64,000 nucleotides of DNA from contig NZ_FNFE01000004.1 of assembly GCF_900100335.1 (NCBI RefSeq), forward strand, positions 310,001 through 374,000, read 5' to 3'. Source of the stretch: Natronorubrum texcoconense (GTDB lineage: Archaea; Halobacteriota; Halobacteria; Halobacteriales; Natrialbaceae). Position numbers and translations under genes: made by a program. A model generated the notes under the pieces. It was not told where the DNA came from. It did not search any database and was given only the letters and a program-made list of their open reading frames with translations. This document shows, one piece after another, positions 1 through 64,000 of this stretch. Numbering within the stretch: position 1 is the stretch's first letter; each line of letters starts with the position of its first letter.

Positions 1-2
1 TC

Positions 3-1139
3 GGCCGCGGCGGACTGGGTGCCGTCCTCGGCGCGAAGAACGTCAAGGCGATCACCTTCGACGGCGACTCGACTCACGAGATCGAGATCCCGCCGGTCCA
101 GATGGAGATCCACGGCGAGGCCGCCCAGGCCGAACATCCGATGAAGGAGTCGGGAACGACCTCCGTCACCGAGTACGCGAACATGGTCGAGGCGCTGCCG
201 ACCCGCTACTTCTCGGAGCTCTCGTTCGAGGGCGCCGCCGGGATCGGCGGCGACGCGGTCGCCGAAAAGAAGTACAAGAAGGGGACCTGTTCGGCGTGCG
301 CGTTCGCCTGCAAACTGCCGACGAAAGACGAGGAGTCGGGGGTCGTCACCGAAGGACCGGAGTACGAGACCGTGATGGCCTTCGGCTCGAACTCGGGGAT
401 CGACGACGTCGTCGACGTGATGAAGTCGAACAAGCTCTGTGACGACCTCGGGCTGGACACGATTTCGGCCGGCGACGCCGTCGCGGCGTACCTCGCCAGC
501 GAGGACGAGTTCGGCAACGCCGATCTCATCCACGAGACGGTCGAGAAAATCGCCTACCGAGAGGGGATCGGCGACACGCTCGCGGAGGGCATCGACGAGT
601 TCCACGACGAACTCGGCGTCGAGAACTGGACCGTCAAGGGGATGGAGTTCCCCGCCCACGACGGCCGCACGCTGAACGGACAGGGACTCGCCTTCGCCAC
701 GTCGAACCGCGGCGCCGACCACATGTACGCCGAGTTCTACCCCTACGAGTACCCGCTCGTCGACGCCGACGACGCCTTCGACAAGGACGGCCTCGAGAAC
801 AAGCCGCCGAAGGTGATCGAACTCGAGAACGTCAACGTCATCAAAGACAGCGGCGTCCTCTGTAAGTTCTCCCGAGACTTCGTGACGCCCGAGCGCCTCG
901 AGACGCTACTGGACGCCGACTACGAGGAACTCCTCGACCTCGGCGGCGAGGTCGTCTCGCTCGAGCGCCACTTCAACAACCAGCGCGGCTTCGACCGCGG
1001 CGACGACGCGCTGCCCTACGAGATCCCCGACTTCGATCAGGGGCTCGCGGAGTACTACGACGAACGCGGCTGGAACGACGACGGCACGGTGCCCGACGAC
1101 CAGTTCGGCGGCGACACTGCCGCACCGGCCGACGACTGA
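3..1139 (+). CDS. Aldehyde:ferredoxin oxidoreductase family, C-terminal part (5' end outside window)
   Basis: The reading frame is open from base 3, so the gene enters from the left and only the C-terminal 378 residues are seen. The first codons read GRGGLGAVLGAKNVKAI, the usual signature of the tungsten/molybdenum aldehyde oxidoreductases. A Cys-x2-Cys-x3-Cys cluster at 288-311 (CSACAFAC) and a later single Cys in GVLCKF near 860 match the four ligands of the family's [4Fe-4S] cluster. Such enzymes oxidise aldehydes to acids with ferredoxin as acceptor in the cytoplasm. The tail is Asp-rich, as in halophiles. The substrate cannot be told. It lies about 3 kb upstream of ethanolamine ammonia-lyase genes, which release acetaldehyde, but a functional link is only a guess. 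Confidence 0.9.
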   Translation, partial: GRGGLGAVLGAKNVKAITFDGDSTHEIEIPPVQMEIHGEAAQAEHPMKESGTTSVTEYANMVEALPTRYFSELSFEGAAGIGGDAVAEKKYKKGTCSACAFACKLPTKDEESGVVTEGPEYETVMAFGSNSGIDDVVDVMKSNKLCDDLGLDTISAGDAVAAYLASEDEFGNADLIHETVEKIAYREGIGDTLAEGIDEFHDELGVENWTVKGMEFPAHDGRTLNGQGLAFATSNRGADHMYAEFYPYEYPLVDADDAFDKDGLENKPPKVIELENVNVIKDSGVLCKFSRDFVTPERLETLLDADYEELLDLGGEVVSLERHFNNQRGFDRGDDALPYEIPDFDQGLAEYYDERGWNDDGTVPDDQFGGDTAAPADD

Positions 1140-1205
1140 TCACGGGACGTCGATACGACGACTCGACTCGGTTATCGATCGACCGGACTCGTTTTTTGCG
1201 CGCGG

Positions 1206-3269
1206 TCATACGCCCAGGAATCCGAACTGGACCAGAAACCAGACGAACGCGAGGCCGAGTCCGGTGAGGACCGTCTGGTGGATCCGAGCGCGTCGCGACC
1301 AGTAACCCCGCTGCCACGCGAGGACCGATCCGATCGCGGTCGCGAGGGCCAACGCACCCACGAGCGGCGGCAGCGCGAGCGCGAACCGAAACGGCGTCGG
1401 TACCGTGGCGAACGCGAACTCGCCGTCGACGCCGAGTCCCCACAGGAACGAGCCGACGAACGCCAGCGAGACGACACAGAGCGCCGTCCCGGGGGCGCGA
1501 GCGAGCCACGGCGGATGCCGCAGTCGGTCGCTGAGTCGCTCGCGGAGCGAGCCTCGAGCGGGGTCGTCGCTGGTGGTACCGAGTTCTTCTTCGCTGGGCT
1601 CGTGGCCCGTTCGCCAGGCCTGCACGCGTCGCCACGTTGCGAATCCGATCCAGCCGAGGACCGATAGCGCGAAGCCGAGGACCGCGACGCCGACGCTGCT
1701 CCCGACGACGAGCGTTCGCTCGTGGGCCGCCACGGGTTCGTAGGCCAGCATCGGCGCGCTGCTCGCGTGGAGTGACTCGACTTCGCCGTCCACGACGTCG
1801 GCGACGAGCACGTCGTGGCCGCCGACCTCGTGGTAGACGTAGGGCTCAGTCTCGACCCACTCCTGTTCGTTGAACCCGAGCGTATCGCTCTCGAGTCGCC
1901 CGTCACCGGTCGCTTCGACGGAGAACCGCATCGCCAGATCGACGACCTGCTCCGGCCCGTCTGTCGGAGCCATCGTGGTCCGATACTCGCCCGCGACCGC
2001 GTCGGCGCGTTCACCCGCTTCGTCGGGGGTGGCCCCCTCGAGGACGTCCGCGTCCGATTCGGGTTCGGGCTGAAGCTCGTAGGCCTCGAGGATCTCGTCG
2101 ACGACGTCGCCGGGCGGGGCCGCGTCGTCGCGCAAATTGTAGCTCACGAAGATGCCCACGTCGTCCTCGGGCGCGAGGACGAGTTTGCTCGCCTCGTGCA
2201 TCGTCCCGCCCGAGTGAGCGAGCAGGTCGGCGTCGGTGGCCCCGTACTCGTAGAAGCCGTACCGCCAGTCGGTGAGTTCGGGGTGGCGCTCGTGATGGGT
2301 GTCGTGCATCGTCGCGACCGTCTCCGGCTCGAGGATTCGGGCGTCGTCGACGGCCCCGTCGTCGAGGTGTGCGCGCATGAACGACGCCATATCGGTCGCC
2401 GTGGCGCTCATCGAGCCGGCCGGTCGCCAGTTGATGTACCAGCGGTCTTCGGACTCGCCGTCGGCCGCGTGCGGGGCCGCGAGTTCGCCGGGGTGATCGT
2501 CGGGAACGGGCTGGGCGAACGTGCTGTGATCCATCTCGAGCGGCCCGAAAACGTCCGACTGGACGTACGCTTCGAAGCTCGTGTCGTACGTTTCTTCGAC
2601 GACGTGGCCGGCGAGCATCGTCCCGTAGTTGGAGTAGCTGGTCGTCTCGCCGGGCGGGCGAACCCGATCCGGCTGGTCCTCGACCAGCGCCGTCTCGAGC
2701 GCGGTCACGTCGTCGCCGTCTTCGACGAGGCCGGGGCTGAGGGCGATGTCAAATCCAGCGGTGTGCGTGCCGAGGTGTCGCAGCGTCACGGGTTCGTCGT
2801 ACGTATCGGGGACCTCGACCTCGGAGTCCTCGAGGTACGCGTTGACGTCTTCGTCGAGGTCCAGTTCGCCGTCCTCGACCGCCTGCATGACGGCGGTCCA
2901 GGTCACGAGTTTGGCGACCGATCCGACCATGAACGCGGTCTCGTTCGCCCGCACTGGGGTGCCCGCCTCGGCGTCGGCCTCGCCGTACCCCTTCGCGAGA
3001 ACGGTCTCGTCGCCCTCGACGACGGAGACGGTTGCGCCGGGGATCTCGTGTTCGGCCCGCCGGTCGGCGATCGCGTCGTCGACGAACGCCTCGAGGTCGT
3101 CGGGGTCGTCGAACACCGGCTCCGCGTCGGACTCGTCGCTCGCGCAGTCCAAAGCGGACGTTTCGGTGCCGTCCGCATCGATCGGTGCGCCCGCGGCGAC
3201 GACCGGTCCCACGGCTCCAGCGACGAGCAGCGAACTCACGACGAGGGCCAGTGCGACGGTCGAACGCAT
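1206..3269 (-). CDS. Secreted serine beta-lactamase-fold (class C / PBP4*-like) hydrolase with C-terminal membrane domain
   Basis: About 687 residues from the ATG at 3269, chosen because it begins directly with a signal peptide (MRSTVALALVVSSLLVAGAV). Upstream in-frame ATGs would add 30-39 Arg-rich residues. The catalytic motifs of the beta-lactamase/penicillin-binding fold are visible: SVAK (S-x-x-K, Ser near residue 117), YSN in YSNYGTMLAG, and HSG in LLAHSGGTMH in place of KTG. The last ~160 residues carry several hydrophobic segments, so the enzyme is probably exported and anchored with its catalytic part outside. Haloarchaea lack murein, so it is more likely an esterase or D-aminopeptidase-like hydrolase than a cell-wall enzyme. 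It converges on the upstream oxidoreductase and is divergent from the regulator at 3465. Confidence 0.85.
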   Translation of the reverse strand: MRSTVALALVVSSLLVAGAVGPVVAAGAPIDADGTETSALDCASDESDAEPVFDDPDDLEAFVDDAIADRRAEHEIPGATVSVVEGDETVLAKGYGEADAEAGTPVRANETAFMVGSVAKLVTWTAVMQAVEDGELDLDEDVNAYLEDSEVEVPDTYDEPVTLRHLGTHTAGFDIALSPGLVEDGDDVTALETALVEDQPDRVRPPGETTSYSNYGTMLAGHVVEETYDTSFEAYVQSDVFGPLEMDHSTFAQPVPDDHPGELAAPHAADGESEDRWYINWRPAGSMSATATDMASFMRAHLDDGAVDDARILEPETVATMHDTHHERHPELTDWRYGFYEYGATDADLLAHSGGTMHEASKLVLAPEDDVGIFVSYNLRDDAAPPGDVVDEILEAYELQPEPESDADVLEGATPDEAGERADAVAGEYRTTMAPTDGPEQVVDLAMRFSVEATGDGRLESDTLGFNEQEWVETEPYVYHEVGGHDVLVADVVDGEVESLHASSAPMLAYEPVAAHERTLVVGSSVGVAVLGFALSVLGWIGFATWRRVQAWRTGHEPSEEELGTTSDDPARGSLRERLSDRLRHPPWLARAPGTALCVVSLAFVGSFLWGLGVDGEFAFATVPTPFRFALALPPLVGALALATAIGSVLAWQRGYWSRRARIHQTVLTGLGLAFVWFLVQFGFLGV

Positions 3270-3430
3270 CGCTCGTCCGGGCGAATCGCGTTCGAGCCGA
3301 GTGCGCCGTCCTCGCGAGTCGAGTACTGCGCGAACCGAAGCGTGCGGTGAACCCTCCATCTCGTGTGTTTCCTCGCGGACCGGCACAATAGCGCCTCGAG
3401 CACGGCTTCAGGGGGTGAAGTCGTCGTCAC

Positions 3431-3440
3431 GATTATATAT
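3431..3440 (+). promoter_or_regulatory. TATA box of the regulator at 3465
   Basis: An isolated AT run (GATTATATAT) in GC-rich DNA is centred about 28 bases before the GTG at 3465. That is the spacing expected for an archaeal TATA box driving a leaderless transcript, and it supports this GTG as the start. Confidence 0.6.
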
Positions 3441-3464
3441 CCGCTCCCCCTGTGCGTTGCTACC

Positions 3465-3809
3465 GTGAGTGAGGATCGGCCACTCGAGGAGCTCGCGGCG
3501 CTGCTGGAAGACGAGACGGCTCGTCGCATCCTCACCGAGATCTACCGGGAGCCCGCGTCAGCGAGCGCACTGAGCGGGCGATGTGGCGCCTCGAAACCGA
3601 CGGTCTACCGTCGACTCGAGGATATGCGACGCTGCGACCTGCTGGTCGAGCGGACGCGCCTGGATACGGACCGCGGCCACCATCACACGGTGTACGCGAC
3701 CAACCTCGAACGGATCGTCGTCGAGATCGGTGACGACGGCATCGACTTCCAGGTCGACCGCCGAGAACCCATGGCCGACAGATTCACCCGCCTGATCGGG
3801 GAGATGTGA
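3465..3809 (+). CDS. Winged-helix (ArsR-like) transcriptional regulator, paired with a small membrane protein
   Basis: A 114-residue cytoplasmic DNA-binding protein. The N-terminal half (LLEDETARRILTEIY, then SKPTVYRRLEDM as recognition helix) reads as a winged helix; the second half (GHHHTVYATNLE, FTRLI) is shared with the paralog at 34598. I start at GTG 3465 because of the TATA box 28 bases upstream; longer in-frame starts give an unrelated N-terminus. It is followed after one base by a small membrane protein, and 430 bases on by eutBCA in the same direction, so it could control that operon, itself, or both. No effector-binding cysteines or histidine cluster other than the GHHH stretch is evident. 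Confidence 0.85.
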   Translation: MSEDRPLEELAALLEDETARRILTEIYREPASASALSGRCGASKPTVYRRLEDMRRCDLLVERTRLDTDRGHHHTVYATNLERIVVEIGDDGIDFQVDRREPMADRFTRLIGEM

Positions 3810-3810
3810 G

Positions 3811-4143
3811 ATGCTCGAAACACCACTACAAGTCAGCGAGGCGTTGGATCCGAATCAGTTCGAGGCGGCCATGTTGGCGATCAACGTCCTGAAAGCGTTC
3901 GTCGGGCTGGGGATCGCGTACATCGCGTATCGAGGGTATCAGCGCAACGAGAGTCGGCCGATGCTGTACCTCTCGCTCGGGTTCGTCCTCGTCCTCGGCG
4001 TCCCGTTCGCGCTCTTCCTCGTGGGGCTTCCGCTCGTCGCGGTCGTCGGCCCGCCGTCGATCGCGGAACAGGGGGTCGTCGTCGCCTCGGAACTCAGCCA
4101 ACTGATCGGCCTGTTCGTCATCGTCTACGCGCTTCGGCTGTAA
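3811..4143 (+). CDS. Small three-helix membrane protein (DUF7521-like)
   Basis: 110 residues with three hydrophobic stretches (around residues 21-43, 50-75 and 85-108) and a conserved YRGYQRNESRP loop after the first helix. The same loop is seen in two proteins at 34951 and 35391 that also follow a winged-helix regulator. From memory this is the haloarchaeal family annotated DUF7521; its function is unknown. Start and stop are separated from the regulator by one base, implying translational coupling. A plausible but unproven role is a membrane partner that senses a signal and tethers or modulates the regulator. Confidence 0.8.
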   Translation: MLETPLQVSEALDPNQFEAAMLAINVLKAFVGLGIAYIAYRGYQRNESRPMLYLSLGFVLVLGVPFALFLVGLPLVAVVGPPSIAEQGVVVASELSQLIGLFVIVYALRL

Positions 4144-4176
4144 GCGAACAACTGCGAATTCAGTAGTGCAACCGCC

Positions 4177-4213
4177 GTTTGGGACTTACTACCAAACTGT
4201 GAAGGCGTTTCAC
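4177..4213 (+). promoter_or_regulatory. Two adjacent inverted repeats upstream of eutB (candidate operators)
   Basis: GTTTGG (4177-4182) pairs with CCAAAC (4192-4197), and GTGAA (4199-4203) pairs with TTCAC (4209-4213). Both are perfect and lie side by side, ending 23 bases before the eutB ATG. They could be binding sites for a dimeric regulator. No clear TATA box is seen in the same 93-base gap, so the exact promoter is uncertain. Confidence 0.4.
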
Positions 4214-4236
4214 GATGTACTGGCGATCAGTCTGCC

Positions 4237-5598
4237 ATGTCTATCCAAACCACGAACGCCTCGGCCGGCGATCGGTTCGACTCCGTCGTCGAGGTTCTCG
4301 CGAAGGCGAACGAGCCGAAGACGGGCGACGAACTGGCCGGAATCGCCGCCGAGTCGGACGCCGAACGGGTCGCCGCCAAACGGGCGCTGGCCGGGATGCG
4401 CCTCGAGACGCTTCGTGAGAACCCGGTCGTCCCGTCCGAGGAGGACGAGGTAACACAAGTCATTCAGGATGCCGTCCGAGAGCCGATTTACGACGAGATC
4501 AAAGACTGGACCGTCGCCGACCTCCGGGAGTACCTCGTCGCCAGCGAGACGGGCGATCACGAGATCGCGGCGATCCGACCCGGACTCACCAGCGAGATGA
4601 TCGCGGCGGTGACGAAGCTCATGTCGAACATGGACCTCGTGCTCGTCACCTCGAAGATGGAAATCACGGCCCGCTGCAACACCACCGTCGGCGAGGACGG
4701 CACCCTCTCGTTTCGACTCCAGCCCAACGACCCCGCGGACGATATCGACAACATCATCGACGCGACGCGGGAGGGATTGGCCTACGGCGCCGGCGACGCC
4801 GTGATCGGCGTCAACCCGGTCACGGACACCGTCGAAACGACGACGCGGATCCTCGAGGCGACCCACGACTTCATCGAGGAGTGGGACGTCCCCACGCAGA
4901 ACTGCTGTCTCTCCCACGTGACGACCCAGATGGACGCGATTCGAGAGGGTGCGCCGGCCGACCTCGTCTTCCAGAGCCTCGCCGGCACCGAGACGGGCAA
5001 CGACGAGTTCGGAGTCGACGTCGACCTGCTCGACGAGGCGTACGACCTCGCCCAACGTCGCTGTACCTCGTCGGGACCGAACGTCATGTACTTCGAGACC
5101 GGACAGGGCGCCGAACTGTCCGGCGACGCCCACCACGGCGTCGATCAGCTGACACTCGAGGCTCGCTGCTACGGCCTCGCGAAGCGCTACGACCCGTTCC
5201 TCGTCAACACCGTCGTCGGCTTCATCGGTCCCGAGTACCTCTACGACGGCCAGCAGGTCATCCGCGCGGGGTTGGAGGACGTGTTCATGGGCCAACTGCA
5301 CGGCATCTCGATGGGGATCGACGCCTGCTACACGAACCACATTCAGGCCGACCAGAACGACATCGAGAATCTCGCCGTCCTGCTCGCCGCGGCGGGGACG
5401 AACTACTTCATCACGGTCCCGATGGGCGACGACGTAATGCTCAACTACCAGTCGAACAGCTACCACGACGCCGCCGCGCTGTGGGAGATTTTCGATCTCG
5501 AGCCGACGGCTCCGTTCCGGGAGTGGCTCGTCGACGTTGGGCTCTGGGAGAACGGACGACTGACCGACCGCGCGGGCGATCCGACCATCTTCACGTAA
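4237..5598 (+). CDS. eutB: Ethanolamine ammonia-lyase large subunit
   Basis: 453 residues, close to the usual EutB length. Family-specific stretches are present, including FQSLAGTETGNDEFGVD, the CCLSHVTTQ region, and the GMGIDACYTNHIQADQND-type segment near residues 365-380. EutB forms the active-site barrel that, with adenosylcobalamin bound between it and EutC, converts ethanolamine to acetaldehyde and ammonia. The substrate-contacting acidic and Asn residues could not be numbered without an alignment. eutC begins two bases after the stop and eutA follows, so this is an operon. No microcompartment shell genes occur in the window, so the enzyme probably works free in the cytoplasm. Confidence 0.95.
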   Translation: MSIQTTNASAGDRFDSVVEVLAKANEPKTGDELAGIAAESDAERVAAKRALAGMRLETLRENPVVPSEEDEVTQVIQDAVREPIYDEIKDWTVADLREYLVASETGDHEIAAIRPGLTSEMIAAVTKLMSNMDLVLVTSKMEITARCNTTVGEDGTLSFRLQPNDPADDIDNIIDATREGLAYGAGDAVIGVNPVTDTVETTTRILEATHDFIEEWDVPTQNCCLSHVTTQMDAIREGAPADLVFQSLAGTETGNDEFGVDVDLLDEAYDLAQRRCTSSGPNVMYFETGQGAELSGDAHHGVDQLTLEARCYGLAKRYDPFLVNTVVGFIGPEYLYDGQQVIRAGLEDVFMGQLHGISMGIDACYTNHIQADQNDIENLAVLLAAAGTNYFITVPMGDDVMLNYQSNSYHDAAALWEIFDLEPTAPFREWLVDVGLWENGRLTDRAGDPTIFT

Positions 5599-5600
5599 CC

Positions 5601-6389
5601 ATGGCTTCCGATTCAAATCGCACTCACGACGCCGATTCGACCGGCAAATCCGGGCAGGTAGACGACCGACGCGACGAAGCGCTCCGGCGCATCGTCGACC
5701 GAACCCCCACGCGGCTGGGCGTCGGCCGCGCCGGGCCGCGACCGACGACGGCGTCGCTCCTCGAGCTCCGCGCGGATCACGGGCTCGCTCGCGACGCCGT
5801 TCACTCGCGGGTCGACGAGACTCTCGTCGACGACCTCGAATTAGTAAAACTACGAACGCAGGTCGCGGACACGGACCAGTACCTGGCCCGTCCGGACCTC
5901 GGCCGGGAACTCGCCGACGAGAGCTTGGAGACGCTGCGAGCGGAGTGTGCACACGCCCCCGATGTCCAAATCATCGTCAGCGACGGGCTCTCCTCGACGG
6001 CCGTCGAGGCGAACGTCCCGGAGCTATTAGCGGTCCTGCGAGACGGCCTCGCCGACCGCGATATCGACGTCGGCACGCCGGTTTTCGTCGAGTACGGCCG
6101 CGTCGACGTGATGGACGCGATCGGCGAGGAACTCGAGGCCGACTGCTGCGTGAATCTCGTGGGGGAACGCCCCGGTCTCAGAACCGCCGAGAGCCTGAGC
6201 GCGTACCTCGTCTACGGGCCCGAGCGCGGCCTCCCGACGGCGAAGAAGTCGGTTATTTCGAACATCCACGACGGCGGGCTGCCGCCGGTCGAAGCCGGCG
6301 CCGAACTCGTCGACCTGGTAGCCGAGATGCTCGAGCGGGAGGCCAGCGGCATCGACCTCCGCGACGACGACCGTGAGTTCACGACGTAG
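5601..6389 (+). CDS. eutC: Ethanolamine ammonia-lyase small subunit
   Basis: 262 residues from the ATG two bases after the eutB stop. Family markers include RVGRAGPRP-like sequence near residue 35 (GVGRAGPRPTTASLLELRADH), VSDGLSSTAVEAN in the middle, and GERPGLRTAESLSAYLVYGP near residue 190, which in characterised EutC contributes to the cobalamin site. It assembles with EutB to form the (EutB-EutC)6 enzyme that binds B12 at the subunit interface. The first ~30 residues are an acidic, Ser-rich extension with no obvious targeting function. It is followed 14 bases later by eutA. Confidence 0.95.
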   Translation: MASDSNRTHDADSTGKSGQVDDRRDEALRRIVDRTPTRLGVGRAGPRPTTASLLELRADHGLARDAVHSRVDETLVDDLELVKLRTQVADTDQYLARPDLGRELADESLETLRAECAHAPDVQIIVSDGLSSTAVEANVPELLAVLRDGLADRDIDVGTPVFVEYGRVDVMDAIGEELEADCCVNLVGERPGLRTAESLSAYLVYGPERGLPTAKKSVISNIHDGGLPPVEAGAELVDLVAEMLEREASGIDLRDDDREFTT

Positions 6390-6403
6390 CGGGGGCGGTC
6401 GCC

Positions 6404-7873
6404 GTGGCTGACGCCCGGCGAACGCTCACCAGCATCGGCGTCGACGTGGGGACGACTACGACGCACGCGATCGTCAGCCGACTGCGGGTCGAGACGCCGC
6501 CGGGCGGCGCTGCCAGTCCCAAAATCACGGATCGAGAGATCGTCCATCGGGGGACGGTTCGCGAAACCCCGCTGCTCGATTCGGAGACCATCGACGTCGA
6601 TCGCGTCGCCGCGTTCGTCGACCGCGAACTCGAGGCCACGGGCGTGACCGCCGACGAGATCGACACCGGCGCGGTCATCGTCACCGGCGAGACCGCCCGC
6701 CGGGCGAACGCCGAACCGCTCGTTCATCGATTGGCCGCCGACAGCGGCCAGTTCGTCGCCGCGGTGGCCGGCGCATCGCTCGAGGCCGTCCTCGCGGGTC
6801 GGGGCTCCGGCGCGGCGACCCGCGCCGCCGAGGCCGGCGGACTGGTCGCCAACGTCGACGTCGGCGGCGGGACGACGAACGTCGCGATCTTCGACGGGCG
6901 CGACTCCGCGAGGGATAGGACCGGACCCGGAAGCGACGGCGTCGCGGTCAGGGAGACTCGCTGTCTCGATGTCGGCGGTCGGCTCGTCACGTTCGACGAC
7001 CGGCGACGCGTCATCTCCGTCTCGCCGCCCGCTCGGACGCTCGTCGAGGCGCTCGAGTTGCCGATTGCGAGAGGTGAGTCACCGCCTGCGGACGCGCTGG
7101 ACGACCTCGCGGCCGCGATGGCCGACCGGATCGTCGATCTGTGCGCGGGACCGCCGTTCGACGACCTCACCCGCGCCCTCGCGATCGGTCCTCTTCCGGA
7201 CGAGTCACTCGAGTTCGACGGCGTCGTCTTTAGCGGCGGCGTCGGTCGGCTCGTCGCCTCGCCGCCGGACGATCCGTTTGCCTACGGTGATCTCGGCGGT
7301 TCGCTGGCCGCTGCGCTCGCAGACCACGCGGTCGTTCGATCGTGGCCGGTGCTCGAGCCCGCGGAGGACATCCGGGCGACCGTCGTCGGCGCCGGAACGG
7401 AGACGACGACGCTCAGCGGCCGGACCGTTTCGCTCGAGCCGTCGACGCTCCCCCTTCGAAACGTGCCGGTCGCGGCGGTTCCGGACGTTTCCAACTGTTC
7501 GGATGCGGCGCTCGAGGGGCGCTTCGAGGCGGGCGTCTCGCGGCTCCTCGAGCGCCACGATCCCGACGAGGTCGACGCGGTCGCGCTCTCGATCGACGAC
7601 GTCGGGCCGCTCGCGTACGACCGGCTGCGAGCGGTCGGCGACGCGCTCGTGCCCGCGCTCGAGTCTCTTTCGCCGTCGCTCCCGATGGTCGTCGTCACCC
7701 GACAGAACTGCGCGAAGGTGCTCGGGCAGGTGCTCCGCAGACGAACGGATCGACCCCTCCTCGTTCTCGACGAACTCGTCGTCGGCGACGGCGACTACCT
7801 CGACGTCGGCGAACCGATGCCGGGCGGCGAGAGCGTCCCCGTCGTGGTGAAGACGTTGGCGTTCGGCGAGTGA
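6404..7873 (+). CDS. eutA: Ethanolamine ammonia-lyase reactivating factor
   Basis: 489 residues starting at a GTG 14 bases after eutC. The fold is Hsp70/actin-like: a first phosphate motif GVDVGTTTTHAIV near residue 12 and a second, NVDVGGGTTNVAIFD, near residue 150. EutA uses ATP to pull damaged cobalamin out of ethanolamine ammonia-lyase so a fresh cofactor can bind. Its presence as the third gene shows that the lyase is likely functional in vivo and turns over enough to suffer suicide inactivation. No eutT or cobalamin-synthesis gene is near. A converging gene for a small membrane protein begins about 40 bases downstream. Confidence 0.93.
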   Translation: MADARRTLTSIGVDVGTTTTHAIVSRLRVETPPGGAASPKITDREIVHRGTVRETPLLDSETIDVDRVAAFVDRELEATGVTADEIDTGAVIVTGETARRANAEPLVHRLAADSGQFVAAVAGASLEAVLAGRGSGAATRAAEAGGLVANVDVGGGTTNVAIFDGRDSARDRTGPGSDGVAVRETRCLDVGGRLVTFDDRRRVISVSPPARTLVEALELPIARGESPPADALDDLAAAMADRIVDLCAGPPFDDLTRALAIGPLPDESLEFDGVVFSGGVGRLVASPPDDPFAYGDLGGSLAAALADHAVVRSWPVLEPAEDIRATVVGAGTETTTLSGRTVSLEPSTLPLRNVPVAAVPDVSNCSDAALEGRFEAGVSRLLERHDPDEVDAVALSIDDVGPLAYDRLRAVGDALVPALESLSPSLPMVVVTRQNCAKVLGQVLRRRTDRPLLVLDELVVGDGDYLDVGEPMPGGESVPVVVKTLAFGE

Positions 7874-7916
7874 CGTCGGGCTTCGTCCTCCTGCTGGACG
7901 TACAGTTAAGCGAGCG

Positions 7917-8342
7917 CTACCGACTCTCGCGCGCTTCGTCGCCGTCGTCTCGGTTGCCCCAGTCACCCTCGCGACCGCCCCACTCCTCGTTCGACTCGTT
8001 TCGGTCGTTCGGTCCCTCCCAGTCGTCAGTGCCGTCCCAGTCGGCGTCGTCGGGGTCCGGCCGGTCGTCGCCGCGAGACCGCAGCGGCGCGTCGTCGGCT
8101 CTCGAGGGGTGGATGTTGAAGTTGTGCCCACGGTAGGGGTCCTCTTCGGGCTTGTAGTCGAGTTCGCTGCGCTCGAAGAGGTAGATGAAGAAGCCGAAGA
8201 TGGGGATGCAGAACGTGATCGCGGCCCACTTCTTCGGGGGCTCGAGACCGACCTTCCCCGCGTCGTAGTAGGCGAACGCCGTGAGGGCGAGATGCCAGGC
8301 GAGCGGGATGCCGACGATCGCCGCCAGCAACAGGGTACTCAT
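7917..8342 (-). CDS. Small membrane protein with long acidic cytoplasmic tail
   Basis: About 141 residues from ATG 8342 (a GTG two codons upstream is possible). Two hydrophobic segments at roughly residues 3-25 and 39-57 (ITFCIPIFGFFIYLFERSEL) recall the short phospholipase-D-type N-terminal membrane motif. The rest is an unstructured Asp/Arg/Gly/Trp-rich tail with repeats of DW and DG. I do not recognise a function. It converges with eutA, and its own promoter side faces the toxin-antitoxin pair on the same strand. Confidence 0.7.
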   Translation of the reverse strand: MSTLLLAAIVGIPLAWHLALTAFAYYDAGKVGLEPPKKWAAITFCIPIFGFFIYLFERSELDYKPEEDPYRGHNFNIHPSRADDAPLRSRGDDRPDPDDADWDGTDDWEGPNDRNESNEEWGGREGDWGNRDDGDEARESR

Positions 8343-8472
8343 ACGCACACTTCGGGTTCTGACTATCTAAACTCCCGGCCAAACTGGGGACTCGGGCCCG
8401 GTTCGTCGTGGGGACTCGAGTCGCCGTTTCAGTAGCTGCTAAGATGGATTCGTTCTGTAGAACGCTGATGAA

Positions 8473-8940
8473 TCAGTTCTCGAGGAATTCATTCAGTTCA
8501 CTAAACTCGTCGGGTGAGAGAATAACCTCGGTATCGAACGCGTCGAACCGTTCGAAGTCGCTGTCGATAGTCAACACAGTGTTCACCCCTTCGTCGATGG
8601 CCACCTGCGCATAGTAGCCGTCCCATCCACCGACATTTGCGTCATCCGCCAGAGAAAACCCACCCCGAACGACGGTTTCGGGCATCTCGTCGTACCACCG
8701 GATTCGTTTCGCGTCCATAAAATTCCGTAACAGTCGAGACGCGTCCGCGTTTGACCGCCCGTAGTACGTCGTCAGGACGGTGTGCGCTCCGAACAGCGCG
8801 GGATACGGAACGACGGCAGCTATGTCGCCGGTGATGGCGTCTCGGACGTAGGATAGGGCAGTCTCGCGAACGGGTGCCCCCGTGTGTGCGAGGGCAATCA
8901 CTCCGACGTCGAAAAGATACGGGCCACCAGCGTCACTCAT
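8473..8940 (-). CDS. PIN-domain ribonuclease toxin (VapC-like)
   Basis: 155 residues from the ATG at 8940, which overlaps the end of the upstream antitoxin by eight bases. The N-terminal PYLFDVGVIALAH carries the first PIN aspartate, and DEGVNTVLTIDSDFERFDAFDTEVI near the C-terminus is the usual late PIN stretch with its acidic residues. PIN toxins cut RNA, often tRNA or mRNA, using a Mg-binding acidic pocket. The pairing with an AbrB/MazE-fold antitoxin is common in archaea. The longer reading frame upstream of this ATG lies inside the antitoxin gene and is not used. Confidence 0.88.
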   Translation of the reverse strand: MSDAGGPYLFDVGVIALAHTGAPVRETALSYVRDAITGDIAAVVPYPALFGAHTVLTTYYGRSNADASRLLRNFMDAKRIRWYDEMPETVVRGGFSLADDANVGGWDGYYAQVAIDEGVNTVLTIDSDFERFDAFDTEVILSPDEFSELNEFLEN

Positions 8941-9217
8941 CGCTGTTTTTCTCCGCGCCTCGCCGAACAGCAGTTCTATGCTTCTGGGCGATCGGGTCGG
9001 CCCCGTCGTCGAGCGGAGTCGTCTTCCCGCGCTCCGAAGGCGTGTCCTCGACGAGTTGCTCCATGCGTTCGATAATCCGTTCGGGGTCGTCTTCGGGCTC
9101 AACAATCGCTTTATCGCCTTCTTCGCGAATATCGACTTCCGTACCGGGAGTGAGACCGAGACGCTCTCGCACCTTCTGTGGGAGGACGATTCGCCCTTTC
9201 GAATCCACCGTTACCAT
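8933..9217 (-). CDS. AbrB/MazE-fold antitoxin
   Basis: 94 residues from the ATG at 9217. The swapped-hairpin DNA-binding domain is clear at the start: VTVDSKGRIVLPQKVRERLGLTPGTEVDI. The C-terminal half is acidic and flexible, as expected for the toxin-binding part. The start is supported by a TATA box about 27 bases upstream and by a short palindrome between them. It is the first gene of a two-gene operon with the PIN toxin, with which it overlaps. The antitoxin probably neutralises the nuclease and represses the operon. Confidence 0.88.
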   Translation of the reverse strand: MVTVDSKGRIVLPQKVRERLGLTPGTEVDIREEGDKAIVEPEDDPERIIERMEQLVEDTPSERGKTTPLDDGADPIAQKHRTAVRRGAEKNSDE

Positions 9218-9220
9218 AAT

Positions 9221-9247
9221 CCCACGTAGAGTGGGACCGAGTATATC
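9221..9247 (-). promoter_or_regulatory. TATA box and palindromic operator of the toxin-antitoxin operon
   Basis: On the minus strand a TATA element (GATATACT, about 9240-9247) sits roughly 27 bases before the antitoxin ATG. Between it and the start lies CCCAC-GTAGA-GTGGG (9221-9235), a perfect 5-base inverted repeat covering the expected transcription start. This is the layout of an autorepressed leaderless toxin-antitoxin promoter. Confidence 0.55.
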
Positions 9248-9460
9248 GGTTTCGGTGAGACTACTGTTTCCCGCCCTCGATCTGGCTAGAGAAGTCGATC
9301 TCCACCGCCTGTCGAACTCACCTCTCGCGTATCGGTGTCCCGCGGTTCGCCTTCGACGTTCTACGTCCCAGCGCGCGCCACCGCACGTGAATCGCTCCCG
9401 GTATCCGTCGCTTCCAGTTGTTCGTATCACCCGCGCGAAAGACGAAATCCGAGACCGGCG

Positions 9461-9609
9461 CTCAGTTGACGTCGAACTCGATCGCCGCACCCTGACGCGA
9501 CCACCTTTTGTCTCGGTCGGCTGCTACGCAGCCTCCCTCGCAAAACCTGGACCAAAAGGTCCAGTTGCCGTGGCTCAGTTGACGTCGAACTCGATCGCCG
9601 CACCCTGAC
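9461..9609. repeat. 36-base direct repeat of the thiolase 3' end flanking a foldback segment
   Basis: Bases 9461-9496 and 9574-9609 are identical; the second is the last 12 codons and stop of the thiolase gene. The 77 bases between them are rich in inverted repeats: ACCTTTTG (9503-9510) against CAAAAGGT (9553-9560), GGCTGC-TAC-GCAGCC (9519-9533) and CTGGACC-AAAA-GGTCCAG (9547-9564). The last hairpin may act as the thiolase terminator. The region 9218-9460 beyond it holds only the antitoxin promoter and no gene I can support. Confidence 0.85.
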
Positions 9610-10711
9610 CGAAGCCGACACAGAGTGTCGCCAGACCGAGGCCGCCGCCGCGCTTCTGGAGTTCGTGGATCAGCGTGACGGGGAGGCGCGCGCCGGAGGC
9701 ACCCAGCGGGTGCCCGATGGCGATAGCGCCGCCGTTGACGTTGAAGATCTCGGGATCGATGCCGAGTTCGTCGCGCGAGTAGACCGACTGGCTCGCGAAG
9801 GCTTCGTTGAGTTCGACCAGATCGTACTCGTCGATATCGCGGCCGTTGCGCTCGAGCAGGCCCTCGGTCGCCGGCACCGGGCCGATCCCCATGACGGTCG
9901 GGTCGACGCCGGCGACGTTGTTCATGCCGACTTCGGCCATGATCTCGAGGTCGTGCTCCTCCGCGAAGGCTTCACTCGTGACGAGCAGCGCGGAGGCGCC
10001 GTCGGAGATCTGGGAGGCGTTGCCGGGCGTGACGGTGCCGTCGGATTTGAAGACGGTCGGCAGCTCGGCGAGCTTCTCGGCGGTCGTGCCGGGACGGATG
10101 CCCTCGTCTTCGGAGACGGTGCCGTCCTCGGTCTCGATCGGGACGATCTCGTCGTTGAAGCGGCCTTCCTCGGTCGCTTCCTCGGCGTTTTGCTGACTCT
10201 GGGCGGCGTACTCGTCCTGTTCCTCGCGGCTGACGCCGTACTCCTCGGCGACCTTCTCGGCGGTCATCCCCATCTGAAGTTCGCCGATGTTGTACATCTC
10301 GGCGAGTCGCGGGTGGACCTCCATCGTGTTCTCGCCCATCGGGACGCGGGACATGCTCTCGACGCCGCCGGCGATGACGGCGTCGCGGTTACCCGCGGCG
10401 ATGGCGTCGGAGGCGGAGATGACCGCCTGCATGGAGGAGGCACACCAGCGGTTGATCGTCGTCGCCGGGACGCCCTCGCCGAGCTCCGAGAGGAGGGCGA
10501 TGACGCGGGCGACGTTGTTGTCCTGTTCGCCGCGCTGCTGGGCGCAGCCCCACATCAGGTCGTCGACCTCCTCGCCGGAGAGACCAGTCTCGGCGAGGAT
10601 CTCGTCGATCAGCGGCACCGAGAGGTCCTCGCTGCGGACGTCGGCGTACACGCCGTCTTCTTTCCCCTGCGGGGTTCGTACTGCCTTGACCACGACTGGC
10701 GTCTGTGACAT
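9575..10711 (-). CDS. Thiolase (acetyl-CoA C-acyltransferase)
   Basis: 378 residues from the ATG at 10711; the longer in-frame extension upstream is unlike any thiolase. The nucleophile Cys is C90 in TTINRWCASSMQAV, the His loop is GGAIAIGHPLGASGARL, and the second catalytic Cys is in LATLCVGFGQGAA. The enzyme either cleaves 3-ketoacyl-CoA in beta-oxidation or condenses acetyl-CoA units. The sequence has both features and I cannot choose the direction. No other beta-oxidation gene is adjacent. Its final codons are duplicated downstream (9461-9496). Confidence 0.95.
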   Translation of the reverse strand: MSQTPVVVKAVRTPQGKEDGVYADVRSEDLSVPLIDEILAETGLSGEEVDDLMWGCAQQRGEQDNNVARVIALLSELGEGVPATTINRWCASSMQAVISASDAIAAGNRDAVIAGGVESMSRVPMGENTMEVHPRLAEMYNIGELQMGMTAEKVAEEYGVSREEQDEYAAQSQQNAEEATEEGRFNDEIVPIETEDGTVSEDEGIRPGTTAEKLAELPTVFKSDGTVTPGNASQISDGASALLVTSEAFAEEHDLEIMAEVGMNNVAGVDPTVMGIGPVPATEGLLERNGRDIDEYDLVELNEAFASQSVYSRDELGIDPEIFNVNGGAIAIGHPLGASGARLPVTLIHELQKRGGGLGLATLCVGFGQGAAIEFDVN

Positions 10712-10882
10712 GTCGTAGCGAACATCCCTCACGAACTTAAATCCGGTAGAACTCCTGTCCACACAGCAACTGTTTACGATGGCGACGAGGTCCCTCGACG
10801 CGGATTTGTAATGGGGGTCTCTCGCCGCCAAAGCACACACTCGAGAACAATGCTTATCCCGAGTTGCTCGCAATACGCGGCT

Positions 10883-11605
10883 ATGGACGACGACGGACTG
10901 AACGCCGCTCGAGTCGACGCCGAACGCGAGTCGGCGTCCGACGCCGATCACGACGCCGAATCTCCCTCCGAATCGGAGTCTCGCTCCGAGACGCGCGAAA
11001 CGGATCCCGACGCTACGGGTGACACCCTCGACACCGACGACGGTGCCGAAGAGGCGAGTAGCGACGGCCCGATGCCGAACGTCCCGGACCCCGAACCCGC
11101 GGAATCCGACGTCCCGGAGGACGTCCAGAAGTACGCCCGCTTTACGAAGATGGACGGCGCGCAGTACGACCGGGTCAACGAGTTCCTGCGGGACAGAACC
11201 TACATCACCGCCCGCGAGTGGGCGATCGCCCGACTCTGTTCGGACTTCCGCACCGAGACCGGCGTCGAGATGACCAAGATCGGGGAGAACCTGCCCGAAC
11301 TCGTCCCCTTCATGACCGACACCTACACGCCGCAGGCGGTCAACCAGGCTCGATCCTCCTTCGAGGACAAGGTCCGGACGGCCGGTGCGACATTCCTCTA
11401 CGGCGCGATGTGTGACTTCTTCACCGCCGAGGAGCTCGACGACGTCATGTACGAGTCGACCGAGGTCGCCAAGTTCTTGCTGGAAGTCGAGGGCGTCGAC
11501 CTCTCCGTCGAAGACGAACTCGAGGCCGAAGAGCGAATCTCGAGTGTCATGCGCGAAGTTCGTGCGGCGAGCGAGGAGCTGCGGGAGCAGGAAGACGCGG
11601 AGTAA
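10883..11605 (+). CDS. DUF5806-type conserved haloarchaeal protein
   Basis: 240 residues from the ATG at 10883, supported by a TATA-like GCTTAT about 28 bases upstream. The first ~75 residues are a low-complexity acidic tail. The conserved core starts at VPEDVQKYARFTKMDGAQYDRV and continues through YITAREWAIARLC, VEMTKIGENLPELVPFMTD and YTPQAVNQARSSFEDKV, which I recall as the DUF5806 family. It is predicted to be soluble and mostly helical. Function is unknown. It is a single gene, divergent from the thiolase. Confidence 0.82.
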   Translation: MDDDGLNAARVDAERESASDADHDAESPSESESRSETRETDPDATGDTLDTDDGAEEASSDGPMPNVPDPEPAESDVPEDVQKYARFTKMDGAQYDRVNEFLRDRTYITAREWAIARLCSDFRTETGVEMTKIGENLPELVPFMTDTYTPQAVNQARSSFEDKVRTAGATFLYGAMCDFFTAEELDDVMYESTEVAKFLLEVEGVDLSVEDELEAEERISSVMREVRAASEELREQEDAE

Positions 11606-11943
11606 TCGGCACCGTTCACGTCTCGGTATCGCTGATAACGGAGTGGCTGTCTACTGTTGTTCGTGTGCCAACAGTCAACCACGGCAGTAAGCCGGCCGTT
11701 CTCGTCGTGTATACCGTCCGTCTCGATGCCCATTATTCGACTTGTTCACCCTGTACGTGCCGAAGGGATTTCGGGTGCTGCCGTCTGTAGCCCACCGGTA
11801 CCGAATATTGACCGGACGGGTGAAGTAGTCGTTGCACTATGATTGTTCTGCACTCAACAACTATTCGCGTGGTAACCTGACACCGATCTTCACATTCGTA
11901 GCGAATTCGATACAATTAGCGACTATCACCCAACGAAGAGTGG
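11606..11943. other. Gene-free interval
   Basis: 338 bases between the DUF5806 gene and the secreted protein at 11944. Base composition is lower in GC than the neighbouring genes, especially 11860-11940. No RNA gene, convincing reading frame or long repeat was seen. The part next to 11944 (ATACAATTAGCGACTATC) is the likely promoter of that gene. Confidence 0.5.
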
Positions 11944-12918
11944 ATGTCTACGAATACTACGGACGCGGAGAACCGCGCGGCTGAAGACGCAACTGAACAC
12001 GAATCGAGCGAGAAGACGACCAACACCAACGTCACCCGACGTCGGACGCTGCAGTTTGGCAGCCTCCTCGGTGCCGGCAGTCTGCTTGGCGTGGCCGGGC
12101 TCGGAGCCGACACTGCGGCTGCGAGCTGTAACCGCCCGGATTCGATCGTTCACCTCGACTACGACGACTACGGTAGCTGGGAGGAAATCTACCGCGTGTC
12201 GAACGGCGACCGTGACAATATGACGATCGTTTCCGATCCGACGGCGTCCGGAGAGAGCGCCTTGCAACTCCGGGTCCGCGAAAACGACCACTGGGGCGTG
12301 AGTACGCACTACGACTTCGAGGACGGACTGTTCGAACTCAACGGGCGCGTCAACTTCGCGCTCAACACCAACTGGACGATGGGCGGCCGTAATGCGCCCT
12401 CGAACTGTCGGCTCTGGAACTGTGCGATCGCCCGCGGTGAAGGGAGTGCCGGCGGCGGTACCCCCGACGGAACGAACGGCTGGAGTAATCGTATGTACGT
12501 GACCGACAGAGGCACCGATCCGAACGGCCCGTTCCGCCTCCTCTCGAACACGTACCACATGGGGAACGGCGACGGAACCGGGGATCACAATTACCTCCTC
12601 GACGGCGAGGAATATGCGCGGGGATCGCCCGCGATCGAACCCGGTGTGTGGTACGAGTTCGAGTACTACGTGTGCGCGAACACGGTCACCGACGGCGAGG
12701 CGAACGCCGACGGTATCGTGCGATACTGGCTCGACGACGAACTCATCTTCGAACGTGAGGACTTCAGGTTCACGACGGACCACGCCGATAACATCATCGA
12801 CACGAACGGCCCGGTCGGCCACTACGGCGGGCGATACACCGCGCCACAAACCCTCTACGCGTACTACGACGACCACTCGATGGCGCTCAACGGTGAGTTC
12901 GAGTTCGATTCGTGCTGA
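11944..12918 (+). CDS. Tat-exported polysaccharide-lyase-like (jelly-roll) protein
   Basis: 324 residues. A twin-arginine signal is clear: TRRRTLQFGSLLGAGSLLGVAG near residues 31-52, ending in ADTAAA. The mature part begins SCNRPDSIVHLDYDDY and contains GVWYEFEYYVCANT, RYWLDDELIFEREDFRF and GGRYTAPQTLYAYYDDHSM. The layout resembles the concanavalin-like/alginate-lyase (PL14/PL20-type) families that bind or cut acidic polysaccharides. Four Cys in the mature chain could form disulfides. I cannot confirm catalytic residues, so it may be a glycan-binding protein. It is single, with a terminator-like hairpin 12 bases after the stop. Confidence 0.7.
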   Translation: MSTNTTDAENRAAEDATEHESSEKTTNTNVTRRRTLQFGSLLGAGSLLGVAGLGADTAAASCNRPDSIVHLDYDDYGSWEEIYRVSNGDRDNMTIVSDPTASGESALQLRVRENDHWGVSTHYDFEDGLFELNGRVNFALNTNWTMGGRNAPSNCRLWNCAIARGEGSAGGGTPDGTNGWSNRMYVTDRGTDPNGPFRLLSNTYHMGNGDGTGDHNYLLDGEEYARGSPAIEPGVWYEFEYYVCANTVTDGEANADGIVRYWLDDELIFEREDFRFTTDHADNIIDTNGPVGHYGGRYTAPQTLYAYYDDHSMALNGEFEFDSC

Positions 12919-12930
12919 ACCGTTCCGGCC

Positions 12931-12950
12931 GGCCGGAATAATTTCCGGCC
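12931..12950. terminator. Hairpin between convergent genes
   Basis: GGCCGGAA (12931-12938) and TTCCGGCC (12943-12950) are perfectly complementary around a TAAT loop, 12 bases after the stop of the secreted protein and 16 bases after that of the opposing gene. It is likely a shared transcription boundary. Confidence 0.5.
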
Positions 12951-12966
12951 GAGCGGGAGCCGTTCC

Positions 12967-13464
12967 TTACTGGCTCCACTCCCGGACGTCGGATTCCTCG
13001 AGGAACAGCGACGGATCGTCGTGCGAGAAGCTGACCCAGCCGTCGTCCGCCGGCGTGGCGGTCGTCACGTGAAGGAGGAGCTCCTCTGCCCGCAGCGCCG
13101 TCTCGAAGACGGCCCGCGAGTCGTCGAGATCGTATTTTAGGGGGATGAACACGGCTGTCTCCGTGTCGTCGTCGCGCTCGACCGCGAGAGCGATCCGCGG
13201 ATCGGTGTCGTTCTCTGGCGGCCGGTAGTAGACGTCCGCCGTCGTGACGGTGACCTCGCTGCTCTCGATGAGCCGCTCGAGGAACTCGTACTCGTCGGGC
13301 GACACCGCCACGTCGAACCCGGTTCGTTCCTCGCCGTCGACCGGCGAGACGGCGTCGGGCTCGAGGACGACCGCGTCCCAACCGTTCTCCTGGTACTCCT
13401 CGGCGATCGCCGTCGCATCCTCGAGGACGGCCGTCCATTGCGAGTCGGTTGTGTCCGTTGTCAT
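12967..13464 (-). CDS. Hypothetical soluble haloarchaeal protein (DUF7529-like)
   Basis: 165 residues, acidic, without signal or membrane segments. It begins with TDSQWTAVLEDATAIAEEY and carries FIPLKYDLDDSRAVFETALRAEELLLHVT near the C-terminus. From memory it resembles the haloarchaeal DUF7529 group, but I cannot verify this. It may be a small single-domain alpha/beta protein. It is not linked by close spacing to either neighbour and gives no contextual clue to its role. Confidence 0.7.
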   Translation of the reverse strand: MTTDTTDSQWTAVLEDATAIAEEYQENGWDAVVLEPDAVSPVDGEERTGFDVAVSPDEYEFLERLIESSEVTVTTADVYYRPPENDTDPRIALAVERDDDTETAVFIPLKYDLDDSRAVFETALRAEELLLHVTTATPADDGWVSFSHDDPSLFLEESDVREWSQ

Positions 13465-13622
13465 CGTGCTTCCTCCACGGTTGGTCGGACTCGAGTCATA
13501 CTCGACCCCGACGGCACCGAGAGGAAAAACCTTGTCTCATCGCCACGATGCCGCGCCGTCGACACCTGCGGGTCGTCCACATACCGCCGGTCTAACCGGT
13601 TAGCCGTCCCGCTCGGACGGAC

Positions 13623-14354
13623 TCAGTTGTCGCCGAGTTCTGCTGCGGAGTCGACCGTTACGGCCGATCGCTCGTCGCCCACGAGGGCGTCTTCGAGCGC
13701 CGACCGAACGATCGACGGTTCCGATGGCCCGCCCGCCGCCGCGACGGAGCCGACCGTTTCGGGATCGAACGGCACCGCGAGCGCGTCGTAGACGTCTTCG
13801 AGGACGGCCGTAAGCCCCTCGCGGTTCGAGACGAGAACACAGCCGGCGACCACCGCGGCGTCCTGACGAACGCGCTGGGCGATGCCGACGACCTTTCGGC
13901 GGCGACCGTCCGCTCCCTCGAGCGACAGCGAGTGCGTGCCGGGACAGAACGAGTCGTCGGGTTCGCCGCGAACTGGCTCGAGGGATCCGATGTCGGACTG
14001 GAGGCCTCGAAGCGCCTCCTCGACGGCGGCCGTCGCGCGCCCGTATCGGTCGTCCGTGCCCCGACGAAAGTCCGCGACCGGTTCCGCGCGGGCAAACGCG
14101 AGCGTCGTCTCGCCGTCGTACGCCACCGCTCGCCCGCCGACGTCGCGGTCGACGGGCGGGAAGCCGCGCTCACGAGCGTGCTCGCGGGCCAGTTCGTAGC
14201 CCTCGAGTCGTTGGTCCCGACGCCCGAACGCGACCTGCCGGTGGGGTGTCCAAACTCGAACGGCGGGCTCGCCGGCAGCGGCCGTCGAGAGCAGCCGCCG
14301 GCTGACGTCGCGGTCGGTCTCGATCGTCGCCGCGCGGCCGCGAAGGACTCGCAT
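13623..14354 (-). CDS. Lipoate/biotin-protein ligase family protein (LplA-like)
   Basis: 243 residues from the ATG at 14354, backed by a TTTAGG TATA-like element about 28 bases upstream. The LplA-like features are PAVRVWTPHRQVAFGRRD, RDVGGRAVAYDGETTLAFA (the usual R-x-x-G-G-G-A loop, here GGRA) and RRRKVVGIAQRVRQDAAVVAG, whose Lys is the one that contacts lipoyl- or biotinyl-AMP. It should transfer lipoate, octanoate or biotin to carrier proteins. The replaced third Gly in the GGG loop may affect substrate choice. It is divergently arranged from the gene at 14417, 62 bases apart. Confidence 0.85.
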   Translation of the reverse strand: MRVLRGRAATIETDRDVSRRLLSTAAAGEPAVRVWTPHRQVAFGRRDQRLEGYELAREHARERGFPPVDRDVGGRAVAYDGETTLAFARAEPVADFRRGTDDRYGRATAAVEEALRGLQSDIGSLEPVRGEPDDSFCPGTHSLSLEGADGRRRKVVGIAQRVRQDAAVVAGCVLVSNREGLTAVLEDVYDALAVPFDPETVGSVAAAGGPSEPSIVRSALEDALVGDERSAVTVDSAAELGDN

Positions 14355-14416
14355 CGACACGCGGTTGGTCCCGACGGACCTAAACGCTCCCGCTGCGCAG
14401 ACGGTACTGACAACTG

Positions 14417-15301
14417 ATGGCCGTGACGCTCCCCGAGAGTCTGTTGGGACAGTACCAGCGCTTCTCGCTGTACAACTCGCCGTACCCCGCCCACGACGAG
14501 GGCTGTGCGATCGATCTCTATCCCGGGACGCTTCGGGACGGCCGCACGACCGCAGCGCCGAGTCCGGTCTCCGGCACCGTCCTCGAGACCAGAGCCGTCC
14601 GCGCGCCGCCGAAGCCATACGCGCCCGAGCACGACTATCTGATTCTGGTCGACTGCGACGGCCCCGACGATCTCGCTGGACTGACGGCCCGTATCCTTCA
14701 CGTCGAGCCGTCGGTCGAGGCCGGAGAACACGTCGAACGCGGGGACTCGCTGGGAACGCTCGTCCGAGCGGGCTTTTTCGCCCCCTGGGTCGACAACCAC
14801 CTCCACGTCGGCGTTCGGGGTCCCGACCAGAACCCGCATCGGGCGTCGGGATCGCTCCCGCTCGAGGTGGGCGTCGAGATTCGGCCGCTCGGATGGGACG
14901 GCACCGGGACGGTGGTTGCAACCGGCGAGACGTACGCCGTGCTCGACGCGCCGACACATCCCGACCCTGGCGAGACGTTCGTGGGGGTTCGGGCTGACGG
15001 TGGTGGGGTGCTGGATGGAGGACTCCCGCACTACGACGGTGGCGGGGTTCACGGCCGAGGCGGGGCGCTCGAGGGCGATTCGACGCCCGTCTCGCTGAAC
15101 GGAGACCGACTCGGCGTCGCTCGAGGGCGAACGATCGACTGGAACGACGTGGTCGTTACGGCGAACGGCGAGCCGATCACCGGGCTTTCGCTGTTCTGCG
15201 CTCGAGACGCCGACTTCGGGGCGAAGCTGATCTGTCCGGACACGGAGTTCGAGGCCGGCGAGAAGGTTCGGGTTCGAGTTCGCTCGAGCGTCGGCGACTG
15301 A
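14417..15301 (+). CDS. M23-peptidase-like (duplicated hybrid motif) protein
   Basis: 294 residues, no signal peptide. AHDEGCAIDLYPG near residue 25 and WVDNHLHVGVRGP near residue 120 correspond in order to the H-x(n)-D and H-L-H-x-G metal-binding motifs of M23/lysostaphin-type peptidases, with a beta-rich SPVSGTVLETR segment (biotinyl-like hammerhead) between. The C-terminal half is a second beta domain of unknown function. Being cytoplasmic and in an organism without murein, it may be a non-peptidase binding protein. It shares a promoter region with the divergent lipoate-ligase-like gene. Confidence 0.65.
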   Translation: MAVTLPESLLGQYQRFSLYNSPYPAHDEGCAIDLYPGTLRDGRTTAAPSPVSGTVLETRAVRAPPKPYAPEHDYLILVDCDGPDDLAGLTARILHVEPSVEAGEHVERGDSLGTLVRAGFFAPWVDNHLHVGVRGPDQNPHRASGSLPLEVGVEIRPLGWDGTGTVVATGETYAVLDAPTHPDPGETFVGVRADGGGVLDGGLPHYDGGGVHGRGGALEGDSTPVSLNGDRLGVARGRTIDWNDVVVTANGEPITGLSLFCARDADFGAKLICPDTEFEAGEKVRVRVRSSVGD

Positions 15302-15488
15302 TTCTACGCTCGAGTCGCCAGCGACCGCGATAGACGGTTTCCGTAGCCTGAACGCTCCGTTCGGATTCGAGCGGTCGTCGCTGCAATTCGTTCCCTCGGT
15401 CACGTCCTGAGCGGACGTACCGCCGAGGTACCTTGTCAAAGACACCCCATATCCGAGCGTTTATGCCCTGTGGACATGCATAGCACGC

Positions 15489-15980
15489 ATGACTGGGAGT
15501 GGCACCGTCGAGCGGATTTTCATCGCACCCGAAGCCGAAGCTGAGATGCGAGAACGGACCGACGTCGAGGCGGTCGCCGGAAAGGGGCTCCGCGGCGATC
15601 GCTACTTCGGCGAGATCGAGACGGGAACCTTCGTCGAGTGGGGGCCGGGCGAGGAACGCCCCGACGGATACGACCTCACGTTGATCGAGCAGGAGGCCGT
15701 TGCGGCAATCGAACGTGAAGCGGGAATCGAACTCGCACCGGGAGAACACCGACGGAACGTCGAAACTCGTGACGTCGCACTCAATCATCTCGTCGGACAC
15801 CGATTCCGAATCGGTGACGCCATCTGTCGAGGGGATCGACTGTGTGAGCCGTGTAGTCATCTTCAGCGCATCACTCAGGACGGCGTGCTGCAGGCGCTCA
15901 CTCATCGAGGTGGGCTCCGAGCGGACGTGCTCGAAGACGGGATGATTCGCCCCGGCGACGTCATCGAACCACTCGAGTAA
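15489..15980 (+). CDS. MOSC-domain protein
   Basis: 163 residues covering essentially one MOSC domain. It shows GTVERIFIAPEAEAEM, GKGLRGDRYFG and the conserved Cys segment GDRLCEPCSHLQRIT, ending HRGGLRADVLEDGMIRPGDVI. MOSC domains carry sulfur or bind the molybdenum cofactor; stand-alone forms detoxify N-hydroxylated bases (YiiM) or act in Moco handling. A MoaB gene is 34 kb away in the window, so there is no operon link. The 188 bases upstream have no gene. The start is the first ATG in the frame and is plausible by length. Confidence 0.88.
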   Translation: MTGSGTVERIFIAPEAEAEMRERTDVEAVAGKGLRGDRYFGEIETGTFVEWGPGEERPDGYDLTLIEQEAVAAIEREAGIELAPGEHRRNVETRDVALNHLVGHRFRIGDAICRGDRLCEPCSHLQRITQDGVLQALTHRGGLRADVLEDGMIRPGDVIEPLE

Positions 15981-16116
15981 CTCCAGCTCTCCGTTGGAAA
16001 CGGGTCGCACTCTCGCCTATGGATCGAGATAGTCGGACTACCGGAGGGTAAGAACAGTAGTTTCAGTACCTGCTTCGTCCGTACCGAGCGCTACACGCCG
16101 GCCGCCGCTTCCCGTT

Positions 16117-16554
16117 CTATCGCTCTCGGTGAGCGCCGTTCCCCTCGAGGAAGACTTGATCCTCCCGAACCCGCTCCCAGTAGCGCTCGAAGACGAGCGC
16201 GGCGTCCCGTTTCTCCGGATCGGCCCAACGCTGGGGCTCGCGCTCCTCGCCGGAATCGTACTTTGTTCCGCCTGGATACTTCGCGTAGCGCATCGCCCGC
16301 GTGTACCCCATCTGGAGGTACTTTCGGGCCATGTCCATTCCGGGAAAGTCGTCGTCCTCCCGGTAGCGTTCGTACCGTTCGTAGATCGCCTCGGCGGACT
16401 CGCGGGCCGCCTCCTCGTTCTTGTACGACCACAGCGGGAGGAGTTCGCTCTTGTACGGTTCGACCTTGAACACGCCCTGCTCGCCGCGGCCGATTTCGTA
16501 CTGGTCGGGGTGTGCTCGAAAGTCGACGTCGTACTCGGGGTCGGTGTCGGACAC
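16117..16554 (-). CDS. DUF4385-type conserved protein
   Basis: About 145 residues starting at GTG 16554 (a second GTG at 16563 is equally possible; longer starts add an Arg-rich stretch). The core is YEIGRGEQGVFKVEPYKSELLPLW, then DFPGMDMARKYLQMGYTRAMRYAKYPGG, which I recall as DUF4385. It is soluble, basic-aromatic rich, and its function is not known. It is divergent from the thioesterase at 16707, about 150 bases away. Confidence 0.8.
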   Translation of the reverse strand: MSDTDPEYDVDFRAHPDQYEIGRGEQGVFKVEPYKSELLPLWSYKNEEAARESAEAIYERYERYREDDDFPGMDMARKYLQMGYTRAMRYAKYPGGTKYDSGEEREPQRWADPEKRDAALVFERYWERVREDQVFLEGNGAHRER

Positions 16555-16706
16555 AGAGATCACCACGAGACCTGCGAGGCAGGCTCGTTCTCGTCTACGG
16601 CGCGGGAGACGGGTGAGGGCGCTGCTTGCGACGGCAGTATGAACGGTTGTCAACGGGCAAACCCTGAAGCGGAGGCGTAAAGAACGTCGGTCTGGGAGCA
16701 ACGGAC

Positions 16707-17192
16707 ATGACCGAGGACATGCGAGCGATGATGGAGGAGTTCGACGACCTCGAAAGTCTGCTCCAGCACTTCATCGACGAAAACCAGGAGTTCCTCTCGT
16801 GGATCGGAACGCGCGTCGACGACGTCGGCGACGGCACGATGACGCTCGCGCTTCCCTACGACGAGAAGTTGAGCAACACGCGGCCGAACGCGCCGTCGGA
16901 CGAGCGCGCGGATCTCCACGGCGGCGTCGCCGCGACGCTGATCGACACCGTCGGCGGCCTCGCGCTCCGGACGGCGATGGACGAACCGTTCGGCGCCCGA
17001 ATCGCGACGATCAACCTGAACGTCAACTACCTGCGGCCCGCCGTCGGCGACCTCTCGGCGACGGCGAACGTCGTCCGTCTCGGCGGCAGCGTCGGCGTCA
17101 GCGAGATTACGGTCGAGAGCACGACGCCGGACGGCGAGACGAAGGAGGTCGCGACCGGTCAGGGCGCGTATCGGGTGTTTCGGCCCGAGTAG
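16707..17192 (+). CDS. Hotdog-fold acyl-CoA thioesterase (PaaI/YbgC-like)
   Basis: 161 residues. The N-terminal helix (MRAMMEEFDDLESLLQHFIDENQEFLSWIG) is followed by a PaaI-type hotdog: ADLHGGVAATLIDTVGGLALRT carries the HGG and Asp/Thr active-site loop, and GARIATINLNVNYLRPAVGDL the central strand. Such enzymes hydrolyse acyl- or aryl-CoA thioesters in the cytoplasm. The gene is single and no pathway neighbour indicates the substrate. Confidence 0.92.
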   Translation: MTEDMRAMMEEFDDLESLLQHFIDENQEFLSWIGTRVDDVGDGTMTLALPYDEKLSNTRPNAPSDERADLHGGVAATLIDTVGGLALRTAMDEPFGARIATINLNVNYLRPAVGDLSATANVVRLGGSVGVSEITVESTTPDGETKEVATGQGAYRVFRPE

Positions 17193-17581
17193 AGCCGTCC
17201 TCGATTTGCCTCGAGGCCGCGATTCATCGCCGATCGGCGGTTGCTGCCCTCCGGCTGTCGTAGCCGTCCGTCGAGCGCGCGCGGTCGCCCTCGGACCGAG
17301 ATCGCCGCTCCAACCGGCTTAACCGGCGTTCGTATCGGGGAGGATGTTGCCGAATTCAACCGTGCTAGTAGCTCCACCTCTACTTTCTCCCGAACCGGTT
17401 CGTGCCCTTTTCCACTTCTCAGGAATCGCTGTCCCAGCTATAACCCGCTGTTTCCGAGGGCCAACTGTGACGGGGAGTCGATCGGCGCGTCGAACCGCGT
17501 TGGCGACTCCGACTGCCACGTCACGCCGGCACAGCGTGGTAACCAGCACGCGGCCTCGAGCCGCACCGCAGACCCAGACCG
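17193..17581. other. Leader region of the nos operon
   Basis: 389 bases without a convincing gene. AGCTATAACCC at about 17435-17444 is the best TATA element and would start the transcript near 17468, giving a 5' untranslated region of about 110 bases before nosZ, unusual for a haloarchaeon where leaderless mRNAs dominate. GCCGGC/AACCGG-type short repeats occur near 17310-17330 but form no strong hairpin. Confidence 0.4.
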
Positions 17582-19513
17582 ATGACACAAACACACGACT
17601 CCGACGACGGACCGACAGACACGACCCACTCGACCGACGTCGATCTCGAGATCGACGCCGCGTCGGAACGCGATCCGCTGTTCGCGCGGATCCCGCGACG
17701 CGACTTCATGAAAGCGGGCATGGCCGCCGGCGCGGTCGGTGCGATGGGGTCGCTAGCCGGCTGTACGAGCATCCTCGACCGCGACGGCTCGGTCTCCATC
17801 GACGACGTGGACACCGACGTTGCGCCCGGCGAACTCGACGAATACTACGCGTTCCTCTCCGGGGGCCACTCCGGCGAGGTGCGCGTCTACGGCGTGCCGT
17901 CGATGCGCCAGCTCATGCGCATCCCCGTGTTCTCGAAGGAGAGCGCCCGCGGCTACGGCTACGACGACGAGACCAGAGAGATGCTCGAGGAATCGGGCGG
18001 CTACACCTGGGGTGACGTCCATCACCCCCGCGTGAGCCAGACGGACAACGAGTACGACGGCCGGTGGCTGTTCGTCAACGACAAGGCCAACGGTCGACTG
18101 GCGCGGATCGATCTAACGTACTTCGAGACCGACGCCATCGTCGACCTGCCGAACCAGCAGGGGACCCACGGCGCCTGCGCGCTGATGCCCGACACGAAGT
18201 ACATTTTCGGCGTCGGCGAGTTCCGGGTGCCGTTGCCGAACGACGGCCGCAACCTCGACGACCCCGAGGAGTACACGTCCGTACTGTCGGCGGTCGACCC
18301 CGAGACGATGAACCCCGTCTTCGACGTGCTCGTCGACGGCAACATGGACAACGCCGACTCCGGAAAGGACGGCCGGTGGTTCTTCGGGACCTGTTACAAC
18401 AGCGAGGAAGCGGTCACCGAGAGCGAGATGACGCGGTCGGACACCGACTACGTGCAGGCGTTCGACATCCCCGCGATCGAGGACGCCGTCGAGAACGGCG
18501 ACTACGAGGAGATCGACGGCGTCCCGGTCGTCGACGGGACGAAAGACAGTTCGCTCAACGGCGGCGACAGCCCGATCGTTCACTACATCGACGTTCCCTC
18601 GAACCCCCACGGCGTGACCGTCACGCCCGACGGCAGCTACGCGATCGCCTCCGGGAAACTCGACAACACCTGCTCGGTGATCGATATCGCTCGACTCGAC
18701 GAGGTAGACGACCTGACGGACGCCATCGTCGGCCAGCCCGAACTCGGGATGGGGCCGCTACACACCCGCTACGACGACCGCGGCCACGCCTACACGTCGC
18801 TGTTCATCGACTCGCAGGTCGTCAAGTGGGACATCGAACGGGCGGTCGACTCCGAGCCGGGATCCGACGAGGCGGTCGTCGACCGGATCGACGTCCACTA
18901 CAGCCCCGGCCACCTGAACACGTCTCAGTCGTACACCGCGGACCCGCGCGGGGATTGGCTGATCTCGCTGAACAAGCACTCGATGGACCGGTTCCTCCCG
19001 GTCGGTCCGACGTTCCCCGTCAACGACCAGCTGATCTACATCGGCGACGACGAGGAGGGGATGCAACTGGTCAAAGACACCCCCGGCCACCCCGAACCAC
19101 ACGACGCGACGATCGTCCACCGGGACAACATCGAACCCGAGACGGTCTACGACCCCGACGACCTCGAGCTAGATCAGATCGGACTCGACGAGACCGGCAT
19201 CGAGCGCGAGGACGGTCGCGTCCACGTCAAGATGTACAACCAGCGGAACCACTTCGGCCACGACACGGTCACGGTCGAGGAGGGTGACGAGGTCACCATC
19301 ACGACGACGAACATCGAGAGCGCCGAGAACATCGTCCACTCGCTGGCGATCCCGCAGTACGACATCAACGTCAAGACCGCTCCGCAGGAGACGCGCGAGG
19401 TGACGTTCACGGCCGACAAGCCGGGCGTCTACTGGATGTACTGTGCGTACTTCTGCAGCGCACTGCACCTCGAGATGCGCTCGCGGCTGCTCGTCGAACC
19501 GAAGGAGGACTGA
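17582..19513 (+). CDS. nosZ: Nitrous-oxide reductase
   Basis: 643 residues. N-terminal PRRDFMKAGMAAGAVGAMGSLAGC is a twin-arginine signal ending in a lipobox-like LAGC. The beta-propeller gives all the CuZ histidines: GDVHHPRVS, GTHGACAL, SNPHGVTV, GPLHTRYD, SPGHLNTS and GHPEPHDA. The C-terminal cupredoxin has ENIVHSLAIP and CAYFCSALHLEM, the CuA ligands. The protein reduces N2O to N2 outside the membrane. The Tat signal is a trait of clade I enzymes. The lipobox suggests lipid anchoring to the membrane, sensible for an archaeon lacking a closed periplasm. It heads a six-gene operon with accessory genes. Confidence 0.97.
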   Translation: MTQTHDSDDGPTDTTHSTDVDLEIDAASERDPLFARIPRRDFMKAGMAAGAVGAMGSLAGCTSILDRDGSVSIDDVDTDVAPGELDEYYAFLSGGHSGEVRVYGVPSMRQLMRIPVFSKESARGYGYDDETREMLEESGGYTWGDVHHPRVSQTDNEYDGRWLFVNDKANGRLARIDLTYFETDAIVDLPNQQGTHGACALMPDTKYIFGVGEFRVPLPNDGRNLDDPEEYTSVLSAVDPETMNPVFDVLVDGNMDNADSGKDGRWFFGTCYNSEEAVTESEMTRSDTDYVQAFDIPAIEDAVENGDYEEIDGVPVVDGTKDSSLNGGDSPIVHYIDVPSNPHGVTVTPDGSYAIASGKLDNTCSVIDIARLDEVDDLTDAIVGQPELGMGPLHTRYDDRGHAYTSLFIDSQVVKWDIERAVDSEPGSDEAVVDRIDVHYSPGHLNTSQSYTADPRGDWLISLNKHSMDRFLPVGPTFPVNDQLIYIGDDEEGMQLVKDTPGHPEPHDATIVHRDNIEPETVYDPDDLELDQIGLDETGIEREDGRVHVKMYNQRNHFGHDTVTVEEGDEVTITTTNIESAENIVHSLAIPQYDINVKTAPQETREVTFTADKPGVYWMYCAYFCSALHLEMRSRLLVEPKED

Positions 19514-19519
19514 GTCGCG

Positions 19520-20410
19520 ATGGCCCGGCTTCGACGCGCGGTCGAACTGCGGCGGCTCCTCCCCGTGGTAGCGGCCGGGCTGTTGCTGATCGCCATCGCG
19601 TTCCCGATGTGGCGGATCACGCTCACCGCGCCGCAGTACGCCGGCCGAGCGCTGCCCGTCGAACTCTACGCCTACCCGCGACTCGGCGGGGAGTACGCGG
19701 AGGTACAGCTCCTCAACCACTACGTCGGGTTCTACTTCCCCGACCCGGTCTACCTCGAGCCGAACTACGAAGTCCACGAGAACGCGATCGCGGTTCCGGA
19801 GTGGTCGTTCGGCCCGCTTCCGTTCGTCCTCGCGGCCATCGGGAGCGTGTTCGTCGCGCTGGCTCCGACCGCGGAGGCGCTCGCCCGCCGGCTGCGTTAC
19901 CACCTGATGGCGACGATCGTCCTCTTCGCGGGGACGCTCGCCGTCGTCCAGTACCGACTGCACCAGGCCGGTCACGCGCTCGACCCGAACGCCCCGCTTC
20001 GGGGTGTCGAGGGCTTCACGCCGCCGGTAATCGGACCCTACGAGATCGCCAATATCAGCGGCTACGCGTGGCTCGGCTCCGGCGGCTACCTGACGCTGAC
20101 GGCCGTCGCCCTGCTCGCCGTCGCCTACCTCCTGCGGGACACGGACGCGACCGTCCGTGACGCGCCCGCGCTGGTCCGCTCGAGCGGCGAACGGGCTCGA
20201 GAGTATCTCCGCCGTCGACGCGGCGGGGACGACGGCGCACAGCGGGACAGCAACGGCGGCGAGGAACGGGAAATCGACCGTCCGACTGCGGCCGAGCCGA
20301 CCCGATCCGAGACGGCCGACAGCGAGCGGACTCGATCCGAGACGGCCGATCGACCGCCGATCTCGAGAACCGAAAACGACCGACCCGAAACCGAGGGACA
20401 CCGATCATGA
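19520..20410 (+). CDS. Nos-cluster membrane protein of unknown function
   Basis: 296 residues. A first hydrophobic segment (LLPVVAAGLLLIAIAFPMW) is followed by RITLTAPQYAG and LLNHYVGFYFPD, a signature I also know from a membrane protein in bacterial nos clusters (MWRI-x-L-x-APQYP ... LNHYIG). Three more transmembrane segments follow near residues 95, 135 and 190. The last ~85 residues are a charged low-complexity tail with two copies of TRSETAD. It starts six bases after nosZ and its stop overlaps the nosD start as ATGA. Likely a maturation or electron-transfer partner of NosZ; unproven. Confidence 0.82.
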   Translation: MARLRRAVELRRLLPVVAAGLLLIAIAFPMWRITLTAPQYAGRALPVELYAYPRLGGEYAEVQLLNHYVGFYFPDPVYLEPNYEVHENAIAVPEWSFGPLPFVLAAIGSVFVALAPTAEALARRLRYHLMATIVLFAGTLAVVQYRLHQAGHALDPNAPLRGVEGFTPPVIGPYEIANISGYAWLGSGGYLTLTAVALLAVAYLLRDTDATVRDAPALVRSSGERAREYLRRRRGGDDGAQRDSNGGEEREIDRPTAAEPTRSETADSERTRSETADRPPISRTENDRPETEGHRS

Positions 20411-21807
20411 GTCCACAGCTAACAGAGGGCTGGTTCGCTGCGCTCGCAGCGGCGATGTTGATCGCCTCGCTCGCCGGAGCGGGGTTCGCCGCGAGCGCCG
20501 ACACCGGGTCGGCGTCGGACGCCGTCGCCGTCACGCCCGACGTGCCGGATCCTCACGGCGTCGAAGAACCCGGCGAGCCGGGCGTCGCGACGATCGACGG
20601 CGAGGCGTTCGATTCGCTCCAGAACGCCGTCGACGCTGCCGACTCCGGTGACACGATCGTCCTCGAGGGGCGGTTCGACGAGCGCGTCGTCGTCGAGACA
20701 CCCAAGCTGACGCTCGAGGCGACCGATCCCGACGCCGCGCTGCTCGACGGCGGCGGCGAGGGGACGGTCCTCGAGATCGGCGCGGAAAACGTCACCGTCG
20801 ACGGGCTCTGGATCCGCGACTCCGGTCTGGACCGGAGCGGCGAGCACGCCGGCGTTCGCGTCGCCGAAACGGCGGCGGGCGCGACCGTCTCGGACGTCCG
20901 AATCACCGACGTCTCCCACGGCGTCTGGATCGACGGGGCTACCGGAGTCACCGTCGAGGACTCCGTGATCGCCGGCCACGCGGACGTCACCCCGCGCACC
21001 GATCGGGGCAACGGCATCCACCTCTGGGAGGCCGACGACGCCGTCCTGCGGAACAACGCGATCACGGAGACCCGCGACGGGATCTTCTACCAGTGGGCCG
21101 AGAACGTCGTCACCGAGGACAACGTCCTGTGGAACGTCCGCTACGGCGTCCACTACATGTACTCGGACGACAACCGGCTCGAGGGCAACGTCGCCTTCGA
21201 CAACGACGTCGGCTTCGCGCTGATGGTCTCGGCGGGGCTCGAGATCGTCGACAACGCGGCGATAAACAACCGCGGCTCGAGCGCCCACGGGATCCTGGTC
21301 AAGGACATCGACAGGAGCGAGATCCGGGGGAACGATGTCGTCGGCAACGGCAACGGGTTCTACGTCTACAACGCCCAGAACAACGAACTCACGGACAACC
21401 TCGTGCTGGGGAACGACCTCGGCATCTCCGTCACGGCGGGGACGAGCGGCGAACTGGTCGCCGGAAACAGCTTCGTCGACAACGACCTGCAGGCGTACGC
21501 CTCCGAGAACGTGCAGGTCGCCTGGAACGAGTCCGACCGGGGCAACTACTGGTCGGACGCCAGCGTCGTCGATCTGGACGGCGACGGCTCCAGCGAGATC
21601 CGCCACCAGCCCGCCGGCGCGGTCGAACGAATCGTCCACGAACAACCGCAGGCGGCGGTCTTCGCCGACAGCCCGGCGTTCGACGCGGTCCGGCTCGCCG
21701 AGAGCTCGTTCCCGGTCCTCGAGACCGGCGGCGTCGTCGACCACCGACCGCTCGCGGAACCGCCCCACGACGACTGGAGGGACTACTATGCAACTCACGA
21801 TCACTGA
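20407..21807 (+). CDS. nosD: NosD, copper-site assembly protein (right-handed beta-helix)
   Basis: 466 residues with a Sec-type signal (LTEGWFAALAAAMLIASLAGAGFA). The body is a chain of beta-helix rungs rich in N-x-I/V and G-x-x-I repeats (LRNNAITETRDGIFYQW, LEGNVAFDNDVGFALM, NNELTDNLVLGNDLGI). NosD, with the ABC complex NosFY, supplies what is needed to build the CuZ site of NosZ. It overlaps the preceding stop by ATGA and overlaps nosF by 20 bases, so the operon is tightly coupled. Confidence 0.93.
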   Translation: MSPQLTEGWFAALAAAMLIASLAGAGFAASADTGSASDAVAVTPDVPDPHGVEEPGEPGVATIDGEAFDSLQNAVDAADSGDTIVLEGRFDERVVVETPKLTLEATDPDAALLDGGGEGTVLEIGAENVTVDGLWIRDSGLDRSGEHAGVRVAETAAGATVSDVRITDVSHGVWIDGATGVTVEDSVIAGHADVTPRTDRGNGIHLWEADDAVLRNNAITETRDGIFYQWAENVVTEDNVLWNVRYGVHYMYSDDNRLEGNVAFDNDVGFALMVSAGLEIVDNAAINNRGSSAHGILVKDIDRSEIRGNDVVGNGNGFYVYNAQNNELTDNLVLGNDLGISVTAGTSGELVAGNSFVDNDLQAYASENVQVAWNESDRGNYWSDASVVDLDGDGSSEIRHQPAGAVERIVHEQPQAAVFADSPAFDAVRLAESSFPVLETGGVVDHRPLAEPPHDDWRDYYATHDH

Positions 21808-22747
21808 CGTACACAAGCGATACGGCGACGTCGTCGCCCTCGACGGTCCCTCCTTCGAGGTACCCTCGGGGTCGACGTTCGGCGTCCTCGGGACGAACGG
21901 CGCGGGAAAGACGACGCTGTTCGAACTGCTCGTCGGCCACGACCGACCCGACGGCGGCACGATCGAGGTCGGCGGACTCGACGTCGAGCGGGCGGGCCAC
22001 CGCGTCCGCGAGCGCGTCGGGTTCCTGCCCGAACACACGGGTTTCCCGGCGGCGCTGACCGGACGCGAGGTCCTCTCGATCCACGCCCGCATCCGCGGGC
22101 TCGAGGACCGACACGCGCGCATCGAGGACTGCCTCGAGATCGTCGGCCTGACGGACGCGGCCGACCGCGCCGTGGAGGGCTACTCGAACGGGATGGGACG
22201 TCGACTCGGGCTCGCGGCCACGCTGCTCGCGGAGCCGCCGGTGCTCGTCCTCGACGAGCCGACGGCCGGTCTCGACCCCCGCGGCGTCGCCGCGTTCCAC
22301 CGAATCATCGAACGAATCGATCGCGAAACCGACGCCACGGTCGTCCTCTCCTCGCACGTGCTGAGCGAGGTCGAACGCCTCTGTGACGAAGTCGTCGTCC
22401 TGCAGGACGGAACACTCCGCGCCGCGGGAGCCGTCGACGACCTGCGATCGAACGACGGTCGCGTGACCGTCACCGTCCGCCCCGCGAGCGAGGGCGATCG
22501 CCCCGCGCTGCTGACGGTCGTTCGACGCTACGGCGACGTTACCGACACCGGAGACGCGCTCGAGGTCGCCTGCGACCGCGAGACGGCGTTCGACCTCGTC
22601 GCCGCGCTCGGGGAGTCCCATCGAAAGCTCGTCGACCGATTCGAAGTTCGAGAGCCCGGACTCGAGGCCGCGTTCCACGAGGCGCTCGAAAACGAGGACG
22701 GCGACGAACCCGCGGAGACCGCCACCACCGAGGAGATCCCATCATGA
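21788..22747 (+). CDS. nosF: NosF, ABC-type ATPase for NosZ maturation
   Basis: 319 residues from the ATG at 21788, inside the end of nosD. Walker A is GTNGAGKTT, the signature region is YSNGMGRRLGLA, Walker B is VLVLDEPTAGLD, and the switch His is in VVLSSHVLSEVERL. The C-terminal ~90 residues form an extra domain (VTVTVRPASEGDRP) of the kind seen in exporters of the CcmA/Nos type. It powers the NosFY complex that works with NosD. The stop overlaps nosY by ATGA. Confidence 0.95.
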   Translation: MQLTITDVHKRYGDVVALDGPSFEVPSGSTFGVLGTNGAGKTTLFELLVGHDRPDGGTIEVGGLDVERAGHRVRERVGFLPEHTGFPAALTGREVLSIHARIRGLEDRHARIEDCLEIVGLTDAADRAVEGYSNGMGRRLGLAATLLAEPPVLVLDEPTAGLDPRGVAAFHRIIERIDRETDATVVLSSHVLSEVERLCDEVVVLQDGTLRAAGAVDDLRSNDGRVTVTVRPASEGDRPALLTVVRRYGDVTDTGDALEVACDRETAFDLVAALGESHRKLVDRFEVREPGLEAAFHEALENEDGDEPAETATTEEIPS

Positions 22748-23700
22748 GCCACGATCACCGACGAGACGACCGCCGATCCGCACCGTCGGATCGAGAGCTG
22801 GAACCCGACGACGGCTACGAGACGGATCCCGCTTCGAGCGCGGGCTACGAGACGGGTTCTGCCTCGAGCGTCGGCCACGCGCCAGAGTCCGGCACCTCGC
22901 TTCAACAGGTGCTCGTCGTCGCGACGACCGAGTACCGGCTGGCGGTGCGGAGCCGCTGGGCGATCGCGATCGCGGCGATCTTCGCGGCGTTCGCTCTCGG
23001 GCTGACGACGTTCAGCGGCTCGGCGGTCAGCCCCGCCGGCTTCGAACGCGTCGTGGCGAGCCTCGCCGTGCTCGCCGTCTATCTCGTTCCGCTGGTCGCG
23101 CTCGCGTTCAGCTACGACGTGATCGTCGGCCGCGAGGAGAGCGGCTGGCTCCACGCCCTGTTCGCTCTCCCGGTCTCGCGGTCGTGGATCGTCCTCGGGG
23201 CCGCCCTCGGTCGCGCGGCCGTCCTCGCGAGCGCGACGGTCGTCGGCTTCGGACTCGCCGGCGGCCTGCTCTTACTCGAGTACGGGTTCGACGGCTTCGA
23301 TGCTTACGTCGGCTTCCTGCTCGGTGCGGTCGGCCTCGGGCTCGCCTTCCTCGCGCTCGGCGTCCTGCTGTCGACGTTGGCGCGGGAGAAGACTCACGCA
23401 CTCGGCTTCGCGCTGCTCGCGTGGGCCTGGTTCGTGCTCGTACACGACCTGCTCGCGCTGGGCGTAGTCGCGGCGTTTCGGCTGCCCGACGCGGCTATCT
23501 CGGCCATGGTCCTCTCCAATCCGACGGGCGTCTTTCGAGCACTCGTCCTCGGCGCACTCGGCGCCGGCGGCGACGCCGGATTCGCCGCCGTGCTCGCCGA
23601 GGCGGGGCTGTCGACGGGCGTGCTGGTCGCCGCGCTGGTCGTCTGGATCGCCGCGCCGATCGCGCTCGCAGCCGTAGCCGTCAGGAGGCGACGGCTATGA
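22744..23700 (+). CDS. nosY: NosY, ABC-2 type permease
   Basis: 318 residues. After a polar N-terminal tail of ~55 residues there are six hydrophobic segments, with the ABC-2 hallmark EESGWLHALFALPVSRSWIVLGAALGR between the second and third. It is the membrane half of the NosFY transporter, which acts with NosD in CuZ assembly. Its N-terminal tail is longer than in most NosY proteins and contains two near-repeats (ASSAGYETGS/ASSVGHAPES). ATGA overlaps couple it to both nosF and nosL. Confidence 0.93.
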   Translation: MSHDHRRDDRRSAPSDRELEPDDGYETDPASSAGYETGSASSVGHAPESGTSLQQVLVVATTEYRLAVRSRWAIAIAAIFAAFALGLTTFSGSAVSPAGFERVVASLAVLAVYLVPLVALAFSYDVIVGREESGWLHALFALPVSRSWIVLGAALGRAAVLASATVVGFGLAGGLLLLEYGFDGFDAYVGFLLGAVGLGLAFLALGVLLSTLAREKTHALGFALLAWAWFVLVHDLLALGVVAAFRLPDAAISAMVLSNPTGVFRALVLGALGAGGDAGFAAVLAEAGLSTGVLVAALVVWIAAPIALAAVAVRRRRL

Positions 23701-24275
23701 CGGCCGCGACCTCGAGAGCGGAACCGCTGCCGACTCGGCGGCGGGTCCTCCTCGGAGCCGGCAGCCTGGCGACCGCCGCACTCGCGGGCTGTCTCGGTGC
23801 CGGCGGGCCGGACGACGAGGCCGCCGAGCCCGTCGACCTCACCGAGGGCCAGGAGTGCGACGTCTGCGGGATGGCGATCGCGGATCACTTCGGCCCCGCC
23901 GGGCAGGTGTTCTACGCCGACGGCGAACCCGAGGATCGAGACGGCCCGGCGCGGTTCGACAGCGTCGCCGAACTCCTCGTCTTCCACGCGGAACGCGAGG
24001 CTCGAGGCTGGGAGAAACGGGCCGCGTTCGTTACGGACTACTCGAGCGTCGCGTACGACCTCCTCGAGGGCGACGAACGACTGCACATCTCGACGCACGC
24101 GGCCGCCGAGGACTTCGCGGACGCGACGGAACTCCACTACGTCGCCGACAGCGAGGTTCACGGGGCGATGGGCGAGGATTTCTTGCCGTTTTCGGATCGA
24201 GAAGAGGCCGACGCGTTCGCCGAGGAGTACGGCGGTGAGGTGCTCGAATGGGGAGACGTAGCGGGGCGGACCTAG
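23697..24275 (+). CDS. nosL: NosL, copper chaperone lipoprotein
   Basis: 192 residues from the ATG at 23697, overlapping the nosY stop. TRRRVLLGAGSLATAALAGCLG is a Tat signal with a lipobox, so the protein is exported folded and lipid-anchored. EGQECDVCGMAIADHFGPAGQVFY holds the Cu(I)-binding C-x2-C-G-M motif. NosL delivers copper to NosZ. It is the last gene of the operon and overlaps by three to four bases with a tiny gene on the opposite strand. Confidence 0.94.
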   Translation: MTAATSRAEPLPTRRRVLLGAGSLATAALAGCLGAGGPDDEAAEPVDLTEGQECDVCGMAIADHFGPAGQVFYADGEPEDRDGPARFDSVAELLVFHAEREARGWEKRAAFVTDYSSVAYDLLEGDERLHISTHAAAEDFADATELHYVADSEVHGAMGEDFLPFSDREEADAFAEEYGGEVLEWGDVAGRT

Positions 24276-24430
24276 CTCTCGAGACCGGGCGCTTCATCGG
24301 CTAACTCGTCGCTATTCCGGCACCGAGCACTGACCCAGAAGCGTCCGTGGAGGTAACAGCCGATCGCCGCGACGAGGAGGAAGTAGCCGTAGATCACCGT
24401 TTCGACGAGTGGAGGGACCGACTCGAGCAT
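24272..24430 (-). CDS. 52-residue single-pass membrane protein
   Basis: A small frame from ATG 24430 to TAG 24272-24274. It reads MLESVPPLVETVIYGYFLLV, one transmembrane helix, then a Cys-containing basic loop (CYLHGRFWVSARCR) and an acidic end. Codon use fits the neighbours, with mostly G or C in third positions. It overlaps the nosL stop by a few bases, converging on it. I do not recognise a family. It could belong with the second mini membrane protein just upstream on the same strand. Confidence 0.5.
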   Translation of the reverse strand: MLESVPPLVETVIYGYFLLVAAIGCYLHGRFWVSARCRNSDELADEAPGLES

Positions 24431-24505
24431 CGACTTTCCGTACAGTCTCGCCGTCGATACTGTTGCACCTGAACTGCGACACGCTTCTTAGGCGGTCGCG
24501 GTCAG

Positions 24506-24667
24506 TTACGTGTTCGAGACCATCCAATATCGCACGCCGAGGTAGATCATGACGATGCCGAACGTGACCGCGAACAGCGGCGAGCCGTCCATCGCCGCGT
24601 AGATCAGCGCGACCGCGTTCAGCGCGATCCCGACGACGTACATCGTCCGCATTCGTCGCTCGTTCAT
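24506..24667 (-). CDS. 53-residue two-helix membrane protein
   Basis: Runs from ATG 24667 to TAA 24506. The sequence starts MNERRMRTMYVVGIALNAVA, then has IYAAMDGSPLFAVTFGIVMI and ends YLGVRYWMVSNT: two short hydrophobic helices joined by DGSP. Codon bias and length resemble small haloarchaeal membrane proteins that are often missed. It lies 75 bases upstream of the 52-residue gene on the same strand, so the two may be one transcript. The function is unknown. Confidence 0.55.
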   Translation of the reverse strand: MNERRMRTMYVVGIALNAVALIYAAMDGSPLFAVTFGIVMIYLGVRYWMVSNT

Positions 24668-24847
24668 GCGGTCTCACCCGCGTCGTCAGCGAGGCGTTCG
24701 AGCACCCCGTCTCGAGGTCGCCGAGAGCGTCTCATACCACGCTCTTGGGACGGGGGGTAGAAAACGCTCTCACTTCGGCTCGATCGGCGATCGACGACCG
24801 GTGGCCGGAGCGCAGTCGCGTCTCGTCCGCTCACCCGTCCTCGCCAC

Positions 24848-25426
24848 TCACTCGGCACCGAACTCGAGGCCGTCGCTGTCGACCACCTCGCCGAACAGCC
24901 AGTCGGCGTGGTCGACGGCGTACTCCTTGTGATCGTCCTCGATCGCACCGATGCAGTCTTCGACCATGAGCGGCCGAAAGTCCCGCAGCCCGGCGCTGCC
25001 GCCGGTGTGAAGCACGCAGACGTTCGCGAGGGTGCCACAGATGACGAGATCGTCGATGCCGCGGGCGTTCAGCCAGCCCTCGAGTTCGGTGTTGTAGAAG
25101 GCGTCGTAGGTGTGTTTCTCGACGACGTGATCCGCCTCCTCGACGGGGAGTTCGTCGACGATTTCGGCCTCCCACGACCCCTCGAGGACGTGTTCGCCCC
25201 ACTGCTCGAACTCGTCGTAGTAGTGGGCGTCGTCGAACTGTTCGGGCGGGTGGACGTCTCGCGTGTAGACCACCGCGGCGTCGGCCCCGGCGGCCCGCTC
25301 GACGAGGTCGGCGACGGGCTCGACGACCGTCTCGCTGCCCGGCGCGTACAGCGAGCCGTCGGGGTGACAGAAGCCGTTTTGCATGTCCACGACCACGACC
25401 GCGGTGTCGGCTGGCTCGAGGTGCAT
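24848..25426 (-). CDS. Cysteine hydrolase, nicotinamidase/isochorismatase family
   Basis: 192 residues. The catalytic triad is visible: Asp in VVVVDMQNGFCHPDGSLY, Lys in VVEKHTYDAFYNT, and Cys in VICGTLANVCVLHTGGSAG. The metal-site Asp/His (TRDVHPPEQFDDAHYY) also fits nicotinamidases. The probable reaction is nicotinamide to nicotinate and ammonia in NAD recycling, supported by a nicotinate phosphoribosyltransferase gene 4.4 kb away. Other members act on isochorismate or ureidoacrylate, so the assignment is to family level. It is divergent from the surface protein at 25588. Confidence 0.87.
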   Translation of the reverse strand: MHLEPADTAVVVVDMQNGFCHPDGSLYAPGSETVVEPVADLVERAAGADAAVVYTRDVHPPEQFDDAHYYDEFEQWGEHVLEGSWEAEIVDELPVEEADHVVEKHTYDAFYNTELEGWLNARGIDDLVICGTLANVCVLHTGGSAGLRDFRPLMVEDCIGAIEDDHKEYAVDHADWLFGEVVDSDGLEFGAE

Positions 25427-25587
25427 AGTTAGCGTATCGTACGAACTCGCCGCTAAAAACGTTCGTGACGGGACGGCCGTCGTCGGGGACGCTATCTCGC
25501 AGACGGGGGCGAGCGAGAGCAGCGGAGTACAGCACCAACCAGCGACCTTTTTACACTCCTTTCCCTACTGCCTGTCAACGCTTCCAA

Positions 25588-27222
25588 ATGACGGCCACAC
25601 TGACGCGAACGCGATTCCTCGCCGCGCTGGTCGCGGTGTCGATGCTCGCACTGCTGTTCGTCGCGGCCAGCGGTGCAGTCCCGCTGCTGCCCGCGGGCGA
25701 CTCCGCCGACCGGCCCGACGACCCCGCCACCGAAGACACCGTCGGCTACGTCGAGGGCTACTGGCACGACGACGAACTGGCCGTCGACGACCGTGACGAC
25801 GCCGCCATCGAAGACGAGGACGAACTCGAGTCGGTGATCTACCGGTCGATGGCGCGCGTCGAGGAGATCCGCGGACTGACGTTCGAGGACGAGGTTCCGG
25901 TCGACGTCATCTCCCGCGAGGAGTTCCAGGAGGACCACGACGAACTGTTCGTCGAACTCTCCGCGGACGAACGGGTCCAACAGAACGTCACCTACGAGGC
26001 GCTGTTCATGGTCGACAGCGAGACCGACGCGGAGGCCGAACTCGAGAGCATGTACGGCGATAGCGTCGGCGGCTACTACGACCCAGGTGCCAACGAGGTC
26101 GTCCTCGTTTCGGATAGTCCGGAGTCGCCCGAGGTCGACGAGGTGATCCTCGGTCACGAACTGCTCCACGCGCTGCAGGACCAGCACTTCGATCTCTCGG
26201 GGTACGACCGCGAGACCATCGATCAGGATAACGCGAAGAACGGCTTGATCGAGGGCGACGCCGTGACGGTGGAGACGGAGTACGACCGCAACTGCGGGGT
26301 CGAGTGGGACTGCCTCCCGGAGACTGAGGTCCAGCCGTCCCAACCGAGCGACGTCAACTGGGGTATCTACTCGATGCTCATCCATCCCTACGACGAGGGG
26401 CCGGCATACGTCGACTTCCTGCTCGAGGCCGACGACGGCTGGTCGGCAGTCGACGCGGCCTACGACGACCCGCCACAGCATTCCGCCGAGGTGATCCACC
26501 CCGACGAAGAGCGTGAACTGGCCGACGTCAGCATCGAAGACGAGTCCGACGAGGCCTGGGAACCGTTCGAGGTCGACGGCGAGGTCGCGACCGAGACGGT
26601 GGGCGAAGCGGGAATGGTCGCGATGTTCGGCGGGAACGCGCTCGATCCAACCCAGCCGTCGGTGATCGAAGACGACGCGTTCCTCACCCCCGATTTCCGC
26701 ATCGACTACGATCAGCCGTACACGGACGGCTGGGCGGGCGACCAACTCGTTACCTACGTCGATTCGGCCGCGGCGGCGAACGGAACGCCTGCGACCGAGG
26801 AGACCGGCTTCGTCTGGCAGACCGAGTGGGCCTCGAGCGAGGACGCCGAGCAGTTCGCCGACGGCTACGGCGAGTTGCTCGAGCTCAACGGTGCCGAATC
26901 CGTCGACGGCGAGGCTCTCTACGAGATCGATGATGCGTATCCCGGCGCGTACGCCGTTCAGACGGACGGCGAGACGGTGACGATCGTTCGCGCGCCGTCG
27001 GTCGACGACCTGGACGCCGTCGCGGCGGGCGTCACCGCGGACACTGACGACGCGGATAACGGAGACACGGACGACGCCGAATCCGGCGAACCGAGTGAGC
27101 TGAACGAGACGGCGGACGAGGATGACGGGGCGGCGTCCGACGACTCCATTCCCGGATTCGCCGCCCCCGGTGCGGTGATCGCCGTCGCGGTCGCCGTGCT
27201 CGCGGCTCGGCTCCGGAACTGA
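25588..27222 (+). CDS. Hvo_1808-family surface protein with HExxH motif
   Basis: 544 residues from ATG 25588, which begins with a signal peptide (TRTRFLAALVAVSMLALLFVAASG). GHELLHALQDQHFDLSG contains an HELLH zincin motif, and an Asp/Glu-rich ENAKNGLIEGDAV-like stretch (NGLIEGDAVTVETEY) about 30 residues later may supply the third zinc ligand. The end has an acidic linker followed by PGFAAPGAVIAVAVAVLAARLRN, a PGF-CTERM-like anchor processed by archaeosortase. It is thus probably a cell-surface metalloprotease or a relic of one. A lipoprotein paralog follows 80 bases downstream. Confidence 0.85.
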   Translation: MTATLTRTRFLAALVAVSMLALLFVAASGAVPLLPAGDSADRPDDPATEDTVGYVEGYWHDDELAVDDRDDAAIEDEDELESVIYRSMARVEEIRGLTFEDEVPVDVISREEFQEDHDELFVELSADERVQQNVTYEALFMVDSETDAEAELESMYGDSVGGYYDPGANEVVLVSDSPESPEVDEVILGHELLHALQDQHFDLSGYDRETIDQDNAKNGLIEGDAVTVETEYDRNCGVEWDCLPETEVQPSQPSDVNWGIYSMLIHPYDEGPAYVDFLLEADDGWSAVDAAYDDPPQHSAEVIHPDEERELADVSIEDESDEAWEPFEVDGEVATETVGEAGMVAMFGGNALDPTQPSVIEDDAFLTPDFRIDYDQPYTDGWAGDQLVTYVDSAAAANGTPATEETGFVWQTEWASSEDAEQFADGYGELLELNGAESVDGEALYEIDDAYPGAYAVQTDGETVTIVRAPSVDDLDAVAAGVTADTDDADNGDTDDAESGEPSELNETADEDDGAASDDSIPGFAAPGAVIAVAVAVLAARLRN

Positions 27223-27301
27223 GCGCCGTGGGTAGTCGGCGGATGCGTTCGAGTCGCGGCGAGCGATGAACCTATGACCTCGCCGTCGAAAGAAGGGGTC
27301 G

Positions 27302-28735
27302 ATGCAACGGGGCCACCTCGGACTCCTCGCGGTCGTCTCCCTTCTCGTGCTCTCGGGCTGTGCCCTTCCCGACTCCCCGGACCGGTTCGACACTGACCGA
27401 GAGCTCGGATACGTCGGTGGCTACGCCCACGACGACGCCTTCGAGTTCGACGACCACGACGCGCTCACCGAGGACCAACTCGAGGCCGTCAAGTACCGAT
27501 CGATGGCCCGGATCGAGGTCGTTCGCGGGCTGCAGTTCGAACACGACGTCAGGCTCGAGGTGATCTCCAGAGACGAGTATCGAAGCCAGCGCGGCGCCCC
27601 CGGATCGGCGTCGCCGTTCGTCAACGAGGTCTGGCGCGGCGCGTTCATCGTCGACGGCGAGACGGACGTCAGTCAGGCGATGAACACCCTCTACGGCGGG
27701 GCCGTCCAGGGCTACTACACGAACGATCGAATCGTCATCATCACGGACGACACCGACGAGATTCGGATCAATCGTAACACGTTGGTCCACGAACTGGTCC
27801 ACGCGCTGCAGGACCAACAGTTCGGGCTCGACCGGAGCGGCCAGACGATCGACGAACAGCGAGCCGAGATCGGGCTCACCGAGGGTGAAGCGGAGTACAT
27901 CCCGCATCTGTACGACCAGCGCTGCGGCGAGGAGTGGCAGTGTCTCGCCGACCACGAGCGGCCGCCGGCCACCAATCTCGGCGAGACCCCGTTCAACGCC
28001 GGGCTCTTCCTCTCGATCTACGCGCCGTACTCGGAGGGGCCGCCGTTCGTCGACCACCTCCGTGATCGGGGCGGCTGGTCGGCCGTCGACGACGCCTACG
28101 ACGATCGACCGGTGAGCACGAGCCAGCTGATCCACCCCGAGCGCTACCCGGACGATCGACCGGTCGACGTCGAAGTGCCGGACCGCTCGAGCGACGACTG
28201 GGAGCCGTTCACCCGCGGGAGCGAGCCCCGCACGGAGACGGTGGGCGAGGCGACGTTGTTCGCCGCCCTCTGGACTAACGACGTCGTCGACCGGTGGCTC
28301 ACCGACGGGGCGACCGACCTCTCGCCGTACAACTACTCCTCCCCGGCGACCGACGGCTGGACCGGCGACACCATGCAGGTCTACCACGACGCGGACGACG
28401 AGGACCGAACCGGCCACGTCTGGTCTCTCGCCTGGGAGAGCGAGGACGACGCCGACGAGTTCGCCGACGCCTACCGAACGCTCCTCGAGAACCGCGGGGC
28501 GACGGCGGTCGAACGCGCGGACGACGTCTACCGAATCGACGACGACGAGGCGTTCGCCGGCGCCTACCGCGTGACCGTCGACGGGGACCGCGTCGAAATC
28601 GTCGGCGCGCCGACGGTCGACGAGATCGAGGCGATTCACGGATCGGGGGCGGCGTCGACGACGCTCGAGCGCCCGGTCACGGCGTCAGCGCCGGCGACGA
28701 GTGTCTCGGGGCCGATCGTCGCTGCGCGACCGTAA
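27302..28735 (+). CDS. Hvo_1808-family paralog, lipoprotein form
   Basis: 477 residues, clearly homologous to the preceding gene (same GYVxGYxHDD start, YRSMARIEVVRGL, HELVHALQDQQFGLD, NAGLFLSIYAPYSEGPPFVDHL, and ETVGEATLFAAL blocks). The HELVH zincin motif is intact and is followed by IGLTEGEAEYIPHLYD. Here the N-terminus is a lipobox signal (LLAVVSLLVLSGCALP) and there is no C-terminal anchor, so the two paralogs are held at the surface by different means. A conserved pair of Cys (RCGEEWQC) is shared with the first copy. A tandem duplication is the simplest origin. Confidence 0.85.
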   Translation: MQRGHLGLLAVVSLLVLSGCALPDSPDRFDTDRELGYVGGYAHDDAFEFDDHDALTEDQLEAVKYRSMARIEVVRGLQFEHDVRLEVISRDEYRSQRGAPGSASPFVNEVWRGAFIVDGETDVSQAMNTLYGGAVQGYYTNDRIVIITDDTDEIRINRNTLVHELVHALQDQQFGLDRSGQTIDEQRAEIGLTEGEAEYIPHLYDQRCGEEWQCLADHERPPATNLGETPFNAGLFLSIYAPYSEGPPFVDHLRDRGGWSAVDDAYDDRPVSTSQLIHPERYPDDRPVDVEVPDRSSDDWEPFTRGSEPRTETVGEATLFAALWTNDVVDRWLTDGATDLSPYNYSSPATDGWTGDTMQVYHDADDEDRTGHVWSLAWESEDDADEFADAYRTLLENRGATAVERADDVYRIDDDEAFAGAYRVTVDGDRVEIVGAPTVDEIEAIHGSGAASTTLERPVTASAPATSVSGPIVAARP

Positions 28736-28828
28736 CGCAACCGTGGGACCGGTCGACGCGGAGCGGTGGGCTCTCGAGGAACGCGGAGTTCGGTGTATTC
28801 AAGCGGGGGTGCCGATAACACCCGGTTC

Positions 28829-29755
28829 GTGAACCGATACCGGAACGGCGGCCTGTTTCTCACCCTCTGTCTCATCTGGGGAACGACGTTCGTGGCGATC
28901 AGCGCCGGGCTGTTACACTTTCCGCCGGTGCTCTTCGCCGCGTTTCGGTACGATCTCGCCGCGATACTCCTCCTCGCGTACGTCTATGTCACGGCGGACG
29001 TCTGGCGTCCTTGCGGACGAACCGAGTGGACCGAGGTCGCCGTCGGCGCGGTGTTTCTCATCGCCGCGTACCACGCGTTTCTCTTCGCCGGCCAGCAGTA
29101 CACGACGGCCGCGACGGCCGCGATCATCGTGAGCCTCACGCCGATTCTCTCGGCCGGCCTCTCGCGGGTGTTCGTTCCCGAGTACTCGCTGACCCCGATC
29201 GGCGTCGTCGCCCTTCTCTGCGGTGTGGCCGGCGTGGTCGTCATCGCACGTCCCGATCCGGGGAATCTGCTGTCGTCGGACGTGGTCGCGACGGGCCTTA
29301 TCTTCTGTGCCGCTTCGGCGATGGCGCTCGGAAGCGTCCTCTCGCGCCGAATCGAGTCGTCGCTTCCCACGCTCACGATGCAGGCGTGGGCGATGCTCGG
29401 CGGGGCGATGCTCATGCACGCGGTGAGCGCCTCGATGGGCGAACCGATCGACGTCGGCGCCTGGACGAACCCGCAAGCGATCGGCTCGCTGGCGTTTCTG
29501 GTGATCGTCTCGAGCGTGCTCGGCTTCTTCCTGTACTTCACCCTGCTCGAAACGCTCGGTCCGGTCGAACTCAATATGGTTTCGTACGTCGCACCGGCCA
29601 TCGCCGCGGTCGTCGGCTGGCTCTACCTCGGCGAAGCGATCTACCCCTCGACGGTCTTCGGGTTCCTCCTCATCGCCGTCGGATTCGTCCTCACGAAGCG
29701 GCGGTTTATCGCGCGCGAGCTGTCGGCGCTGAAAACCGGATCGACGGCCGAGTAA
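28829..29755 (+). CDS. EamA/DMT-family transporter
   Basis: 308 residues from GTG 28829 (an earlier GTG/ATG in frame at 28766 is possible but adds a Ser/Gly-rich tail). Ten hydrophobic segments form two repeats of the EamA domain; hallmark pieces are LIWGTTFVAISAGL, RYDLAAILLLA and VELNMVSYVAPAIAAVVGWLYLGE. It is a drug/metabolite exporter of the cytoplasmic membrane with unknown substrate. It lies alone between the Hvo_1808 pair and nicotinate phosphoribosyltransferase. Confidence 0.88.
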   Translation: MNRYRNGGLFLTLCLIWGTTFVAISAGLLHFPPVLFAAFRYDLAAILLLAYVYVTADVWRPCGRTEWTEVAVGAVFLIAAYHAFLFAGQQYTTAATAAIIVSLTPILSAGLSRVFVPEYSLTPIGVVALLCGVAGVVVIARPDPGNLLSSDVVATGLIFCAASAMALGSVLSRRIESSLPTLTMQAWAMLGGAMLMHAVSASMGEPIDVGAWTNPQAIGSLAFLVIVSSVLGFFLYFTLLETLGPVELNMVSYVAPAIAAVVGWLYLGEAIYPSTVFGFLLIAVGFVLTKRRFIARELSALKTGSTAE

Positions 29756-29860
29756 CGTCCACCGGAGCCCAGAACCGCACGTGACGGGGCCAAACCGGAC
29801 GCGCTCGCGGCTCCGACCGCAGACAAGTAGCTTTTTTGTCCGCCCCGGAAAGTCGTCGGT

Positions 29861-31021
29861 ATGACAAACCCGTTCGGAACCGTCCCAGCGGAGGCGATTC
29901 TCGAGGGCCGGGCCACCGACGCCTACTTCGAGCGCACCCGGGACACTCTCGAGCACGCGGGGAAGAACCCACACGTCGTCGCCGAGGTGACGGCCGATCA
30001 GTTCCCGACCGGCGATTTCGAGGTGTTCACCGGCGTCGAAGACGTTGCGACGCTCTTTGCGGGCCGCGACGTGGATATCGACGCGCTGCCCGACGGCCAA
30101 CTGTTCGACGGCGGTCCCGTAATGCGAATCGAAGGGCCGTACCTCGAGTTCGCCGAACTCGAGACCTCCCTACTCGGCTTTCTGTCCCAGCCCAGCGGGT
30201 TCGCGACTGGCGCACTCGAGGTTCGGCGGGCGGCCCCGGATTCGACCGTCCTCTCGTTCGGCGCGCGCCACGTCCATCCCTCGATCGCGGCGACGGTTGA
30301 ACGCGCCGCGTTGCTCGCCGGACTCGACGGCTTCTCGCACGTCGCCGCGGGCGATATTCTGGGTCGGGAAGCCGGCGGGACGATGCCCCACGCGCTCATG
30401 TTCTGTTTCGGCGAGGGCAACCAGGCCGAGGCGTGGACGGCGTTCGACGAGGCCGTCGGCGAGGACGTCCCGCGGATCGCGCTGACCGACACCTTCTGGG
30501 ACGAGAAGAGCGAGAGCCTGTTGGCCGCCGAGACGTTGGGCGACCGCCTCGAGGGCGTTCGCCTCGATACGACGGGCTCGAGACGCGGCGACTTCCGACA
30601 CATCGTCCGCGAGATCCGCTGGGAACTCGACGCGCGCGGCCACGAGGACGTCGACATCTTCTGTAGCGGCGGGCTCACCCCCCAGTCGATCCGCGAGCTT
30701 CGAGATATTGCGGACGGCTTCGGCGTCGGCAGTCACATCACGGGCGCCGACTCGGTCGACTTCAGCCTCGATATCGTCTCCCTCGAGGGCGAGTCGGTCT
30801 CCAAGCGGGGCAAGCTCTCGGGCGTCAAGGAGGTGTACCGGACGGCAGCGGGGGGCCACCACGTCGCGCTCGCCGATCGGGAGGGTCCCGAAGACGGCGA
30901 GGCCCTGCTCGAGCCGCTCGTTCGCGACGGCGAGATCGTCCGCGAGTTCGACCTCGACGACGCGAGCGAGCGGTGTCTGGCCGACGCGGAGCGAGTCGGG
31001 TTCGACGAATCAACGGATTGA
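29861..31021 (+). CDS. Nicotinate phosphoribosyltransferase
   Basis: 386 residues, the short archaeal/QAPRTase-like form. Features are GPVMRIEGPYLEFAELETSLLGFLSQPSGFATGA, the SFGARHVHPSIAATVERAALLAG active-site block, LTDTFWDEK, and VRLDTTGSRRGDFRHIVREIRWELD with the phosphate-binding FCSGGLTPQSI. It makes nicotinate mononucleotide from nicotinate and PRPP in the Preiss-Handler route to NAD. The nicotinamidase-like gene at 24848 would supply nicotinate. The next small gene starts 26 bases after the stop. Confidence 0.93.
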   Translation: MTNPFGTVPAEAILEGRATDAYFERTRDTLEHAGKNPHVVAEVTADQFPTGDFEVFTGVEDVATLFAGRDVDIDALPDGQLFDGGPVMRIEGPYLEFAELETSLLGFLSQPSGFATGALEVRRAAPDSTVLSFGARHVHPSIAATVERAALLAGLDGFSHVAAGDILGREAGGTMPHALMFCFGEGNQAEAWTAFDEAVGEDVPRIALTDTFWDEKSESLLAAETLGDRLEGVRLDTTGSRRGDFRHIVREIRWELDARGHEDVDIFCSGGLTPQSIRELRDIADGFGVGSHITGADSVDFSLDIVSLEGESVSKRGKLSGVKEVYRTAAGGHHVALADREGPEDGEALLEPLVRDGEIVREFDLDDASERCLADAERVGFDESTD

Positions 31022-31046
31022 ACTCTCTGCCGTCGGCAGACGCGGT

Positions 31047-31295
31047 ATGGAGTCTGCAACCGACGCGGCGCCGTCCCGCGACGCGATCGTGAACCTGTTG
31101 ACGCTCAAACTGGTCGGTATCGCGGTCTTCGCAGTCGTCGTCAACTGGTCTGCCATGATGATCTCGGGTCCGCTCGGCCTGTTTCGGATCGGTCTCTTCG
31201 CACTCGGCAATATCGTCGTCTGTTGGCTCGTCGTCGACGCCGTCTTCGCCGCCCTCGACCAGTTGCTCGAGTCGAAACTCCACGAGCGGGAGTGA
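31047..31295 (+). CDS. Small two-helix membrane protein
   Basis: 82 residues from ATG 31047. After a polar start (SATDAAPSRDAIVNLLTLK) there are two hydrophobic helices, GIAVFAVVVNWSAMMISGPLG and RIGLFALGNIVVCWLVVDAVFAAL, and a charged tail (ESKLHERE). No family is recognised. It is close to nicotinate phosphoribosyltransferase (26 bases) and probably shares its transcript; it converges with the ABC permease gene. Confidence 0.65.
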   Translation: MESATDAAPSRDAIVNLLTLKLVGIAVFAVVVNWSAMMISGPLGLFRIGLFALGNIVVCWLVVDAVFAALDQLLESKLHERE

Positions 31296-31336
31296 CCGAC
31301 TCCCGGTCGCAGCGCCGGCTGGATGGCGGGCATCGT

Positions 31337-32236
31337 TCAGTTCAGATCCGCCCGCTCGAACCGCCAGTAGCCGATCGCGAGCGGGATCACGATCCAACAC
31401 AGCAGGACGACGGCGGCGAACCAGTCGCTGAGGTAGAACGGCAGATCGCCGCTCACGCGGTTCGAGACCAGGAGCGCATTCGGATTCTCCATCGTCTCCT
31501 CCGGAACGTCCTCGATCATGGTCTGCCAGCCGAGCATCGGCCAGATGAACTGGTCGGCGAGTTCGCTCGAGACCGCGCGGTAGGCCTCGAGCGGGTTTAG
31601 CTGCAGGAGGAAGAAGTACCACTCGGGGGCCTCGAGTCCGGGCAGTTCGCCCTCGACGAGGTAGTGGACGGCCGTCACGGCCGGATGCCAGACGAGCGTG
31701 AAGACCACGTAGCTTCCGATCGCGCCGCCCATCGCCTGCATTCTCGATGACGCCATCGCCGAGACGCCGACCGCGATGGCGGTAAAGGCCATCCCGAGGA
31801 GAATCGTCAGTGCCGAGAACCCGAGGAACGTTTGGAGGGGAACGTCGTCGAACAGCGCGAGCGCGATCACGATGGCGACGAGACAGGCCACGATCGACGC
31901 GACGGCGATGACGGCCAGCCGGCTCAGGAGTTTGCCGGCGAACACGTCCCAGCGGCTGTGTGAGAGGCCGAACAGCACCCGCAGGCTGCCCGACTGTCGC
32001 TCGCCGACGACGGCCATGTAGCCGACGAGCAGGGCCAGAATCGGGATGAGGAGGAGTCCGCCGATGTTGGCGACGACGCCGATAACCTCCGTCGGTTCGG
32101 TATCGGAGAGGTTGTCGGTCGCCGCGCCGACCGCGATGATCCCCATCAGGAAGACGAAGACGCCCATCACGGCCCAGATCATCCGCGAGCGGATCGCGTC
32201 CTCGAAGTCCTTTCGGGCCAGCAGCGCGGTGCTCAT
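31337..32236 (-). CDS. ABC-2 type exporter permease
   Basis: 299 residues with six hydrophobic segments. ARKDFEDAIRSRMIWAVMG is the usual amphipathic start of ABC-2 permeases and VGERQSGSLRVLFGLSHSRWDVFAGKLLSRLAV the conserved cytoplasmic loop. A large extracellular loop lies between segments five and six (LEAPEWYFFLLQLNPLEAYR ... LYLSDWF). It overlaps the ATPase gene by four bases. The pair exports an unknown substrate. It forms part of the regulator/sensor neighbourhood at 31-36.5 kb. Confidence 0.9.
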   Translation of the reverse strand: MSTALLARKDFEDAIRSRMIWAVMGVFVFLMGIIAVGAATDNLSDTEPTEVIGVVANIGGLLLIPILALLVGYMAVVGERQSGSLRVLFGLSHSRWDVFAGKLLSRLAVIAVASIVACLVAIVIALALFDDVPLQTFLGFSALTILLGMAFTAIAVGVSAMASSRMQAMGGAIGSYVVFTLVWHPAVTAVHYLVEGELPGLEAPEWYFFLLQLNPLEAYRAVSSELADQFIWPMLGWQTMIEDVPEETMENPNALLVSNRVSGDLPFYLSDWFAAVVLLCWIVIPLAIGYWRFERADLN

Positions 32237-33276
32237 CGACCCACCTCCTCGTCGACACTGACGGAGCCTGCACTGGCGGACTCGCCGGCCAGGCCGCCGT
32301 CGGCAGCCGTTCGCTGCGGGACCGTCGAGTCGTCAACTGCTTTCTCCTCCCGGACCGACTCCGCTTCAACGCCGGTGAACGCCGAGAAGAGGTCCTCGAG
32401 CGTCGCCTCTTCGATGTCGAAGTCGACGATCGGCGTGCCGGACTCGACGAGTCGGTGGATCGCGTGCGCCTTCGCGGCCGGATCGGCGTACGTGACTCGG
32501 AGCCGACCGTTCTTTTCGGCCGTCACCTCGCTGACGCCGTCGATATCGACGAGTTCGGTGTGGTCGACCGACGGCTCCCCCGCCACGTCGACGACGAGAC
32601 TCGAGCCCACGCCCGAGCGCTCGCGCAGTCCGGCGATGGTGTCGACGGTGACGAGTTCGCCGCCGTCGAGGATGCCGACGCGGTCGCAGACCGCCGCGAC
32701 CTGTCCGAGGATGTGACTCGAGAAGAAGACGGTCGTTCCGTCCGCGGCCTCCTCGCGGATGATCTCCTGAAAGGTCCGGATGCCGTGGGGATCGAGGCCG
32801 CTCGAGGGCTCGTCCAGTACGAGGAGTTCGGGGTCGCCGACGAGGGCCATCGCCATCGCGAGTCGCTGTTTCATCCCCTTCGAGTAGTCGCCGACCGGCC
32901 GCTCGGCGTCGGCGAGGTCCAGTCCGACGCGCTCGAGCAGGGCGTCTGGGGATTCGGTCCCGCCCTTGGAGTCGAGGGCGAACTCGAGGTGTCGGGTGCC
33001 CGAGGAGCGCTCCCAGAGGTCGAAGCCGTCGGGGAGGATGCCGACGCGGTCGCGAACCGCGTCGGTTTCTTCGTGGGTGTCGTAGCCGAGCACCGTCGCC
33101 GTCCCCTCGGTGGGCCGGATGAAGTCCAGCAGGAGATCGATCGTCGTCGTCTTCCCCGCGCCGTTTGGCCCGAGGAAGCCGAAGACCTCGCCCGCCTCGA
33201 CGGTCAACTCGAGGGCCTCGAGGGCCGTCTCCTCGCCGTAGCGTTTCGTCAGCCCGGTCGTTTCGATCGCGGCCAT
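32233..33276 (-). CDS. ABC exporter ATPase
   Basis: 347 residues from ATG 33276 (a GTG two codons earlier is an alternative). Walker A GPNGAGKTT, signature YSKGMKQRLAMAMAL, Walker B LLVLDEPSSGLD and the switch His in FFSSHILGQVAAVCD are all intact. A C-terminal extension of ~110 residues carries an extra beta domain (VVDVAGEPSVDHTEL) and an acidic tail. I favour ATG 33276 because a strong ribosome-binding site (GGGAGG) is seven bases upstream. A 47-codon reading frame ends six to eight bases before or at the start, suggesting translational coupling. Confidence 0.92.
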   Translation of the reverse strand: MAAIETTGLTKRYGEETALEALELTVEAGEVFGFLGPNGAGKTTTIDLLLDFIRPTEGTATVLGYDTHEETDAVRDRVGILPDGFDLWERSSGTRHLEFALDSKGGTESPDALLERVGLDLADAERPVGDYSKGMKQRLAMAMALVGDPELLVLDEPSSGLDPHGIRTFQEIIREEAADGTTVFFSSHILGQVAAVCDRVGILDGGELVTVDTIAGLRERSGVGSSLVVDVAGEPSVDHTELVDIDGVSEVTAEKNGRLRVTYADPAAKAHAIHRLVESGTPIVDFDIEEATLEDLFSAFTGVEAESVREEKAVDDSTVPQRTAADGGLAGESASAGSVSVDEEVGR

Positions 33277-33278
33277 CG

Positions 33279-33422
33279 TCACACCTCCCTCGCCGGCTGT
33301 CTGCGGCGATTCCGGCCGTCGGCTACGCTGCGCTCGGATCGCCGGTACTGCTCGTTTCGATACGGGACCGCTGCGTCGATCGGTCCGGTTCCGGAGCCGG
33401 TATCGGTCTGCGTGTCTCCCAT
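33279..33422 (-). CDS. Possible 47-residue leader ORF upstream of the ABC operon
   Basis: ATG 33422 to TGA 33279-33281, overlapping the alternative GTG of the ATPase gene and ending two bases before its ATG. The product starts MGDTQTDTGSGTGPIDAAVP and ends in a basic run (RNRRRQPAREV). A CTTATAGG element about 28 bases upstream would give a leaderless transcript starting at this ATG. About three-quarters of third codon positions are G or C, compatible with coding. No homology is recognised. It may be a translated leader whose reading controls the ATPase gene. Confidence 0.4.
   Translation of the reverse strand: MGDTQTDTGSGTGPIDAAVPYRNEQYRRSERSVADGRNRRRQPAREV
33283..33288 (-). promoter_or_regulatory. 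Strong ribosome-binding site of the ABC ATPase gene
   Basis: GGGAGG on the minus strand ends seven bases before ATG 33276. Strong Shine-Dalgarno sites are uncommon for first genes in haloarchaea but usual for internal genes, so this supports a translated ORF upstream. Confidence 0.6.
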
Positions 33423-33447
33423 TGCGTGCTGACCGTCGACCGGGAGC

Positions 33448-33504
33448 ATCCTATAAGCGGATTCACAGTTGTCGGGCCGGCAGTCGTGGCAAACAGTTAT
33501 ATAC
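33448..33504 (-). promoter_or_regulatory. Two TATA elements upstream of the ABC leader ORF
   Basis: On the minus strand GTATATAAC (33504-33496) and CTTATAGG (33457-33450) are both good TATA boxes. The first continues as T-GTT, matching GTATATAAC-C-GTT at 35706-35718 in front of the second sensor-like gene. The second is spaced for a leaderless start at 33422. Confidence 0.5.
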
Positions 33505-33523
33505 GAGTTGTGCACCCGGCGGG

Positions 33524-34306
33524 TTAGTCGGCAGTCCGTTCGCGCACGGACTCGAGTGCGTCCCGTCCGGCCGTTCCCAGAAACAGTCGGCTGACCTGCC
33601 CGTTGAGCCACGCGAACGCGTTCAACAGCGCGAGCGAGGCGACCAAGACGACGACTCCGACGACCGAAACCGCCAGCGCCTCGGGGAGCGTCGTCGCCTC
33701 CCACTCGGCGATCGTGACGGCGAACTCGACCCCGACGAGCAGTTCGTTCCACGGGAGTTCCAGCGACGGCGTGAGATGGATCGGGTCGCCCCCGTTGACG
33801 AGCCCCACCTGCACGTTCGGCTGGTCGTAGTACAGCGGCGTCAGGAGCAGGGCAATCGACGTGGTGAGCATCGTCGTCAGCAGGACGAACGAGACGATGC
33901 CGACGACGAACTTGAGAAAGAGGTAACAGATCGCCGCGTACGTCTCGAGACCGAAGACGAGCAATCGAACGCCGTCGATCCCGTCCTCGCCGTCGAGAAA
34001 CGGGTAGCCGGGCGAATCGATGTTGATCGACAACAGATGTCGGGTCGTCGCGCGCTCGAATGCCGCGAAGACGTGGCTCGCGGCGAGCACGAGGAGCAAG
34101 ATCGGCACGCCGACCGCGATAATCAGCAGCCCGAACCCGAGCGAGAAGCCGGTCACCAGAAAGACGAAGTAGATGATGCCGAGCGGAAACGCGAGCAGCA
34201 GGTAGCAGAGATTCAGATAGGTCTGCGGCCGGAACGGACTGAGTGCTGCGGCCCGCATCGTCCGCCCGACGCCGTCGATGCGGATGGATCCCGCTCGAAG
34301 ACTCAC
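33524..34306 (-). CDS. Sensor-like membrane protein (PF13796-type) 1
   Basis: 260 residues from GTG 34306, which has a TATA element (TTTATGTTAA) about 27 bases upstream. FRPQTYLNLCYLLLAFPLGIIYFVFLVTGFSLGFGLLIIAVGVPILLL is the hallmark start of the putative sensor domain found at the N-terminus of some histidine kinases. Here it stands alone with four transmembrane segments and an extracellular loop (DQPNVQVGLVNGGDPIHLTPSLELPWNE). There is no kinase or output domain. A paralog lies at 35792. It is divergent from the regulator operon at 34458/34598. Confidence 0.8.
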   Translation of the reverse strand: MSLRAGSIRIDGVGRTMRAAALSPFRPQTYLNLCYLLLAFPLGIIYFVFLVTGFSLGFGLLIIAVGVPILLLVLAASHVFAAFERATTRHLLSINIDSPGYPFLDGEDGIDGVRLLVFGLETYAAICYLFLKFVVGIVSFVLLTTMLTTSIALLLTPLYYDQPNVQVGLVNGGDPIHLTPSLELPWNELLVGVEFAVTIAEWEATTLPEALAVSVVGVVVLVASLALLNAFAWLNGQVSRLFLGTAGRDALESVRERTAD

Positions 34307-34327
34307 GTCCGAACTCTCGTCGGCCAG

Positions 34328-34339
34328 TTAACATAAATC
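34328..34339 (-). promoter_or_regulatory. TATA box of sensor-like gene 1
   Basis: TTTATGTTAA on the minus strand is centred about 27 bases before GTG 34306, the spacing for leaderless transcription. Confidence 0.55.
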
Positions 34340-34457
34340 TTGCCGGGGGCCTCGAACCTGGGCGTGACGTGCTGTGACCGCCGTCTGTGCGAACGCCGTC
34401 GCAAACGTCCCGTAGATCCGAACGATTATTGCCTTTCGAGCGGGAGTCAGGAGGGAC

Positions 34458-34601
34458 GTGTCGGCCCGGCAACCGGAGTCCGTCGACGGCCCGCAGTCCG
34501 CTACCGGCAGGACTTGCGGCTCCGTCGCGACGACCGTGCGACTCGAACGCCGTTCGGACTCGGGTGACCTCGTCGACGCTCGAGGGAGGGACCACCGATG
34601 A
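34458..34601 (+). CDS. Possible 47-residue leader ORF upstream of the regulator
   Basis: GTG 34458 to TGA 34599-34601, whose stop overlaps the regulator's ATG as ATGA. It reads VSARQPESVDGPQSATGRTC and ends DARGRDHR. GATTATTG at about 34424-34431 is a possible TATA box some 30 bases upstream. Third positions are about 79% G or C. It has the same length and the same coupling arrangement as the ORF at 33279-33422 on the other side of the locus, though the peptides are not similar. Either it is a translated leader, or the match is chance in GC-rich DNA. Confidence 0.35.
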   Translation: MSARQPESVDGPQSATGRTCGSVATTVRLERRSDSGDLVDARGRDHR

Positions 34602-34954
34602 CGGCCGTCGTCGACGCCGACACCGAGGAGCTACTCGCCCTGCTCGAAGACGAGTACGCGCGGACGATCATCCTCGAGACCTACCGCGACGCACAGTCCG
34701 TCGAGGCGCTGAGCGACGCCTGCGACGCTGATCCCTCGACCGTCTATCGTCGTATCGACCGCCTCCAGGAGCGTGAGCTCTTGGCCGACCAGCAACGACT
34801 CGACCCGAACGGCCACCACTACAAGGTCTACGTCGCCCGCCTCGAGCACGTCGCGATCGACGTGACCGACGACGGCTTCGACGTGACGGTCGACTACCGC
34901 GAGGAAGACGCTGCGGATACGTTCACGCGGCTCTACGAGGAGTTCTCCGGATGA
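34598..34954 (+). CDS. Winged-helix transcriptional regulator, paralog of the one at 3465
   Basis: 118 residues. LLALLEDEYARTIILETYRDAQSVEALSDACDADPSTVYRRIDRLQ is a winged-helix domain. It shares LLEDE-x-AR, ALS-x2-C-x-A, TVYRR, LD-x-GHH, DDG-x-D and FTRL with the regulator at 3465. The ATG overlaps the stop of a possible leader ORF and has a GGGAGG ribosome site eight bases upstream; an in-frame stop at 34567 excludes much longer starts. Its stop overlaps the next gene (ATGA). It probably controls this module, maybe through the shared GTATATAAC promoters. Confidence 0.87.
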   Translation: MTAVVDADTEELLALLEDEYARTIILETYRDAQSVEALSDACDADPSTVYRRIDRLQERELLADQQRLDPNGHHYKVYVARLEHVAIDVTDDGFDVTVDYREEDAADTFTRLYEEFSG

Positions 34955-35388
34955 GTGGACCGATCAACACACCGACGAGCGGGCTCGAGGCGGCGCGCCG
35001 AGTCGCGACGGTCGACAATTCGATCGGCTCCGGGGTGGCGACGTGGATTGGGCCACTCGAGCCGTCGATGCTCGTCTCGCTGCCGCTGCAGGTCGACGTC
35101 GAGGGCGGCTCGACGCCCGTCGTACTCGCCGCTGTCGTGACGTTCTTCGTGGCGACCGTCCTCGCCGTCCTCGTCACCTACCGGTTCGTCGAGGGCTACC
35201 GACGGACGCGGGCGCGTCCGATCCTGCTGCTCGCCGTCGGGATGTTCCTGCTCGCGCCGGCCCCGATGTTCGTCCGACTGCTCGCGGGGAACCTCGAGGC
35301 CGTCCCGCTCGCGGCCCAGTTGCTGCTCACGACGCTCTCCGAGCTGTGTGGCCTGCTGGTCATCCTCTACGTCGTCTACACCACCTGA
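34951..35388 (+). CDS. DUF7521-like small membrane protein with N-terminal extension
   Basis: 145 residues. The last ~95 match the DUF7521-like layout: first helix VVLAAVVTFFVATVLAVLVTYRFVEGYRR, the YR-x-G/EGYRRTRARP loop, then two more helices ending ELCGLLVILYVVYTT. The first 50 residues are an extra, mildly polar segment rich in small residues (SGLEAARRVATVDNSIGSGVATW). It is coupled by ATGA to the regulator and followed two bases later by a second family member, so the two may form a heteromer in the membrane. Confidence 0.75.
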   Translation: MSGPINTPTSGLEAARRVATVDNSIGSGVATWIGPLEPSMLVSLPLQVDVEGGSTPVVLAAVVTFFVATVLAVLVTYRFVEGYRRTRARPILLLAVGMFLLAPAPMFVRLLAGNLEAVPLAAQLLLTTLSELCGLLVILYVVYTT

Positions 35389-35390
35389 CA

Positions 35391-35660
35391 ATGCTCGAAT
35401 CAATCACCGCACTCGCGTCCGCCCTCACCGCAGTCGTGGGGCTGTTCGTCGCCCACCTCGCCTACCGCGGCTACCGGCGAAACGACAGTCAGACGATGCG
35501 CGCGCTCGCGGTCGGGATCGTCTGTATCGCCGTGATTCCGTACCTGATCCTCTACCTCTTCGACCCCGTCCTCGGGCTCACCGACGCCCAGAGTCTCCTC
35601 GCGATCACGCTCTTTCACACCGCGGGACTGCTCGCGATCTACCGGACGTTCGATCGGTGA
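35391..35660 (+). CDS. DUF7521-like small membrane protein, short form
   Basis: 89 residues from ATG 35391, two bases after the preceding stop. Three helices: LESITALASALTAVVGLFVAHLAYRGYRRN, RALAVGIVCIAVIPYLILYLF and LLAITLFHTAGLLAIYRTF. The YRGYRRNDSQ loop is nearly the same as YRGYQRNESR in the protein at 3811, which is its closest relative in the window. The function is unknown. Third gene of the regulator operon. Confidence 0.78.
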   Translation: MLESITALASALTAVVGLFVAHLAYRGYRRNDSQTMRALAVGIVCIAVIPYLILYLFDPVLGLTDAQSLLAITLFHTAGLLAIYRTFDR

Positions 35661-35705
35661 CCGAAGGCGGTCGACGGTCGGTGACGGGAGGCGCGATTCG
35701 CGCCG

Positions 35706-35718
35706 GTATATAACCGTT
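35706..35718 (+). promoter_or_regulatory. TATA element of sensor-like gene 2, shared with the ABC operon promoter
   Basis: GTATATAAC-C-GTT. The same GTATATAAC-N-GTT occurs on the minus strand at 33504-33492. Transcription would begin near 35735, leaving an untranslated leader of about 55 bases before ATG 35792. Confidence 0.5.
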
Positions 35719-35791
35719 GTGCAGAGTTGGCGATCCGCCAGCTCGCTCTCTCGTTATAGGGTTCGCCGGCCCGTCGCCTCGAACGAGGCCA

Positions 35792-36502
35792 ATGACCTAC
35801 GCAACACTGACCGCTCGAGACAGCACTGACGGACCGGACGACCGACCGCTGCGCTGGTTCTTCGGGGTCCCGTTTCGCGCGCGGACCTACCTGAACCTCT
35901 GTTATCTGCTGATCGCGTTCCCCCTCGGAATCATCTACTTCACCGCCGTCACCGTCGGACTCTCGCTTGGGTTCGGCCTGCTCGTGACGCTCGTCGGGTT
36001 CCCGCTGCTCGTCCTGACGCTAATCGGAACGACGGTGCTCGCGGCGCTCGACGCGCGACTGACGAGCCACCTGGTCGGCGTCGACGCGCCGCTGCCCGAA
36101 TCGCTGCGCGCCGAGAACCCGCGAAGCCTCTCGCGGGCAGAGGACGGCGTTCTCGACGCCCTCGCGGCGCTGGTGGCCGCGCCGACGACCTGGACCAGCC
36201 TGGTGTTAGTGGTCGCCAAGTTCGCCTACGGCATCCTCGCGTTCACCGTGTTCGTTACTGCTGCCTCTCTCGTGCTGGCCGCGCTCGCCGCACCGCTGGT
36301 GTACGCGGACCCGACGATCACGTACACCGTCGGCGCGTACGACGTCGAGACGCTCCCGGCGGCGCTCGTCGTCTCCACGGCAGGCGTTCTCGGCGGCTTC
36401 CTCGCCATGCACCTCTGGAACGGACTGGCGATCGCTGGCGGTCGACTGTCGGCCGCGTTGCTCGAGGTCGATCCGTCGAAATCAACGCGGTATCAGGAGT
36501 AG
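35792..36502 (+). CDS. Sensor-like membrane protein (PF13796-type) 2
   Basis: 236 residues from ATG 35792. FRARTYLNLCYLLIAFPLGIIYFTAVTVGLSLGFGLLVTLVGFPLLVL is nearly identical to the start of the sensor-like protein at 33524. Four transmembrane segments, with an extracellular loop (YADPTITYTVGAYDVETLPAAL) before the last. No kinase domain follows. It lies downstream of the regulator operon but has its own promoter. Two such proteins, a regulator and an exporter together suggest an envelope-signal response. Confidence 0.8.
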   Translation: MTYATLTARDSTDGPDDRPLRWFFGVPFRARTYLNLCYLLIAFPLGIIYFTAVTVGLSLGFGLLVTLVGFPLLVLTLIGTTVLAALDARLTSHLVGVDAPLPESLRAENPRSLSRAEDGVLDALAALVAAPTTWTSLVLVVAKFAYGILAFTVFVTAASLVLAALAAPLVYADPTITYTVGAYDVETLPAALVVSTAGVLGGFLAMHLWNGLAIAGGRLSAALLEVDPSKSTRYQE

Positions 36503-36579
36503 TGTAGAACGGGACGGCACGCTGCAGCGGTCCTCGCCAGCGTCGGCGAGTCGACCAGCACGCCTCGTCGCGTCGTCGA

Positions 36580-37182
36580 TTAGAGTTCTTCGATGCTGCC
36601 GTCGGCGTCGCGCTCGCGGAAAACCTGCCCTTCGAACAGCGTGACGATGACGTCGTCGTCCTGCCAGGCCTTCGGTGCCAGCCCCGCCTTTCGGCTGGTT
36701 CGATCGAGGTACTCCTCGGCGCTCCACCGGTTCTCGACGGGGACTGTCGGATAGAGCCAGCCGCTCTCGCCACCGCCGTCGATGGCGACGCCGTGGGTTC
36801 CCAACTCGAGGTCGGCCAGCGGATCGTCGGTCAGGACGACGTTTCGGACGGCACAGACCGAGACAGTGAGATTCGGAAGCTCTGAGGGGGTTACTTCGGA
36901 GCCACAGGAATCCTCGCTCGCGGCTTCGATCGCCGCGTCGACGATGACGTGGCCGAGTTGCTCGCCCGAGCGATAGCCGCCAGCGCAGCCACGCAGGCTA
37001 CCCCGGCCGCGGGTGGACTCGAGGCGAACGAACGCGCCGGTTCGTTCGTAGAAGGCCTCGCGCATGCTGCCCGGTTGTTCTCGTTGCCCGTGTTGTACGA
37101 AAGATTCGACGGACTCGCGCGCGAGTTCAACCGCGCGTGCACCGTCTTCGTAGGAGAGGTTGACGCCCTGTCGCTGGGACAT
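36580..37182 (-). CDS. AMMECR1-domain protein
   Basis: 200 residues from ATG 37182 (an ATG four codons upstream is possible). The family signature is RGSLRGCAGGYRSGEQLGHVIVDAAIEAASED (LRGC motif) followed by VSVCAVRNVV and LELGTHGVAIDGGGESGWLYPTVPVENRWSAEEYL. The AMMECR1 fold is conserved from archaea to human and has been tied to nucleic acid-related roles, but its reaction is not known. It converges on the sensor-like gene and is divergent from the RNase P RNA gene. Confidence 0.92.
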   Translation of the reverse strand: MSQRQGVNLSYEDGARAVELARESVESFVQHGQREQPGSMREAFYERTGAFVRLESTRGRGSLRGCAGGYRSGEQLGHVIVDAAIEAASEDSCGSEVTPSELPNLTVSVCAVRNVVLTDDPLADLELGTHGVAIDGGGESGWLYPTVPVENRWSAEEYLDRTSRKAGLAPKAWQDDDVIVTLFEGQVFRERDADGSIEEL

Positions 37183-37256
37183 ACAGATATACATGGGAAT
37201 TGTTCTCCTAAAACGCTTCCATTCGAATCGAACGGTGAGCCGTCGCGTCGACCGGG

Positions 37257-37264
37257 GGACTTAT
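37257..37264 (+). promoter_or_regulatory. TATA element of the RNase P RNA gene
   Basis: GACTTATTC in GC-rich DNA lies about 25 bases before the predicted 5' end (37285), where the P1 helix begins. Confidence 0.45.
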
Positions 37265-37284
37265 TCGGCCGCCGGCCGTACGAT

Positions 37285-37774
37285 AACTGGGAGAGAGAGC
37301 CTGGCTGCCGCGGTAGCTGTCCCGGAGACGGGACTGCTATCTGACGTTGGCCAACTCTTCGAGTTGCCCAACGCTCGCGAGGAAAGTCCCCCCACCTGTT
37401 CGGGCAGGTGACCGGGCGCAAGTCCGGAGCGGGAGACCGCTGGCTCTGGAACAGAAACGACACGTCTCGGCCCGACCGATGATGCGCGCGAACCCGACCG
37501 AGAGGAAGGGGAGCTAACCCGCAGAGGATTGCGGTTGATACCCCGTGGTTCGAATCCGCGGATCGTGTGCGCGGTTCGGAGCGCCTTCGGCGCGAGAACC
37601 GCGAGTCACGATCGACCGCATGGAGACGGCCGAGGAGCGATGGAACGGCGAACCCTCACCGGTGCAAGTCCGTGCCGTGGTAGCCCGAACGCCCCGCGGC
37701 CTCGCCGCGGACGGCGCGGACGCTCAGCCGAATGCCGGGACGAACAGAAGGGGGCTTACTCCTCTCACCCAGTT
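37285..37774 (+). ncRNA. rnpB: RNase P RNA (archaeal type A)
   Basis: The conserved core elements are clear: GAGGAAAGTCC at 37379-37389, GCAAGTCCG in the middle, the ACCCG/AACCCGCAGAGG region, and the 3' core ACAGAAGGGGGCTTA near 37744-37758. The 5' hairpin GTTGG...CCAAC (37347-37372) is P3-like. Ends are placed by helix P1: AACTGGGAGAGAG (37285-37297) pairs with CTCTCACCCAGTT (37762-37774) with one A-A mismatch. This is the catalytic RNA that removes 5' leaders from pre-tRNAs. It is flanked by the divergent AMMECR1 gene and a lipase-like gene on the other strand. Confidence 0.92.
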
Positions 37775-37850
37775 TTCGTACTCGAGTGACGACGCTCCGG
37801 AGATCGGTTTTTCGCGTCATCGTTCTTTTCGCACGCCTTCTCAGTCGATA

Positions 37851-38774
37851 TCACTCGAACCCGGCGACGATCTGTGGCACGCAGCCCACCTCGGGCTTCG
37901 TGTAGTCGCAGTGGTCGTCGACCTCGTCGGTGACGTCCACGTCGGTGTAGTTGTCCGGCACGGAGCCGCTGTCGTCGGTGACCCAGCCGCCGTCGCAGTC
38001 TGCCCCGCCGCAGCCGAGGCCGCTCGAGAGCGACTGGAGATCGTAGCCGTAACAGACGCTGTCGTCGTTCTCCGAGTGGTAATTGTAGACTGCCTCGGAA
38101 CTGGTTTCGATGCCGTAGGCGTACTCGCCGTCCGTACAGACCGAATCGTCGTCCGCGGCGGTGCCGACCAGCGCGACGGTGTCGACCGTCGCCTCGCCGT
38201 CGAGCGCCGTGAGCGTCTCGAGACAGAGCCGTCCGCCGAGCGAGTGGCCGATCAGCCTGACCGTCCGCTCCTCGAGATTTGCCCGATCGGACGCGAGCCA
38301 CGACGCGAGTCGCTGGCCGGCCGTCTCGGTCCTGCTCTCGGCGCGCCAGTAGTTTCGGGTGTCGGCCTCCCACGAGGCCGCGACGACCGGCGCATCGTAG
38401 CCGGACTCCTCGAGTGCCTGTTCGAACGTGTAGGCCTGGTCCGTGCTGGTCTCGAGGCCGAGCCAGCCGTGGACGGAGACGACGAGTTCGGACTCGTCCT
38501 CGAGGGCGTCGAAGTTCGCCGCCGACGGATTGGAACTGGTGAGGTCGATCTCCGGGTACTCCGCGGGTGCGTCTAGCCACTCCTCACAGCCCGAGAAGCC
38601 GCTCGCGGCGGCCGACCCTGAGGAGCCGGCGAGACCGACCCCACCGACTGTCGTGGCCGCCGTCGTCTGGAGGATTCGTCGTCGGCTGACGGTCGCCGAT
38701 TCGCCGTCGGTTTCGTGCGATTCGCCGTCGGTTTCGTGCGATTCGCCCGTCGTGTTCGCGTGATTGTCGCTCAT
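37851..38774 (-). CDS. Tat-exported alpha/beta-hydrolase (lipase-like)
   Basis: 307 residues from ATG 38774. A polar head with two copies of GESHETD is followed by VSRRRILQTTAATTVGGVGLAG, a twin-arginine signal. The hydrolase core has ELVVSVHGWLGLET (oxyanion region), RLIGHSLGGRLCLETL (nucleophile Ser), and late Asp/His candidates near DVDVTDEVDDHCDY. Several Cys in the mature part may form disulfides. The two GESHETD copies are encoded by a 21-base exact DNA tandem repeat (38700-38741). The substrate is unknown; an extracellular esterase or lipase is likely. Confidence 0.85.
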   Translation of the reverse strand: MSDNHANTTGESHETDGESHETDGESATVSRRRILQTTAATTVGGVGLAGSSGSAAASGFSGCEEWLDAPAEYPEIDLTSSNPSAANFDALEDESELVVSVHGWLGLETSTDQAYTFEQALEESGYDAPVVAASWEADTRNYWRAESRTETAGQRLASWLASDRANLEERTVRLIGHSLGGRLCLETLTALDGEATVDTVALVGTAADDDSVCTDGEYAYGIETSSEAVYNYHSENDDSVCYGYDLQSLSSGLGCGGADCDGGWVTDDSGSVPDNYTDVDVTDEVDDHCDYTKPEVGCVPQIVAGFE

Positions 38775-38957
38775 GTGTCCCACCGTGCACTGCTGGTTGG
38801 CTGCGTCTCAGTGGTGGATACGGGTACCATCCCGGCCGGCATGTTCCGGTCGGTCACGGTCGTGATAGACGCTCGTGACACGACGTCAGTTCGCTGTTCT
38901 CGAGCACTCAACTGGGATACACGCTCTGTAGACCGTCGTTTTTTCAGTTGCGATCAG

Positions 38958-39263
38958 TTACGTCCACTCTCCGGGGAGATTGTGGGGGTTGGTGGTCAGC
39001 AGTCGGAGTAGCGGACGAATTTCGCCGAATTTCGCCCCGCGCTCGACCGTGTGTCTGCTCGAATTCCACTCGACAAATTGAGCTTCTTCCAGGAGCGGAA
39101 GATGGCGGTGCCGGAGTTCGAGAGTGGCTTCCTCTAACTGCTGATCCTCATCGACGACCTCTTCGGGAACGCAAACGCCAGTATCGTTGCGAGATTCCAA
39201 TAATTTCGTGAGTAACTGACGTCGTTGTTTGTTCGATAAGATCTGAAAGGTCAGATCAAGCAT
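38958..39263 (-). CDS. Small winged-helix protein (DUF7344-like)
   Basis: 101 residues. LTFQILSNKQRRQLLTKLLE starts a winged-helix domain and LELRHRHLPLLEEAQFVEWNSSRHTVERGAKF forms its wing and C-terminal helix, an arrangement I recall as the DUF7344 family common in haloarchaea. A TATA box (TTATACC, 39287-39293) lies about 27 bases before the ATG and the palindrome TTCCGGAA (39278-39285) sits between, so it may repress itself. It stands alone, next to the repeat tract downstream of tRNA-Arg. Confidence 0.75.
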   Translation of the reverse strand: MLDLTFQILSNKQRRQLLTKLLESRNDTGVCVPEEVVDEDQQLEEATLELRHRHLPLLEEAQFVEWNSSRHTVERGAKFGEIRPLLRLLTTNPHNLPGEWT

Positions 39264-39277
39264 TATAGGCTTTTTCC

Positions 39278-39293
39278 TTCCGGAAAGGTATAA
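39278..39293 (-). promoter_or_regulatory. TATA box and TTCCGGAA palindrome of the DUF7344-like gene
   Basis: Minus-strand TTATACC at 39287-39293 with a perfect 8-base palindrome just downstream, 15 bases before the start codon. Confidence 0.45.
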
Positions 39294-39481
39294 CTGTGCT
39301 GTGAGGTGCGAAGCCGGAAGACACGGGATGCATTCTCTCTCATATTCGGGTATTACGACCTGTTTACGATCGCTTCGCGACCGTCGTCAGCGACGGCGTC
39401 GTTACTGCTCGAAAACGGCGGTTCGACCGAGCTGTTCCATTGGAGTTTCCTCGAGCAGCGTCGTCAGTAGACTGGCTAAAA

Positions 39482-39877
39482 GCGTCCTGACGGAGTCCAA
39501 CGCGAGCGGTAGCGAGCGTTGGGCACGTCAGGACCGAATACAGGAGCGGACGCTGAGCAATGCGAAGCGTCCGCGATAAGTGAGCGTCCTAACGGAGTTC
39601 TCTGCGAACGGAGTGAGCAGAGAGCACGGACGACGCATGCGTCGTCCGGAGATTTGAACGCGGGAAGACGGTCGCTCCCTTCGGTCGTGCTGCGACTTCC
39701 CTGCTCAAACCTCCGCGTATGAGTTTCCACCGATTCGAACGCCTCGTTGCGCTCGGCGTTGTTGCGTCGGTGAAAACGTCCTGACGGAGTCTTACGCGAA
39801 CGAAGTGAGCGTAAGGCACGTCAGGACCGAACGCAAGAGCGAGTGCTGAACAACGTGAAGAACTCGCGATAAGTGAG
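39482..39877. repeat. Tract of tRNA-Arg 3'-end copies and covarying hairpins
   Basis: Two ~100-base units (about 39482-39583 and 39777-39877) are homologous, and a third partial one starts at 39585. Each begins with GTCCTGACGGAG (or GTCCTAACGGAG), the last bases of the adjacent tRNA-Arg gene. Each holds a hairpin with core GCGARCG-n-WGTGAGC-like and different but complementary arms: CCAAC/GTTGG (39497-39522), TCTCT/AGAGA (39599-39623), CTTAC/GTAAG (39791-39815). GTCCTGACG is mirrored by CGTCAGGAC in units 1 and 3. A 22-base perfect palindrome lies at 39627-39648 and a further tRNA piece (GGAGATTTGAAC) at 39648-39659. No gene is supported in 39264-39877. Confidence 0.8.
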
Positions 39878-39950
39878 CGTCCTGACGGAGATTTGAACTC
39901 CGGTCCCTGGCTCCGCAAGCCAAGAGGATAGTCCACTACCCTACCAGGAC
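39878..39950 (-). tRNA. tRNA-Arg (anticodon GCG)
   Basis: Folds as a complete cloverleaf on the minus strand: acceptor GTCCTGG/TCAGGAC with discriminator G, D-arm GGGT...ATCC, anticodon stem TTGGC/GCCAG around the loop TTGCGGA (anticodon GCG, reading CGC), and T-arm CGGAG-TTCAAAT-CTCCG. No intron and no encoded CCA. Its 3' end is repeated several times in the 400 bases downstream. Confidence 0.92.
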
Positions 39951-40249
39951 TCATCTCTTCGTAACCCCGTGTACACTAAAGCCCTTTCGAAAGAGACCGG
40001 CAGACGGCCGCCGACTGGCGGATTCGTGCGTGGCTGCGTCTCCCACGATCGACCTCGGAGACGCTCCCTCGAGCCGCGATTTTATATACTAAGACGGGAC
40101 CAGCAGGGGTATGCGCTCGGACGCGAGGATAGGCCGGTTCGAGAGGACGGATCGAACGCCACTGGATCGATCCGGCCCCAGTCGGAACCCCGGTCGACGA
40201 CGCCGAATGAACAACGCTTATGCGCGACCTACGCATGCACGAACCTAGA

Positions 40250-41707
40250 ATGAGCGACATCGAGGGCGTGTACGAAGACCTCGAGGCCGACGTTTCTCTC
40301 GAGAAGTTTCGCGAGGCCGTCGAGGCGAAAGTCGAGCAGATGGGGGGTCTCGCGGACGAGGAGACGGCGGCGATGCTCGTCGCTCACGAGATCGGCGAGA
40401 GCGAGGTCGGCGGGATCGCCGACATCGAACCCGGCATGGAAGACGTGAAGTTCATCGCCAAGGTCACCAGCATCGGCGAGGTGCGAACCTTCGAACGCGA
40501 CGGCGAGGACGAGGACGGTCGCGTCGTCAACGTGGAGGTTGCGGACGAGACCGGCTCCGTACGAGCCGCTTTCTGGGACCAGCACGCCGAAGCGGCGATC
40601 GAGGAACTCGAGGAGGGCCAGGTGCTGCGCGTCAAGGGCCGCCCGAAGGAGGGCTTCTCCGGTGTCGAAATCAGTGTCGATGACGTCCAGCCCGATCCGG
40701 ACGCGGAGGTCGACGTGCAGGTCGCCGATACGCACACCGTCGAGGCGCTCTCGCTCGGGCTCTCGAACGTCAATCTCGTCGGGCTCGTGCTCGACACCGA
40801 TAGCGTCCGCACGTTCGACCGCGACGACGGCTCCGAGGGGAAGGTCTCGAACCTCGTCCTCGGCGACTCGACCGGTCGCGTGCGCGTGACGCTATGGGAC
40901 GAGCAGGCCGACACCGCGACGGCAATCGACCCCGGCACGACGGTCGAGGTGATCGACGGGTACGTCAAGGATCGCGACGGCACGCTCGAACTCCACGTCG
41001 GCAACCGCGGTGCCGTCGAGGAGGTCGACGAGGAAGTCGAGTACGTCCCCGAGAGCACGCCGATCGAGGACCTCGAGATCGACCAGATGGTCGACATCGC
41101 GGGCGTCGTCCGCTCGGCGGATCCGAAGCGCACGTTCGACCGCGACGACGGCTCCGAGGGCCAGGTTCGAAACATCCGCGTGCAGGACGCGACCGGCGAC
41201 ATTCGCGTGGCGATGTGGGGCGAGAAGGCCGACATCGACATCGGTCCGGGCGACGAGGTCGCCCTCGGCGACGTGGAGATCCAGGACGGCTGGCAGGACG
41301 ATCTCGAGGCCTCCGCTGGCTGGCAGTCGACGATCACGGTGCTCGAGTCCGACTCGGCCGGTAGTGGAGGCGGGGGCAACGAGTCGGGAGACTCGAGCGA
41401 CGCGAATGCCGGGTTGTCGGCGTTCGCCGGTGGCGACGATGGCGATGACGATGCAGCCGATGATCCAGAGGCGGCCGACACCGATGCAGACGACTCGAGC
41501 GACGCAGCCACCGAGTCGGACGACCCGACCGACGGCGAGGAACTCGAGTTCACCGGGGTCGTCGTCCAGGCCGGCGATCCGGTCGTACTGGACGACGGCG
41601 AGTCGACGATGAGCGTCTCGACCGACGTCGACGTGGGTCTCGGCGAGGAGGTAACCGCCCGAGGGGTCGTCCGCGACGGTCGCCTCGAGGCAAACGACGT
41701 GTTCTGA
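40250..41707 (+). CDS. Replication protein A-like single-stranded DNA-binding protein
   Basis: 485 residues from ATG 40250, backed by a CGCTTATG element about 30 bases upstream. At least three OB folds are repeated with nearly the same sentence: KVTSIGEVRTFERDGEDEDGRVVNVEVADETGSVRAAFWD, then LDTDSVRTFDRDDGSEGKVSNLVLGDSTGRVRVTLWD, then VRSADPKRTFDRDDGSEGQVRNIRVQDATGDIRVAMWG. An acidic Ser/Gly linker leads to a last short OB-like part (EELEFTGVVVQAGDPVVLDDG). It coats single-stranded DNA in replication and repair. It is followed by histone and deacetylase genes. Confidence 0.93.
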   Translation: MSDIEGVYEDLEADVSLEKFREAVEAKVEQMGGLADEETAAMLVAHEIGESEVGGIADIEPGMEDVKFIAKVTSIGEVRTFERDGEDEDGRVVNVEVADETGSVRAAFWDQHAEAAIEELEEGQVLRVKGRPKEGFSGVEISVDDVQPDPDAEVDVQVADTHTVEALSLGLSNVNLVGLVLDTDSVRTFDRDDGSEGKVSNLVLGDSTGRVRVTLWDEQADTATAIDPGTTVEVIDGYVKDRDGTLELHVGNRGAVEEVDEEVEYVPESTPIEDLEIDQMVDIAGVVRSADPKRTFDRDDGSEGQVRNIRVQDATGDIRVAMWGEKADIDIGPGDEVALGDVEIQDGWQDDLEASAGWQSTITVLESDSAGSGGGGNESGDSSDANAGLSAFAGGDDGDDDAADDPEAADTDADDSSDAATESDDPTDGEELEFTGVVVQAGDPVVLDDGESTMSVSTDVDVGLGEEVTARGVVRDGRLEANDVF

Positions 41708-41773
41708 CGCCGCGAGCAACCTCATCGAGCGGCTAGGAAAAGCGTTAAGGGAGTTAGCTTCGCCTATCATGGT

Positions 41774-42205
41774 ATGAACGTCGAACTCCCGTTCGCCCCG
41801 GTGGACACGATAATCCGGCGGAACGCGGGCGAACTTCGGGTGAGTGCCGACGCGTCGAAGGAACTCGCAACGCGGATCCAAGAACACGGGAGCGAGCTCG
41901 CGATCGACGCCGCCGAGCACGCGACCGAGGACGGGCGCAAGACGCTGATGGCCGAGGATTTCGGCGTCGAACGGGTCGTCGACAAGGACGATCTCGAGCT
42001 CCCTGTCGCTCCCGTCGATCGCATCGCCAGGCTGGATATCGACGATCGCTATCGCGTCTCGATGGACGCTCGCGTCGCCCTCGCCGATATTCTCGAGGAC
42101 TACGCGGACAACGTCGCTCGGGCGTCCGCAACCCTCGCCCACCACGCCGACCGACGAACCATCACCGAGGACGACATCGAGACGTACTTCTCGCTGTTCG
42201 AGTGA
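41774..42205 (+). CDS. Archaeal histone, tandem doublet
   Basis: 143 residues made of two histone folds in one chain: ELPFAPVDTIIRRNAGELRVSADASKELATRI... (residues 4-70) and ELPVAPVDRIARLDIDDRYRVSMDARVALADIL... (residues 74-143). Covalent doublets are typical of haloarchaeal histones and form a pseudo-dimer. The protein is acidic, unlike eukaryal or methanogen histones, so a general DNA-packing role is doubtful and a regulatory one has been suggested. One base separates it from the deacetylase gene, implying one transcript. Confidence 0.93.
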   Translation: MNVELPFAPVDTIIRRNAGELRVSADASKELATRIQEHGSELAIDAAEHATEDGRKTLMAEDFGVERVVDKDDLELPVAPVDRIARLDIDDRYRVSMDARVALADILEDYADNVARASATLAHHADRRTITEDDIETYFSLFE

Positions 42206-42206
42206 G

Positions 42207-43235
42207 ATGCAATTCGGCTACAGCGAGACCTGTCTCGCACACGATCCCGGTTCGCGCCACCCCGAGTCGCCGGACCGGCTACGAGCGATCCGAGAGCGAC
42301 TGAAGAAGAAACACGGCGTCGAGTACGTCGAGGCCAAGCCCTGCGACATCGATCGAATGGCCGCCGTCCACGAACGAGAGTACATCGAGTCCGTCGAGGA
42401 GTTCTGTGCCGACGGCGGCGGTAACTGGGATCCCGATACGACGGCCGTCGAGGAGAGTTGGGACGCGGTCTGTCACAGCTCCGGACTCGCCTGCTGGGCT
42501 GCTGAGGCCGCACTCGAGGGCGCGGCCGGGCGGAAGACGCCGTTTTCGATCGGCCGGCCGCCGGGCCACCACGCCGTCTACGACGACGCGATGGGGTTTT
42601 GCTTCGTCAACAACGCCGCGGTCGCGGCCCAGTACGCGCTGGATTCCGAGGAGTACGACGTCGACCGGGTCGCAATCGTTGACTGGGACGTCCACCACGG
42701 CAACGGCACGCAGGACATATTTTACGACCGCGACGACGTGTTCTTCGTCTCAATTCACGAGAAGGGGCTGTATCCCGGGACCGGCGCAATCGACGAGACC
42801 GGCGAGGGCGACGGTGCCGGAACGACGATGAACATCCCGATGCCTGCCGGGACGGACGACGGCGAGTACCTCGCCGCGGTCGAGGGCCCAATTATGGCGT
42901 CGCTGACGGACTACAACCCAGATCTGCTGTTGATCAGTGCGGGTTTCGACGCCCACCGGCACGATCCGATCTCGCGGATTCGGCTGTCGACGGAGGCGTA
43001 CGCCCTGATGACCGATCGGTTCCGAACGCTCGCCGACGAGACCGACGCCGCGCTCGCGTTCATCCTCGAGGGCGGCTACGGACTCGACGTGCTCGCCGAC
43101 AGCGTCGCCATCGTCCACGAGACGTTCGATGGACGAGAGCCGATCGAGCCCGACTCGGAGTTCGACGAGAAGGCCGAGTCGGCGTTGGCCGACGTCGCCG
43201 ATGCGCACGGACTGGATCTGGATTTCGGCAGCTGA
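42207..43235 (+). CDS. Histone deacetylase superfamily protein
   Basis: 342 residues. RPPGHHAVYDDAMGFCFVNNAAVAAQYAL carries the two catalytic His, IVDWDVHHGNGTQDIFYDRDDVFFVSIHE the Asp/His zinc ligands, and LLISAGFDAHRHDPISRIRLS the third zinc Asp. LEGGYGLDVLADS supplies the late active-site loop. Members remove acetyl groups from lysine or from small amines such as polyamines. Its position directly after a histone gene invites a link, but the acidic histone has few lysines, so other proteins or acetylpolyamines are just as likely substrates. Confidence 0.94.
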   Translation: MQFGYSETCLAHDPGSRHPESPDRLRAIRERLKKKHGVEYVEAKPCDIDRMAAVHEREYIESVEEFCADGGGNWDPDTTAVEESWDAVCHSSGLACWAAEAALEGAAGRKTPFSIGRPPGHHAVYDDAMGFCFVNNAAVAAQYALDSEEYDVDRVAIVDWDVHHGNGTQDIFYDRDDVFFVSIHEKGLYPGTGAIDETGEGDGAGTTMNIPMPAGTDDGEYLAAVEGPIMASLTDYNPDLLLISAGFDAHRHDPISRIRLSTEAYALMTDRFRTLADETDAALAFILEGGYGLDVLADSVAIVHETFDGREPIEPDSEFDEKAESALADVADAHGLDLDFGS

Positions 43236-43383
43236 TGGCGTTTCGGGCCCTCCTGTCCGTATACGACGCCGACTCACTCCTCGACTTCGTCGCTCGAGTT
43301 CTCGACGCGCGGTGAAGGCTGTCGCGTGCCGACCGTCGTGGCTACGCATACGGTCCAGAACCGATATGGCGATAGCGGCGGCG

Positions 43384-43998
43384 CTACGCGGCTGTGAGCG
43401 CCTTTCGAACGATGTACGCAGGAAGTACGTACATTCCCGCGAAAGCGAGAACACCGCTGGCCGCGAAAATCCATACTGGCACGACGGTATCGATCCCAAC
43501 CGCAGACGCGGTACCGTCAGTTAGCACGATTGCGAGCGGCGTTATCAGGAAGATAGCCGGTCCCGCGATTGCGAGAAGTCGTCGACGGCGGGTCGGGATG
43601 TCTCGAACGGGAGCGATACTCGGGAGCACCCAGGCGACGCAGCAACTGATGACGAGCGGGACTCCTACCGTCGCATCCTCCATTGTCGCCTGAACTCCCT
43701 CGCTCATGCCCGTCGTGCTGGCTATCTCGACGACGGTAACGGCCGCGATAGCAACGACCGCCGTGAGGACGGCGATACCGTACGGTAGTCGCGTTGATCG
43801 AGATAGTCGGTTCCAGGCCGTGAGGACGACGCCAAAGATGGAATAGACGATTCCGACGTTAGCTACCGTCAGTACGAACACGCTTCCGAGCATCCCGGGA
43901 TGGGCAGTCCTACTATACGCTTCGGCAATCGGCGACAGGGCGACGAATCCTACCCCGATCCCTAGCAGCCCGATTCCTACTCGAGCGCCATCTCTCAT
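43384..43998 (-). CDS. Six-helix membrane protein of unknown function
   Basis: 204 residues, almost entirely hydrophobic. Six predicted helices start with VGIGLLGIGVGFVALSPIAEAY and end with PVWIFAASGVLAFAGMYVLPAYIV. Short loops contain IPTRRRRLLA on the inside. No motif or family is recognised. Codon use is less biased to G/C than in the neighbours (many A/T third positions), which may point to recent acquisition. It is single, on the same strand as the CCA-transferase gene downstream on the map. Confidence 0.7.
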   Translation of the reverse strand: MRDGARVGIGLLGIGVGFVALSPIAEAYSRTAHPGMLGSVFVLTVANVGIVYSIFGVVLTAWNRLSRSTRLPYGIAVLTAVVAIAAVTVVEIASTTGMSEGVQATMEDATVGVPLVISCCVAWVLPSIAPVRDIPTRRRRLLAIAGPAIFLITPLAIVLTDGTASAVGIDTVVPVWIFAASGVLAFAGMYVLPAYIVRKALTAA

Positions 43999-44055
43999 TT
44001 ATGTCACATATGTCTCGATAACAGGCCGTGATAAGCTTTGGGTGGCCGGTTCGAT

Positions 44056-45477
44056 TCACGGACGCGGCTCGAAGTATCGCCGCAGTTCTCGACCGAACTC
44101 CCCGCACAGCGCCGTGATCTCATCGCCCACGAGGACCTCGTACTCGTCCGCGAGCGCCGTTTCGACGTGAGCGCCCAGTCCGACGTCGAAGAGGCGGTCG
44201 CTCTCGAGGAACTCGCGAGCAGTAGTGAACTCACGCGGACGCTCGGTGACGTAGCGGTCGCCGGCGATGAACGGGCCGTACGCCTCGGGATCGTCCGCGT
44301 AGGCGTCGTAGAACCCCTCGGCGTGGCTGCGGACGTGGATCGGCGGGCCGCGGTGGGCTTCGACCGCGGGACGTTCGCTGACGGCGAGTTCGACGAAAAT
44401 CACCGCGGTGTCGTCGGCCATCGTCGTCGCGCGGAAGACGTCGAACCCGCGGTCGTCGAGTCCGGTCGCGATGCCGTCGACGGATTTCTGTAGCTGCGGG
44501 TAGAGCTGATCCTCGACGAGATCCGGCGCCTCGAATCGGACGGCGACAGGCGTCGTGCCGCGGCGATCGAGGTGTGCGTGAAGCTCGGACTCGCTCAGCG
44601 GCTCCAGCGTTGTGGGTTCGAAGACCTCGGTTCGGGGGTTCTCGAGGAACGAGCGGGCGTAGTGCTGGAGGCGCGCGACGTTTTCGGGTGCGCAGACGGC
44701 GGCGACGTTTCGCTCCGGGTCGGTCGGATCGATGACGACGAGCGGGTCGTCGAACGGGCGGTCGGTACTGCCGGCGTCGCGCGCTCGCCCGTGGTCTTCG
44801 GGGTCGAGTTCGACCTGCGGGTGCCAGTTCGCCGCGGCTTCGAGCAGGGCGCGGAAGCCGCCGTACCCGACGACGAGCAGTTCGGTCAGGTAGCCGCTGA
44901 AGCCCCGCGTTCGGAGGTCGCTGCCGTAGGCACCGATCCCCTTCAGGAACTGCTTGGTGAGGCGAACGTCGGCGGCGAGATCGTCGTCGAGGCGGGCCTC
45001 GAGGTACTCCGTGTGAAACGGCGTGCGGTCGACGGCCGAGCGGATTTCCGTGGCCGACTCGAGGCGAAAGCAGGGGACGACGTCGATATCGAACCCCTCG
45101 ACGGTCCCCTTGACGTAGGGGTGTTCGGCGTACTCCTCGTGGCCGTCGGGGAGGGTCGCGTGGCCGACCTCGAGGCCGTATCGCTCGAGGCGTTCGCGCT
45201 CGAGATCCGGCGGGAAGCGCACGAAGATGTCGATGTCGCGGTCGCCGCTGATCCAGGTGTTTCTGGCGGTCGAGCCGACTTGGATGACGTCGGCGTCGGG
45301 ACAGCGATCGGTCGCGGCGGCTTCGGCCCGCGCGACGAGTCGGTCGGCGACCGCACGGAGGCGGTCTCGTTCGTCCGCGTCGGGTTCGATTCGCTCGTGG
45401 ATGGTGGCGACGACCGACTCGAAGCCGTCGTCGCTGGTCGGGTCGGGGTCGTCGCTCGCAGCGTCCTCCTCGCTCAT
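44056..45477 (-). CDS. cca: CCA tRNA nucleotidyltransferase (archaeal class I)
   Basis: 473 residues from ATG 45477; longer frames add an unlikely N-terminus. Residues around 62-85 (VIQVGSTARNTWISGDRDIDIFVRFP) hold the GS and D-x-D nucleotidyltransferase motif, with the third Asp in GFDIDVVPCFRLE. LTKQFLKGIGAYGSDLRTRGFSGYLTELL follows, as in archaeal class I enzymes. It adds CCA to tRNA 3' ends, needed here as none of the tRNA genes in the window encodes CCA. It is divergent from the tRNA-Asn gene, 95 bases away. Confidence 0.96.
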   Translation of the reverse strand: MSEEDAASDDPDPTSDDGFESVVATIHERIEPDADERDRLRAVADRLVARAEAAATDRCPDADVIQVGSTARNTWISGDRDIDIFVRFPPDLERERLERYGLEVGHATLPDGHEEYAEHPYVKGTVEGFDIDVVPCFRLESATEIRSAVDRTPFHTEYLEARLDDDLAADVRLTKQFLKGIGAYGSDLRTRGFSGYLTELLVVGYGGFRALLEAAANWHPQVELDPEDHGRARDAGSTDRPFDDPLVVIDPTDPERNVAAVCAPENVARLQHYARSFLENPRTEVFEPTTLEPLSESELHAHLDRRGTTPVAVRFEAPDLVEDQLYPQLQKSVDGIATGLDDRGFDVFRATTMADDTAVIFVELAVSERPAVEAHRGPPIHVRSHAEGFYDAYADDPEAYGPFIAGDRYVTERPREFTTAREFLESDRLFDVGLGAHVETALADEYEVLVGDEITALCGEFGRELRRYFEPRP

Positions 45478-45572
45478 TGGGGGATGGTACTCGAGCGGTG
45501 CGTGAAAGGGTGTCGAACACGGAGCAAGCAAAACGAAAGCCCTATCAAACACACCCGACTATTTGGAAATGA

Positions 45573-45678
45573 GCCGAAGTAGCTCAGTTGGTAGAGCACC
45601 TCGCTGTTACGGTGACACAGCGTTTCGCTGGTCGCCGCAGATACGAGGTTGTCCCAGGTTCGAGTCCTGGCTTTGGCG
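45573..45678 (+). tRNA. tRNA-Asn (anticodon GTT) with intron
   Basis: Cloverleaf with acceptor GCCGAAG/CTTTGGC and discriminator G, D-arm GCTC...GAGC, anticodon stem CCTCG/CGAGG, anticodon GTT at 45606-45608 and T-arm CCAGG-TTCGAGT-CCTGG. A 33-base intron (45610-45642) sits after position 37, the standard archaeal site; CGGTGAC and GTCGCCG inside it pair (one G-T) to make the central helix of the bulge-helix-bulge splice motif. Confidence 0.92.
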
Positions 45679-46220
45679 CTGTTTTTCGGACATTACTCGC
45701 GAGGAGTCGTGACTCCAAGCGAATCCGGTGAGAGAAACAGCGGAACAAGACGGACTCGAACACGCGAGTCGCAGCGAGCGAGGGATCGGATATTCCTCGA
45801 GCAGTCGGCGCTTCGCGCCGCCGACCGCGCAGCGAACGGAGTGAGCGAGCAGGACCATCTCGCACCTGTTCGAGTCTTAGCTTCGGCGTTTCTTCAGTGA
45901 GCGGTTCGCTCACACGGTGAGTCAGAGCCGCCAGCCGTCCATGTTGCTAGTGGGGGATGCTATCGCGACCGTTCTGCTCACGTGGCAACGGTGAGTTCCA
46001 CCGCCTCCCCAGCCGATTCGCTCGTCATTCTATTCACTCGCTCATCCACAGGAAGACGCTTCGCGTCTTCCACGCAGTCGCTCGTATTACTCGCGACGAC
46101 CTCGCACGGCTTCGGACCGCGTCTCACTTCACGCTCGACGCGCTCCGGCGCGCGCCACCGCACGTGGATTTTCGAGTGTCTGTGCGATGGTTTATACCGA
46201 ATAGCGCGGCGAAACCGTGC
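45679..46220. other. Gene-free tract with a degenerate tRNA-Asn 3' end
   Basis: 542 bases. At 45868-45888 the sequence matches the tRNA-Asn 3' end (45658-45678) at 18 of 21 positions, in the same direction. GCGAACGGAGTGAGC at 45834-45848 is the same hairpin core found three times beside tRNA-Arg. At 46192-46199 GTTTATAC is the TATA box of the nuclease gene at 46221. No coding sequence is supported in between. Confidence 0.65.
46192..46199 (+). promoter_or_regulatory. TATA box of the PD-(D/E)XK nuclease gene
   Basis: GGTTTATACC centred about 25 bases before ATG 46221, the spacing of a leaderless start. Confidence 0.6.
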
Positions 46221-46685
46221 ATGCTCGACCGAAGCACGCGATACGAGAACCTCGAGGAGCCACAAAAGCGCGGCCAGGCCACCGAAGCGATCGTTCGGGC
46301 GGCGTTCGCCGTGTGCGACGTTCCGGTGCTCGTGCCGGCCGCCGACGACGAGCCCTACGATCTGGTCGTCGAAGTCGGTGGTCGATTCCACCGCATTCAG
46401 TGCAAGACGGCGTACCGGAAGACTGCGGGAACCGTCGCGTTCGAGACGGTCTGTACCCGCCAGCGACGGGAGCGGTACGACCGCCGGGGAGCGGACGGCC
46501 GTGCGGAGTACTTCGCCGTGTACGATCCGATAAACGACAACCGATATCTGATCCCCGTCTCGGACGCCGCGAGCGGGACGATGGAGATCCGATTTCGGGC
46601 GCCGAAAAATGGCCAGCGAGACGGACTCAATTGGGCCGAGGAGTACCTGTTCGACGAGCGACTCGAGGACCTGCGCCGACCCTGA
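46221..46685 (+). CDS. PD-(D/E)XK endonuclease (group I intron-associated type)
   Basis: 154 residues from ATG 46221, supported by a TATA box 25 bases upstream. The nuclease core is visible: KRGQATEAIVRAAFA (Glu helix), DDEPYDLVVEVGGRFHRIQCKTAYRK (Asp ... Q-x-K), then AEYFAVYDPINDNRYLIPV. This matches the PDDEXK_5 family, named after group I intron homing enzymes but widespread alone in archaea. It should cut DNA; the target is unknown. It sits just beyond the degenerate tRNA-Asn copy, suggesting it may have come with an integrated element. Confidence 0.8.
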   Translation: MLDRSTRYENLEEPQKRGQATEAIVRAAFAVCDVPVLVPAADDEPYDLVVEVGGRFHRIQCKTAYRKTAGTVAFETVCTRQRRERYDRRGADGRAEYFAVYDPINDNRYLIPVSDAASGTMEIRFRAPKNGQRDGLNWAEEYLFDERLEDLRRP

Positions 46686-46698
46686 GACGCGCTTCGAA

Positions 46699-47121
46699 TC
46701 AGGCGTCCTGCAACTGCCCGATGGACTCGAGCGGAACCAGCGAGTAGTCGACGGTCTCGACGTCTTCGATCGCTCGGAGCTTGCCCACGAACGTCGAAAT
46801 CGACTCGAGATCGCTCTCGAGAACGAAGCAATCGACGCAGTAGTCCGCGACGTGGCTATGGTCGTTGGCGGCGATGTCTGCGTCGTGTTCGTGGCGCAGT
46901 TCCGTCACGCGACGCTCGACGCACTGGGTGCCGAAATCGTAGAACACGGTGACGACGCCGGCGAGGGACTCCTCTGCGAGCCGCTCGTCGTCGAACTCGG
47001 TGAGTAACGACCGTGCACTCTCGCGGACGACTTCGCTGCGGCCGGTGTAGTCGTGTTCGGTGGCGTGTGCATCGAGTCGGTCGATCAGTTCGGCGGGCAT
47101 CGAGACGCTGACGACGGGCAT
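46699..47121 (-). CDS. NikR-family ribbon-helix-helix metal regulator
   Basis: 140 residues. The N-terminal ribbon-helix-helix is MPVVSVSMPAELIDRLDAHATEHDYTGRSEVVRES. The ACT-like C-terminal part has VTELRHEHDADIAANDHSHVADYCVDCFVLES, where His, H-x-H and Cys match the four nickel ligands of NikR in order. It should repress metal-uptake genes when nickel, or in this variant possibly another metal, is bound. It is divergent from two COG0523 metallochaperone genes, 109 bases away, and shares their promoter region (47122-47230). TTATCTTAG about 27 bases upstream is its likely TATA. Confidence 0.85.
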   Translation of the reverse strand: MPVVSVSMPAELIDRLDAHATEHDYTGRSEVVRESARSLLTEFDDERLAEESLAGVVTVFYDFGTQCVERRVTELRHEHDADIAANDHSHVADYCVDCFVLESDLESISTFVGKLRAIEDVETVDYSLVPLESIGQLQDA

Positions 47122-47230
47122 TGATAGTATGAACGTTGAGATCTAAGATAATAGAATTTGTTATGAGGTGGTGGGCGCTTACGTAATAACTAACATTAAC
47201 AAGGGTTGGGTTCCCATTCACAACTGATCT
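47122..47230. promoter_or_regulatory. Divergent promoter region between nikR-like and COG0523 genes
   Basis: AT-rich for this genome. Minus-strand TTATCTTAG (47147-47155) suits the regulator; ACTAACATTAAC near 47189-47200 may serve the metallochaperone genes. GTTAT (47160-47164) and ATAAC (47186-47190) form an inverted repeat with a 21-base gap, and GTATGA (47127-47132) resembles a NikR half-site; both are weak evidence. Confidence 0.4.
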
Positions 47231-48436
47231 ATGAGTAGCAACCGTATTCCCGTAACCGTTCTCAGCGGCCCGCTCGGTGCGGGCAAGACGACCGTCCTCA
47301 ACCACGTGCTGACCGCAGACCACGGTCTCGAGGTGGCCGTCGTCGTCAACGACATGGGCGACGTGAACGTCGACGCCGAGCACGTCACCCAGCAGACCGA
47401 CCTGGGCGGCGACGAGGAGATCATCGAGCTGTCCAACGGCTGTATCTGCTGTCGCCTGCGCGGCGACATGCTGGACGAAGTCGGGCGACTGGCCGACCGT
47501 CGCGACTTCGACTACCTGCTGGTCGAATCCTCGGGCATCTCGGAGCCGATTCCGGTCGCCCAGACGTTCGCGATGGGGTTCGAGGACGCCGACTTCGATC
47601 CGACGGACACCTACGAACTGGATACGATGGTCACCGTCGTCAACGCCCACAGCATCTGGGAGTCGTTCGACACCGGGACCGCGCTGACGGACCAGCAACT
47701 CCAGGGCGAGTCCGGCCGCGTGCCGGAAGAAGTCCTGCTGGACCAGATCGAGTTCTGTGACGTCCTCCTGCTGAACAAGTGCGATCTCGCTCCCGACGAC
47801 TCGCTAGACGAGATCGAGGCCGTCTTAGAGCGACTTCAGCCACGGGCTGACATCGTTCGAACGGAGTTCGGGAACGTCGAGCCCGACGCAATTCTCGGCA
47901 CCGGCCAGTTCGACTTCGAGCGCGCACAGGCGTCTGCGGGTTGGAAGCACGAACTCAAACACGATCACCACCACGACCCACAGGAGGAACACGGCGTTAC
48001 TTCCTTCGTCTACCAGCGAGATCGACCGTTCCATCCCGAGCGGGTCGCGGCCCTGCTCACGGAGCTGCCGGACGAACTCATCCGCGCGAAGGGCTTCTTC
48101 TGGAGTGCAGGCCGCGAGGACGTCGCGATGGGGATCGACAAGGCCGGGACGTCGGTCCGCGCCGGCCCGTCGGGGCAGTGGCTCGCGACGCTCCCCCAGG
48201 CACAGCGCGAGCAGTATTTCGCTGCGCGACCGGGACTGAAAGACGACTGGGACGATCAGTGGGGCGACCGCATGACGCGGCTCGTCTTCATCGGCCGCGA
48301 GTTCGAGGACGAGGACCTGATCGCCCGCCTCGACGACTGCGTGCTGACCGACGCCGAGATGGACGACGACTGGGAGCGCTACGCCGATCCGTTCGAACCG
48401 GAAGAGCAACGTGAACTCGCGCTCGCGAACGAGTAA
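47231..48436 (+). CDS. COG0523 (CobW/ZigA-type) metallochaperone GTPase 1
   Basis: 401 residues. GPLGAGKTT is Walker A, ELSNGCICCRLRGD the C-x-C-C metal motif, SSGISEPIPV the switch, and LLLNKCDL the guanine-specific NKxD. A short KHELKHDHHHDPQEEHG His cluster sits in the linker before the C-terminal CobW_C domain (YQRDRPFHPERVAALL). These GTPases load metal, mostly zinc, into client enzymes, often under metal shortage. It is directly abutted by a second copy and divergent from a NikR-type regulator that probably controls both. Confidence 0.92.
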   Translation: MSSNRIPVTVLSGPLGAGKTTVLNHVLTADHGLEVAVVVNDMGDVNVDAEHVTQQTDLGGDEEIIELSNGCICCRLRGDMLDEVGRLADRRDFDYLLVESSGISEPIPVAQTFAMGFEDADFDPTDTYELDTMVTVVNAHSIWESFDTGTALTDQQLQGESGRVPEEVLLDQIEFCDVLLLNKCDLAPDDSLDEIEAVLERLQPRADIVRTEFGNVEPDAILGTGQFDFERAQASAGWKHELKHDHHHDPQEEHGVTSFVYQRDRPFHPERVAALLTELPDELIRAKGFFWSAGREDVAMGIDKAGTSVRAGPSGQWLATLPQAQREQYFAARPGLKDDWDDQWGDRMTRLVFIGREFEDEDLIARLDDCVLTDAEMDDDWERYADPFEPEEQRELALANE

Positions 48437-49852
48437 ATGAGCGTTCCCGTCACCGTACTCTGTGGCGAACTCGGCGCGGGCAAGACGACGCTGTTGTCCG
48501 GCCTGCTCGAATCGACCGACCGAGAGATCGCCGTCCTGGTCAACGACGTCGGCGCGGTCAACGTCGACGCCGACCTCGTGGAGGCTCGAACCGATCTGAC
48601 GACCGGCGAGGAGGTGCTCGCCCTCGAGAACGGCTGTATCTGCTGTAGCCTCGGCGGCGAACTCTCCCGGTCGGTGATCCAGCTCTGGAAGGAACACGAG
48701 TTCGACTACCTCGTCGTCGAGGCCTCGGGCGTCGGCGAACCCGAACCGATCGCGCGCCAGTTCGTCCGCGGGCCAGCCGGCGGTCCGTACGATCTGGACG
48801 CGGTCGTCACCGTCGTCGACGCGCGGCGGTTCTACGACCGGTTCGTGGGAGACGATTCGGACGAGCGAAACGATCCACCGATTCCGGAGCCGCAGGGTCC
48901 CGACGAGACGGGGAGTCGCCCCCTGGGGGATCTGCTGCTCGAGCAAGTCGAGTTCTGCGACCTGCTCGTCGTGAACAAGTGCGACCTCGTGAACGACGAC
49001 GAACGCGAGCGGGTCGTCGCCCTGCTCGAGACGCTCCAGCCCCGCGCCGAGATCGTCACGACCGAGTACGGCGCGCTCGAGCCCGAGGCGCTGCTCGACA
49101 GCGAGCGATTCGATCTCGAGACGGCGGCCGATTCGGCGGGCTGGAAGCAGGCGATCGAGACCGACGCTGCCGATGGTGACGGAGACGATGCGCACGAACA
49201 CGATGTGGACGACTCGGCTCACGGCCACGATGGTGACGGGCACGGTCACAGTCACGACGAGCACGAACCGGGCCACGACGAGCACGAACCGGGCCACGAC
49301 GAGCACGATCACAGTCACGGCGACGATCACGACCCGGGCCACGACGAGTCACACGGTCATGGCGATGGAGCTCACGATCACGTCCATCCCCCCGAGCGGT
49401 ACGGCATCGAGGTCGATACCTACCATCGACGACGGCCGTTCCACCCCGAGCGCCTCGCGGCCTTCCTCGCCGATCTTCCGGACACCCTCGTGCGCGCCAA
49501 GGGATTGTGCTGGATCGCCGGCCGCGAGAAGCAGGCGATCACGGCGAGCTACGCCGGGTCGGAGACCAGTCTCGAGGTCACCGGCCGCTGGATCGCCAGC
49601 TTCTCCGAGGAGCGACAGGCGCAGTACCGACGCGGCCAGCCCGACCTCGCGTGGGACGAGGAGTGGGGCGACCGCGAGACGCGACTCGCACTCATCGGCC
49701 GAAATATCGCGATGGAGGACCTCCAGTCCAGACTCGACGACTGTTTGTTGACTGACGAGGAGATGGAGTCCGACTGGTCGGCCTTCGAGAATCCCGCACC
49801 GACGGGGATGAGCGAGACGGTGACGGTATCGCACGGAGGGTCGGACTCGTGA
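48437..49852 (+). CDS. COG0523 metallochaperone GTPase 2 with long His/Asp-rich insert
   Basis: 471 residues, starting the base after the stop of the first copy. Walker A GELGAGKTT, ENGCICCSLGGE and VVNKCDL are intact. Between the GTPase and CobW_C domains lies an insert of ~85 residues with more than twenty His in HD/HDEH/GHGH patterns, including three DNA-level near-repeats (about 49256-49310) giving DEHEPGH DEHEPGH DEHDHSH. Such tracts store or collect zinc or nickel. The two GTPases are about half identical by eye, so this is a tandem duplication with divergence in metal handling. Confidence 0.92.
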   Translation: MSVPVTVLCGELGAGKTTLLSGLLESTDREIAVLVNDVGAVNVDADLVEARTDLTTGEEVLALENGCICCSLGGELSRSVIQLWKEHEFDYLVVEASGVGEPEPIARQFVRGPAGGPYDLDAVVTVVDARRFYDRFVGDDSDERNDPPIPEPQGPDETGSRPLGDLLLEQVEFCDLLVVNKCDLVNDDERERVVALLETLQPRAEIVTTEYGALEPEALLDSERFDLETAADSAGWKQAIETDAADGDGDDAHEHDVDDSAHGHDGDGHGHSHDEHEPGHDEHEPGHDEHDHSHGDDHDPGHDESHGHGDGAHDHVHPPERYGIEVDTYHRRRPFHPERLAAFLADLPDTLVRAKGLCWIAGREKQAITASYAGSETSLEVTGRWIASFSEERQAQYRRGQPDLAWDEEWGDRETRLALIGRNIAMEDLQSRLDDCLLTDEEMESDWSAFENPAPTGMSETVTVSHGGSDS

Positions 49853-49934
49853 GCCGAGTCTTCGATCCCGGTCGCTCGAGTCGGCAGCTCCCGGGAGGGG
49901 AGCTATTATCGCCCTCCGGCGAGGATATCGTCCT

Positions 49935-50528
49935 ATGACGACCGACACCGACGACCGCCGGAGCACCGACGATCACGGCCACGATATCATCGATCCGCTC
50001 TACGTGGGGATCGTCACGGTCTCGAGTTCGCGCGCGCAGGCCGACGAACCGGATCCCGACGATCCGGGTGGCGATACGATTCAGGAGTGTTTCGAGACCG
50101 AGGGCCACGAGGTGCAAGAACGGCTGTTAGTCCGGGACGACTACTCGTCGATCCGGACGGCGGTGCGCGGACTGGTCGCCCGTCGGGATATCGACATCGT
50201 GCTCACGACTGGCGGAACGGGGGTCACCGCAGACGATGTTTCGCCCGAGGCGACGGCGTCGCTGTTCGAACGCGAACTCCCCGGTTTCGGCGAACTCTTT
50301 CGGTCGCTCTCGTGGGACGAGGTCGGTACCCGCGCGATGGCCTCGCGCGCGACGGCCGGAATCGCCGTCGACACGCCGGTGTTCTGTCTCCCCGGGAGCA
50401 CGAACGCCTGCCGGACGGCCTGTGAGCAACTGATCGTCCCCGAAGCGCCGCATCTGGCGGGCCTCGCGACGCGCCACCGACAGGGCGGAACCGATCAATC
50501 GCTGTCGGCCTACCAGGACGAGGAGTAA
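49935..50528 (+). CDS. Molybdopterin-binding protein MoaB/Mog family
   Basis: 197 residues. After an acidic 20-residue head, LYVGIVTVSSSR begins the MoCF fold; DIVLTTGGTGVTADDVSPEA is the conserved TTGGTG loop with the catalytic Asp region, and VFCLPGSTNACRTACEQLIVPEAPHL the second phosphate-binding loop. It adenylylates molybdopterin before metal insertion in the Mo/W cofactor pathway. It stands 80 bases after the COG0523 pair and may be co-transcribed; it could serve the W/Mo oxidoreductase at the left of the window. Confidence 0.93.
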   Translation: MTTDTDDRRSTDDHGHDIIDPLYVGIVTVSSSRAQADEPDPDDPGGDTIQECFETEGHEVQERLLVRDDYSSIRTAVRGLVARRDIDIVLTTGGTGVTADDVSPEATASLFERELPGFGELFRSLSWDEVGTRAMASRATAGIAVDTPVFCLPGSTNACRTACEQLIVPEAPHLAGLATRHRQGGTDQSLSAYQDEE

Positions 50529-50854
50529 GCGGACTCCCCGTTCGCGACGGCTCGACTAATTTCGTTTTCGGCACTGTGCGCTGCTCGAGTAGCCAGTGTC
50601 ATCTCCGGCCGCCCGCACAGCGGTCATCGATACAGCCGTTGGAAATAAAGCTCAGTTTCATTTAGACAACTATATTTGCCTTCAGACGAGAGACACGACG
50701 TGATGGCTGCGTCAGCACCCCCTCCATCCGATACTGCCTCCGGTGTATGGCCCCAGTCTATGCAGCGGTCCCGCTCGGCCGGGCTAGACTATTTATCAGA
50801 AGACGATGCTAGATTAGCAAACTATATTAAAATAGAGTTAAGATTTAGTAACAC
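50529..50854. other. AT-rich gene-free interval with promoter
   Basis: 326 bases. 50640-50680 and 50790-50850 are far richer in A/T than the surroundings. CTATATT occurs at about 50668 and again at 50820; the second, ACTATATTAAAATAG, lies about 27-30 bases before ATG 50855 and is the probable TATA box of the importer operon. The first could start an unknown short transcript. No reading frame or RNA is supported. Confidence 0.5.
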
Positions 50855-52387
50855 ATGACTGGACGCCACACGCGACGGGCCGTTCTCGGTGGTATCGGAG
50901 TCGGTGTCGCGACGTTCGCAGGCTGTCTCGGTGATTCCGACCCATCGGGCGACGGTGAGTCGGTAACGGTCGCTCGCCCCCAATCCTCCCAGGACGGCGA
51001 GTGGGACGTCTACGGTGGCGTCATCCCCTACTTCACCGGCGTGTTCGAACCGCTCGTCGGGACGAACCACGAGATGGAACCGGAGCCGCTTCTCGCGACC
51101 GACTGGATGCGCGAGGACGAGTACACCTGGCGATTCGACCTGCGCGAGGACGTCACCTTCCACAACGAGGCGGCGCTTACCGCCGACACCGTCGTCGACT
51201 CCTTCCAAGCAATCATCGACGACCGTAGCGCTACCGGCTGGATCAACGTCGAACCCGATGGCGTCTCCGCGATCGACGACACCACCGTCGAGTTCGAGAC
51301 GATCGAACCGTTTCCGTCGCTGCCGGGAACGATCTCGCACAACTACTTCGGCGTCGTCCATCCCGACACCGAGGCGGACGACGACGTCGCGATCGGTACC
51401 GGGCCGTTTCAACTCGAGGAGCGAAACGGGGACGACGTCACGCTCGCTCCATACGAGGATCACTGGGATACCGTGCCCTCCGTCGAACGACTTTCGTTCG
51501 AGGTCGTCTCCGACGCGACGACGCGCGTGACCGCCCTCGAGGGCGACGACGTACAGGTCGCGATCGATCCGCCGCGAAACACCGTCTCCGGACTCGATTC
51601 GAGTGCGGAGACGGCCACCGCGAGCCAGCGGACGCCCCGAACCTGTTTCGGCGGGGTCAACATCTACAAAGAACCGACGGACGACGCGACCCTCCGGCAG
51701 GCACTCGCGTACGCGATCGATCAGGAACAGCTCGTCGAGACCATCCTCGAGGGTGTCGGCGATCCGGCCCGCGGGCCGATCTCACCCGAGATTCCGTGGT
51801 CGAGCCACGACGACCTGCCCGCGTTCGGGCCGGACCACGACCGGGCGCGCGACCTCGTCGCCGACTCGAGTTACGACGGCGAGACGCTGACGATCCTGAT
51901 CGACGGCAGCGAGCCGGACGATCGAAACGTCGCCGAGCGACTCCAGTACCAGTTCGAGGAGATCGGCGTCGACAGCGAGATCCGCAGCGTCGAATCGGCC
52001 GCGTTCTACGAGACGTTCACCGACGGCGACGCGCACGTCTCGATCGTCACGCTCGGCTCGAACAGCGCCGCGGCCGATTACCTCATCCGCGCGATGTTCC
52101 ACTCGGAAGGCAGCGACAACGAGCAGCGCTACGAGTCGGAGGGAACCGGCGTGATGAACCTCGGCGCCGAGGTCGACGCGCTCATCGAGGAGGGGTATTT
52201 CGCCGAGTCCCTCGAGGACAAACGCGAGGCCTACGGCGAGGTTCAGCGGCGAGTCGTCGAGGAGGCCGTCGCCCTGCCGCTGTACTACGTCGAGTACGTG
52301 CTCGCCCACCGAGAGGCGGTTTCGCTTCCCGATCTCCACCCGATCAATCCGATGACCGACTATGCCCACCTCGAGTACGAGGGCTGA
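50855..52387 (+). CDS. ABC importer substrate-binding lipoprotein (peptide/nickel family)
   Basis: 510 residues. RHTRRAVLGGIGVGVATFAGCLG is a Tat signal with lipobox, so it is a lipid-anchored extracellular receptor. SBP family 5 features include GVFEPLVGTNHEMEPEPLLATDWMREDEYTWRFDLREDVTFHN, DPPRNTVSG and LRQALAYAIDQEQLVETIL. The family binds oligopeptides, nickel chelates or similar. The start is set by the leaderless promoter just upstream. It is the first gene of a five-gene cluster with two permeases, a fused ATPase and a flavoprotein. The nearby NikR-type regulator hints at nickel but no metal-binding His pattern is evident. Confidence 0.9.
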   Translation: MTGRHTRRAVLGGIGVGVATFAGCLGDSDPSGDGESVTVARPQSSQDGEWDVYGGVIPYFTGVFEPLVGTNHEMEPEPLLATDWMREDEYTWRFDLREDVTFHNEAALTADTVVDSFQAIIDDRSATGWINVEPDGVSAIDDTTVEFETIEPFPSLPGTISHNYFGVVHPDTEADDDVAIGTGPFQLEERNGDDVTLAPYEDHWDTVPSVERLSFEVVSDATTRVTALEGDDVQVAIDPPRNTVSGLDSSAETATASQRTPRTCFGGVNIYKEPTDDATLRQALAYAIDQEQLVETILEGVGDPARGPISPEIPWSSHDDLPAFGPDHDRARDLVADSSYDGETLTILIDGSEPDDRNVAERLQYQFEEIGVDSEIRSVESAAFYETFTDGDAHVSIVTLGSNSAAADYLIRAMFHSEGSDNEQRYESEGTGVMNLGAEVDALIEEGYFAESLEDKREAYGEVQRRVVEEAVALPLYYVEYVLAHREAVSLPDLHPINPMTDYAHLEYEG

Positions 52388-52462
52388 CCGTGGTTCGGTT
52401 CGGACCGGAACCGTCGATAGGGAGGACCCGTCCGACGGCAATCGACGACTGACACCCATCCC

Positions 52463-53404
52463 ATGAGCTATCTGCTCCGTCGCCTCGCGAGTTCGACCGT
52501 CGTCCTGTTCGGCGTCACCGTCCTCACCTTCGGGCTGGTTCATCTGACGCCCGGCGATCCCGCGCGGACGGTCCTCGCCGAGCGACAGGGACGGCAGCCC
52601 TCCGAAGCGGACGTTCGGGAGTTCCGGGCCGAACAGGGGCTGAACGACCCGGTTCCGATACAGTACGGCAACTGGCTCGGCGACGTCCTGCGCGGGGATC
52701 TGGGCCGATCGTACTACGGCGACGGCGATGTGCTCGAGTTACTGCTCGCGTACCTCCCGAACACGATCGAACTCGCCGGCGCATCGATCCTGATCGCGGT
52801 CGCGATCGCGATTCCGGCCGGCGTCGTCAGCGCCGTCTATCGAGGGACCTGGATCGATTACGTCAGTCAGGGTACCTCCTTGATCGGCGTCTCGATGCCC
52901 AACTTCTGGCTCGGCTACCTGCTCATCATCGGGGGCGCACTGCGACTCGGAGTATTCCCGGTCTACGGTGCCGGGACGCTCGCTCACCTCGTGCTCCCCG
53001 CGATCACGCTCGGGACCGGGATGGCCGCCGTCCTCACCCGTCTCGTGCGCTCGTCGCTGCTCGAGACGCTCGAGGAGCCGTACGTCGACGCGGCCCGCGC
53101 TCGCGGGCTCGCCGAACGCGGCGTCGTGACCGCTCACGCGCTGCGGACCGCGCTGTTGCCGGTCGTGACGATGATCGGGCTGCAGTTGGGGTACGTCCTC
53201 GGCGGCGCGGTCGTCGTCGAGGTCGTCTTCCAGCGACCGGGACTCGGCACGCTACTCGTCGACGCCGTCTTCGCGCGGGACTTCCCCGTGATTCAGGGGG
53301 TCACGCTCCTGGTCGGCGCGACGTTCGTCCTCGTCAACCTGCTGACCGACCTCGCCTATCACCGACTCGATCCCCGCGTCTCGCTCGGTGGTGGTCGCGC
53401 GTGA
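52463..53404 (+). CDS. ABC importer permease 1 (DppB/NikB type)
   Basis: 313 residues with six membrane segments. It opens with the DppB form MSYLLRRLASSTVVLFGVTVLTFGLVHLTPGDPART, and the coupling-loop EAA motif is EEPYVDAARARGLAERGVVTAHALRTALLPV. It pairs with the next permease, whose GTG start overlaps its stop (GTGA). It forms the channel for whatever the lipoprotein at 50855 binds. Confidence 0.93.
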   Translation: MSYLLRRLASSTVVLFGVTVLTFGLVHLTPGDPARTVLAERQGRQPSEADVREFRAEQGLNDPVPIQYGNWLGDVLRGDLGRSYYGDGDVLELLLAYLPNTIELAGASILIAVAIAIPAGVVSAVYRGTWIDYVSQGTSLIGVSMPNFWLGYLLIIGGALRLGVFPVYGAGTLAHLVLPAITLGTGMAAVLTRLVRSSLLETLEEPYVDAARARGLAERGVVTAHALRTALLPVVTMIGLQLGYVLGGAVVVEVVFQRPGLGTLLVDAVFARDFPVIQGVTLLVGATFVLVNLLTDLAYHRLDPRVSLGGGRA

Positions 53405-54318
53405 GCGTCACCGGCGTCCTCGCGAATCGTCGGTCCGCGCTGGCCGCGATCCTCGAGCATCCGACGATCCGCGCCCTCCGTCGAAATCCGTCGGCGGTCG
53501 CCGGCGGCCTCGTCGTCGCGACCATCACTGTCCTCGCGATCGTCGGCCCCGTTCTCACGCCGTACGATCCGAACGCACAGCACCTCGGCAATCGGCTGCA
53601 GGGACCCTCGCTCGCACATCCGTTCGGAACCGACCAACTCGGGCGCGACGTCGCGACCAGACTGCTCTACGGCGCCCGCATCACGCTGGGACTGGCCGTC
53701 CTCGTCACCGCGGTTCGACTGACGATCGGCGTCGTCGTCGGTCTCATCGCGGGCTACTGCGGCGGCTGGGTCGACGAGGCGCTGATGCGACTGGTCGACG
53801 TGCTGCTCGCCTTTCCCGGGATCGTCCTCGCGCTCGTCGTCGCCGGTATCCTGGGCCCGAGCCTGACCAACCTCGCGCTCGCACTCGCCGTCGTCGGCTG
53901 GACGCGCTACGCCAGGGTCGTCCGCTCGAGCGTCCTCGAGATGCGCGAGCGACCGTTCGTCCAGGCGTCGCGGCTGACCGGAGCGCCGCGTCGCCGCGTG
54001 CTGCGACGCCACGTCCTGCCGAACGTCGCGGGGCCGGTCGTCGTGCTGGCGACGCTCGACCTCGGCGGCGTGATCCTCGCGGCGGCCGGCCTCTCCTTTC
54101 TCGGCCTCGGCGCACAGCCGCCCGCCCCCGAGTGGGGGACGATGCTTTCGACGGGTCGTCACCACCTTCGAGAGGCCTCGTGGCTGGTCAACGCGCCCGG
54201 GCTGGCGATCGTCGTCGCGGTACTCGGGACGAACCTGCTCGGCGACGGCCTGCGGGACGCGCTCGATCCGAACGATCGTACCGAGCGCAGCGGCCGGGAG
54301 GTGAGCCGCCGTGACTGA
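53401..54318 (+). CDS. ABC importer permease 2 (DppC/NikC type)
   Basis: 305 residues from GTG 53401. The DppC hallmark AHPFGTDQLGRDVATRLLYGARITLGLAV and the EAA loop RERPFVQASRLTGAPRRRVLRRHVLPNVAGP are present. The first 35 residues are a cytoplasmic tail before the first helix. Four-base overlap with the previous gene and eight-base overlap with the ATPase gene show tight coupling. Confidence 0.93.
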   Translation: MSVTGVLANRRSALAAILEHPTIRALRRNPSAVAGGLVVATITVLAIVGPVLTPYDPNAQHLGNRLQGPSLAHPFGTDQLGRDVATRLLYGARITLGLAVLVTAVRLTIGVVVGLIAGYCGGWVDEALMRLVDVLLAFPGIVLALVVAGILGPSLTNLALALAVVGWTRYARVVRSSVLEMRERPFVQASRLTGAPRRRVLRRHVLPNVAGPVVVLATLDLGGVILAAAGLSFLGLGAQPPAPEWGTMLSTGRHHLREASWLVNAPGLAIVVAVLGTNLLGDGLRDALDPNDRTERSGREVSRRD

Positions 54319-56290
54319 CCCGCTGCTGTCCGTCGACGACCTGGCGGTTCGGTTCGAGACCGGCACGGAACCCGTTCGTGCGGTCGACGGCCTCTCGCTG
54401 TCGGTCGAGGCGGGCGAGACCGTCGGTCTCATCGGCGAGAGCGGGTGTGGCAAATCGGCTGCGGTCCGTGCGATCGCGGGATTGCACGGCGACACTGCAC
54501 GGGTCGACGGCGCCGTCACGTTCGACGGCATCGATCTCCGTTCGCTTTCCGACGAACGACTCCGGCGGATTCGCGCGACGCGACTCTCGACGATCTTTCA
54601 GGATCCCGCCGCGACGCTGACGCCGACACGTTCGGTCAGGTTCCACCTCGAGGAGGCGCTTCGACTCGCCGACCGTCCCGACGACGGCTCGCTTCGAGCG
54701 GCCCTCGGTCTCTCCCGGCGTGACTGGGGCGAACCGAGCCGAACGCGCCGGGAGCGAGCGCTCGCCCTCCTCGAGCAGGTGGGCCTCGACGACCCCGACT
54801 ACCTCGATCGCTATCCCCACGAACTGAGCGGCGGCGAGGCCCAGCGGGTCTCGATCGCGACCGCACTGGCGTCGGACCCCGACCTGCTGTTGGCCGACGA
54901 ACCGACGACGGCCCTCGACGCGACGACGCGCGAAGCGATCCTCGATCTGCTCGACGACCTCGTCGCCGAGCGCGATCTGGCGACGGTGCTCGTCAGCCAC
55001 GACTTGGGGCTCGTCGGCGAGCGCTGCGATCGCGTCGTGGTCGCCTACGCCGGCGAGGTGATGGAGGCCGGACCGGCCGATCGGGTGTTGGAATCGCCTC
55101 GCCACCCCTACACGCGGGCGTTACTCGCCTGCCGACTCGAGGGGACGACGCCCGGCGACCGGCTCCCCACCGTCGACGGAACGCTCCCGGATCCGACCGC
55201 CGAGACGACGGGCTGTCCGTTCGCGGCCCGCTGCGTGCACGCGACCGAGAGCTGCCGGACGACGGCCCCGCCGACGGTCGATCGCGAGGACGGCGGACGG
55301 GTCCGCTGTGGCGAACTCGAGTCGATCGCCGCCGTCAGCGTCGACGGCGGGAGAGTCGCCGACGATATCGGCTCCCGGCCGTCGCCACCGGGCTCACCGA
55401 ATGTCGACACGCTCGGTTCGAATGCGCCCGCGAGTGCCGCTAGCACCGACCCGGTCGACGACCCGATCCTCGAACTGCGTGACGTTTCGAAGCGCTATCC
55501 GATCGACGACTCGTGGCTCGCACGTTTACGCGGGCGAGACCGATACACGAACGCCGTCGACGACGTCTCCCTCGCCGTCGACCGCGGCGAGACTCTCGGA
55601 ATCGTCGGCGAGAGCGGGGCCGGCAAATCCACCGTTATCGATCTCGTGACGGGCCTCGAGTCGGCAACGACGGGAGAGGTCGTCGTCGACGGCGAGACGC
55701 TCGGCACGGTCGACGACCGCTCGCGCGACCAACTGGCCGCGATCGGTCGCCTCTTCCAGCATCCACAGTCGAGTCTCGATCCGCGACAGCGCGTCCGGAC
55801 GGCGATCGACGAACCGCTGCTCGAGGCCGGCTGGGAGCGTGACCGACGACGGGAGCGGATCTCGGCGCTGCTCTCGCTCGTCGGCCTCGACGACCGCCAC
55901 GCCGACCGTCGACCGCACCAGCTCTCTGGCGGCCAGTGCCAGCGAATCGCGCTCGCCCGGGCTATCGCCCTCGAGCCGGCGCTCGTCGTCCTCGACGAAC
56001 CGACCGCCGCGCTGGACGTCTCCGTGCGCGCGCAGGTGTGCAACCTGTTGCTCGACCTACAGGCGGGACTCGACTGTGCGTTCGTGCTCGTGAGCCACGA
56101 CCTCGGCGTCGTCCGTCACCTCGCCGACCGTATCGCCGTCATGCGAGACGGGCAGGTCGTCGAGTCCGGCGCCGCGGAACGGCTCTGTACCGATCCCGCC
56201 ACCGCGTACACCGAGACGCTGCTCTCGGCTGCAACCGGGATCGGGGAGACTGAACCGACCGCTGATCACCAGCGTCCATCCCAGCTATGA
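54311..56290 (+). CDS. Fused double ATPase of the ABC importer (DppD-DppF / NikD-NikE)
   Basis: 659 residues with two complete nucleotide-binding domains. The first has GESGCGKSAAVRAI, LSGGEAQRVSIATAL and LLLADEPTTALD, and ends with the oligopeptide-ABC tail GCPFAARCVHATESCRTTAPP, whose Cys bind an Fe-S cluster in relatives. The second, after a ~60-residue linker, has GESGAGKSTVI, LSGGQCQRIALARAI and VVLDEPTAALD. Both look active. The Ala in place of Ser/Thr after GKS in the first Walker A (GKSA) is slightly unusual. Its stop overlaps the next gene by ATGA. Confidence 0.93.
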   Translation: MTDPLLSVDDLAVRFETGTEPVRAVDGLSLSVEAGETVGLIGESGCGKSAAVRAIAGLHGDTARVDGAVTFDGIDLRSLSDERLRRIRATRLSTIFQDPAATLTPTRSVRFHLEEALRLADRPDDGSLRAALGLSRRDWGEPSRTRRERALALLEQVGLDDPDYLDRYPHELSGGEAQRVSIATALASDPDLLLADEPTTALDATTREAILDLLDDLVAERDLATVLVSHDLGLVGERCDRVVVAYAGEVMEAGPADRVLESPRHPYTRALLACRLEGTTPGDRLPTVDGTLPDPTAETTGCPFAARCVHATESCRTTAPPTVDREDGGRVRCGELESIAAVSVDGGRVADDIGSRPSPPGSPNVDTLGSNAPASAASTDPVDDPILELRDVSKRYPIDDSWLARLRGRDRYTNAVDDVSLAVDRGETLGIVGESGAGKSTVIDLVTGLESATTGEVVVDGETLGTVDDRSRDQLAAIGRLFQHPQSSLDPRQRVRTAIDEPLLEAGWERDRRRERISALLSLVGLDDRHADRRPHQLSGGQCQRIALARAIALEPALVVLDEPTAALDVSVRAQVCNLLLDLQAGLDCAFVLVSHDLGVVRHLADRIAVMRDGQVVESGAAERLCTDPATAYTETLLSAATGIGETEPTADHQRPSQL

Positions 56291-57093
56291 CGAACTCTGA
56301 TTCATCGACCGACTCGACCGCTGCATCGGACTCGACGACTCCCCCAACCGACGACGTCCCGACCTACGACGTCGCCGTTATCGGCGGCGGCCCCGCCGGC
56401 TGTTCCGCCGCCGTCTTCACTTCGCGTGCGGACCTCGAGACGGTCCTGTTCGAACACGACCGCTCGGCGCTGTTGAAGTCGGCCCACCTCGAGAACTACC
56501 TCGGCTTTCCGTTCGGAATCCAGCCGACACAGTTCCTCGAACTGGCCCGCGAGCACGCTCGCGAGGCCGGCGCTCGCGTCTACCGAGCGGGTGTGACGGC
56601 AGTTCGGCGCTCCGAAGACGGCGACGAGAGCGATTGTGGGTTCGTCCTCGAGGCCGAGGACCGAACCGTCCTGGCCGACCGACTCATCGTTGCGTCGTGG
56701 GCCCGGACGGCGTTTCTCGAGGACCTTCCGGTGACCCGCGAACCCGAGGAGCCGGGTCCGGTGATGGTGGTCCCGACCGATGCGGACGGCCGCACCGACT
56801 GCGACGGGTTGTACGCGGCCGGACGAATTACGAGTCAGAACCATCAGGCAATCGTCAACGCCGGCAACGGTGCCGACGTCGCGCTGACGCTCGTTCGCGA
56901 CGTCCGACCGGAGTACTACAACGACTGGGTCGTCCCCGACGGCTACTACGAGTCGTACGATCGAGCCGTTCCCGAGGGCGTCGAGGAGATCACCGTTCCA
57001 GAGCGTCGACGGCGGCACGAGGAGGCCCAAACGAGGATGCTCGAGTTCTTCGATGAGACGGCTGGGGCGGGACTCGAGCAGGACGGAGAGTAA
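56287..57093 (+). CDS. FAD-dependent oxidoreductase, thioredoxin-reductase-like without CxxC
   Basis: 268 residues. VAVIGGGPAGCSAAVFTSRADLETVLFE is the dinucleotide-binding start, and GLYAAGRITSQNHQAIVNAGNGADVAL the FAD-binding end seen in thioredoxin reductases. The redox C-x2-C of that family is missing, and so is a full NADPH domain, so it cannot be an ordinary thioredoxin reductase. It is coupled by ATGA to the importer ATPase, which suggests it acts on the imported compound, for instance by oxidation or by releasing a metal from a chelate. The 35-residue Ser/Asp/Thr head is disordered. Confidence 0.85.
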   Translation: MTNSDSSTDSTAASDSTTPPTDDVPTYDVAVIGGGPAGCSAAVFTSRADLETVLFEHDRSALLKSAHLENYLGFPFGIQPTQFLELAREHAREAGARVYRAGVTAVRRSEDGDESDCGFVLEAEDRTVLADRLIVASWARTAFLEDLPVTREPEEPGPVMVVPTDADGRTDCDGLYAAGRITSQNHQAIVNAGNGADVALTLVRDVRPEYYNDWVVPDGYYESYDRAVPEGVEEITVPERRRRHEEAQTRMLEFFDETAGAGLEQDGE

Positions 57094-57127
57094 GGGTTAA
57101 CTATATTCCTCGATTTCGTTCGTGTGA

Positions 57128-57234
57128 GGGCCCTTAGCTCAGTCTGGTTAGAGCGCTCGGCTCATAACACGGTCGCAACTGGTGCGGGTGTGTGAGATAC
57201 CGAGTGGTCGATGGTTCGAATCCGTCAGGGCCCA
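57128..57234 (+). tRNA. tRNA with CAT anticodon and intron (Ile2 or elongator Met)
   Basis: Acceptor GGGCCCT/AGGGCCC with discriminator A, D-arm GCTC...GAGC, anticodon stem CTCGG/CCGAG, anticodon CAT at 57163-57165, T-arm GATGG-TTCGAAT-CCGTC. A 32-base intron (57167-57198) follows position 37. The body resembles tRNA-Ile2 (CCCTTAGCTCAGT ... TGGTCG ... CAGGG), whose C34 is modified to agmatidine in archaea to read AUA; elongator tRNA-Met is the alternative. Confidence 0.88.
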
Positions 57235-57809
57235 TGCGCAACACACCCGAAGCGTGGCCGAAACCGATTCGGCCGATAGTACGGTACTGAACCATCCGAA
57301 ACGCCCGTTCTCTGTTTCGGAAACAGGGGGTTTCAAACCGGAACCGAACCAGTCACTGGTTCCGGGTCGCCGCCTGCTTGCGATATTAGTAGCCGAAACG
57401 GGGTGGTCGGCGTGACGAGTACACCGTAACTGTCGTCCGAGATCTCGAGCACGTACGGACACTGTGGAGCGTACGCTTCCGAGCGGTCTACCGCGTCTAC
57501 GGCGACAACAGCGACCGTGCCCATCGCTACGGAACGTGAGTTTCGGGGGTGACGCGCTGACCGATACTGAGGGACGCGTCGCTTCCTGTCCCCTTCGAAG
57601 CGACCGCCGAACTGGTCATCGACTGCGAGAGGCCGAAACGTGAGAGATCGAGGGTAGACCCGACGAATCCCATCGGCTGGTGCTCGTCCCGGCCGGATCA
57701 CATCGCTCGAGTCGTCGCTGAAGCCCCGAGTGGCCGCCGTCGTGCGACGGTGAAGCGTCTGCACGACATCGACTGTCACGCGTCGCTCAGTCGACCGGCT
57801 CGAATTCGA
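57235..57809. other. Gene-free interval
   Basis: 575 bases between the tRNA and the PadR gene. A 148-codon frame on the minus strand (57333-57779) has no recognisable start region and its first half is Arg-rich noise. Its last 65 codons (MGTVAVVAVDAVDRSEAY onward) look a little more protein-like and could be a remnant. Short matches to GGTTTCGG-type repeats near 57300 are not significant. I call no gene. Confidence 0.4.
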
Positions 57810-58082
57810 TTACTCGATGTACTGTTGTTCCCACTCTCTTCGGTTTTCGATTTGCTCGAGGCCGCTGTCGCTGATCGCGTAGTAGTTCGTTCGGCGATCG
57901 AGCTGTCCCTTCTCGACGAGCGCTTTGTTGACGAGCGTGTCGAGATTGGGATACAGCCGGCCGTGATTGATTTCGCTGTTGTAATACTTCTCGACTTCGT
58001 CTTTTACTTCCTGGCCAGACGGCTCGTCGGCTCCGGCGATCACGTACAGCAGATCGCGTTGAAATCCGGTCAGATCGTCCAT
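57810..58082 (-). CDS. PadR-family transcriptional regulator
   Basis: 90 residues from ATG 58082; a start eight codons upstream would add a Cys-containing tail. The PadR winged helix is DDLTGFQRDLLYVIAGADEPSGQEVKDEVEKYYNSEINHGRLYPNLDTLVNKALVEKGQLDRRTNYYAISDSGLEQI. This haloarchaeal short form lacks the C-terminal dimerisation helix of longer PadR proteins. It is single; the 478 bases upstream have no gene. Confidence 0.9.
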   Translation of the reverse strand: MDDLTGFQRDLLYVIAGADEPSGQEVKDEVEKYYNSEINHGRLYPNLDTLVNKALVEKGQLDRRTNYYAISDSGLEQIENRREWEQQYIE

Positions 58083-58560
58083 GTTGCAACCACACCGATA
58101 CACCAACTGTTCGACTATTTGTTATCGTTCTCGTATCAACTGTTTCTCGACTGTGTGTACGGTCTAACTGAGATAATTACAGTGATATTCTGTTCCACTG
58201 TCGGTAACAGATGACTACGGGCGACGCGCCTCGTCACACCGCTTGCTGGCGGTTCGTCGCTCGGAGTGTCGCATCTGTACGTCTCGCGTCTCTGCGGGCT
58301 AGTTTTAGTCGTGCGAGACAGTCAACGACCGCTTACTATCGAAACGAAAAATGAACGGATCGTGAAACGATCGCTGCGTTTCCGAAGACGTACTCTCGAC
58401 TGTGAATGTGGTAGAACGAGACACGTTCGGTGACGACTGTCCTCCGCGTCGACGTTCGTCGTACTCGAACGACCTGTCACTATCGCGGTCGCTTGCCGTG
58501 TAGTCTACCGAAGAATGTGTATTGGATTGTGAAATCCGCTACCGAACGTGTAGAGCCGTG
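58083..58560. other. Gene-free interval
   Basis: 478 bases upstream of PadR and downstream of CspA. AT content is raised at 58110-58210, where several TGTT/AACA motifs occur (ACTGTTCGAC, CAACTGTTTC, TCTGTTCCACTG, GGTAACAG), possibly operator half-sites for PadR. No reading frame or structured RNA was recognised. Confidence 0.4.
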
Positions 58561-58755
58561 TTAGAGGCGGGTGACGTTGGTGGCGCGGGGGCCCTTGGGG
58601 GCCTGTTCGATGTCGAATTCGATGTCTGTGCCTTCTTCGAGGTCCGGACCGCCAACGTCTTCCATGTGGAAGAAAACGTCATCGTCCGCGTCGTCCGTCG
58701 AAATGAAACCGTAGCCGCCTGTGTCGTTGAAGAAATCAACGTTTCCTTTCGCCAT
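58561..58755 (-). CDS. cspA: Cold-shock-domain protein
   Basis: 64 residues from ATG 58755, with a GTTATACG TATA box about 30 bases upstream. KGNVDFFNDTGGYGFISTDDADDDVFFHMEDV holds the RNP1 (GYGFIS) and RNP2 (VFFHM) motifs and IEFDIEQAPKGPRATNV closes the OB fold. It binds single-stranded RNA or DNA and melts RNA structure, as in other haloarchaeal CspA proteins. It is single and monocistronic. Upstream, 58756-59096 (341 bases) holds this promoter and that of the transporter at 59097 and nothing else I can support. Confidence 0.95.
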   Translation of the reverse strand: MAKGNVDFFNDTGGYGFISTDDADDDVFFHMEDVGGPDLEEGTDIEFDIEQAPKGPRATNVTRL

Positions 58756-59096
58756 TGCAATCCAAGAGAGTGCCGGGTTACGTATAACAGTTGTGTTATA
58801 CTCGTCCTCTCGGGAGACAGACACACGCTTGAGCGAAACGCGTGAGAACTCGGTTTGAAGCCGAAATATGAGCGTTTTAGAACCATATTGGATCTGACTA
58901 TAAAATTCCCACAACCGTGAGAAATGCCCGTTCAGGGGGTCTTCCCGACCGATTTCACTCGAGCACGAGTGATACGTTCGCTCACGTTCGCCGGACGACC
59001 GCTCCGGGAACCGATCGGTCCGATCCAACGAGCCGCTCGAGGCGCACTCGAGGCTGTCTCGAATCGTTTAGGTTGCTCCGCTGATACGCGATGGGC

Positions 59097-59822
59097 ATGA
59101 CGGAGCCAAATTCCCCATCGCAGCCACACGCCGGCCCGACGGTCGCGCAGGTGGCGTTGATCGGGCTGTTCGTGACGGCGCTCGTGACGGCGCAGTTGAC
59201 GGCCTCGAAGGTGCTCGCGTTCTCGCTTCCGATCACGGGCGCGGAGTTGGTGCTTCCCGGTGCCGCACTCGCCTACGCGCTGACCTTTCTGGCCAGTGAC
59301 TGTTATGCGGAACTGTACGGCCGACGGGCGGCACAGATCGTCGTCAACGTCGCTTTCGCGATGAACTTCGTCGTTCTCCTGCTCGTCTGGTCGACTATCG
59401 CAGCCCCCGCAGCCGAGACCAGCATCGACCCGGGGATGTTCGCGGACGTGCTCGGTGCGTCGACGAACATCGTCCTCGGAAGCCTGCTCGCGTACGTCGT
59501 CAGCCAGAACTGGGACGTGATCGTCTTCCATCGGATCCGCGACTACACCGGCCGCGAGAAACTCTGGCTGCGCAACGTCGCCTCGACGGCGAGCAGCCAG
59601 GCCATCGACACCGTCATCTTCGTCGCGATCGCCTTCTCGCTCGCGCCGGCTCTCCTCGGCGTCGGTCCCGTACTCGGCGTCGGCGAACTGCTGGCGCTGA
59701 TGATCGGCCAGTACCTGTTGAAACTCGCCATCGCCGTCGTCGACACGCCGATCGTCTACGCGGTCGTCTCCGTCGTCCGCTCGCGCGAGTCGACGGCCGA
59801 CGACGAGCCGACGGTCGCCTGA
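59097..59822 (+). CDS. Queuosine-precursor-type transporter (YhhQ/VUT family)
   Basis: 241 residues from ATG 59097, preferred to ATG 59091 because a TTTAGG TATA element is 27 bases upstream. Six membrane helices; the family signature is LTASKVLAFSLPITGAELVLPGAALAYALTFLASDCYAELYGRRAAQIVVNVAF. In archaea such proteins are thought to import deazaguanine precursors of archaeosine. C-terminal loop residues DYTGREKLWLRNVASTASSQAIDTVIF are also typical. It is single. Confidence 0.9.
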   Translation: MTEPNSPSQPHAGPTVAQVALIGLFVTALVTAQLTASKVLAFSLPITGAELVLPGAALAYALTFLASDCYAELYGRRAAQIVVNVAFAMNFVVLLLVWSTIAAPAAETSIDPGMFADVLGASTNIVLGSLLAYVVSQNWDVIVFHRIRDYTGREKLWLRNVASTASSQAIDTVIFVAIAFSLAPALLGVGPVLGVGELLALMIGQYLLKLAIAVVDTPIVYAVVSVVRSRESTADDEPTVA

Positions 59823-59899
59823 GCGACGGGGCGCTTCCCCCGCATCCGCTTTTCGCGTCGAACGAGGACGTTTAGTAACCCGCCTCGAGAGGGATCGAT

Positions 59900-60994
59900 A
59901 TGGACGAACGCGTACGCGAACACGCGAAGGTACTGGTCGACTGGAGCGCCCGGGTCGAGGCGGGCGACGACGTCGTGCTCGCCGTCGGACCCGACGCCCA
60001 CGAACTCGCGGTGGCGGTCGCCGAGGCGCTCGGCGAACGGGGGGCGAACCTACTCGCAACCTACAGCTCCGGCGAGATCACGCGCGCGTATCTTCGCGCA
60101 CACGACGGCGAGTTCGACGAGAACCCGGCGCACGAGCTCGCACTGGTCGAAAACGCCGACGTCTACCTCTCGCTCGGCGGCGGACGCAACACGAGCGCGA
60201 CGGCCGACGTGCCGGGGAAGACCCGTCAGGCCTACGGCAGCGCCAGAAGCGAGATTCGCGAGGCCCGAATGGACACTCGCTGGGTGTCGACGGTCCACCC
60301 GACTCGGTCGCTCGCCCAGCAGGCGAACATGGCCTACGAGGAGTACCAGGCGTTCGCGTACGATGCGATTCTCCGGGACTGGGAGGTCCTCGCCGAGGAG
60401 ATGGGTCGGATGAAGGACATTCTCGACGACGGCTCCGAGGTTCGGCTCGTTTCCCGTGGAACCGACCTCACAATGGGGATCGAGGGCCGCACGGCGGTCA
60501 ACAGCGCCGCCTCGGTCGCGTACGACTCGCATAACCTCCCCAGCGGCGAGGTGTTCACCGCGCCGTACGCCACCGAAGGCGAGGTGACCTTCGACGTCCC
60601 GATGACGCTCCACGGCGAATCCGTCCGAAACGTTCGTCTCGAGTTCGAGTCCGGAGAGGTCGTCGACTACGACGCCGAACAGGGCGAGGACGTGATCGCC
60701 GAGATCCTCGAGACCGATGCCGGTGCCCGCCGACTCGGCGAATTGGGTATCGGCATGAACCGCGGGATCGACCGCTACACGGACAACATCCTCTTCGACG
60801 AGAAGATGGGCGACACGATCCACCTCGCGCTCGGACGGGCCTACGACGCGAACCTCCCCGACGGCGAGTCCGGCAACGACTCCGCGGTCCACGTCGACAT
60901 GATCACCGACGTCAGCGAGGACTCGCGACTCGAGGTTGACGGGACCGTCGTCCAGCGTAATGGCCGCTTTCGGTGGGAAGACGGCTTCGAGTAA
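59900..60994 (+). CDS. Aminopeptidase, M29 family
   Basis: 364 residues from ATG 59900, with TTTAGTAA about 27 bases upstream for a leaderless start. The M29 features are GDDVVLAVGPDAHELAVAVAEALGERGAN at the start and the C-terminal metal-site blocks ELGIGMNRGIDRYTDNILFDEKMGDTIHLALGRAYD and SAVHVDMITD. Two metal ions are bound by the Glu, His and Asp of those blocks. It trims N-terminal residues from peptides in the cytoplasm. After its stop, 60995-61356 (362 bases) has no gene. Confidence 0.93.
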   Translation: MDERVREHAKVLVDWSARVEAGDDVVLAVGPDAHELAVAVAEALGERGANLLATYSSGEITRAYLRAHDGEFDENPAHELALVENADVYLSLGGGRNTSATADVPGKTRQAYGSARSEIREARMDTRWVSTVHPTRSLAQQANMAYEEYQAFAYDAILRDWEVLAEEMGRMKDILDDGSEVRLVSRGTDLTMGIEGRTAVNSAASVAYDSHNLPSGEVFTAPYATEGEVTFDVPMTLHGESVRNVRLEFESGEVVDYDAEQGEDVIAEILETDAGARRLGELGIGMNRGIDRYTDNILFDEKMGDTIHLALGRAYDANLPDGESGNDSAVHVDMITDVSEDSRLEVDGTVVQRNGRFRWEDGFE

Positions 60995-61356
60995 CTCGCA
61001 ATCTGTGGATTCTGCGCCTCGTTCACGTTCGCACGTTAGTCACTACAGCCGACAGTAGCAGCCTGTTAATACCCTCTTATGCGCTGGCAACTCATACCAT
61101 GAAACGGCGAAGCGGCTGCATAATAATGTAGGGAATCGTCGTTGGAATCGAGTACCGCCATGACCGGTGGCGGCGAAGTAACCGGTCGGGACTCGCTGCT
61201 CGTCCCAGACGCTGCCGCCGACTGAGCATCGGTGGGCAGCGTATTCCCTTTCAGTTGTCTGCCCGCCCCGCCGGAGGCGGTACGTATCCGGCGATCACCG
61301 TCTTCGGTGTTCGTCCCATCCGACAGTCTCACCCCTTTCGAGTGCCTACACCGACT
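60995..61356. other. Gene-free interval
   Basis: 362 bases between the M29 aminopeptidase and the DUF309 gene. CTCTTATGC at 61071-61079 and CATAATAATG near 61118 are TATA-like but are not placed 25-30 bases before any start. No RNA or repeat was recognised. Confidence 0.4.
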
Positions 61357-61971
61357 ATGCGCGATCAGCTCCGGGCTGGCGCCGCCATCTACAACGCGGG
61401 CTTCTATCACGCCGCCCACGACGCCTGGGAGGAGTACTGGCTCGACCTCGAGGCCGATACCGACGACGAGCGGCTGCTCCACGGGTTGATCCAGTTCACG
61501 GCCGCGGTCCACCACGCCCGCGGCCGCAACTGGGAGGGTGCCGTCGGGCTGGCCGAAAGCGCACGCGCGTATCTCGACGGGCCGCCCGCCGACTACCGCG
61601 ACGTTTCGCTCGAACCCGTTCGGTCGTTCCTCGAGGCCCTCGCGGCGGATCCCGAATTGCTCGAGCGTCGGCGACCGATTCGACTCGCACACGAGGGATC
61701 GGTGCCGACGCTCGCGGATCTCGGATTCGAACCGACCGCGGTCGCCGCAACGGTCCTCGCTGAGGAACTTGGCTACGACGAGGGGGCAATCGAACAGGCC
61801 CGGACGTACGCTCGACGTGATCTCGAGGCCGGCGACGACGGTAGCCGGTTCATCACGCTCCTGTTCGACTTCGTTCGGGAGGACGAGCATCGGGGCATCG
61901 TTTACCAGCGGCTCACCGATCACGTCGATCGGCGGGCGGCTCGAGAGACCGACGTCGAAGGGCTGTTCTGA
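61357..61971 (+). CDS. DUF309-domain protein
   Basis: 204 residues from ATG 61357. The domain's hallmark is the N-terminal RAGAAIYNAGFYHAAHDAWEEYWLDLEAD...RLLHGLIQFTAAVHHARGRNWEGAVGLAESA, a helical bundle with paired His and Glu (F-x-x-AHD-x-WE). The C-terminal 90 residues are specific to haloarchaea. The arrangement of His/Glu suggests a metal or small-molecule site, but no activity is known. It is single. Confidence 0.9.
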   Translation: MRDQLRAGAAIYNAGFYHAAHDAWEEYWLDLEADTDDERLLHGLIQFTAAVHHARGRNWEGAVGLAESARAYLDGPPADYRDVSLEPVRSFLEALAADPELLERRRPIRLAHEGSVPTLADLGFEPTAVAATVLAEELGYDEGAIEQARTYARRDLEAGDDGSRFITLLFDFVREDEHRGIVYQRLTDHVDRRAARETDVEGLF

Positions 61972-62080
61972 CGGTGGTTGGCCGTTCAGTTCGCGACCGA
62001 TCGGTCCGTCGACTCGAACGAGCCGTCGCCAGCCAGCCTACGAACTGGGCCGATGCTCACCGACGGGATCTGACGGAACT

Positions 62081-62102
62081 CTTATTTGAGCAAACGTGCA
62101 AC
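62081..62102 (+). promoter_or_regulatory. arsR promoter with probable ArsR site
   Basis: CTTATTT (62081-62087) is the TATA box, 26 bases before ATG 62110. TTGAGCA-AACG-TGCAAC (62086-62102) is an imperfect inverted repeat overlapping the expected start and shares TTGAGCA with the ridA promoter. Confidence 0.55.
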
Positions 62103-62109
62103 TGTGTCT

Positions 62110-62499
62110 ATGACCGAAACGGAAGCGAGGCTGCGACGGTACCTCGAGGACGAACTCGGGACGTGTCAGAACGAGGATTTACAGAAGCGACTCGCCGAAC
62201 TCGACGACCTCGAAGCGGTACTCGATGGCCGGACGGCCGGAACCGACGTGGCGACGTTTTCGGCGCTCGGCGACGAAACGCGGTACCGGCTCGTTCGGCT
62301 GCTCGTGACGGCAGACGACGAGCTCTGCGTCTGTGAAATCACCCCGCTCGTGGACGTCAGCGACAGCGCCGTCAGTCACGCGCTCTCGACGCTCACCGAC
62401 GCCGGACTCGTGACCAAACGAAAGGACGGCCGATGGCGAAAATATCGCGCGACGAAGCGTGCAACCGCTCTCTTAACCGTTCTCGACGGCTCCCGGTAA
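62110..62499 (+). CDS. arsR: ArsR/SmtB-family metal(loid) repressor
   Basis: 129 residues from ATG 62110, 26 bases after a TATA box. FSALGDETRYRLVRLLVTADDELCVCEITPLVDVSDSAVSHALSTLTDAGLVTKRKDGRWRKYRATKRA is a full ArsR winged helix. ELCVCE carries the Cys-x-Cys that binds As(III)/Sb(III) in the alpha-3 helix of ArsR/CadC proteins. The N-terminal 40 residues (Arg/Glu/Leu-rich, one Cys in LGTCQNED) are an extension that may provide a third thiol. It should repress its own gene and the ridA-acr3 genes downstream. Confidence 0.93.
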   Translation: MTETEARLRRYLEDELGTCQNEDLQKRLAELDDLEAVLDGRTAGTDVATFSALGDETRYRLVRLLVTADDELCVCEITPLVDVSDSAVSHALSTLTDAGLVTKRKDGRWRKYRATKRATALLTVLDGSR

Positions 62500-62557
62500 C
62501 GCTCTCTTCTCCCAGTCCGACGCTGCTCGAACGAGGCCGCCGCGCCGTTCGAAACGC

Positions 62558-62580
62558 TTTAATGATTGAGCACTTGTTCA
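62558..62580 (+). promoter_or_regulatory. ridA promoter with probable ArsR operator
   Basis: TTTAATG (62559-62565) is the TATA element for a leaderless start at 62587. TGAGCA-CT-TGTTCA (62567-62580) is an inverted repeat with one mismatch lying between TATA and start, well placed for repression. Confidence 0.55.
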
Positions 62581-62586
62581 TATAAT

Positions 62587-63039
62587 ATGGTTCGAACGAC
62601 GAACGAGGACGAGCGACAACGAAATCAGGCACCGACGATGAACACGGACGACTCACTCAGCACACGTAGCAAGCGACAGCGGGACGGATTCGAACACACC
62701 GGTGCGTTCGGTCAACGGACCGGTGAGTCGGATCTGATCTTTTTCGAGGGAATCGTACCGAAGATCGACGGTGAAGTATTGAACACACACTCAATCGAGG
62801 AGCAGACGGCGACCTGTTTCGACCGCCTCGAGTCGGTGCTGGAAACCCGAAACGTGACGCTCGACGACGTGATGAAGGTCGACGTTCATCTCACCGATCC
62901 GGACGCCAGCGAAGCCGTCGACACCGTGTACGACTCTCGGTTCGACGGGGTCGAACAGCCACCCCGAACCGTCGTCGGTGTCTGTTCGCTCCCCGGCGGT
63001 GCGGACGTACAGTTGGACGTCGTCGCGGCCGACGAATAG
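62587..63039 (+). CDS. RidA (YjgF/YER057c/UK114) family protein
   Basis: 150 residues if started at ATG 62587, which suits the TATA at 62559; ATG 62638 would remove a polar 17-residue head. The family core is SDLIFFEGIVPKIDGEV, TATCFDRLESVLETRNVTLDDVMKVDVHLTDPDASEAVDTVYDSRFDGVEQPPRTVVGVCSLPGGADVQLDVVAA. The usual active Arg of RidA is represented by PPRTVV. Canonical members destroy reactive enamines. Here it sits between arsR and acr3 with an ArsR-like site in its promoter, so it is probably an arsenic-induced accessory gene. Confidence 0.85.
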   Translation: MVRTTNEDERQRNQAPTMNTDDSLSTRSKRQRDGFEHTGAFGQRTGESDLIFFEGIVPKIDGEVLNTHSIEEQTATCFDRLESVLETRNVTLDDVMKVDVHLTDPDASEAVDTVYDSRFDGVEQPPRTVVGVCSLPGGADVQLDVVAADE

Positions 63040-63139
63040 CGGTGTTTCACTCACGATCAATGTCCACGCACTCTGCAGTCGAGCCGACGTGCCGGGTTTC
63101 ACGCCTGTCGACCACCGCTGACTCGGAGGAGTTCGCTTC

Positions 63140-64000
63140 ATGAGCGGCGTCGAACACGACCATGGACCCGACTGCGGTTGTTCGGACTGCGGCGACCCGC
63201 GGTCGATGGACTTCCTCGACAAGTATCTCACCGTCTGGATCTTCGGAGCGATGGCGCTCGGTGTCGGCCTCGGCTCCGTCGCGCCGTCGGTCGTCGACCC
63301 GATTCAGGAGTACTCCCTCGTCGAGATCGGTCTCATCGCGATGATGTATCCGCCGCTGGCGAAAGTCGACTACCGACGGCTGCCGCGGGTCTTCTCGAAG
63401 TGGCGCATCCTCTCGTTGAGTCTGATCCAGAACTGGCTGATCGGACCGACGCTGATGTTCCTGCTCGCGGTGATCTTCTTCAGCGGGGTCGTCCCGTGGT
63501 TTCCCGCCCGTCCCGAGTACTTCCTCGGTCTGATCTTCATCGGGATGGCCCGCTGTATCGCCATGGTACTCGTCTGGAACGATCTCGCGGACGGCTCTAA
63601 CGAGTACGCCGCGGGACTCGTCGCGTTCAACAGCGTCTTCCAGATCGTCACCTACGGTGTCTACATCTGGTTCTTCGCGCTCTTCCTCCCGCCGATTCTC
63701 GGGTTAGAGGCCATGGCCTCCGGCATCGAAGCGTTCGACATCACCGTCACGCAGGTGTTCTGGGCGATCGCGATCTTCCTCGGCGTCCCGTTCGCCGGCG
63801 GCATCCTCACGCGCCTCGGCGGTGTTCGAGCCAAGGGTGAGGAGTGGTACGACGAGGAGTTCGTCCCGACGATCAGCCCGATCACCCTGCTGGCGCTGCT
63901 GTTTACGGTCGTCGTGATGTTTGCCACGCAGGGGGACACCATCGTCGCCCGACCGACCGACGTGCTGTGGCTCGCCGTCCCGCTCACGATCTACTTCGTC
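63140..64000 (+). CDS. acr3: ACR3-type arsenite efflux permease (3' end outside window)
   Basis: The frame is open from ATG 63140 to the window end: 287 residues of an expected ~390. GGAGG lies 12 bases upstream. After a His/Cys-rich head (HDHGPDCGCSDCGD) come DFLDKYLTVWIFGAMALGV and further helices. FIGMARCIAMVLVWNDLADG contains the conserved Cys that carries As(III) in ACR3 pumps, and QIVTYGVYIWFF follows. It exports arsenite across the cytoplasmic membrane using the proton or sodium gradient. The metal-binding N-terminal head is not usual in ACR3 and might pass As(III) to the pump. Confidence 0.93.
   Translation, partial: MSGVEHDHGPDCGCSDCGDPRSMDFLDKYLTVWIFGAMALGVGLGSVAPSVVDPIQEYSLVEIGLIAMMYPPLAKVDYRRLPRVFSKWRILSLSLIQNWLIGPTLMFLLAVIFFSGVVPWFPARPEYFLGLIFIGMARCIAMVLVWNDLADGSNEYAAGLVAFNSVFQIVTYGVYIWFFALFLPPILGLEAMASGIEAFDITVTQVFWAIAIFLGVPFAGGILTRLGGVRAKGEEWYDEEFVPTISPITLLALLFTVVVMFATQGDTIVARPTDVLWLAVPLTIYFV

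Follow-up and report, generated by a model that had tools for sequence, protein, structure and literature searches.

Integron attC sites bear GTTRRRY and RYYYAAC boxes and form hairpins with a conserved structure and variable stems, lying in tandem cassette arrays. REP/BIME sequences have a GT(A/G)G head beside a GC-rich imperfect palindrome, and in the RAYT system a transposase gene (PF01797) is located between two inverted repeat copies (PMC2817692). Haloquadratum walsbyi harbours SMRs and PATEs, palindromic mobile repeats of about 50-110 bp without a transposase of their own; SMR-A was described as targeting IS605-type elements, and PATEs as lacking a target duplication (PMC3119063). Partial tRNAs directly adjoining a full copy were noted in passing in Haloferax gibbonsii (PMC7921747), and a palindrome CGTTA(N)9TAACG downstream of tRNAs was reported as species-specific in Methanopyrus kandleri (PMC5217627). 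The literature that was searched, with subscription papers and supplements out of reach, holds no description of the tRNA-linked repeat family treated below, which is class-wide in Halobacteria and apparently unreported.

The window analysed here is a stretch of 64,000 nucleotides from Natronorubrum texcoconense. In it, tRNA-Arg(GCG) is encoded on the minus strand (read from 39950 to 39877), so that the tract at 39482-39877 is the 3' flank of this gene, downstream of it. The tract is composed of one type-1 unit (39645-39777) flanked by two type-2 units, the outer stems of which are made of the acceptor strand. Its features are as follows.

39877..39950, minus strand: tRNA-Arg(GCG), host gene of the tract (ARAGORN; Rfam RF00005, 47.7 bits)
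39777..39876, minus strand: type-2 unit A (sequence; orthologous units in many relatives)
39777..39789, minus strand: exact copy of the tRNA 3' end, CTCCGTCAGGACG (sequence match)
39791..39815, plus strand: hairpin CTTAC-GCGAACGAAGTGAGC-GTAAG of unit A, with tandem G-A mismatches and a GAA triloop (sequence; covariation)
39819..39827, plus strand: CGTCAGGAC, inverted partner of the acceptor copy, closing the 9-bp outer stem of unit A (sequence, fold)
39838..39868, plus strand: second hairpin of unit A, GCGAGTGCTGAACAACGTGAAGAACTCGC (sequence, fold)
39723..39777, minus strand: H1 hairpin of the type-1 unit, stem closed by TTTC...GAAA (sequence, fold)
39645..39718, minus strand: H2 hairpin of the type-1 unit, containing the inverted T arm, a GTCGCAG...CGTC core and the T-loop/T-stem copy (covariance model match, 60.9 bits, E 2e-10 for the whole genome)
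39703..39714, minus strand: inverted copy of the T arm, GGAGGTTTGAGC on this strand (sequence, fold)
39647..39661, minus strand: direct copy of the T loop and 3' T stem of the tRNA, GCGTTCAAATCTCCG (sequence)
39628..39649, no strand: perfect palindrome CGGACGACGCATGCGTCGTCCG between the T-stem copy and the third hairpin (sequence, fold)
39585..39623, plus strand: tRNA 3'-end copy with one mismatch (39585-39597) and hairpin TCTCT-GCGAACGGAGTGAGC-AGAGA (39599-39623) (sequence; covariation)
39483..39584, minus strand: type-2 unit B, with the 3'-end copy at 39483-39495, hairpin CCAAC...GTTGG at 39497-39522, mirrored CGTCAGGAC at 39526-39534 and a second hairpin at 39546-39574 (sequence, fold)

Unit A begins with the lead GCTCACTTATCGCG, followed by a hairpin, the inverted acceptor strand, the arm-core-arm hairpin and the tRNA 3'-end copy. 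A preliminary description of this DNA had reported three hairpins with a common core and different arms, each preceded by a copy of the tRNA 3' end that is mirrored as CGTCAGGAC in two of them, and all these parts are located where it had put them. The arms are CCAAC/GTTGG (39497-39501 / 39518-39522), TCTCT/AGAGA (39599-39603 / 39619-39623) and CTTAC/GTAAG (39791-39795 / 39811-39815). Before each hairpin the plus strand reads CGTCCTGACGGAG (39483-39495, 39777-39789) or CGTCCTAACGGAG (39585-39597), both being the tRNA 3' end in reverse complement, and within the window copies of CTCCGTCAGGACG, exact or with one mismatch, are confined to this tract. The tract as delimited there is real, but the type-1 unit inside it and the presence of the same arrangement at most tRNA genes were overlooked. 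In a search of the tract and six related loci against Rfam 15 at the gathering score, RF00005 alone passes, and nothing outside the tRNA does. Two more tRNA genes of about 106 nt, detected by Rfam and missed by ARAGORN, lie on the plus strand of the window at 45573-45678 and 57128-57234 and probably carry introns; downstream of the former come a G-A hairpin (45832-45846) and its own 3' end in a degenerate copy.

The hairpin core has the layout GC-GA-NC-GNA-GN'-GA-GC, that is, its stem contains tandem G-A mismatches and mostly ends in a triloop of the GNA type; the N-N' pair varies between A-T and G-C, with C-G in some H2 tips. With at most one mismatch, the core GCGARCGNAGTGAGC occurs six times in the window, where 0.17 occurrences are expected and none of 100 shuffles reaches this number; exact matches in the 4.64-Mb genome number 28, as compared to one for the reversed-pattern control. 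Covariation of the arms, noted in the preliminary description from three hairpins, holds in a larger set of 20 distinct hairpin versions taken from the tRNA-Arg(GCG) tracts of relatives: standard pairs fill 98.9% of the cells, and changes on both sides are found at seven of the nine pairs. No shuffle equals the observed covariation score, and slid registers stay far below it. One-sided changes appear in just 1 of 180 cells, which means that intermediates are nearly missing. The covariation is thus confirmed, but the conclusion drawn from it, selection on structure, is only partly safe, since template-switch correction could likewise preserve the complementarity of the arms. Selection is argued better by the tandem G-A mismatches, which are conserved. 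The same core occurs in a second repeat family, GGTTCGGAGCGAACGAAGTGAGCGAGAACCGCGG and then GCGAACGGGGAACGCAGTGACCCGTGAGC, which forms clusters away from tRNAs (L003-L005, L007, L008, L011, L012, L014, L017).

The genome of the window contains 43 tRNA genes according to Rfam, and the counts given here rest on these 43 loci. Behind most of the genes, typically 75-165 nt downstream, the gene's own 3' end is copied from the T loop (GTTC) to the discriminator, and an inverted copy of the own T arm sits nearer to the tRNA than the direct one. Within 400 nt downstream, 24 of the 43 tRNAs have their own acceptor end copied at 12/14 or better; permuted tRNAs give 0.05 on average and the own upstream flanks give one. 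A looser table has 45 units at 30 tRNAs, several of them in tandem, the unit counts being approximate because one row (C10:387510) is an inverted T arm read as a unit; roughly 13 of the 43 tRNAs have none. The order of parts in a type-1 unit is a T-rich start, the H1 hairpin, the inverted T arm, the H2 core with its GTCGCAG/CGTC loop and a tip bearing the G-A hairpin, and the T-loop-to-acceptor copy, with a T-loop box GTTCAAATC or GTTCGAATC in most units. The general plan can be written as [target X]-[H1 hairpin]-[inverted X]-[H2 hairpin core]-[X copy], X normally being the 3'-terminal 12-24 nt of the host gene, from T loop to discriminator. The inverted arm forms 78 Watson-Crick pairs out of 125 with the T copy of its own unit, as compared to 55.5 +/- 4.2 and a maximum of 70 in 2000 permutations.

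A covariance model of H2, termed R1, was built from 25 sequences, one row of which had one T-loop base removed by hand. Since the model spans T-loop positions, it has some built-in bias to tRNA loci, and the fit of the acceptor copy to the adjacent tRNA is the test that is independent of it. R1 finds 33 places in the genome of the window, about 29 of them at listed tRNA genes; one further match (C2:904187) lies in a tract displaced from tRNA-Glu. Strong R1 matches occur in 66 of the 79 Halobacteria genomes sampled and in 37 of 42 genera. In a sample of the phylum, 18 of 19 Halobacteria turned out to be positive and none of the 101 genomes outside the class. Carriers include Natrinema, Haloarcula, Halovivax, Natronorubrum, Halapricum, Halorubrum vacuolatum, Halovenus and Natrialba. 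In the other genomes examined, the own acceptor end is copied at 13/15 or better for 42 of the 45 tRNAs beside R1 matches, vs. 50 of 1964 for swapped tRNAs. A haloarchaeal tRNA-Arg with a unit was also met on a contig labelled as a Nitriliruptoria bacterium MAG (L168, PUKE01000101.1), probably a binning error.

Inner modules of 93-100% identity occur at different tRNAs within one genome, and the T-stem letters are locus-specific. Examples are the pairs C3:434903 with C2:1116168 and C4:313211 with C4:294776 (93%); some close pairs join isoacceptor or related tRNAs. The tandem copy number of the units varies as well. A unit away from tRNAs, beside an argB-like gene named by its place and translation, is found at C10:200507. 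Seven congeners have the flanks of this site joined, i.e., empty, and two relatives have a different insert at the same point. Its local plan is X, hairpin, inverted X, H2, X, with X resembling GTCA(T) over 4-7 bp. This site supports mobility of the units, observed here once, and suggests that insertion copies its own target. A similarity search with this unit returned ten further copies, six of the loci holding a tRNA, and C10:200507 is the one insertion polymorphism worked out cleanly; at the single-unit tRNA locus L041 no clean empty site was seen in relatives, the flanks being rearranged there. Mosaic intergenic arrays of several hairpin modules occur away from tRNAs (L009, L010, L021, L145). 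Their last parts are a hairpin resembling H2 and a T-rich run, e.g. CTTTTAATCGAATTTTT, and their pieces reappear in many combinations across the genus. An enzyme for the spread was not found in the genome of the window; there are two Y1 transposase (PF01797) matches, C2:3-326 and C5:6-305, both at contig ends with one flank unreadable, which indicates that the assembly probably breaks at IS200-type elements.

With middling confidence, we regard the tract as a member of a haloarchaea-wide group of modular palindromic DNA repeats directly 3' of tRNA genes that spread as target-copying non-autonomous units. The suggestion of the preliminary description that structured repeats form a family spreading beside tRNAs is supported by the class-wide distribution, the strong tRNA linkage and the inner modules shared between tRNAs. 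The units would act as DNA, in the form of a folded single strand or a cruciform, rather than within the transcript of the tRNA; they would spread as small non-autonomous elements through a copy process that provides each new unit with the sequence of its target in both orientations. Such DNA-level spread with target copying is the mechanism that we prefer, although it is unproven; what has been demonstrated is the structure of the units, their tailoring and their distribution. More tentatively, the units may form a new class of non-autonomous element which uses tRNA genes as landing sites throughout the haloarchaea and has a direct and an inverted target copy written at each insertion; the host gene would then stay whole, and each copy would be individually fitted to its site. 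Several points speak against the preferred reading. The type-1 units in the genome of the window mostly have their core on the sense strand and fold better in the sense direction, as RNA would; gene conversion between existing units could be the source of the shared modules, with no transposition, and some close pairs join related tRNAs; target copying leans on a single site away from tRNAs, the X of which is short (4-7 bp) and at which two relatives have a different insert; no responsible enzyme was found; and R1 has its built-in bias to tRNA loci.

As an alternative, the 3' flank may be functional, the unit being co-transcribed or folded in the nascent RNA and serving termination, trailer processing or 3'-end protection, with the arms maintained by selection on RNA structure. 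Such a role would fit the constant downstream position of the units, the T-rich start behind the tRNA, their long-lived presence at the same tRNA across genera and the type-2 unit on both sides of an integrative element in tRNA-Arg; type-1 units in the genome of the window fold better on the tRNA-sense strand in 33 of 40 cases, and most have the G-A core on that strand. We nevertheless consider it unlikely. Stems kept as RNA should show more G-U than A-C, and 71 palindromes from 88 tRNA flanks, a gapless and small count that is not final, gave 16 G-T vs. 19 A-C, as compared to 7 vs. 0 in the tRNA acceptor-stem control, so that a DNA-level process is favoured. The scarcity of one-sided pair changes (1 of 180 cells) points the same way. 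The core is on the opposite strand in the type-2 units of the window and at many loci of other genomes, where G-A and T-C counts are similar (21 vs. 26). A core on either strand and stems lacking a G-U bias do not favour the RNA element co-transcribed with the tRNA that had been proposed at the outset, and a functional flank is further disfavoured by the roughly 13 of 43 tRNAs that lack a unit, by the existence of a non-tRNA copy and by the missing Rfam match. According to another explanation, slightly less likely still, the units are a by-product of replication: forks stall at tRNA genes, and template switching at the T-arm palindrome yields X-inverted X-X with no element and no function, while quasi-palindrome correction maintains arm complementarity and gene conversion holds the copies to the sequence of the tRNA. 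In its favour are the perfect Watson-Crick pairing of the arms, with no intermediates, wobble without strand bias, the X-antiX-X pattern and the mosaic modules. Correction would, however, erase the conserved unpaired motifs (the tandem G-A and the GTCGCAG/CGTC loop), and neither the absence from some 100 genomes sampled in the phylum outside Halobacteria nor the near-identical modules at unlinked tRNAs agree with it.

The third alternative, also offered in the preliminary description, is that the partial tRNA copies are integration scars left behind by tyrosine-recombinase elements. Such elements usually have their att sites at tRNA 3' ends, and integrase-bearing elements are indeed present at tRNA-Glu and, in genome G001, at tRNA-Arg(GCG); the scar at tRNA-Glu, however, is unlike the tract. 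The element at tRNA-Glu (C2:958683) is an insertion of about 54.5 kb with a PF00589 integrase (C2:904.2k-958.7k; L122, L058). Its 47-bp core begins in the anticodon arm, its ends have no H1/H2, and the repeat tract of tRNA-Glu, displaced by it, is now found behind the distal core at a distance of about 54.5 kb. This true scar differs from the tract in core start, length and flanks, and the tract is unlikely to be a scar: its copies begin at the T loop and are accompanied by H1/H2. The element in tRNA-Arg(GCG) of G001 (L073, 1500-3184) has a degenerate integrase fragment that gave no match in a Pfam search and is 64% identical to a PF00589 integrase, thus of the same family as the one at tRNA-Glu. 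The type-2 unit on both of its sides implies that elements can carry units along. Beyond its distal end there are tandem type-2 repeats, and the same distal flank, GGTTGTATCCATAACGAGG, occurs in another species (L076, G004). Searching the viral contigs of IMG/VR with three patterns gave no unit, so that no viral vehicle is seen, which likewise tells against scars. Altogether this origin of the tract seems highly improbable.

Thus a whole archaeal class has structured repeats with tailored gene copies behind many of its tRNA genes. These data point to a copy mechanism that embeds its target, or to an unrecognised function of the tRNA 3' flank, or to ordered palindromes made by replication at tRNA genes, and all three options can be tested in Haloferax volcanii or in a different unit-bearing haloarchaeon amenable to genetics. 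The units may account for partial tRNAs that genome papers called remnants, and could lead to errors when integration sites are called.

As to the systems described earlier, the remarks on H. gibbonsii and M. kandleri likewise concern remnants or palindromes beside tRNAs, but no repeat family, structure or tailoring was described, and the M. kandleri palindrome is unrelated to the haloarchaeal units (PMC5217627). The tRNA att sites of archaeal tyrosine recombinases also use the 3' part of the tRNA gene and leave partial copies, but they have a longer core and a kilobase insert with an integrase, and in the case examined no H1/H2 at the ends (PMC8371274). Like the tRNA units, SMRs and PATEs are haloarchaeal, palindromic, about 50-110 bp long and devoid of their own transposase; they are set apart by description only, since no tRNA link or target-matched arms were described for them (PMC3119063). 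The tRNA units share with integron attC sites a conserved hairpin structure, variable stems, tandem arrays and bounding short direct repeats, but have neither the GTTRRRY / RYYYAAC boxes, the T-loop box reading GTTCAAATC or GTTCGAATC in most units, nor cassette genes, and their arms match the neighbouring tRNA. With REP/BIME and RAYT they have in common short interspersed palindromes, modular tandem arrays, complementary stem changes and presumed single-stranded folding (PMC2817692). No GT(A/G)G head is present in the unit sequences read by eye and no rayt gene flanked by these hairpins was found, both PF01797 matches lying at contig ends, and the family is therefore not filed under REP/BIME. 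REP sequences are strain-specific, whereas the units are class-wide, linked to tRNAs and provided with copies of the end of the gene that they target (PMC2817692).
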